Below are positions 1-25,809 of a DNA stretch of 25,809 bases, one piece after another. The notes beneath the pieces are model-generated. The model did no database searches. It was not told where the DNA came from and worked only from the letters and a program-made list of their open reading frames with translations. Source of the DNA: a virus. The position numbers and the translations under genes are program-made. The DNA lies in IMG/VR virus record IMGVR_UViG_3300035701_000251, positions 1 through 25,809 of that record. One strand, given 5' to 3'. Position 1 is the first letter of the stretch; the number at the start of each line of letters is the position of its first letter.

Positions 1-1
1 G

Positions 2-49
2 ATGCCATACGGCGAGTGCAGTCATGTAACTGCTCGAAAGGATGGGTAG
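2..49 (+). CDS. C-terminal end of an upstream gene (partial, uncertain)
   Basis: The frame starting at base 2 is open from the window edge to a TAG at 47-49. It overlaps the portal start by eight bases (ATGGGTAG). The same eight-base overlap (GTGGGTAA) occurs between two later genes at 12044, which favours this frame as the tail of the preceding gene. A competing frame ends with TAA at 27-29, so the assignment is weak. Too little is visible to suggest a function. Confidence 0.3.
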   Translation: MPYGECSHVTARKDG

Positions 50-1853
50 TTTGGGCTTCTGGGGAGACATTGGTCACCGAGTTCGCGGGCTCCTTCGTTT
101 TGACAAGGAGCAGGTAGTCCTCAGTCTCGCCAAGGGTGGAACTGCGTCAGGATATCCAGCCACCGGATTCGATCTACTCCAGGCCTATGGCCAGGATATT
201 CTCAGCGACTATCTCAAGCTCGAACACGACCTGATGGCCAGGTTCGTCGACTACGAGGAGATGGACGACTATCCTGAGCTAGCCAGCGCCATCGATATTT
301 ATGCAGACGATGCGACTCAAACCGAGTCGCTAATGAACAAGGTTGTCTGGATCGATAGTCCAGACAAAACCGTTCAGTCGATCCTTGAAGACCTCCTCTG
401 GAAGAGACTTCGTATTGACGAGGAAGTTTGGGAAATCACCCGGACGCTCGTCAAGTATGGAAACAACTACGAGGAGCTGTTGGTTACCGGCGATGGCCTT
501 GTTGGTTTGAACTTCTTGCCGCCTCCGACGATGCGAAGGATCGAAGGACGTCGCGGTGAGCTGTTCGGTTTCGTCCAGGATTACAAGGGTCGGTTTGGAT
601 ATAGCCCGGAAGAATTCAAGCAGCTTCTTACTCAACGAGCTGCTGGCGGAAACAACCCGCAGAACAAGTACGCAGCGCTTGAAGACTGGGAGGTTGCTCA
701 TTTCAGGCTGAGATCGAAGCATCGTCGGTCGATCTACGGGTATTCGGTTTTGGAACCGGCTCGCTGGATTTGGAAGCGGCTCATGCTGCTCGAAGACGCG
801 GCCATGGTTTACCGGCTGCAGCGCGCTCCGCAGCGTTTCGCCTTCTATATTGACGTTGGTGACATGCCGCCGAAGGAGGCCATGGGCTTCCTTCACAAGA
901 TGCGGCAGCAGTACAAGAAGACGAAGTTCTACAATCCGCAGACCGGCAAACTAGATCTGAAATACAACCCGCTGGCGCAGGACGAGGACTTCTTCGTTCC
1001 CGTGCGCAAGGGAGTTCAGGCAACGAAGATCGACGTCGTGGGCTCGCCATCATGGCAGCACATGGAGGACATCGAATACTTCAAGCTGAAGCTCTACGCG
1101 GCGATCAAAGTTCCGAAGGTCTACCTCGGATCCGAAGCCCCCAGGGCCAAGGGCGTGCTTTCACAGGAAGATGTGCGGTTCGCCCGCACCGTCCTGCGTA
1201 TACAGCGCGAAGTGAGGAACGGCCTCAAGAAGATGTGCCGCGTCCACCTGGCGTCGCTTGGTATCAATCCGGCGCAGGTCGACTTCGAAGTTTACATGAC
1301 GGTGCCGAGTTCGATCTTTGAACTGGCACAGCTTGAGGTCAGAAACGCCAAGGCCGACTTTGCGGGGAGGATGAGCCAGTTCGTTTCCTTGCACTGGATT
1401 CTCCAAAAGGTATTTGGACTTAGCGAAGAAGAGATCGACTACATCATCAAAGAGCGCCACGAAGAGCAGCTCATGGATGCAGAGGTTCAGGCGAAGGCCA
1501 TGGGACTCACCATGGATGTTCAGAACAAGGCGGCGCTACAGCAGCAGGCGGCGTCTACTCATATTCAGCAGCAGCAAATGGCGACAGCCCAGCCGGGGAC
1601 CCAGGCAGCGGAGGACCTGCGCAAGCACCTGCGTCACGCGGGAAGCATGTCTCATATGTGGCCACAAATGAGACAGCACCTTGGCTATCGGCCGATATCC
1701 GAACAAGAGTTGTTCCACGGCAATCGTGAGCACGAGAAATTGGTCGGAGACAACTTAGAGAAGATATTGGCGTCCAATACCGGATTGTCCAGGAGACTCG
1801 CCGAGTTGGGACAATTGGTTAACGAATTAAAGATGAGTATGCCGAGTAGGTAG
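42..1853 (+). CDS. Portal vertex protein, T4 gp20-like
   Basis: This 603-residue protein should form the dodecameric ring at one capsid vertex, through which DNA is packaged and ejected and to which the neck attaches. It has the general layout of the T4 gp20 family. There is an N-terminal segment with DYEEMDDYPELASAIDIYADD (about residues 69-90), a wing region with GNNYEELLV and LPPPTMRR, a basic AHFRLRSKHRRS stretch, and a long central portion ending in KVPKVYLGSEAP. The C-terminal part is Gln-rich and helical. At 603 residues it is somewhat longer than T4 gp20 (about 524). The start ATG at 42 is fixed by an in-frame TAA at 27-29; a GAAAGG sequence lies immediately before it. The order portal, two small core-like genes, protease-scaffold, capsid matches T4. 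Identity is secure; oligomeric state is family knowledge. Confidence 0.94.
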   Translation: MGSLGFWGDIGHRVRGLLRFDKEQVVLSLAKGGTASGYPATGFDLLQAYGQDILSDYLKLEHDLMARFVDYEEMDDYPELASAIDIYADDATQTESLMNKVVWIDSPDKTVQSILEDLLWKRLRIDEEVWEITRTLVKYGNNYEELLVTGDGLVGLNFLPPPTMRRIEGRRGELFGFVQDYKGRFGYSPEEFKQLLTQRAAGGNNPQNKYAALEDWEVAHFRLRSKHRRSIYGYSVLEPARWIWKRLMLLEDAAMVYRLQRAPQRFAFYIDVGDMPPKEAMGFLHKMRQQYKKTKFYNPQTGKLDLKYNPLAQDEDFFVPVRKGVQATKIDVVGSPSWQHMEDIEYFKLKLYAAIKVPKVYLGSEAPRAKGVLSQEDVRFARTVLRIQREVRNGLKKMCRVHLASLGINPAQVDFEVYMTVPSSIFELAQLEVRNAKADFAGRMSQFVSLHWILQKVFGLSEEEIDYIIKERHEEQLMDAEVQAKAMGLTMDVQNKAALQQQAASTHIQQQQMATAQPGTQAAEDLRKHLRHAGSMSHMWPQMRQHLGYRPISEQELFHGNREHEKLVGDNLEKILASNTGLSRRLAELGQLVNELKMSMPSR

Positions 1854-1879
1854 ATCCAATTTGGGAATGGATCTACCTA
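1847..1879 (+). other. Perfect 12-bp hairpin over the portal stop codon
   Basis: Bases 1847-1858 (TAGGTAGATCCA) pair perfectly with 1868-1879 (TGGATCTACCTA) around a nine-base loop. The stem contains the portal stop codon (1851-1853). No U-run follows, so it is not a typical intrinsic terminator. It could be a Rho-independent pause site, an RNase processing or stability element, or an attenuator before the next gene. Confidence 0.6.
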
Positions 1880-1882
1880 TGC

Positions 1883-1911
1883 TTGACACACGCGATCCTT
1901 TGCACCAGTAT
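1883..1911 (+). promoter_or_regulatory. Possible sigma70-type promoter before the 317-residue gene
   Basis: A perfect TTGACA (1883-1888) is followed after 17 bases by CAGTAT (1906-1911), a weak -10 with three of six consensus matches. It lies just after the 1847-1879 hairpin and 15 bases before a GTG start that has no good Shine-Dalgarno sequence. The -35 is good but the -10 is poor, so this is a candidate only. Confidence 0.25.
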
Positions 1912-1925
1912 CCATCGCAACACAG

Positions 1926-2879
1926 GTGGGTAACAACCAAACATCAGCAGCACGGATCGTTTCCGTGGATGCAATCAGGACTCTCATCGAGGGTTCCCAC
2001 GAGCATCTCGGCGTAGCTCTGGACGAGGCTCTACAGAAGAGCCGCTCCGTCTTTTCTAAGGACGGCACCATTTCCAGAATGGCTACGTTTGGCGATCGGA
2101 TGATTGTTGGGACCTCGGCTGGCGAATACTTCAATGTGAAGTTTGAGAACAAAGATGGTGAAGTCATTCTTCTCTCTCCAGAGAAGATTGATGTCCCGGT
2201 TGTTACCTCATCGAATGCAGCAAAGTCGGTAAAGGAGTTTTCCCTGAGCGCGGTGGACGCGCTGATGTCGGAGAACTCGCAGGCAGCGGTTGGCCGTTTG
2301 CTTGCCCTAGTAGATCTTCAGGAGCAGCAGCAGGTGGTCGAAGCAAGGGATTACCCAGCCGAAGCCATGGCCGCCGTTGTTTCTGGTCGTCCATGGCGTG
2401 AGGCATTTACCTCTCAGGCCAAGGAAATCACCAGGCAGGTCGTCGATAAGCTTGAGTCCATTAGGGGTGCGGCCCTTGATGCGAAGTACAAGCCTATGTA
2501 CGAGTCTGATGAGATCCCCGAAGAGAAGTTTGAAGACTACAGAGAGCTGGCGCTAGCGGATCTTGGCGTTCTCGCCGACCGCCTCCGCATTGTGCATGAG
2601 GCCGTTGAAGCGGCCTATCTCCCTTTTAGGGACTCTCTGAGCAAGGATGAGCTGGACGAATCCGAGGAGGAGGTCCTGTCTCATTTTTGCTTCTTCTCCG
2701 AAGATCTCATTGAAGATCTCGGTGAGGTCAGGTCGCTTGTTGCTGCTACAGCTGAGAACGAGCAGTGTGTTATGTGCCTGGGCCAGGTCTACGACACCTT
2801 CGCCGAATCGCTCACCGATTACGAAATCGCCGGCAGCTTCGTCCAGCGTATGGCTGGCGCGCTTGATGATGCGGCGTAG
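1926..2879 (+). CDS. Hypothetical protein in the prohead-core position (317 aa)
   Basis: I do not recognise this 317-residue protein. It is soluble and acidic, with no signal peptide or membrane segment. The N-terminal third is mixed alpha/beta (for example GDRMIVGTSAGEYFNVKFEN, a likely beta stretch). The rest is predicted mostly helical, with clusters such as DLQEQQQVVEARD and DESEEEVLSHF. The start is taken as GTG 1926, the first start codon after an in-frame TGA at 1884. The Shine-Dalgarno is poor, so an internal start is possible. It sits between the portal and a very acidic protein, the slot filled in T4 by the small core proteins gp67 and gp68. A role in prohead core or scaffold assembly is therefore a positional guess only. 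Confidence 0.75.
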   Translation: MGNNQTSAARIVSVDAIRTLIEGSHEHLGVALDEALQKSRSVFSKDGTISRMATFGDRMIVGTSAGEYFNVKFENKDGEVILLSPEKIDVPVVTSSNAAKSVKEFSLSAVDALMSENSQAAVGRLLALVDLQEQQQVVEARDYPAEAMAAVVSGRPWREAFTSQAKEITRQVVDKLESIRGAALDAKYKPMYESDEIPEEKFEDYRELALADLGVLADRLRIVHEAVEAAYLPFRDSLSKDELDESEEEVLSHFCFFSEDLIEDLGEVRSLVAATAENEQCVMCLGQVYDTFAESLTDYEIAGSFVQRMAGALDDAA

Positions 2880-2912
2880 GCCCGGAACCTCGACGACTAT
2901 AGGAGAAGCGAA

Positions 2913-3959
2913 ATGATCCACCGTTACCCAATTCAGCTCACGACCCTCGAAGAGGATTTCCGCGCCATTGGACTTCTCCCCAAGGAGAACCTCCATGAGG
3001 TTGATAATTCGGCCGAGCCGCGTGACATCCCGTCCCCCGATCCAAGCACGGACACGGGCAGCGATATGCAGGCGATGCCGGCGCGTAATAAGTACGCCAA
3101 GCAGCCCAAGCCGAAGATGGCGCCGACCGAGACGGACGACCACGACGATCCCGAGGATGCCGGCGCTACCCAGGGCGGCAAGAAGGGCGGCTCGTACAAG
3201 CCTGTCGCCCACGGCAAGGAAGCCAGCCTTGGTCGTAACGAGGCCGCCGAGTACCCCTCCAGCTACAAGACGCTGAAGGACACGATCATGAAGCGGGCGA
3301 CTCCGGCGGCGAACCAGGGTAAGGCTCCGGCCGTTGCTCAGGGTCTCGCCCCCGTCGACAAGCTTGCCGGTATGAGCAAGAAGCACGAGGCCGCCAACGT
3401 GAGCCGCGCAGCTGAGCTGGTCGGTGAAGTTGAGGCTCTCCTCGCTGGTTCGCAGATGGGTGAGGACTTCAACAACCTCGCGCACGGCTTTGCGCTCATC
3501 AGCGAGAACTGCTCGCTGCTTGCTGATCGCCTGGTCGATATTGCTGAGCACTACAACGTGGACAAGGCGATCTCCTCAATGGAGGAGCTGTACAACAACG
3601 CCATCGAGGCGTCGCAGATCATCGAGATGAAGGCCAAGAAGAAGGCCGACAAGGATGATGACGACGATGATGATGACGATGATGACGACACGATGGAGTC
3701 CATCAAGGAAGCCTTCCGCATCATGACGCTTCAGCTCATGGATGCCGTTGAGGCGTACGACGCGACCATCACCGAGATGAAGAAGGGTGATGACGACGAC
3801 GATGATGACTCCGACGATGATGATGATAAGGATGATGACGACGATAAGGATGATGACGACGATAAGGATGATGACGACGATAAGGATGATGACGGCATTG
3901 CCGCTAGGATGGCAAAGCTGAAGGCGGGCAAGGGTAAGAAGAACCCTTTCGGCAAGTAG
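2913..3959 (+). CDS. Aspartate-rich hypothetical protein, possible prohead core protein (348 aa)
   Basis: The N-terminal 130 residues look disordered, rich in Pro, Lys and Asp. Residues about 150-245 form a helical region (AAELVGEVEALL, ENCSLLADRLVDIAEHY). An unbroken run of twelve Asp follows at 248-259, a short helix, then a second acidic tract at about 293-328 made of repeated DKDDDD. The C-terminus is basic and Gly-rich. AGGAGA at 2901-2906 precedes ATG 2913. T4 has an acidic prohead core protein, gp67, in the same location; the link here is by position and charge only. Long Asp tracts could bind divalent cations or imitate DNA inside the prohead. A slippery heptamer near the stop suggests a longer -1 frameshift product (see 3944-4186). 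Confidence 0.8.
   Translation: MIHRYPIQLTTLEEDFRAIGLLPKENLHEVDNSAEPRDIPSPDPSTDTGSDMQAMPARNKYAKQPKPKMAPTETDDHDDPEDAGATQGGKKGGSYKPVAHGKEASLGRNEAAEYPSSYKTLKDTIMKRATPAANQGKAPAVAQGLAPVDKLAGMSKKHEAANVSRAAELVGEVEALLAGSQMGEDFNNLAHGFALISENCSLLADRLVDIAEHYNVDKAISSMEELYNNAIEASQIIEMKAKKKADKDDDDDDDDDDDDTMESIKEAFRIMTLQLMDAVEAYDATITEMKKGDDDDDDDSDDDDDKDDDDDKDDDDDKDDDDDKDDDGIAARMAKLKAGKGKKNPFGK
3825..3896 (+). repeat. Four tandem 18-bp units coding DKDDDD
   Basis: The 18-base unit GATAAGGATGATGACGAC occurs three times exactly (3825-3842, 3843-3860, 3861-3878). A fourth copy (3879-3896) ends GGC instead of GAC. The unit is in frame and encodes Asp-Lys-Asp-Asp-Asp-Asp. Near-identical DNA, not just identical protein, points to recent slippage or unequal recombination, so copy number may vary between relatives. 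Confidence 0.95.
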
Positions 3960-3986
3960 GGCTCAAGCTCGAAGAGCCTAGAGCCC
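3944..3986 (+). promoter_or_regulatory. Candidate -1 ribosomal frameshift signal
   Basis: The heptamer C_CCT_TTC (3944-3950) fits the X_XXY_YYZ pattern in the reading frame of the acidic gene. After a six-base spacer containing the last sense codons, a hairpin begins at the stop codon: TAGGGCTC (3957-3964) can pair with GAGCCTA (3974-3980) with one bulged G. An alternative pairing joins GGGCTC 3959-3964 with GAGCCC 3981-3986. Heptamer, short spacer and stem-loop are the classic three parts of a -1 frameshift site. CCC-TTT is not among the strongest bacterial slip sequences, so efficiency is uncertain. Confidence 0.45.
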
Positions 3987-4186
3987 GCAGGACGGCTTAT
4001 TCATCAGGACGCAGAGAAGTAGCGTTTGGTATAGAACCGAGAGACGGTCCAGGAGGAAAATCATTTAGAAATCCAAAAAGGCGTAAAAGGAAGTCTGATT
4101 TCGCTCCAGAGATGGATGTCAGCTTCAAATTGCCTGTGATTTCTAGATCTGATTTTCGTGGGACCTTCAGGTGGCTCAAAAGATAA
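3950..4186 (+). CDS. Open -1 frame: possible frameshift extension of the acidic protein (78 codons)
   Basis: The -1 frame relative to the acidic gene is closed by TAA at 3935-3937, opens just before the slippery heptamer, and runs without a stop to TAA 4184-4186. Shifting at 3944-3950 would give a 424-residue protein: 346 residues of the acidic protein plus 78 new ones. The extension is basic (FRNPKRRKRKSDF, FRGTFRWLKR), the opposite charge of the acidic body. Its stop forms a TAATG junction with the protease ATG at 4186. The same junction occurs at three clear gene boundaries here (11623, 12886, 25691). No ATG, GTG or TTG begins this frame until ATG 4112, which would give only 24 residues. 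Independent initiation, a sequencing error or chance remain possible. Confidence 0.5.
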   Translation, partial: RQVGLKLEEPRARRTAYSSGRREVAFGIEPRDGPGGKSFRNPKRRKRKSDFAPEMDVSFKLPVISRSDFRGTFRWLKR

Positions 4187-5778
4187 TGCCTAACGAAAAA
4201 CAACTACTCGTTGACACGTTCACCTTCAGGGCAACAGTCCTGGAGGAGAGCAAGTCTGGTCCGGGCAAGTACATTGCCCGGGGCGAGTTTGCGCGTGCAG
4301 ACCGCGCGACCGAGAACAAGCGGCTGTATCCGGCGACCTTGTGGGAGCGCGAGATCGGCCGCCTGGGCAAGCAGATGAAGGAGATGAAGGTATACGGCGA
4401 GCTAGACCATCCGATGGATGGTCGCACTCAGCTCAAGCGTGTATCTCACATCATTTCAGATCTGCGCCTTGAGAACGACGTCGTCGTTGGCACCGCTCAT
4501 ATCCTTGATACCGATGAGGGCCGTAACCTCAAGGCCATCCTCGATGGCGGCGGCGCGGTCGGTGTCTCGTCTCGCGGTTTTGGTACCACCAAGCCGAATC
4601 TCAAAGGCGAAGAAGTCGTCCAGCCGGATTACCGACTGATGACTTTTGACTTCGTCGCAGAACCAGCGCAACAGAGCGCATACCCGGTAGTTAACGTCGA
4701 GAGCGTCGAGTCTCGGCCAGCGGAGGCAGCCATGGATGAGAATATGACTTGGGAAGAGTTCAAAAAGGCTCATCCGCAGTTGGCCGAGCACTTCTCGGAT
4801 GATGCCCAGCGCGAATACGAGAAGAGGGGCGCTGAGATTTGGGCCAAGAAGATCCTTGGCGCCAAGCAGGAAGCCTCTACGAATCTTCGCGCCGAGTTCG
4901 CCGAGAAGCTTGAGGCCGCGATTGCGGCTGCCAAGAAGGAGATGGAGAAGACGGTCACCGAGCGGCTCATGAATGATCCGACGGTTGCCGGAGCCAAGAA
5001 GGCGCTTGGCGAGCTTAAGGACGTTCTCCGTCCGTTCATCATCCCGTCGGATGTTGAGAGCGTCGTCAAGGACAAGGAAGATACAATCGAGAAGCTTGAG
5101 TCCAAGCTCTCTGAGAAGGATCTTGAGATCGCCAACCTGCGCGTCGAGTGCGACAAGCTTGCTGGCATCGCCAAGGAAGCCGGCTACAGGTTTCACCTAG
5201 AGCAGAGGCTTCATGACGTCGGTCACGCTGACGAGATCCGTACTCTCGTTGGTGATGTGAAGCAGTACAAGTCTCTCAAGGAGATGGATAAGCAGATCGT
5301 CGGGATCGCTGAGTCTGTTATTGCCAGAGAGACCGACCAGGCGAAGCGCGATCAGCGCGTTGCCGCGCTTGAGGAAGAGGTTGCTACGCAGAAGCTCATC
5401 GCCGAGAAGGCGCTTGAGGCCAGCAAGCACCTCGCTGCCCAGGTTTATCTTGAGCAGCGCCTTGTTAACCATCCTAACCAGGAATATGCGCGCAGCTTGA
5501 CCGAGTCCCATCGTCCGCAGACGAAGGAGCAGGTTGATGCGCTACTGGCGAAGACCCTTCCAAAGCCGTCGATGACGGAAGACTTGGAAGCGGCTCGGGC
5601 CCGCGTTCGGAATCTTCTGAACAGCGGAACCCGCGAGTACCTGCAAGAGCAGGAAGAGCAAGGTTCTAAGGGCGGACGCCATGATGGCGCTGCTCGTGAC
5701 TATAACGGGCTCGGAGCGAATCTCAGTGAGATCCGTGCCCTATCAGGGCTGCCGGACAAGGGCACTCAGAGCAACTAG
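4186..5778 (+). CDS. Prohead maturation protease fused to scaffold (gp21-gp22-like)
   Basis: The N-terminal 175 residues look like a herpesvirus/T4-type prohead serine protease. GELDHP supplies the catalytic His (about residue 75), GVSSRGFG the nucleophilic Ser (about 128 or 129), and TFDFV an Asp (about 155) that may be the third triad member. The remaining 355 residues are Lys/Glu-rich and helical with coiled-coil stretches (about 288-332 and 375-420), as expected of a core scaffold. T4 makes these as separate gp21 and gp22. A motif with LEQRL occurs twice, near residues 335 and 421, suggesting an internal duplication. The ATG at 4186 is preferred because of the TAATG junction and AGGTGG at 4169-4174. 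A GTG start at 4171 would add five residues. The protease would cut scaffold and capsid after (I/L)xE sites once the prohead is built. Confidence 0.88.
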   Translation: MPNEKQLLVDTFTFRATVLEESKSGPGKYIARGEFARADRATENKRLYPATLWEREIGRLGKQMKEMKVYGELDHPMDGRTQLKRVSHIISDLRLENDVVVGTAHILDTDEGRNLKAILDGGGAVGVSSRGFGTTKPNLKGEEVVQPDYRLMTFDFVAEPAQQSAYPVVNVESVESRPAEAAMDENMTWEEFKKAHPQLAEHFSDDAQREYEKRGAEIWAKKILGAKQEASTNLRAEFAEKLEAAIAAAKKEMEKTVTERLMNDPTVAGAKKALGELKDVLRPFIIPSDVESVVKDKEDTIEKLESKLSEKDLEIANLRVECDKLAGIAKEAGYRFHLEQRLHDVGHADEIRTLVGDVKQYKSLKEMDKQIVGIAESVIARETDQAKRDQRVAALEEEVATQKLIAEKALEASKHLAAQVYLEQRLVNHPNQEYARSLTESHRPQTKEQVDALLAKTLPKPSMTEDLEAARARVRNLLNSGTREYLQEQEEQGSKGGRHDGAARDYNGLGANLSEIRALSGLPDKGTQSN

Positions 5779-5792
5779 AGCACGGAGGATTT

Positions 5793-7271
5793 ATGGAAGC
5801 GAGACAGCTAATGCAGACTGAGTCCCGGCGGTCAATTGCCGACAAGGGATTCATCCAATCTCTTATCGGCAAGTGGGGCGAACTACTTGAAGGTATTGAG
5901 AACCCCTATACCCGTGGCGTCACTGCCATGCTCATGGAAAATGAGTCGCAGTGGCTCCAGAACCTGGAGGAAGAGACCAAGACGATCAACGTCGGTTCCT
6001 TCACCAAGTTCATCTTCCCGGTCCTCAGGAGGGTGTTCCCCAACCTGATCGCCAACGAGATTGTCTCGGTTCAGCCGATGACAGCCCCGATTGGTGCCGT
6101 GTTCTTCTTCGACTACAAGTACGGGTCGAACAAGGGCTCGACGCAGGCCGGCGCGATCTTCCCGCGCGACTTCGATCGCGACTACTCTTCGGAGTACGTC
6201 CGTGACGAGCAGCTGGCGGTTGGCGATGGCGTGAACTTCGGCGGCGCTGGTGCGGCGCTGGCGGCGGTTCTTTCGTGGACCCCGGCACGCCCGCTGAACG
6301 CTGCAACCGGTTACTCGGTGCAGGTCCTTGAGATCAACGCGACCACTGGCGCGATCGTCCAGACTGCTACCGATAACGGAACTGGCGGTTTCACTGGTGC
6401 TGGTACCGGCGCAGTGAACTACGGTTCGGGCGCGGTGACCTCGTTCAAGTTCACCGTTGCGCCTGTTCTTGGCAACAAGATCACCGCTCGGTACTTCTAC
6501 GATGGCGAGCTGAACACCAAGATCCCGCAGGTCAACCTCGACATCACCAAGCAGCCGATCGAAGCGATCCCGCGTCGCCTCAAGGCTCTTTGGTCGTCGG
6601 AAGCGGCCGAGGATCTGCGCGCGTTCCACGGTCTCGACGCCGAGACCGAGCTGGTTTCGGGTATTGCTCAGGAGATCGCTCTTGAGATCGACCGCGAGAT
6701 CATCAATGACCTCTTCGTGACCTCGGCGTCGGGTCGTACCGACACCTTCTCGATGACGCCGCCCGCCGGCATCAGCGAGATCGACCACCTTCGGTCGATG
6801 ATCACGACGATCAGCAAGATCTCGAACTTCATCCACAAGGACACGCTGCGCGCTCCGGCGAACTTCCTTGTGACGTCGCCCGAAGTCTCGGCTCGCATCG
6901 CGCAGCTGACGACTCACGGCGACTTCCGGCCCCTCTGGGTGTCGGGTGGAGCGAGCCCGTACGGCCCGGCTGATATGCCGCGCCCGCTGACCCAGCACGG
7001 TCAGTTCGGTATCTACAAGGTCGGCACGCTGATGAACAAGTGGGTCGTCTATGAGGACCCCTTCTTCCAGAGTGACGCGATGTTGGTCGGTCTCAAGGGC
7101 GCGAGCTTCTTGGACGCTGGCTACGTGTGGGCGCCGTACATCCCGCTGCAGGTCACGCCGACCTTCCTGGATCCAGCTGACTTCAGCTTCCGGAAGGGTC
7201 TGCGTACCAGGTACGGTAAGAAGGTTCTCCGTAGCGAGTACTACGGTCGGATCACCTTCACTGGCCTGTAA
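5793..7271 (+). CDS. Major capsid protein, T4 gp23-like
   Basis: This 492-residue protein is the main capsid shell subunit, with an HK97-type fold expected from the gp23 family. Recognisable segments are KTINVGSFTKFIFPVLRRVF, NEIVSVQPMTAPIGAVFFFDYKYG (about residues 89-112), EIALEIDREIINDL and the C-terminal half with APANFLVTSPEVSARI. A (I/L)xE-type sequence, LLE at residues 31-33, is a plausible site for removal of an N-terminal propeptide by the neighbouring protease. Residues about 150-240 form a beta-rich Gly/Thr insertion that resembles a module in the tail sheath protein. GGAGG at 5784-5788 lies four bases before ATG 5793, and the gene follows the scaffold by 14 bases. A strong terminator follows. 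Identity is secure; the cleavage site is inferred. Confidence 0.94.
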   Translation: MEARQLMQTESRRSIADKGFIQSLIGKWGELLEGIENPYTRGVTAMLMENESQWLQNLEEETKTINVGSFTKFIFPVLRRVFPNLIANEIVSVQPMTAPIGAVFFFDYKYGSNKGSTQAGAIFPRDFDRDYSSEYVRDEQLAVGDGVNFGGAGAALAAVLSWTPARPLNAATGYSVQVLEINATTGAIVQTATDNGTGGFTGAGTGAVNYGSGAVTSFKFTVAPVLGNKITARYFYDGELNTKIPQVNLDITKQPIEAIPRRLKALWSSEAAEDLRAFHGLDAETELVSGIAQEIALEIDREIINDLFVTSASGRTDTFSMTPPAGISEIDHLRSMITTISKISNFIHKDTLRAPANFLVTSPEVSARIAQLTTHGDFRPLWVSGGASPYGPADMPRPLTQHGQFGIYKVGTLMNKWVVYEDPFFQSDAMLVGLKGASFLDAGYVWAPYIPLQVTPTFLDPADFSFRKGLRTRYGKKVLRSEYYGRITFTGL

Positions 7272-7301
7272 GCCGTGAACTGAGCCTCAAGTAGGCTAAA
7301 C

Positions 7302-7342
7302 AAGAGGGCCCTAGGGAGAAAAACCCTCGGGCCCTTTTGTTT
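7302..7342 (+). terminator. Intrinsic terminator after the capsid gene
   Basis: AAGAGGGCCC (7302-7311) pairs with GGGCCCTTTT (7329-7338) with one G-U pair. Past one mismatch, AGGG pairs with CCCT, closing a seven-base A-rich loop. The stem runs into TTTTGTTT. This is the clearest intrinsic terminator in the window and would limit read-through from the highly expressed capsid gene into the neck genes. Confidence 0.9.
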
Positions 7343-7380
7343 GATATCATGGGTAAGACAAAACGCTTTCCTAAGGATTA

Positions 7381-7428
7381 CCTTGGATATGCCAAGATAA
7401 TCTAGCAATGTTCAAAGGTTATCCAAGG
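7381..7428 (+). promoter_or_regulatory. Inverted repeat that can mask the ribosome-binding site of the next gene
   Basis: CCTTGGATA (7381-7389) is the perfect reverse complement of TATCCAAGG (7420-7428), and the right arm overlaps the AAGGAG ribosome-binding site (7425-7430). The left arm can instead pair locally: CTTGG 7382-7386 with CCAAG 7392-7396. Two exclusive structures are possible, one hiding and one exposing the binding site. A GATAAT (7396-7401) inside the region could be a -10 element, but no convincing -35 precedes it. Confidence 0.35.
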
Positions 7429-7433
7429 AGACG

Positions 7434-7703
7434 ATGATGCCCGTTTCACCTGATGCTCTGGCCGAGATGGAGATGCTTGATCTCAACGATGATACCAAGC
7501 CAGGAGTGGGCGTAAGTCGTCGAAATGGCGTTAATACGGAAGAGGACGACATTGCGAATGATCGTCGGTCCATTCATGAGATCTCCAAGATGGCGGATCG
7601 AATGAGTCTTCTGTTACAAGAGAGCCGCAACATCAATGGGGAGACGGACGATCGTCTCCGCCAAATTGAAGCGGATCTAAGTCTCATTGCACTGGAGAAA
7701 TAG
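7434..7703 (+). CDS. Small hypothetical protein (89 aa)
   Basis: I do not recognise this short acidic protein. The N-terminal half is probably disordered (LNDDTKPGVGVSRRNGVNTEEDD). The C-terminal half is one likely amphipathic helix or coiled coil (ISKMADRMSLLLQESR through DRLRQIEADLSLIALEK). AAGGAG at 7425-7430 serves ATG 7434 or the adjacent ATG 7437; the second has better spacing. It is the first gene after the capsid terminator and is followed one base later by the next gene, so they are probably cotranscribed. A small neck or assembly factor is possible by position only. Confidence 0.7.
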   Translation: MMPVSPDALAEMEMLDLNDDTKPGVGVSRRNGVNTEEDDIANDRRSIHEISKMADRMSLLLQESRNINGETDDRLRQIEADLSLIALEK

Positions 7704-7704
7704 G

Positions 7705-8037
7705 ATGGCCACCAAGTATCGCAAGGCTGATAACTGCGGACCCGTTCCCTACCCGGATCGCTCTGGTAAGTTTTTGAACCATGGCGAAGTTGCCGAGGGT
7801 GATGACTGGGCGCCGTTTGTAGCCCTTGGATATGTCGTTCCGGTCGATGCCGCTGCGGCGCCGGTCGAGATCGAGGAGCCAAAGGCTGCTATCCTCAAGG
7901 AAGACGCCCAGGGGGTAAGCGATGTCGTGCAACAACCTAATGACGGAGTCGGAGCTGAAGAAATGGATCCTTCGGAGGCTGGGAAGTCCAGTGACGAGGG
8001 TCTGTCTGGACGCGCTCCAAGTAGACGACGCCGTTGA
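7705..8037 (+). CDS. Small hypothetical protein overlapping the neck gene (110 aa)
   Basis: The first 50 residues look like a compact domain with PYPDRSGKFLNHGE, DDWAPFVALGYVVPV and regular Gly/hydrophobic spacing suggestive of a small beta barrel. The last 60 are acidic and disordered and end in Arg-rich RAPSRRRR. GGAG at 7694-7697, seven bases before ATG 7705, supports this start. The last 116 bases overlap the next gene in another frame, an unusually long overlap for this genome. No function is assigned; the location suggests a head-neck component. Confidence 0.7.
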   Translation: MATKYRKADNCGPVPYPDRSGKFLNHGEVAEGDDWAPFVALGYVVPVDAAAAPVEIEEPKAAILKEDAQGVSDVVQQPNDGVGAEEMDPSEAGKSSDEGLSGRAPSRRRR

Positions 8038-8659
8038 AGAGGCGATGCGCTGGTTTGCGGCGAAGAAGGGCGTAGATCGCGACCTGACAATGGATCTGTA
8101 TGCCGGTCAGGTCGAGTACAAGATGCCTGATGATTGCGACATGGTTCTCGATGTCGCGTTTCAGGTGAGCCCTCTCGATATTTCTCTGATCTTTGCGCCG
8201 TACAACATCGCGCAAGACGAGAAGGTACCGTACAGCGTGTTCTCAGCTGGTGCGACGGGCGGCCTATATAGTTCGCTTTTGCAGTCTCTGCAGTATGTGG
8301 AGATGGCAAAGCGAATGATCAACGCCGAGCGTAACTGGATCTACTTCCCTCACAAGAAGATTCTCCTGTTGCTGCCAGATCCAAAGGGCGGCGGCAAGGT
8401 GTTCATCGAATACAAGAGCACTTGCAATACGATTGAGCAGCTTCCCGAGAGAGACCACGAGCTGGTCAAGCGCTATGCCCTGGCGTGGGCAAAGCAGGAT
8501 CTAGGGATGATCTACTCGAAGTACAGCACGTGGCCTACTGCGCAAGGTAACGTGTCACTCAACGGTGACACGCTCATGGCTCAGGCGAGATACGAATTCG
8601 AGAAGCTTGAAGACGAGATCTACGAGAGTGCGAAGCCCATGGCGTTCTTTACCCAGTAG
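7922..8659 (+). CDS. Probable neck / head-completion protein (245 aa)
   Basis: The opening (ESELKKWILRRLGSP, DDAVEEAMRWFAAKKGVDRD) followed by a beta segment (GQVEYKMPDDCDMVLDV) is a layout I associate with phage neck proteins such as T4 gp13, which seal the portal after packaging. The C-terminal half has helices around HELVKRYALAWAKQDLG and a final RYEFEKLEDEIYESAKPM. The start could be ATG 7922, with GGGGGT just upstream, or ATG 7940; either keeps a long overlap with the preceding gene. It sits after the capsid gene and before a second connector-like gene. The neck assignment is an inference from layout and synteny, not from a diagnostic motif. Confidence 0.6.
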   Translation: MSCNNLMTESELKKWILRRLGSPVTRVCLDALQVDDAVEEAMRWFAAKKGVDRDLTMDLYAGQVEYKMPDDCDMVLDVAFQVSPLDISLIFAPYNIAQDEKVPYSVFSAGATGGLYSSLLQSLQYVEMAKRMINAERNWIYFPHKKILLLLPDPKGGGKVFIEYKSTCNTIEQLPERDHELVKRYALAWAKQDLGMIYSKYSTWPTAQGNVSLNGDTLMAQARYEFEKLEDEIYESAKPMAFFTQ

Positions 8660-8719
8660 TAATGAGCTTGTATTTTCACATAGTTGTGATACTACCGGCC
8701 CCGCCGCGAGGCATTGTTC

Positions 8720-9235
8720 ATGGGTAAGGTCCTCGACGATAGTGAGCTTGAGGTATTCGATTGCATCAATCAGGATCTGATTGAGCTAACCGGCGTCGAG
8801 ATCAACTACTACGCCTACAATGTGCAGAGCGCCCAGAATCGCACGAAGGTTGATCCACTCTACGGAGAACCAACCGAGCGCCACTTCGGAACCACAGGTA
8901 CAGGCGCTGCTAGAATCATGGCGCTCGTCAAGTATCCAGAGTATGTGCCGATGTCAGAGGAGAGCGGATTTAGTCGTGAATGGGACGCGATAGTCACGCT
9001 TAGCCGGTCAATGCTCGACGAGAAACACCTTCCGTACCCATCGGAAGCTGACGTGATCGAGATGTGGCGCACGCCGTATCACGATATGTGGTCTATGGGT
9101 AAGGGTCTCTTTTTCGATGTCCTGAAGGCGAAGCCGGATGGGTATCTCAATGACACGCCGACGTTCACGCAGTTCATACTCACGATAAAGAGGCGGTCGC
9201 AGTTCGGCGCCGAGCGCCGCATCACCCCTCCGTAG
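8720..9235 (+). CDS. Probable neck / head-tail connector protein (171 aa)
   Basis: The sequence is mixed alpha/beta with YNVQSAQNRTKVDPLYGEP near the start, a central beta-rich part (ALVKYPEYVP, WDAIVTLSRSMLDE), the segment PSEADVIEMWRTPYHD and a C-terminal strand ending FGAERRI. That pattern resembles small phage head-closure or gp14-type neck proteins, which have a compact beta core. The start is ATG 8720, because GAGG at 8708-8711 is eight bases upstream. A TTG at 8714 in the same frame would be only two bases from it. It follows the gp13-like gene after 60 bases. The function is a synteny-supported guess. Confidence 0.6.
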   Translation: MGKVLDDSELEVFDCINQDLIELTGVEINYYAYNVQSAQNRTKVDPLYGEPTERHFGTTGTGAARIMALVKYPEYVPMSEESGFSREWDAIVTLSRSMLDEKHLPYPSEADVIEMWRTPYHDMWSMGKGLFFDVLKAKPDGYLNDTPTFTQFILTIKRRSQFGAERRITPP

Positions 9236-9244
9236 GAGATCGCC

Positions 9245-11623
9245 ATGCCCGGATTTCACAGCAAGAAGGAAAAGCGTCAGGCCAAGCACATCATCGCTGG
9301 CTATAAGAAGCGTGGCGTTCCGATGAAGAAGGCCAAGAGCATCGCGTGGGCGACGGTCAACAAAGAGCGCAGCGAGCAGACTGAGGCTTGGCAGTTCAAC
9401 GGCGCCGGCCAGCCGGTGTTCATGGGTAATGCTGGCAACGTTAGCCAGTTCGATCCCAGCGGCCAGGTTTCGCCGGGCTCTAGCTATATTCCTGACGAGG
9501 TTGCCAAGATGCTCGTTAAGGAGAGCGGCCTCAGGAAGAACGATACGTGCCCCAAGCGGGTCATCATCGGATACCTGGAGTCGATGGGGCTCTCAGCGGC
9601 TTTGGCCGTCGATGTGGCCATGGTTCTTCGTAATGTCTACGGAATCACCCCCACGTTTGATGAGTCGACGCTCTATGCGCGTTCGGGTTCGTTGATCGAG
9701 GAGCTGACCGGCGTGGTGAGCGAGAGCTACCCGATGCCGTTCGCCATCGAGGTCGAGGACGAGACCGAAGAATTGAACGAGGTCAACCTCATTGGCTCGT
9801 TCCTGCAGAGCGAACTCATGGAGTCGAAGGACGAGGAATACGATCTCGTTCTCGCGCACATGGCGACCCTGACCCCGCAGGAATTCTGCGACGTGGTTGA
9901 TTTTCATGAATGGGTTGGCACCGAGGTGTTTAATTACATCGAGTTGATCGCCGTCGACGGCCCTAACGGGGCTGCCGAGTCGGTTGTCGAGGGGCTCTGC
10001 TGGCCTCAGCGCATCCAGTTCATGCCTGAGCACATCCAGGATCTATTCGACGAGGATGCTGCCGATGATGTGATCAAGAAGGGTACCGTTCGCACCAGAA
10101 GCAAGTTGCCGGTAACGGCAAAGGTTTCAGTTCCTGGAAAGATTCCTCGTCGTCCCGGTAAGGATCCAAAGAGGGTGCCGCAGGCGGTTCCATCGTTCAG
10201 GAAGCAGATGGCCAAGCATGGCCAGGATCTTCCAAGCGATCCGCTAGCCGCTAAGAAGCCTGGCGCTGCACTGGCCGCGCATCAGGCCAGGAAGGCTGCG
10301 GCTTCTGCGCCAAGCCCTAGTCCGAGCAAGATGAAGCGCGCTGGCGGAACAGCCGTTGGGCTCATGAAAAAGGTTGGCGCAGCAGCCAAGTTTGTCCATA
10401 CGCCAAGCGAGCACAATCCCGACGTTGGTCCTGGCCTGAAGAAGGCTGGCAAGGCCGTCGCCAAGGTTGGCGGAGCCATTGGTAAGGGCATTCTTAAGGG
10501 TGGCGTACATGCGGCTGGTGGTTTGGCTGGCGCAGCCGGTCACGTTGGCGGGTCGGCGATCCGTGGTCTCGCTCGTGGACTATTCGGCGCAAAGAAGAAG
10601 GATGCTGAGCATAGTGGCGAGCACGATTCCGGCGAGAAGGCTGTTGCCCGGACCAGTAAGCCAGAGAAGAAGCCTGGCCTGCTGAGTCGCGCCGTTGGCC
10701 ACATTGCCAGGGCGGCGAGTGGTTTTGCTAAGCACGTTGCGCATCACGCCAAGGAAGGCTGGAAAGAGGCGACGCCTGGTCTGCGCGCGATGGCCGGTCA
10801 CGGCGATGGTGACAAGGCTGAGGCTCCCAAGAAGAAGGAAAGGGTCGCAACGTCCGGTGTTGGCGAAGCTACTCTACGGAGCGGTTCGCTGCTTAGTGAG
10901 ATGACGATGGTTCTCAATGGTGGGCCGATGCCGGAGGAGTCTGAGGACCAGGATTTGGTCAGATCTCCAGCTGAAGTTGTAGCCGCCTTTGAGGCGACCA
11001 CCGTTGTTGACATGGCGGTCCTTGAGGCAATCGGCGATCTGGACTGGAAGGACGTCGCTGGTGTTGCTGGTTTCATGATGATGGAGCCAGACAAGTTCCA
11101 GTCGCTCATCCAATCCTTCAAGGAGAGCCGGGCCGCATTTAGGGCGGAGTGGTTTCGCCTAGAAGAAAGCGGCGACAAGCCATCCTGGATGAGCATCGGT
11201 TCCTTCGTTACGCTGTCGAAGATGACCCTGGACGAAGGCGTCGTCCCACGTCTGGTCTATTGGGCCGCCAGGGCCGTCCAGGATGCCGATGAGGGCGTTG
11301 CATCCTACGTGGCCGAGGCTTACCCAGAGCTTGGCAAGACGGTCTACGGGCCGGCTGGCGACCCCAAGGAAGGTCCGCAGATCACCAAGTCGTTCATGAC
11401 GCCGCAGCCCGCCGGGACAATGACCCCAACGGATAGCGAATGTACGACCCGTATGTTCTCGGATCCGGAGGAGCGCGAGAAGGCCCGCAAGGAGAAGCTT
11501 GCGGACGTCATGGCCACCATTGATGGGATGCGTCAGCAGGCAGCTGCAGCAGGTGTTCCACCTGAGGGTATGTTCCTGAACCTCTACCGCGACATGCATA
11601 GAGAGAAGGTTCGCTACAGCTAA
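9245..11623 (+). CDS. Large hypothetical protein with histone-H1-like centre (792 aa)
   Basis: There are three regions. Residues 1-40 are basic and helical (SKKEKRQAKHIIAGYKKRG, KKAKSIAWATVNKE), like small stand-alone proteins common in phages and bacteria. Residues about 90-275 are acidic and globular-looking. Residues about 277-540 are a long Lys/Ala/Gly/Pro-rich low-complexity tract, with AVAKVGGAIGKGILKGGVHA and AARASGFAKH-like patches resembling histone H1 or cationic membrane-active peptides. The C-terminal 250 residues are again acidic and helical. It lies between connector and tail-completion genes, five bases after a GGAG-type site. A DNA-contacting internal virion protein or ejection protein would fit the charge, but this is inference. 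No enzyme motif was seen. It ends in a TAATG junction with the next gene. Confidence 0.75.
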   Translation: MPGFHSKKEKRQAKHIIAGYKKRGVPMKKAKSIAWATVNKERSEQTEAWQFNGAGQPVFMGNAGNVSQFDPSGQVSPGSSYIPDEVAKMLVKESGLRKNDTCPKRVIIGYLESMGLSAALAVDVAMVLRNVYGITPTFDESTLYARSGSLIEELTGVVSESYPMPFAIEVEDETEELNEVNLIGSFLQSELMESKDEEYDLVLAHMATLTPQEFCDVVDFHEWVGTEVFNYIELIAVDGPNGAAESVVEGLCWPQRIQFMPEHIQDLFDEDAADDVIKKGTVRTRSKLPVTAKVSVPGKIPRRPGKDPKRVPQAVPSFRKQMAKHGQDLPSDPLAAKKPGAALAAHQARKAAASAPSPSPSKMKRAGGTAVGLMKKVGAAAKFVHTPSEHNPDVGPGLKKAGKAVAKVGGAIGKGILKGGVHAAGGLAGAAGHVGGSAIRGLARGLFGAKKKDAEHSGEHDSGEKAVARTSKPEKKPGLLSRAVGHIARAASGFAKHVAHHAKEGWKEATPGLRAMAGHGDGDKAEAPKKKERVATSGVGEATLRSGSLLSEMTMVLNGGPMPEESEDQDLVRSPAEVVAAFEATTVVDMAVLEAIGDLDWKDVAGVAGFMMMEPDKFQSLIQSFKESRAAFRAEWFRLEESGDKPSWMSIGSFVTLSKMTLDEGVVPRLVYWAARAVQDADEGVASYVAEAYPELGKTVYGPAGDPKEGPQITKSFMTPQPAGTMTPTDSECTTRMFSDPEEREKARKEKLADVMATIDGMRQQAAAAGVPPEGMFLNLYRDMHREKVRYS

Positions 11624-12051
11624 TGCCGATGGATCCGTCCAAGATTGCTGTCGCAGTCTCCAGCGGTCTGTCGATCGTCTGTGCGACCTGCGAAAAGTAT
11701 TGGTCAGCTAGGGACAAGAACGTTCCTGGCGATGCGTGCTTGGCGGTTGAGGGGTGTGGATCGCCCATCGCAGGCGATGTGTTCCACGAATATCGTGGGC
11801 CGATGACGCAGTTCGATCGGTTCTGCTTTGTCTGCGGCAGCGGCGCCACCCATGCGGTTCGAGTTGATACCCATGTGCGCGTGATTGGCGTTTGCTCTGA
11901 GCACGTTCAGCTGGTGAAAACGCTGAAGCCGCAGGGCAGGAAAGCGCCCAACGTGGTCGTTATCTCCAAGGATGGAGAGAAGCAGATCTCCGAGAACGAT
12001 GCGCCAGAGAAGCGCACGCCGTTGATCAAGCTTCGAGGGTCAGGTGGGTAA
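11623..12051 (+). CDS. Small zinc-binding-type protein (142 aa)
   Basis: The first 95 residues hold two probable structural metal sites: C20-x2-C23 with C39 and C45, and C68-x2-C71 with C91-x2-H94. The C-terminal 45 residues are basic and disordered. There is no recognisable nuclease or polymerase motif, so a structural zinc-ribbon or zinc-finger role is likely. The gene shares TAATG with its predecessor and overlaps its successor by GTGGGTAA (eight bases), so translation is probably coupled. Location among connector genes suggests a virion or assembly role; specific function unknown. Confidence 0.7.
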   Translation: MPMDPSKIAVAVSSGLSIVCATCEKYWSARDKNVPGDACLAVEGCGSPIAGDVFHEYRGPMTQFDRFCFVCGSGATHAVRVDTHVRVIGVCSEHVQLVKTLKPQGRKAPNVVVISKDGEKQISENDAPEKRTPLIKLRGSGG

Positions 12052-12886
12052 AAACGACAGGTTCGTTGACATAGACCAGTCGCCGGATACGCGGAACAAC
12101 TGGCGGCTGGCTCAAGAAGAACTTGCCGAGCGCGGCAAGGCGATGAGCAGGATGATTTCCTATGCCGTTGCCAAGGAGGCGTTTGATGCGCTCCTCAATG
12201 AAATACCTGGCGGGAGCGACTACAAGGAACTCAAGGATGCCCTGAAGCTTGTAGAAGTTGGCGGGACCAAGAAAGGTGAGGAGGCGGCTTTTGCGATCTA
12301 CATCCCGACCAAGGGCCGGAAGATCAAGAAGATCGACGTAAGCAAGACGGTCATCTCCATCATCGCCAAGAAGACCCAGAATCGTCCAGCCGAGGACGTT
12401 CAGCTGCTTGAGGTTAATGGACCGTGGACAGCGGACACGATCCCGTTTTGGCCCACCAAGAGCGAGGCCGTCATCGTTCAGCGTAAGGTGACCAAGAAAG
12501 AAGCCGACAAGGTTGCCAAGGCGCAGAAGCCCAAGCTGCCAGATCTCATTCGTCAGCTCAAGGAGATGGGTAGAACGATCAAGCCGCTGAAGCCAGGCTC
12601 TCCTGGGCGGATTCCACGCAACGCCAAGGCGGTTCCAGATTTGGCGATGCAGGCATTGAACCTTGAGTTCGGTGGCAGCGGCACCAAGTCGAAGCCGGTT
12701 TTCAGGAAGGTTCTTCGAGCGACCAAGCAGGCAATCGGTGGTCTTGCTGACCGATTTAGTGAGATCAAGGACGCCATGACAGACCCGAACTCCAAGAAGT
12801 ATAAGAACTGGCCGAAGAAGATGGATAAGATCTCATCTTCTGAAGCCTCCAAGTTCAAAGGCTTCCAGAAAAGGCTCGGTTTCTAA
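12044..12886 (+). CDS. Probable tail-completion / head-tail joining protein (280 aa)
   Basis: Residues about 35-110 (AKEAFDALLNEIPGGSDYKELKDAL then TKKGEEAAFAIYIPTKG) have the helix-then-beta layout seen in HK97 gp10-type tail-completion proteins. The rest is Lys/Pro-rich, with GSPGRIPRNAKAVPD and a helical C-terminus ending SKFKGFQKRLGF. GTG 12044 overlaps the upstream stop by eight bases, and GAGGG at 12035-12039 is four bases upstream. The TAATG at 12886 couples it to the next gene. The family link is weak and based on visual pattern; being next to the probable tail terminator supports it. Confidence 0.55.
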   Translation: MGKNDRFVDIDQSPDTRNNWRLAQEELAERGKAMSRMISYAVAKEAFDALLNEIPGGSDYKELKDALKLVEVGGTKKGEEAAFAIYIPTKGRKIKKIDVSKTVISIIAKKTQNRPAEDVQLLEVNGPWTADTIPFWPTKSEAVIVQRKVTKKEADKVAKAQKPKLPDLIRQLKEMGRTIKPLKPGSPGRIPRNAKAVPDLAMQALNLEFGGSGTKSKPVFRKVLRATKQAIGGLADRFSEIKDAMTDPNSKKYKNWPKKMDKISSSEASKFKGFQKRLGF

Positions 12887-13608
12887 TGGACGTCCTCTCC
12901 AAAGATAATTCACGCACCGGGGACGTATGGCTCTCCGACTTCGATCGCGGCGTGATCACTTCACTGGGCGCGGTGGTCAATTCGGTCGGGGACATGTACG
13001 TCATAAACATACCCGGCGTGTCTACGCCACCCCCATCCGGAGAGATCGTCTTCGAGGGTGTTCCTGTCTACTTTGCGTTTCCAGACGAGACGATTGACCC
13101 GAAGATCTTGCCATCGTTCGTCGTCCGTCGCGATGACATCACGCCGGCCATGAGCCGCTGGCATCCTGGAAACCAGCAGTATCGGATTCCAGCTCCAGGG
13201 TCTCATAGCGTCACAATCAAAAATCCGATTACTGGCAATACGATTTCCCAGGGCGCCGATTCCTACGAGTCGAAGGCCCAGGCAGTTCCATTCGATATTC
13301 TCTATACAATTCAGATTCGTGCCAGATATCGCAACAATCTCAAGGTGGAGTCCATGAAAATGCTCCACTTCACTTTGAAGCGGTTTCCTCCCTATTCGAC
13401 TGTCTATCTCAAGGATAGCGAGGGAGATCTGAGAAGCTACACGGCTTTCATGGAAAGCCCCTCGGCGGCTGATACCAAGCCTGATGTGGCCGGCAGGGAG
13501 ACCAACTTCAATGTTTCCTTGCGAGTTGAGGGAGAGCTTGACTTGAACGATCCACTTGTGAAGCGAGCCCTGACCAGCCTCCCGACCCTAAACTACGAGA
13601 TTAAGTAG
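12886..13608 (+). CDS. Probable tail terminator / tail-completion protein (240 aa)
   Basis: The protein looks beta-rich, with VINIPGVSTPPP, EIVFEGVPVYFAFPDE, FDILYTIQIRARYRNN and FNVSLRVEGELDLNDPLVKR; the last is a C-terminal strand-helix unit. T4 gp15 (272 residues) caps the tail and joins it to the neck. This gene is similar in length and lies between the connector block and the sheath gene, separated from the sheath only by a homing endonuclease. Start ATG 12886 is coupled by TAATG to the gene before. Assignment rests on position and predicted fold class, so it is provisional. Confidence 0.5.
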   Translation: MDVLSKDNSRTGDVWLSDFDRGVITSLGAVVNSVGDMYVINIPGVSTPPPSGEIVFEGVPVYFAFPDETIDPKILPSFVVRRDDITPAMSRWHPGNQQYRIPAPGSHSVTIKNPITGNTISQGADSYESKAQAVPFDILYTIQIRARYRNNLKVESMKMLHFTLKRFPPYSTVYLKDSEGDLRSYTAFMESPSAADTKPDVAGRETNFNVSLRVEGELDLNDPLVKRALTSLPTLNYEIK

Positions 13609-13807
13609 GGAATCCGATATAGATCTTGGCTTGGTTGATGGATAGCTGGTTTTCGATGATGGCGATGACTAGATCTTGCTGAGAAAATCGATACTTCCAG
13701 CAGTCATCATCAAACCAGTGCTAGGGTCACGGTCGACTCGCTGATTGCTTCAACGGAAAAGAATCGAAAGCCGTTAAAAAGCAGCCAGATGATCTGGGAA
13801 AAGCAAT
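13609..13807. other. Non-coding gap before the homing endonuclease
   Basis: This 199-base stretch looks more AT-rich than its neighbours and has no credible + strand gene; the longest ATG-started frame is 14 codons. It contains two copies of TAGATCTTG (about 13620 and 13670). On the - strand a 39-codon stop-free frame (13601-13720) looks protein-like. The gap probably arrived with the endonuclease gene or is its regulatory leader; no clear promoter was found. Confidence 0.5.
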
Positions 13808-14347
13808 ATGACTACCCTTACCAAAGATAAGCCGAACCCCTGGTGGGTTACCGGACTCGTTGATGGCGAGGGCTGTTTTTATGCCGACTTGTCATTTAGG
13901 ACGAAAGTTACCTCTTCAGGAAGGTCCGTGCAGTGCGTTGAGCTAGTTGCCGAGATGGCGATTGCCTTACGTGCTGACGATAGATCTGCTTTGGAGAAGG
14001 TTCAGTCTTATTTTGGCTGTGGAGTGCTTCAGGGGAAGCGCTCTTCAAGGAATTCGCCATCGAACCTAAGGGCGGGGATCAATCCACAGCCACAGTTCGC
14101 TTTCAAGATTCGCAAGGTCGGAGATCTTGTCAATCTTGTGATTCCTCATTTCGAGGCATTTCCTCTCCAGACAAAAAAGTCGAATGACTTTGTGGTTTGG
14201 GAAAAAATCGTTGAGTTCGCAGCAACTGAACTGAAGGGCTACAAGGGTTGGCTTCGTCGTCATCCGGAAAAGGTTGATGAATTGGGCCGCATGTGCGCTG
14301 ACCTCAAAGAGGCACGCAAATACCGTCCGCAGGCCGGACTCAACTAG
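13808..14347 (+). CDS. LAGLIDADG homing endonuclease, free-standing (179 aa)
   Basis: This enzyme class cuts a long, specific DNA site and spreads its own gene by repair copying. WVTGLVDGEGCF (residues 13-24) is the LAGLIDADG helix, with Glu21 the likely catalytic acid. The later segment VIPHFEAFPLQTKKSNDFVVW is also typical of the LAGLIDADG_1 group. There is one motif, so it should act as a homodimer, and 179 residues is normal for that form. It is not inside an interrupted gene: the tail-terminator gene ends before it, and the sheath ribosome-binding site begins in its stop codon. Only a weak GGAAAA lies upstream of ATG 13808. Location next to an essential tail gene is common for phage homing genes. 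Target unknown; probably the junction in endonuclease-free relatives. Confidence 0.88.
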   Translation: MTTLTKDKPNPWWVTGLVDGEGCFYADLSFRTKVTSSGRSVQCVELVAEMAIALRADDRSALEKVQSYFGCGVLQGKRSSRNSPSNLRAGINPQPQFAFKIRKVGDLVNLVIPHFEAFPLQTKKSNDFVVWEKIVEFAATELKGYKGWLRRHPEKVDELGRMCADLKEARKYRPQAGLN

Positions 14348-14356
14348 GAGATTACA

Positions 14357-17185
14357 TTGGCGGAATTCCTCTCACCAGGCATTTTCATTGAAGAAGTCAA
14401 CACCAACGGCACGATCGTGCAGGCTGTTGGTACTTCGACCATGTCCACAGTCGGCTGGACTGAACGTGGACCGACGGACGTCGCCACTCTGGTGACTGGT
14501 GTTGACGACTTCCAGCGGAAGTTCGGCGAGTACACCAACGATTCGCGCGTGCCCATCTCGGTGCAGGCGTTCTTCAACAACGGCGGATCTCGGGCGTACA
14601 TCGTTCGAGTTGTCCCGACCGATTCGGTCAAGGGCGATTCGTGCATCACGGATCAGATCACTGGCTTCGCACTCGGTACTGGTACCGGTGCGACGGTGAC
14701 CCTGGCGACTACGTTGACCCAGGTGCCGATCCGCAAGGGGTCGGCGGTTGTCAGCTGGCGCAACAATCCGGCCGGAACGATTCTCGCCGAGGCTCCGACG
14801 TTCTCGCCGCTCATGAGCGAGTCGACCACTGGTCCATTCCTGGCCACGCTGGCGAACGTTCCGCTTGTCAGCGCGCCACTGACGCTTCACTGGACCGAAG
14901 CAGTTCAGGCGACCGGTACGCTGACCAACACGACGCCGACGATCTCCGACGGTGACACGGTCACGGTTGGCGCGACCGTGTATACGTTCAAGGCCCCATT
15001 CGTCAACGCGGCCAACAATATCAACGCCGTTGGTGGTGACACCGTTGCCCTGGCGAACTTGGTCAAGGCCATCAATCTGACCGGTATCGCCGGCACCGAT
15101 TATGGCACTGGTACTGTCGCAAACGCTTCGGCTGGCGCGTCGACCATCACGCCAGGCGTCTCGGTCAAGGTGTACGCCCTGGTTGGCGGCACGGCTGGTA
15201 ATACCGTTGCGTTTTCCGCAACGGGCACCGCGCTTACGGCCACTGGCGCAGGGTTCCTGGCGGGCGGCGTTGCTGCTGCGGCCAAGACCGCGACGCTGAC
15301 CAGCCCGACAACTGTTGGCGGTGCAGATGCGGCCCGCATTTCTGCGGCGTCGATCAATCTTCTGACAGGTGCCCTGAGCGTCACGTTCGTTGCCAGAACG
15401 ATTGGCACGAACAACGGCCCGGTGCCGCTCTCGTTCAACGTCGATTACGACTTTGCAGGTGCGCTCCAGACCGTTACCGACAATAGCGCTGGCATCTTCT
15501 CGACGACCACGATCGGCGGTACCGTCATCACGGGCACCATCGACTATGTCCTTGGTGCGATCTCCGTCACGTGGACCGGCGGCACGGATCTCCCCTACAT
15601 CGGAGATCCGGTCACGGTTAGCTACAAGCACTGCCAGTGGCAGCTGACGGCCATGAACCCAGGTTCGTGGTCGAGTCGGATGCTCATGACGGTGTCCGGC
15701 AACGCGAACTTCTTCACGTTTGGAACTCAGACGACTCCGAACGCCGGCAAGTATTCGAAGTTCGATGTGACGGTCTCCCTCCAGAACACCATCACAGGCG
15801 AGTTCGAGATCAAGGAGACGTACGAGGAAATCGTCTTTGACGATGCCTCGGACGCACTCTACTTCCCGAATGTCGTCAACGACAACTCCACCTTCATCGA
15901 CGTAACGGATACCGGCGCCCTGGCCGTCCCTGCGACATTCAGCGGCGTTAACCGCAACGAGTCGATGGGCACGGGTACCAGCTCTCAGACGCTTTTCACC
16001 GGCATCCTGACCTATTTTCCCATGGTCAAGACGTCATTGGTGATCACCTATACCCCGGTGGTCGGCGCTGTGCGCACCCTGGTCGCCGATGTCAACGGCA
16101 ACATCACAGGAGCGGGTCTGGATACGACCAAGACCAACAAAGTGAACTACACGACTGGTGTGTTCACTCTGAACTTCTTGGCGGCGCCGAATTGCCCGCT
16201 GACGGCCACCACGATTGACGCGGCGTACATCTCGTCGCCGACCACGTCGAGCGTCAGCTACTCGTTCACGGGTGGCGCGAATGGAACGCTAACTGGCCCC
16301 ACGTTTGATCGTGGCCAATTCACGAGCCCCGTACTAGCGGCCTCCAAGCTGGGCATGTACGCCCTGAGCCGTATCGACGAGGTGATGCAGATCGTTATCC
16401 CGGATTGGGCTGGCGATACGACGATTGCTGGCGATCAGCTCGATTACGCTGAGAGCCGCAAGGATGTCTTCATCATCTTGACCACGCCAAAGGGCATGGA
16501 CGCCCAGCACGCTGCTGACTATCGGTCGATTACGTTTAACCGGAAGTCGAAGTACGCGGCGATGTACTGGCCATGGGTCAAGGTCACGGATCCGCTGAAC
16601 TCCCTCAAAACGCTCACAGTGCCGGCGCTCAGCTGGGTCGCTGGCGTTTACGCTAGGACGGACCAGACCAGGAACGTTGGCAAGGCTCCTGGTGGCACGG
16701 TGGACGGCGCTCTGCAGTTCCTCACGGGCCTGGAGAGCAACCCCGACAAGGGCGAGCGTGACACGGTCTATCCGCTGCGCGTGAACCCGCTGATCAACAC
16801 GACTCAGACTGGCCTTGCGGTCTGGGGTGTTCGTACGCTGTCGCCGACCAACGACGTGCTCAGGTACGTCAACGCGGTTCGTCTGTTCCAGTTCGTGGAG
16901 AAGTCGATCTTCAACTCGACGTTCGGATTCGTCTTCGAGTCGATCACGTCGAGCCTCTACGGACAGATCAAGACTACGGTCGATGGCTTCCTGAACAACC
17001 TGTACAACACCGGGTATTTCGCCGGTAATTCGCCGTCGCAGGCGTACTTCGTCATTTGCGACGATACGAATAACCCGCCCGAGGTTGTAAACCAGGGTCA
17101 GGTTGTTGTTGATATCGGAATTGCTCCCAACCGCCCTGGTGAATTCATCAGGTTCCGGTTCAGCCAGAAGACGCTGACGGCGTAG
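14357..17185 (+). CDS. Tail sheath protein (T4 gp18-like), with large insertions
   Basis: The contractile sheath subunit is recognisable from its N-terminus FLSPGIFIEEVNTN...TVGWTERGP...FFNNGGSRAYIVRVV and its C-terminal domain from about residue 740 (LRYVNAVRLFQFVEKSIF, GEFIRFRFSQKTL). Those segments drive sheath-sheath and sheath-tube contacts in the family. At 942 residues it is well above T4 gp18 (659). The excess is Thr/Gly/Ala-rich beta-type insertions between about residues 100 and 630. These include a DGDTVTVGATVYTF domain (about 184-310) and repeats resembling a module in the capsid protein. These are probably on the outer surface. The start is TTG 14357, six bases after AGGAG (14346-14350), which overlaps the endonuclease stop. 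No upstream ATG fits. Confidence 0.92.
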   Translation: MAEFLSPGIFIEEVNTNGTIVQAVGTSTMSTVGWTERGPTDVATLVTGVDDFQRKFGEYTNDSRVPISVQAFFNNGGSRAYIVRVVPTDSVKGDSCITDQITGFALGTGTGATVTLATTLTQVPIRKGSAVVSWRNNPAGTILAEAPTFSPLMSESTTGPFLATLANVPLVSAPLTLHWTEAVQATGTLTNTTPTISDGDTVTVGATVYTFKAPFVNAANNINAVGGDTVALANLVKAINLTGIAGTDYGTGTVANASAGASTITPGVSVKVYALVGGTAGNTVAFSATGTALTATGAGFLAGGVAAAAKTATLTSPTTVGGADAARISAASINLLTGALSVTFVARTIGTNNGPVPLSFNVDYDFAGALQTVTDNSAGIFSTTTIGGTVITGTIDYVLGAISVTWTGGTDLPYIGDPVTVSYKHCQWQLTAMNPGSWSSRMLMTVSGNANFFTFGTQTTPNAGKYSKFDVTVSLQNTITGEFEIKETYEEIVFDDASDALYFPNVVNDNSTFIDVTDTGALAVPATFSGVNRNESMGTGTSSQTLFTGILTYFPMVKTSLVITYTPVVGAVRTLVADVNGNITGAGLDTTKTNKVNYTTGVFTLNFLAAPNCPLTATTIDAAYISSPTTSSVSYSFTGGANGTLTGPTFDRGQFTSPVLAASKLGMYALSRIDEVMQIVIPDWAGDTTIAGDQLDYAESRKDVFIILTTPKGMDAQHAADYRSITFNRKSKYAAMYWPWVKVTDPLNSLKTLTVPALSWVAGVYARTDQTRNVGKAPGGTVDGALQFLTGLESNPDKGERDTVYPLRVNPLINTTQTGLAVWGVRTLSPTNDVLRYVNAVRLFQFVEKSIFNSTFGFVFESITSSLYGQIKTTVDGFLNNLYNTGYFAGNSPSQAYFVICDDTNNPPEVVNQGQVVVDIGIAPNRPGEFIRFRFSQKTLTA

Positions 17186-17235
17186 TTTGCGCCAAAACCA
17201 GAATAACTAGATAATTCACAGCGGAGGCAAAGACC

Positions 17236-17718
17236 ATGTCGGTATCAGTCGTCATTACGAATCTCACGGCAGCGCCACTTCACATCAACGAGCTGTACAC
17301 CACGCTGGGCGCAGCGGGTTCGGCCACAGCAGCGATTACGATCTCTCGGTCGGTTGCCCAGCTGGACAGCATGCCCGAGACGAAGGCGCTGCTTTTCGCG
17401 TCTTCGATTAGCGTTGTGGCGACCGAATCGGCGGACAACGCTGATCTGCTCAGCATTCCGCTGGAGCAGCACGGCGTGGTTCCGTTGGTCAGCGTAGCAG
17501 TGGCCACCGAAGTCCTGTCGGTAGTCACCTTCCCGAAGCCGTTTCCGGTTGGCGTGATTCCGGTGGTGACCTGCACAATCGACAAGAGCCTCGGCTTGCT
17601 GTCGCGCAGCGCAGCCTACGTTCAGTCAATCACCAATACCGGATGCACGATTGCGCTGGTTGTTACCACGCTGCAGGCGGCGTCCACGGTTCAGCTCAAC
17701 TGGGTCGCGACTTACTAA
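17236..17718 (+). CDS. H-type-lectin-like virion protein (160 aa)
   Basis: The C-terminal half, VVTFPKPFPVGVIPVVTCTI, then ITNTGCTIALVV and a final VQLNWVATY, has the F-x3-F...P...V pattern, central tGc/gF strand and ending W-x-A of H-type lectin domains, which bind sugars as trimers. The N-terminal 80 residues are Thr/Ala/Ser-rich beta. GGAGG at 17222-17226, nine bases before ATG 17236, supports the start. It sits between sheath and tube genes, an odd place for a receptor-binding protein, so it may be a tail decoration or a minor fibre. The lectin match is by eye and sugar binding is not shown. Confidence 0.6.
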   Translation: MSVSVVITNLTAAPLHINELYTTLGAAGSATAAITISRSVAQLDSMPETKALLFASSISVVATESADNADLLSIPLEQHGVVPLVSVAVATEVLSVVTFPKPFPVGVIPVVTCTIDKSLGLLSRSAAYVQSITNTGCTIALVVTTLQAASTVQLNWVATY

Positions 17719-17775
17719 GCGTCGCTATCTCCAGCGTGATATGATAGATCTGAACCATTGAATTGAGAGGCGATC

Positions 17776-18327
17776 ATGGCAAGACCTAAGTCAACCGACT
17801 TCCTACACAACTTCCGGTTCCATGTGACCGTTAATTTCAATGGTGGCGCGCAGCTTGGCACTCAGGCCCCGAAGCCTACCGCTGGATTTAACTCGGTCAC
17901 CGTTCCTGAGGCGACTCAGGAGGCGGTCGAGTACCGAGAGGGCCACTTCATCTATACGCAGAAGTACAGTGGCTTGCCGTCGATCAGCGATATCACGCTA
18001 ACCCGTGGCGTCGCTCTCAAGGACGGAACCTTCTGGGCATGGATGCGCGACGTGATCGAGGGTAATTCCGAGTATCGCGCCGATGTGAGCATCTTCCACT
18101 TCCATCGTGATGCGAAGCCGGCGACGAACTCGGACCCCTCTCAGGAGGCTGGCCCAATGGCAACCAATGTCGGTACTGCCGACAAGGGCTTCATCGAGTA
18201 CAAGCTCTTCGAGTCGTTCCCGATTCGCCACAAGGTTTCGTCAGATCTCGATGCGACCGGCAGTGAAGTTTCGATCCAGGAGCTGGATCTCGCAGTCGAA
18301 AGCTTCGAGATCATCGACCATAGCTGA
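17776..18327 (+). CDS. Tail tube protein (T4 gp19-like)
   Basis: This is the inner-tube subunit around which the sheath contracts. The layout is typical: N-terminal NFRFHVTVNF, then AGFNSVTVPEATQEAVEYREG, a loop with SGLPSISDITLTRGVALKDG (about residues 66-85), FWAWMRDVIEG, and a C-terminal strand unit SEVSIQELDLAVESFEIID. Length (183) is close to T4 gp19 (163). GAGAGG precedes ATG 17776. A TATGAT (17740-17745) upstream resembles a -10 box but has no partner -35. The same C-terminal signature appears in the next gene, a paralogue. Confidence 0.9.
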   Translation: MARPKSTDFLHNFRFHVTVNFNGGAQLGTQAPKPTAGFNSVTVPEATQEAVEYREGHFIYTQKYSGLPSISDITLTRGVALKDGTFWAWMRDVIEGNSEYRADVSIFHFHRDAKPATNSDPSQEAGPMATNVGTADKGFIEYKLFESFPIRHKVSSDLDATGSEVSIQELDLAVESFEIIDHS

Positions 18328-18339
18328 AGCTGGTTAGGT

Positions 18340-18361
18340 TCAGCGTATTCTGATACGCTGA
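18340..18361 (+). promoter_or_regulatory. Strong hairpin just before the GTG start of the tube paralogue
   Basis: TCAGCGTAT (18340-18348) pairs perfectly with ATACGCTGA (18353-18361) around a four-base TCTG loop, ending four bases before GTG 18366. There is no Shine-Dalgarno sequence between hairpin and start. It may place or limit initiation, giving this paralogue a lower dose than the tube protein, or be a pause or processing site. Confidence 0.5.
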
Positions 18362-18365
18362 CGTC

Positions 18366-19073
18366 GTGGCGAGAAGCCGACTTCGCGATGTTCTGCAGAG
18401 CCACCTGTTCTGGGCGTTTGATGCGTCCAGTTCAGGTGTTCCTATTTTTAACCCATTGTTTGGGTTTTCTAGGATAAGCGCTCCAGAAATTACAACCGAG
18501 CTTGAGACCTTCAAGGACGGAACGTTTCTTTGGAATCGTTCTGTTGTGAAGGGCGGCTCGGTTGGTCCGGTTACGTTTGAGAGGGCCGCGTCTATGTTCG
18601 ACGCTGACTTCTACGACTGGATCATGTTTACCTTGCATGGCAACAAGGATTTCGAAGATGGCGGGACGCTTGGCAAGATTGGTAATGCCATTTCTGGGGC
18701 GTTAGGCCTGGGCGTATCAGCTCCAAGTCCTCGCAGGAATCTACTGATTGTTCAGTTTACGAATATCAATATCGGGAATTTGAGCATTCCGAACGATCCA
18801 TTGCTCGCAGCAGTAGCTGCGGTTGGTATCGTTGAAATTGGAGCTATTTTTGGCGGTCTAGCAGCGGCGGGCGCTGGAGCCGTGGCGCTTGGCATCGGGC
18901 CGTTTCAGTTTGCCACCAGGATTCCTGGTCGTGCATGGCTACTGCATAATTGCCTGCCAACGCGATACAAGGCTGGATCTGACTTTGATGCTGCCTCTTC
19001 TTCAATCTCACTTCAGGAGCTTGAGGTTCAGCCGGAGCACATCGAGGAATTTTCGCTCGGAATCAAGCCGTGA
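18366..19073 (+). CDS. Second tail-tube-like protein with hydrophobic insertion (235 aa)
   Basis: It shares the tube-family ending with its neighbour: SDFDAASSSISLQELEVQPE here against SDLDATGSEVSIQELDLAVE there. It also shares the EITTELETFKDGTFLWNRS / FYDWIMFTLHG layout in the middle. Between these halves is an insertion containing a 36-residue Ala/Gly/Val/Ile stretch (about residues 144-180) that looks like a membrane segment. Such a copy could be a tube-initiator or terminator ring at the baseplate or tail tip (compare T4 gp48/gp54, also tube-fold) or could touch the cell membrane during injection. Start GTG 18366 is the only plausible in-frame start. GAGGAG at its 3' end serves the next gene. 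Confidence 0.7.
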   Translation: MARSRLRDVLQSHLFWAFDASSSGVPIFNPLFGFSRISAPEITTELETFKDGTFLWNRSVVKGGSVGPVTFERAASMFDADFYDWIMFTLHGNKDFEDGGTLGKIGNAISGALGLGVSAPSPRRNLLIVQFTNINIGNLSIPNDPLLAAVAAVGIVEIGAIFGGLAAAGAGAVALGIGPFQFATRIPGRAWLLHNCLPTRYKAGSDFDAASSSISLQELEVQPEHIEEFSLGIKP

Positions 19074-19082
19074 GGAGTGGAA

Positions 19083-19307
19083 ATGGCCAGAAATAACGAT
19101 GAGATGCTACAAATTCCACTCAGTGACTTCGAGAGCCTAGATATTATCAGGCTTGAAGACATGTCTGTTCTGATCGTGCTTTCAGAGCGTCGTGGGATTC
19201 AGCGTCGTTCCGTTGCTAAGATCGATGGGACGAGTGCGATCAAGATTGCTAAGTTCCTCGTTGGAATCAAGGGAGGCAAAGATGGATCCGAAGATGCCGG
19301 AGAATGA
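19083..19307 (+). CDS. Small hypothetical protein (74 aa)
   Basis: I do not recognise this protein. It looks alpha/beta, with LEDMSVLIVLSERRG, a basic RRSVAKIDGTSAIKIAKFLVG segment and a charged tail. GAGGAG at 19072-19077 and five bases of spacing support ATG 19083 over an in-frame GTG at 19077. It overlaps the following gene by 26 bases. Position between tube paralogue and the tail-assembly genes suggests a small tail-assembly factor, but nothing proves it. Confidence 0.65.
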   Translation: MARNNDEMLQIPLSDFESLDIIRLEDMSVLIVLSERRGIQRRSVAKIDGTSAIKIAKFLVGIKGGKDGSEDAGE

Positions 19308-19518
19308 GGGCTGGAGCACGGTAGACATCGCTGCGATGCTGACCGGCAGAGATGAACGTCAGGCCGCTGAGCCTATCTACGGCGGCCTGGCCGTAGAGCC
19401 AAGTGGCGGGTTTCATCCTGGGGATGGCGATTACGTCTTAGATCCTGATTATATGGAGATTTTAGGCGTATCGGATCCAGAGGAACTTATCCGAAGGAAA
19501 GCCGATATCTCCAGGTAG
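19282..19518 (+). CDS. Small hypothetical protein (78 aa)
   Basis: This is an acidic short protein with GWSTVDIAAMLTGRDERQ near the start and a C-terminal DYMEILGVSDPEELIRRK helix. GGAGG at 19272-19276 and five bases of spacing favour ATG 19282, although the frame is open further upstream. It is translationally overlapped with the 74-residue gene. No family recognised. The C-terminal helix resembles a protein-binding or assembly motif only loosely. Confidence 0.6.
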   Translation: MDPKMPENEGWSTVDIAAMLTGRDERQAAEPIYGGLAVEPSGGFHPGDGDYVLDPDYMEILGVSDPEELIRRKADISR

Positions 19519-19521
19519 GTA

Positions 19522-19550
19522 TTGACGACGTAGCTTAGTAGAGGTATGAG
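19522..19550 (+). promoter_or_regulatory. Sigma70-like promoter before the HNH-like gene
   Basis: TTGACG (19522-19527, five of six consensus) and TATGAG (19545-19550, four of six) are separated by exactly 17 bases. It is the best promoter-like pair I found and sits upstream of an accessory-type gene, which fits independent expression. Start point would be near 19557. Confidence 0.45.
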
Positions 19551-19591
19551 GTTGGTACCCCTAGATCTTAGATCTGGGCAGAGGTACCAGG

Positions 19592-20155
19592 GTGAGCATT
19601 CAAAGATCCAGTCCGGCGTCCGAGAACTCCAGCTTAGAGGAGTGGAAGGCCAAGGTATTGGAGCGGGATGGCAACTCCTGCGTCAACTGCAGCGGACAGG
19701 ACAAGATTGCCGCGTGCTTCGTTATTCCAGCTGAGGTTGGCGGCAACCTTCGGTTATCCAATGGGGTAACCGTTTGCCGAGAGTGCAGGATTGCTGCGGA
19801 AAGCAGCCGTGTGCTGCCTCAGCGAATCGACAATAAGACGCCGATCAATTTTCTGATCAGCGATAGCTTGCATCGGACCGTAAATCAGTACGTTCACAAC
19901 GGTTCGAAGTTCGGCAGCGTGTCGGCCCTGATGAGATCGATGATCTCATCGTTCATCACGCAACCAGAACTCTATGAAGACCTCCAGAGCTGGCAGGACG
20001 CTGGTTCTGACGTGAAGGTGAATGGTTGGGTGGACGGTGTCCAATATCACGTGTTCAAGGGCATGTGCAGGAACAAGGGACTTAGCTACACCGACGCCCT
20101 GAAGGGGCTGTTGCTTGTGGCAATTGACGGCTACGAGCCGACAGACTCTCACTAG
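19592..20155 (+). CDS. Degenerate HNH-type zinc domain fused to a ribbon-helix-helix-like segment (187 aa)
   Basis: Residues 16-66 have an HNH treble-clef layout: W18, VLERDG, C30-x2-C33, VGGNLRLSNG, C62-x2-C65. The metal-binding cysteines and N57 are present. Where active enzymes have HH, this has F43-V44, and the closing CH is C-Arg66. So the four cysteines may bind zinc but cleavage looks lost. Residues about 85-122 (a strand NFLIS, helix DSLHRTVNQYVHN, FGS turn, helix VSALMRSMISSF) match ribbon-helix-helix DNA-binding proteins. The C-terminal 65 residues are unassigned. GAGGT at 19581-19585 precedes GTG 19592 by six bases. It may be a former homing or nuclease gene turned DNA-binding regulator. 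Confidence 0.65.
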   Translation: MSIQRSSPASENSSLEEWKAKVLERDGNSCVNCSGQDKIAACFVIPAEVGGNLRLSNGVTVCRECRIAAESSRVLPQRIDNKTPINFLISDSLHRTVNQYVHNGSKFGSVSALMRSMISSFITQPELYEDLQSWQDAGSDVKVNGWVDGVQYHVFKGMCRNKGLSYTDALKGLLLVAIDGYEPTDSH

Positions 20156-20162
20156 AGGTTTT

Positions 20163-20939
20163 ATGGATCCGCAGATTGAAATTCCAAAGGCATCGATCGA
20201 CAGCTATGAGCTTCCGTGTGGTCACGTAGACCAGGACGGGAACGTCCATACGTCGATCACAGTCCGAGAAATGACAGGTGAGGACGAAGAAACCCTTGCC
20301 GCTCGGAACATGCCGACAACGAAGAAGATCAACAAGATCTTGGTTCATTGCACGGAGTCAATTGGCCCGTACTCAGGCCAGGCTTTGAATACGATCATTC
20401 CAGATTTGACACAGGGTGACCGTATTTTCTTGTTGATGGCTATCAGACGGGCCAGCCTGGGCGACGAGATGCCATTCCAGACGACCTGTCCCTCCTGCAA
20501 GGAGGAGGCACGGTTCGTTTTGGATCTTGGAGACCTAGAGACCAAGAAGATGGCAAATCCGGGGTTGCGATCATACGATGTCGTGCTCCCAAAGACAAAG
20601 TACAAGATTCGAATGAAAGTGCTGACTGGCCGAGGCGAGGAGGTAATTTCCCGAGCCGCGACCAAGGGTAAGGACCTTATCTCTACGGCGATCTTGGCTC
20701 GGATCGAATCCATCAACGATAAGCCAATCACGATCGACGATTTGAAGGCGTTGCCTCTCATTGACCGCAACTTCCTGCGCGGCGCATGGGAGGAGCGGGA
20801 GGGTGGCGTGGACACCGAGATCCAGATTGATTGTCCCAGCTGCGCTACCGCCTACGAGACGGAGTTGGATATCTCGCAGCAGGGTTTTTTCAACCCCTCG
20901 GCAACATTGAGTCTCTGGAAGAAGAAATATTCTTTCTGA
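20163..20939 (+). CDS. gp26-like / tail assembly chaperone protein (258 aa, short form)
   Basis: It lies just ahead of the tape measure gene, where tail-assembly chaperones are found. It looks like the T4_baseplate (gp26-type) group, with helical VREMTGEDEETLAARN and GDRIFLLMAIRRASLGDEMPF. It has two probable zinc-holding CPSC motifs (residues 109-112 and 224-227). It ends DISQQGFFNPSATLSLWKKK. The ATG 20163 is used because GAGG (20155-20158) precedes it; the stop of the HNH-like gene overlaps that site. A slippery T_TTT_TTC at 20885 would yield a longer product (see below), the classic arrangement for G/GT-type chaperones that keep the tape measure soluble during tube assembly. Chaperone versus baseplate-hub role is not settled by sequence. 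Confidence 0.75.
   Translation: MDPQIEIPKASIDSYELPCGHVDQDGNVHTSITVREMTGEDEETLAARNMPTTKKINKILVHCTESIGPYSGQALNTIIPDLTQGDRIFLLMAIRRASLGDEMPFQTTCPSCKEEARFVLDLGDLETKKMANPGLRSYDVVLPKTKYKIRMKVLTGRGEEVISRAATKGKDLISTAILARIESINDKPITIDDLKALPLIDRNFLRGAWEEREGGVDTEIQIDCPSCATAYETELDISQQGFFNPSATLSLWKKKYSF
20885..20891 (+). promoter_or_regulatory. -1 ribosomal frameshift site T_TTT_TTC
   Basis: In frame the codons read GGT TTT TTC; the heptamer T_TTT_TTC (20885-20891) is a canonical slippery sequence. A -1 slip continues in an open frame whose product joins smoothly to the chaperone. No strong stem-loop follows; a weak CTCG...TGAG pairing is possible. The run of six T bases alone could allow slip. Confidence 0.65.
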
Positions 20940-21076
20940 TGGAATGTTGGCGGGGGTTGTCCGAGAGGGACATCTTGCAGATGCCGTCGTCTCGCCGGAT
21001 CAGAATGATCATCAAGAAGTCTGACCTGGAAAAAGAAAGACAACGTCGAGAGGAACGAGCGAGAAACAGGAGATGA
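20891..21076 (+). CDS. Frameshift extension of the chaperone (61 codons)
   Basis: After a -1 slip at 20885-20891, 61 more codons are read to TGA 21074-21076, giving a 304-residue long form. The extension is helical and basic (SLEEEIFFLMECWRGLSERD, DLEKERQRREERARNRR), like the C-terminal extensions of tail assembly chaperones. Alternatively it can be translated alone from ATG 20939, which overlaps the short form's stop as TGATG; that would give 45 residues. Placement before the tape measure gene and the perfect slippery site favour a frameshift. Confidence 0.65.
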   Translation, partial: QPLGNIESLEEEIFFLMECWRGLSERDILQMPSSRRIRMIIKKSDLEKERQRREERARNRR

Positions 21077-21237
21077 GCTGCGCAAGTGTTTGCGTGACTT
21101 CAGACGGGGTGCCGAGACTTTCTCAGCGCCCCGTTGTTCTATGGGACAGTGGTGCAATTCCTCATATTTTTGTAGAGTCTAGATCGATGATGACGGCTGC
21201 AGATAACCATGTCGGTAGCCTAAGGGAAATCAAGTAG
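21073..21237 (+). CDS. Short hidden reading frame before the tape measure (54 aa)
   Basis: This frame starts at an ATGA overlap with the chaperone-extension stop. An AGGAG (21068-21072) touches the ATG, which is close for normal initiation. It ends at TAG 21235-21237, two bases before the tape measure ATG at 21240. It contains RPVVLWDSGAIPHIFVES and NHVGSLREIK, which look like real protein. It fills the whole gap between two genes. No family recognised. The strong hairpin at 21104-21134 lies inside it, which is the main argument against it. Confidence 0.5.
   Translation: MSCASVCVTSDGVPRLSQRPVVLWDSGAIPHIFVESRSMMTAADNHVGSLREIK
21104..21134 (+). other. Strong GC hairpin before the tape measure gene
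   Basis: ACGGGGTGCCGAGA (21104-21117) pairs with TCTCAGCGCCCCGT (21121-21134) with one mismatch, one G-T pair and a three-base loop. TTGTTCT follows. It could be a weak terminator or attenuator lowering tape measure expression, but it lies inside a short open frame (21073-21237). Stem strength is clear; function is not. Confidence 0.6.
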
Positions 21238-21239
21238 TT

Positions 21240-24200
21240 ATGGGACTTAATTTCCTCGGATTAGGCTTCTCTCTCGGCGCCCAGGACAAGGGTCTTGGCG
21301 ATGCCATCAAGAGCACGTCTGCCGGCCTGATGAACATCTCCAAGACGGTCGTTGATATCGGCTTGGCGTCGGCCAAGATGATCTTCAAGGCGCCCAATTT
21401 TGGGCCAGCTATGGGCCTGGCACAGACGCTGGCGAATGACGTCAAGCTCACCACGACTGGCATGGAGGCCTACGGCGTAGCCGCATCAAAGGCTACCAAG
21501 GCGGCGTTTGCCGGGCTTGGGCTCGATGCCAAGAAGGCCCAGGAGATGGCTGGCCAGGCCTCCTCGATTGCCTTCGACATGAATACCGATGTGAACGCCG
21601 TCGCTAAGTCGATGGCCGCTCAGTCTCAGGCTGGGATTAAAGTTGCCGAGCTTGGGTTTGATACCCAGGAAGAATTTCAGAAGGTCATGTCGGTGACTGG
21701 AACGGATGCGACTGCGCTGGCTGCAACGCTAGGGACGATGCAGCACAGCATGGGGATGACGCCAAAGGCGATCAAGGAAACCGTTCAGGGAGTCGTTGCC
21801 CTTGGCACTAAGATGGGTGTGGGCAAAGAAGCTCTGGCTGGAATGATTCCAACTATTGGTCTCCTTAAAGAGCAATTTCAGAAAATGCCCTCGGCATGGC
21901 CCCCGAAGAGAATGCAGGAATTCGTTAAGGGTACTACGGCGGTTGCTGGTGCGCTTACGAGTCTTGGAGCGCCAGCGGATCAGGCGTTTGCTTCCGCAAA
22001 CAAGATCGGAGAAGTCCTTCTTCAGGGTCAGACTGGAATGAAGAAACTGTATTCTGGTCTCGCCGACAAGATACCAGATGGCATGAAAGTGCTTACAGAG
22101 AATCTTGGCGACATGGACGATGCGTTCAAGATGCTTAACGAGAGCCCAGATCAGTTCATGTTGAAAATGGGCAATCTGGTCAAGCAGGTCAAGCACACGC
22201 CTGGAGTGACCGATGCGAGTTTGACCAGGATTAAGGAACAGATGTCGGACACGTTCGGTCCGGCAGTGCTGCAGGCGTTCACTGACGAGGGTCTCGATAA
22301 GCTTGGCCCCGCCTTAAAGGATGCGCAAAAGCCGATTCCCGGTGCAGAAAAGGCCATGCATCAGATGGCCGCTGCTTACGAGGACGGTCGCACCTACGCT
22401 GAGCGATTTGCTATTGCTCAAGACATAGTTCAGACGAAGCTCAAAAAAGTCCACGGCGTGATGAGCGATTCGAAGTATCTCACTACGTACATTGCCCAGG
22501 GTAAGGAATTTACCAACTGGGCGGACAAGACTGCTTCTAAGGGTGGCGCATTGGGCAAATTGACCTCTGCCTTGGTGGAGGTCACCAACCGTGGCTTCGG
22601 TGGATTCCTCGCTTCGCACAGCAAGTTTGGTTTTGCGATGAGCGAAGGCATCAAGCTGATGCAGCCGATGCTGCAGTATTTGCCGGCCATGAAGATGGCG
22701 TTTAGTGCCCTGGCGAGTCCAATTGGTCTCGTTGTGGGCGCGCTAGCTGGCCTCTACTTCTTGTTCAAAGATCTGAACAAGGGCAAGGACAGCATCATCG
22801 CACCCATGCTCAAGAAGTTCATGGCCGCTGCGCCAGTCCTCATCCATAAGGTTTTTGAATTCGCCAAAGATGTGTTCAAGACCATCTTTGATGTGCTTTC
22901 AAAGGTGGACTGGGACAGTGTGATGAACACGGTTAGCGATGCCTTTAAGACGATCTTCAGCACGGTCTTCGACGTGCTCGCAAGTATCAATTGGGGCAAG
23001 GTGATTGATGCGGTTTCTGCGGTCTTTGAGAAAGTGTTCAGCACCGTCTTCGATGTGCTTGCGAGCATCAACTGGGGTGCGGTAGCTGACACGATGTCGG
23101 CTATCTTTACCAAGATCTTCGATACTATTTTCGCAGTGATCGAGAAGATTGACTGGAACAAGGTTGGCCAGCTTCTTGGGACGATGTTTGGAAAGGCCAT
23201 GGAGGTTGCTGCCACGATATTGAGAGGGGCGGTCAAACTAATAGCCAGGATCTTCCAGTGGCTTGGCGATGTTGACTGGGGATCGGTTGGCAGCAAGTTG
23301 ATGGGATATATCCTGCCGGTCATTGATGTGGTGATCGATGCCATTGGAGCGTTGTTTACGCACTTGCCGGCGATGGTGGTTAAGGCTGTCAATGGCGCGG
23401 TTGATTTTCTTCTTGGCGCGCTAACGAGGATTGAGGATTACCTTGTCAAGAAGTTCCCTGACGCCGCCAAGCCGATCATCTTCATCGTGGAGATGCTGAA
23501 GGCAGCTGTGAAAATCGTTGGCGAAGGGCTGAAGTTGGCATTTAAGGCCGTGTGGGCGGTTCTTGGTGCAGTCTGGGACATCATCAAGACCGTCGTTGGC
23601 GCAATCGTGGACGTCGTGGTTGCTGTCAAGGATGCCGTTGTGTGGATCGGCGATGCAGTTGGCAAAGTCGGAAGCTTTTTTAGCAGCGTTGGCAGTGGTA
23701 TCAGGGACTTCTTTACCGGCAGTAGTTCCGAGGCTCAGGTAAGCATCAACGACACCATGAAGCTGGTCCAGGACTCCATTAACAAGACGGTCCAGATCGC
23801 TAATGAGGCGGCCAAGAAGGCCAAGGATGAGCGGGATGCCGATCTTAGAGCCCACGGTGTGGCTACCGAAGGCTATGTAAAGACCGTTGAGGGTCAGATT
23901 CTGAAGTCGACCGAGGCGTTCGTTCGATTTGAAAATGACGCTACCGGCGCCGTCATAAAGGTTGCTCACGCGACCGCTGATTACACAAGGGCGATCGTTG
24001 GAGGCGAGGTCGCCAAATCGATGGATGACATGCAGGCGGAAATCCGTCGACTGAACGATGTGGCCAAGCAGTACAAGTCGGGTACCGATGAGTGGCACAA
24101 GGCGATGGATGAGTCCATTGCTCACGCTGATCAGGTTCACGATGATTACTTCAAGAAGTTCGGCGCTCGCTGGGACATTATGTATCAGCGTAACGAGCAA

Positions 24201-25691
24201 ATGAAGGATCAGTATCAGCTCGAAAACAAAACGCTTGAGCAGGCAAAGCAGGCAGGCGTTGGGTACTACGACGCTATGATAGCCAATCAGCAGAAGCTGT
24301 CCGAAGGTGCGATGAATGACATCTTGCACCTGGAACAACTCAGGCAGAAGGGCGAGATCACCGCTGACGAGTTCGAGAAACGGAACGCTAAGATTAACGC
24401 GCGGGTCGCAGGCGACGTCATTCGAATGAAGGAGTCGGCTGATATTGTTTCTGGAGATCTGGCTACGATATTCAAACAATATTCGAAAAATGCCGAAGAC
24501 ACCGCCGATTTCGCCATGCGTGCGTCATTTCAAATGGCCAAGGTGTTTGAGGCTAACGGCAAGATCATCATGGATAAGATCCCAGAAGGCGCCACCGCCA
24601 CCAGGGATGCTGTCAAATCGGCGTTTGACGATCTGTCCAAGGCGCAGTCGGTAGAGATCGAGAAAATCATCAACAACGGCAAGCTCACCGCTGACGAGAT
24701 GCAGAAGCAGGTCAGGGGCGTTCAGGACAAGTACAAGGGCATGCAAAATGATTATGCCCAGGCGGTAGAGCATTACTCCAAGGAGCTTGCGGAGGGCAAC
24801 ACGGCGGGCCTTGATAAAATGATTGCTGACAATAAGGCCAAACTAGATGGCGCCACCAAGGAGTTGAAGGTCAAAGCTCAAGAGGGTGCCGGTGAGATTC
24901 AGAAGATGTACGGCACCACCAACGCTGAGACTCTTGATTCTATCCACCAGATCGGAGCACTCAAGCCAGCGGTGTTCACCAAAAACATGGAAGCCGTTCA
25001 GGGTACCTTCTTGAAATTCCTTGGAGTGATGGACGATAAGGGCAAGAAGATCATGGAGAACACCACCAAATCGTTCAATACGATGTGGAAGACCATGAAT
25101 GATGGATGGAAAGCCAATGAGGATCTGGTGGTTAAATTCACCGACTCAGCAGCAGCCCATGTTGATGCGTACTGGAGCAAGGTAATGATGGCTGCCAATA
25201 ATGCAGTGGTTGGCTTCATTGGTTTGACCAAGCAGATCGAGCTAGGTCTCTCGGCGATGGCGCGCACGCTGAACATCATGGATCTACTGGCTTCGCCAGA
25301 TCAGATCACGAAATGGGCAGCTTCTGTTGTGTCAGCATTGGCGTATGCCTTCCGTACCGGAGATGCTGCGGACTCTATGATCTCTGCGTCCTACAACAAG
25401 GCGCTGGCCATGGCGGCCGAGATCCAGGCGAACGCAGGAACGGCTACACCTGACACGGCGTCCATGAAGACTTCGCCGTCGTCTTCTGCGATCACAGCTG
25501 CGCAAGGCCTGCTGACTGCGATCAACCGTCCTGCTTGGGCAAACGATCCGACTGCTCCAATTCCTGCAACGCTTGAGTCGATTAACCAGAACCTTATCGC
25601 AGCCCTGGCTCAAATGAACGCAGCTGCGCAGGGCAAGGCGGTTACGGCAGCTAAGGCGGCTAAGCCCAACGTCACGAGGGCAGGGAAGTAA
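21240..25691 (+). CDS. Tape measure protein (1483 aa)
   Basis: This is the longest gene in the window, placed right after the chaperone-type gene as in most long-tailed phages. The protein sets tail length and leaves the tube ahead of DNA. At the usual rough value of 0.15 nm per residue it predicts a tail near 220 nm. N-terminal 480 residues are Ala/Gly/Lys-rich and helical. About residues 484-511 form a hydrophobic stretch (SPIGLVVGALAGLYFLF). Residues 531-639 are four tandem 27-residue hydrophobic repeats with a conserved Trp. Long coiled-coil stretches follow, and the C-terminus is Ala-rich with a low-complexity end. No lysozyme or peptidase motif was found. Ribosome-binding sequence is weak (AAGGGA about 12 bases upstream). 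Confidence 0.92.
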   Translation: MGLNFLGLGFSLGAQDKGLGDAIKSTSAGLMNISKTVVDIGLASAKMIFKAPNFGPAMGLAQTLANDVKLTTTGMEAYGVAASKATKAAFAGLGLDAKKAQEMAGQASSIAFDMNTDVNAVAKSMAAQSQAGIKVAELGFDTQEEFQKVMSVTGTDATALAATLGTMQHSMGMTPKAIKETVQGVVALGTKMGVGKEALAGMIPTIGLLKEQFQKMPSAWPPKRMQEFVKGTTAVAGALTSLGAPADQAFASANKIGEVLLQGQTGMKKLYSGLADKIPDGMKVLTENLGDMDDAFKMLNESPDQFMLKMGNLVKQVKHTPGVTDASLTRIKEQMSDTFGPAVLQAFTDEGLDKLGPALKDAQKPIPGAEKAMHQMAAAYEDGRTYAERFAIAQDIVQTKLKKVHGVMSDSKYLTTYIAQGKEFTNWADKTASKGGALGKLTSALVEVTNRGFGGFLASHSKFGFAMSEGIKLMQPMLQYLPAMKMAFSALASPIGLVVGALAGLYFLFKDLNKGKDSIIAPMLKKFMAAAPVLIHKVFEFAKDVFKTIFDVLSKVDWDSVMNTVSDAFKTIFSTVFDVLASINWGKVIDAVSAVFEKVFSTVFDVLASINWGAVADTMSAIFTKIFDTIFAVIEKIDWNKVGQLLGTMFGKAMEVAATILRGAVKLIARIFQWLGDVDWGSVGSKLMGYILPVIDVVIDAIGALFTHLPAMVVKAVNGAVDFLLGALTRIEDYLVKKFPDAAKPIIFIVEMLKAAVKIVGEGLKLAFKAVWAVLGAVWDIIKTVVGAIVDVVVAVKDAVVWIGDAVGKVGSFFSSVGSGIRDFFTGSSSEAQVSINDTMKLVQDSINKTVQIANEAAKKAKDERDADLRAHGVATEGYVKTVEGQILKSTEAFVRFENDATGAVIKVAHATADYTRAIVGGEVAKSMDDMQAEIRRLNDVAKQYKSGTDEWHKAMDESIAHADQVHDDYFKKFGARWDIMYQRNEQMKDQYQLENKTLEQAKQAGVGYYDAMIANQQKLSEGAMNDILHLEQLRQKGEITADEFEKRNAKINARVAGDVIRMKESADIVSGDLATIFKQYSKNAEDTADFAMRASFQMAKVFEANGKIIMDKIPEGATATRDAVKSAFDDLSKAQSVEIEKIINNGKLTADEMQKQVRGVQDKYKGMQNDYAQAVEHYSKELAEGNTAGLDKMIADNKAKLDGATKELKVKAQEGAGEIQKMYGTTNAETLDSIHQIGALKPAVFTKNMEAVQGTFLKFLGVMDDKGKKIMENTTKSFNTMWKTMNDGWKANEDLVVKFTDSAAAHVDAYWSKVMMAANNAVVGFIGLTKQIELGLSAMARTLNIMDLLASPDQITKWAASVVSALAYAFRTGDAADSMISASYNKALAMAAEIQANAGTATPDTASMKTSPSSSAITAAQGLLTAINRPAWANDPTAPIPATLESINQNLIAALAQMNAAAQGKAVTAAKAAKPNVTRAGK
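22833..23156 (+). repeat. 27-residue tandem repeats in the tape measure gene
   Basis: A hydrophobic unit with FDVLASINWG (or close variants) recurs with its conserved Trp codon at 22911, 22992, 23073 and 23154, exactly 81 bases apart. A fifth weaker copy has its Trp at 23277. The middle two units are the most alike, so the array probably grew by duplication. Regular 27-residue spacing in a rod-like protein may set length or pack a membrane-active segment. Confidence 0.9.
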
Positions 25692-25809
25692 TGTCAGTAG
25701 AGGTCAAAAGTAGTTCCAGACTGCAGTTTGCGGACTTGCTCATCGTTGACAGCGTTGAGTTTTGGGACACCCTGGCGTTGCCAGATGCGGTTCCGCGTCA
25801 GGATGATAT
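25691..25809 (+). CDS. Start of probable baseplate gene (partial)
   Basis: ATG 25691 overlaps the tape measure stop as TAATG, and the frame stays open to the window end. The 39 visible residues include SSSRLQFADLLIVDSVEFWD followed by LALPDAVPRQDD. That opening resembles the N-terminus of T4 gp53-type baseplate wedge or LysM-like baseplate proteins, which often follow the tape measure gene. The diagnostic part lies outside the window, so the product is a guess. Confidence 0.6.
   Translation, partial: MSVEVKSSSRLQFADLLIVDSVEFWDTLALPDAVPRQDD

Follow-up and report, generated by a model that had tools for sequence, protein, structure and literature searches.

Gene order around the acidic head gene

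A virus record from IMG/VR raises the question of how a basic peptide can be made from a reading frame that lies between an acidic head gene and the prohead protease gene and offers no standard start codon. The DNA analysed, here called the window, is a stretch of 25.8 kb. Its head genes, all on the + strand, comprise a T4-type portal protein of the gp20 family (42-1853; Pfam PF07230, E=6e-73), an acidic prohead-core-like protein of 348 aa (2913-3959; net charge -42, TAG stop at 3957-3959), a T4-type prohead protease with a long, scaffold-like C-terminal extension (4186-5778; PF03420, E=2.5e-16; PHROG 207) and a major capsid protein of the gp23 family (5793-7271; PF07068, E=2e-70). The order portal, unknown ORF, acidic gene, basic peptide (hereafter the tail), protease and capsid was found in the family loci that carry these genes.

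The acidic protein returned zero Pfam or PHROG matches, and its structure model was of low confidence (pLDDT 57.6), with a helical region at 157-296 only. Its homologues share a C-terminal helical region, and an N-terminal TT-EEDF--IGL is common to the acidic upstream proteins compared. The long extension of the protease perhaps represents a gp21-gp22 fusion. Elsewhere in the window, a free-standing LAGLIDADG endonuclease lies amid structural genes (13808-14347; PF00961, E=3e-14), a weak HNH endonuclease-like ORF (19592-20155; PHROG 7370, E=2e-6) overlaps the start of a baseplate-family gene, and an ORF of 792 residues in the head/tail region (9245-11623) is without a Pfam or PHROG match.

The slippery site and the -1 frame

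The acidic ORF ends AAC CCT TTC GGC AAG TAG, and the heptamer C_CCT_TTC (3944-3950, + strand), claimed as slippery in the initial annotation, is indeed present in the X_XXY_YYZ register of the acidic frame. The -1 frame also proved to be as described there: it is closed by a TAA at 3935, is open from 3938 to 4183 and ends at a TAA (4184-4186) which overlaps the protease ATG at 4186 in a TAATG junction, so that the ORF (3938-4186, + strand) supplies 78 codons after a slip at 3950. A slip on CCT TTC would give ...GKKNPF-RQVGLKLEEPRARRTAYSSGRRE..., a product of 346 + 78 residues in which, as had been stated, an acidic body is joined to a basic tail. In the window, ATG, GTG and TTG are all absent from the -1 frame ahead of the conserved tail motif, and many stops interrupt the third frame in the tail region. 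A search of the frameshift site gave neither a terminator nor a + strand promoter match. C_CC.U_UU.C has been named as a site of high-level frameshifting in E. coli (PMC4066793); slipperiness was judged throughout by E. coli rules, which may not be those of the host.

A conserved basic tail in the -1 frame

With the -1 frame peptide alone as query, six relatives of 68-83% identity were recovered. Searches with two profiles (A1 and A2) then gave 104 confirmed candidates, of which 80 were kept, and removal of duplicates left 75 non-redundant IMG/VR loci with head-gene synteny, each encoding a peptide of the form R-RRTAYSSGRRE... upstream of a T4-type protease. The core motif RRTAYSSGR lies at 3986-4012 (+ strand) in the window. 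Relative to the upstream gene, the tail occupies the -1 frame in 70 of the 75 loci.

Beyond the acidic stop, differences at codon positions 1, 2 and 3 of the tail summed to 237, 158 and 654 over 23 pairs, and dN/dS ranged from 0.03 to 0.32 among the computable pairs of non-trivial divergence, several pairs being saturated at synonymous sites. This third-position bias and these low ratios indicate that the tail is a real protein under strong purifying selection. Alignment of homologues, proposed with the initial annotation as a check, thus revealed the heptamer, the open -1 frame and the synonymous-biased change alike. A new conserved peptide family is thereby defined in uncultivated T4-like phages, whose basic protein standard annotation would overlook in the frameshifting loci.

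The family had no match in Pfam, PHROG or PDB, two single-member Pfam matches (E 0.04-0.05) having the look of noise; none of 50,697 phage records gave a credible match to the peptide, genome_contigs yielded no confirmed relative, and the locus had no Rfam match. The nearest isolate capsids, at about 35% identity, are those of Listeria LIS04, Streptococcus GXN1, Microcystis Mel-JY01 and Flavobacterium immuto. The tail was not seen in the intervals examined of these four phages or in that of cyanophage P-TIM40; in Rhodothermus RM378 the portal-protease interval was not located.

Slippery heptamers across the family

A heptamer of the X_XXY_YYZ type occurs within the last 12 codons of 46 of the 73 acidic genes, as against 12 of 387 control gene ends taken from other genes of the same loci. 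C_CCT_TTC is retained in 5/5 close relatives, and so in all six members of the window clade. In 30 loci, G_GGA_AAC or G_GGA_AAA stands 0-3 nt before the stop, with bases varying on both sides; this set was selected for carrying the heptamer, and the flanks are its informative part. All seven heptamer positions stay the same, in register with frame 0, while the adjacent bases vary. The rare codon GGA or CCT is used at the 41 sites examined, and the product of the usage frequencies is about 10^-36, a figure to be read with the loci not being independent; GGA makes up 1-27% of the Gly codons in genomes with the tail family. When tails were grouped by single linkage at 70% identity, the heptamer was found in a majority of members in 22 of 44 clusters; a cut-off of 50% fuses the clusters and robs the test of power, and the loci are thus not independent.

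On a portal and capsid tree, in which one locus (L010) is oddly placed, perhaps through a partial portal, the slippery type turns over between C_CCT_TTC, G_GGA_AAC/A and C_CCT_AYC while the frame relation is kept. C_CCT_AYC is the sole candidate in four loci (L015, L017, L044 and L085). There, the A site re-pairs poorly and only a P-site slip works well; C_CC.U is among the slip-prone tetramers in E. coli (PMC4066793). Five loci in which no own start was detected either carry no listed heptamer or are not in the -1 relation (L021, L073, L075, L077 and L117). Four of these (L073, L075, L077 and L117) have no clear heptamer, and L117 ends in A_AAG. The fifth, L021 (4780-4998), is the only close relative with a tail in the +1 frame, and the G6 run that precedes it hints at an indel or at slippage of another kind.

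RNA structure downstream of the heptamer

The initial annotation had also placed a hairpin six bases downstream of the heptamer. A possible stimulatory hairpin is present at 3959-3986 (+ strand; outer stem 3959-3964/3981-3986, inner stem 3967-3970/3974-3977), though the final base of the stop is already the first of its stem, which makes the spacer 8 nt. Its proposed role as a stimulator had a mixed outcome. In the window the hairpin is no more stable than shuffled sequences (z -0.11). The six members of the close clade keep the 5' arm and an alternative 3' arm (3974-3979) with one G-U change, but the stem is nearly invariant there and its retention thus says little. In a clade of six other loci (L023, L048, L059, L084, L089 and L091), a two-part stem 7 nt after the heptamer covaries above slid controls. 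Over 36 loci, the 70 nt 3' of the heptamer folded more stably than windows of matched GC content from the same locus (median percentile 0.12; Wilcoxon p = 7e-6, relatedness uncorrected).

Relatives in which the tail has an apparent start of its own

In about 17 loci the tail has an apparent start of its own, most often overlapping the stop; ATGA or GTGA overlaps are seen, for example, in L052, L113, L115, L122, L124, L125, L127 and L128. For L113 and a few other own-start loci the automatic choice of the upstream ORF was unreliable, and these were counted as own-start only. Several own-start tails open with a short leader, such as MSWVPLEWLFE-APRKRR. L140 (tail motif at 5021), which the tree places inside the own-start clade, has neither ATG nor GTG but a G_GGA_AAC 21 nt ahead of the stop, a possible switch from an own start to frameshifting. 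The apparent expression of the same peptide in two ways in sister groups offers a natural experiment on what leads phages to adopt frameshifting.

Proposed mechanism and alternative readings

On the sequence comparisons above, a programmed -1 ribosomal frameshift very probably operates at the 3' end of the acidic prohead-core gene. The majority of ribosomes would terminate at the TAG and yield the acidic core protein, while a fraction would slip back by one base on CCT-TTC, the P and A site tRNAs re-pairing on CCC-TTT, and would read the 78 extra codons into a protein of 424 residues with the conserved basic tail. We infer the slipping itself and its rate, unlike the conserved tail, the -1 relation, the slippery sites, the synteny and the missing start codon, which are there to be read in the genomes.

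The basic peptide might instead be encoded by a small gene in its own right, expressed through termination-reinitiation at a non-standard start near the acidic stop. The separate group of relatives with an ATG or GTG of its own, most often overlapping the stop, speaks for such a route, as does a CTG that overlaps TGA in some heptamer loci. In the window and most heptamer loci, however, no ATG, GTG or TTG precedes the conserved block, the codon at the stop differs from locus to locus (GTA, ATA, CTA, CTG) whereas the heptamer, read in frame 0, does not, and the choice of GGA or CCT codons is left unexplained, which makes reinitiation quite improbable. Somewhat less improbable, though still unlikely, is that the frameshift serves mainly to tune translation of the protease, slipped ribosomes ending at TAATG and restarting on the protease ATG. 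Many members of the clade have TAATG or something close to it at this junction, but own-start relatives have similar junctions, and coupling of this kind needs no conservation of amino acids, yet the tail is conserved. Such tuning could operate alongside production of the tail.

Slippage of RNA polymerase at a run of bases, with mixed mRNAs as the result, would suit the few loci with long runs (A7 in L071, an A-run in L053, T7 in L078), but GGGAAAC and CCCTTTC contain no homopolymer longer than three, and we consider it very improbable. As to a sequencing or assembly error that split one gene, the same -1 arrangement recurs in 70 loci from many separate assemblies, which refutes it for the family and leaves it a negligible probability, even if the +1 relation beside the G6 run in L021 could be one such error.

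A candidate role in the head

Programmed frameshifting thus being the preferred reading, the composition of the tail suggests what the fusion may be for. The tail is strongly basic, averaging a net charge of +13.6 in about 61 residues, and in 31 of 74 loci an (L/I)-x-E motif lies six residues before the RRTAY block; elsewhere in the tail, 5 loci have the motif one residue away, and no other scanned offset has it in more than one locus. The T4 protease gp21 cleaves after L/I-X-E (PMC9026906). At the position of the relatives' motif the window has L-E-E (3968-3976, + strand), a candidate prohead protease site that is weaker than those of the relatives because a Pro follows, and in the KKGGSW clade the (L/I)-x-E motif is absent. 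The capsid proteins carry [LM]-x-E at an aligned N-terminal stretch in nearly all loci, the window included.

Joined to the core protein, the basic peptide would enter the growing prohead in a fixed proportion, and cleavage after (L/I)-x-E by the neighbouring protease could, in many relatives, then keep it in the head alongside the DNA. Location in the head and cleavage are here inferred from the motifs and the gene order. That the basic peptide is head cargo, delivered in one group through the frameshift fusion and in the other through a leader, seems to us about evenly balanced. The fuller scheme, in which fusion to the scaffold core would put a conserved basic, DNA-facing peptide in the prohead, the T4-type protease would then free it, and the fusion would replace the N-terminal targeting leader of the sister phages, is more tentative and falls a little short of that.

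Comparison with known systems

The initial annotation had held that a frameshift in a head core protein would be new, and the literature agrees with this as far as open-licence papers were searched: none reported a frameshift for a prohead core or scaffold gene, and the searched text of a review mentions neither 'scaffold' nor 'prohead' (PMC5009743). For phage tail chaperones and major capsid proteins, -1 frameshifting is known (PMC5009743). The present case would add a head core or scaffold gene to the genes of tailed phages in which frameshifting is known.

The gpG/gpG-T chaperones of lambda-like phages likewise use a -1 frameshift near the end of an assembly gene to place a C-terminal domain on a fraction of the product (PMC5009743). 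In contrast to gpG/gpG-T, the acidic gene is a head-core candidate and sits in the stretch from portal to prohead protease rather than directly ahead of the tape measure, for which the candidate is at 21240-25691. In the window, a T4 baseplate-family protein (20115-20939; PF12322, E=6e-17) is followed by a small ORF (20939-21076) in a TGATG overlap. These two, just upstream of the tape measure, look like a T4-type tail chaperone pair using restart and not frameshifting.

Frameshifting likewise produces a head protein in two versions from a single gene in T7/T3 (gene 10), Lactobacillus phage A2 and Listeria phage PSA (PMC5009743). Theirs are major capsid proteins with surface or Ig-like extensions, whereas the candidate here belongs to the internal core and its tail is basic.

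The map position is that of gp67 and gp68 of T4, which also lie between gp20 and gp21. The Asp/Glu-rich end of gp67 and the Lys/Arg-rich end of gp68 recall the acidic body and the basic tail, but in T4 these are two separate genes. Homology of the tail to gp68 was considered and rejected, none being detectable (hhalign probability 0.2%).

T4 internal proteins with a capsid targeting sequence, such as IPIII, offer a further parallel, since there too a basic peptide is involved. The leader of the own-start relatives, which ends in L-x-E followed by Ala or Gly, resembles the T4 propeptide of about 10 residues that is cut by gp21 (PMC9026906). In the window clade, in contrast to IPIII, targeting would come from the frameshift fusion to the core and not from an N-terminal leader.
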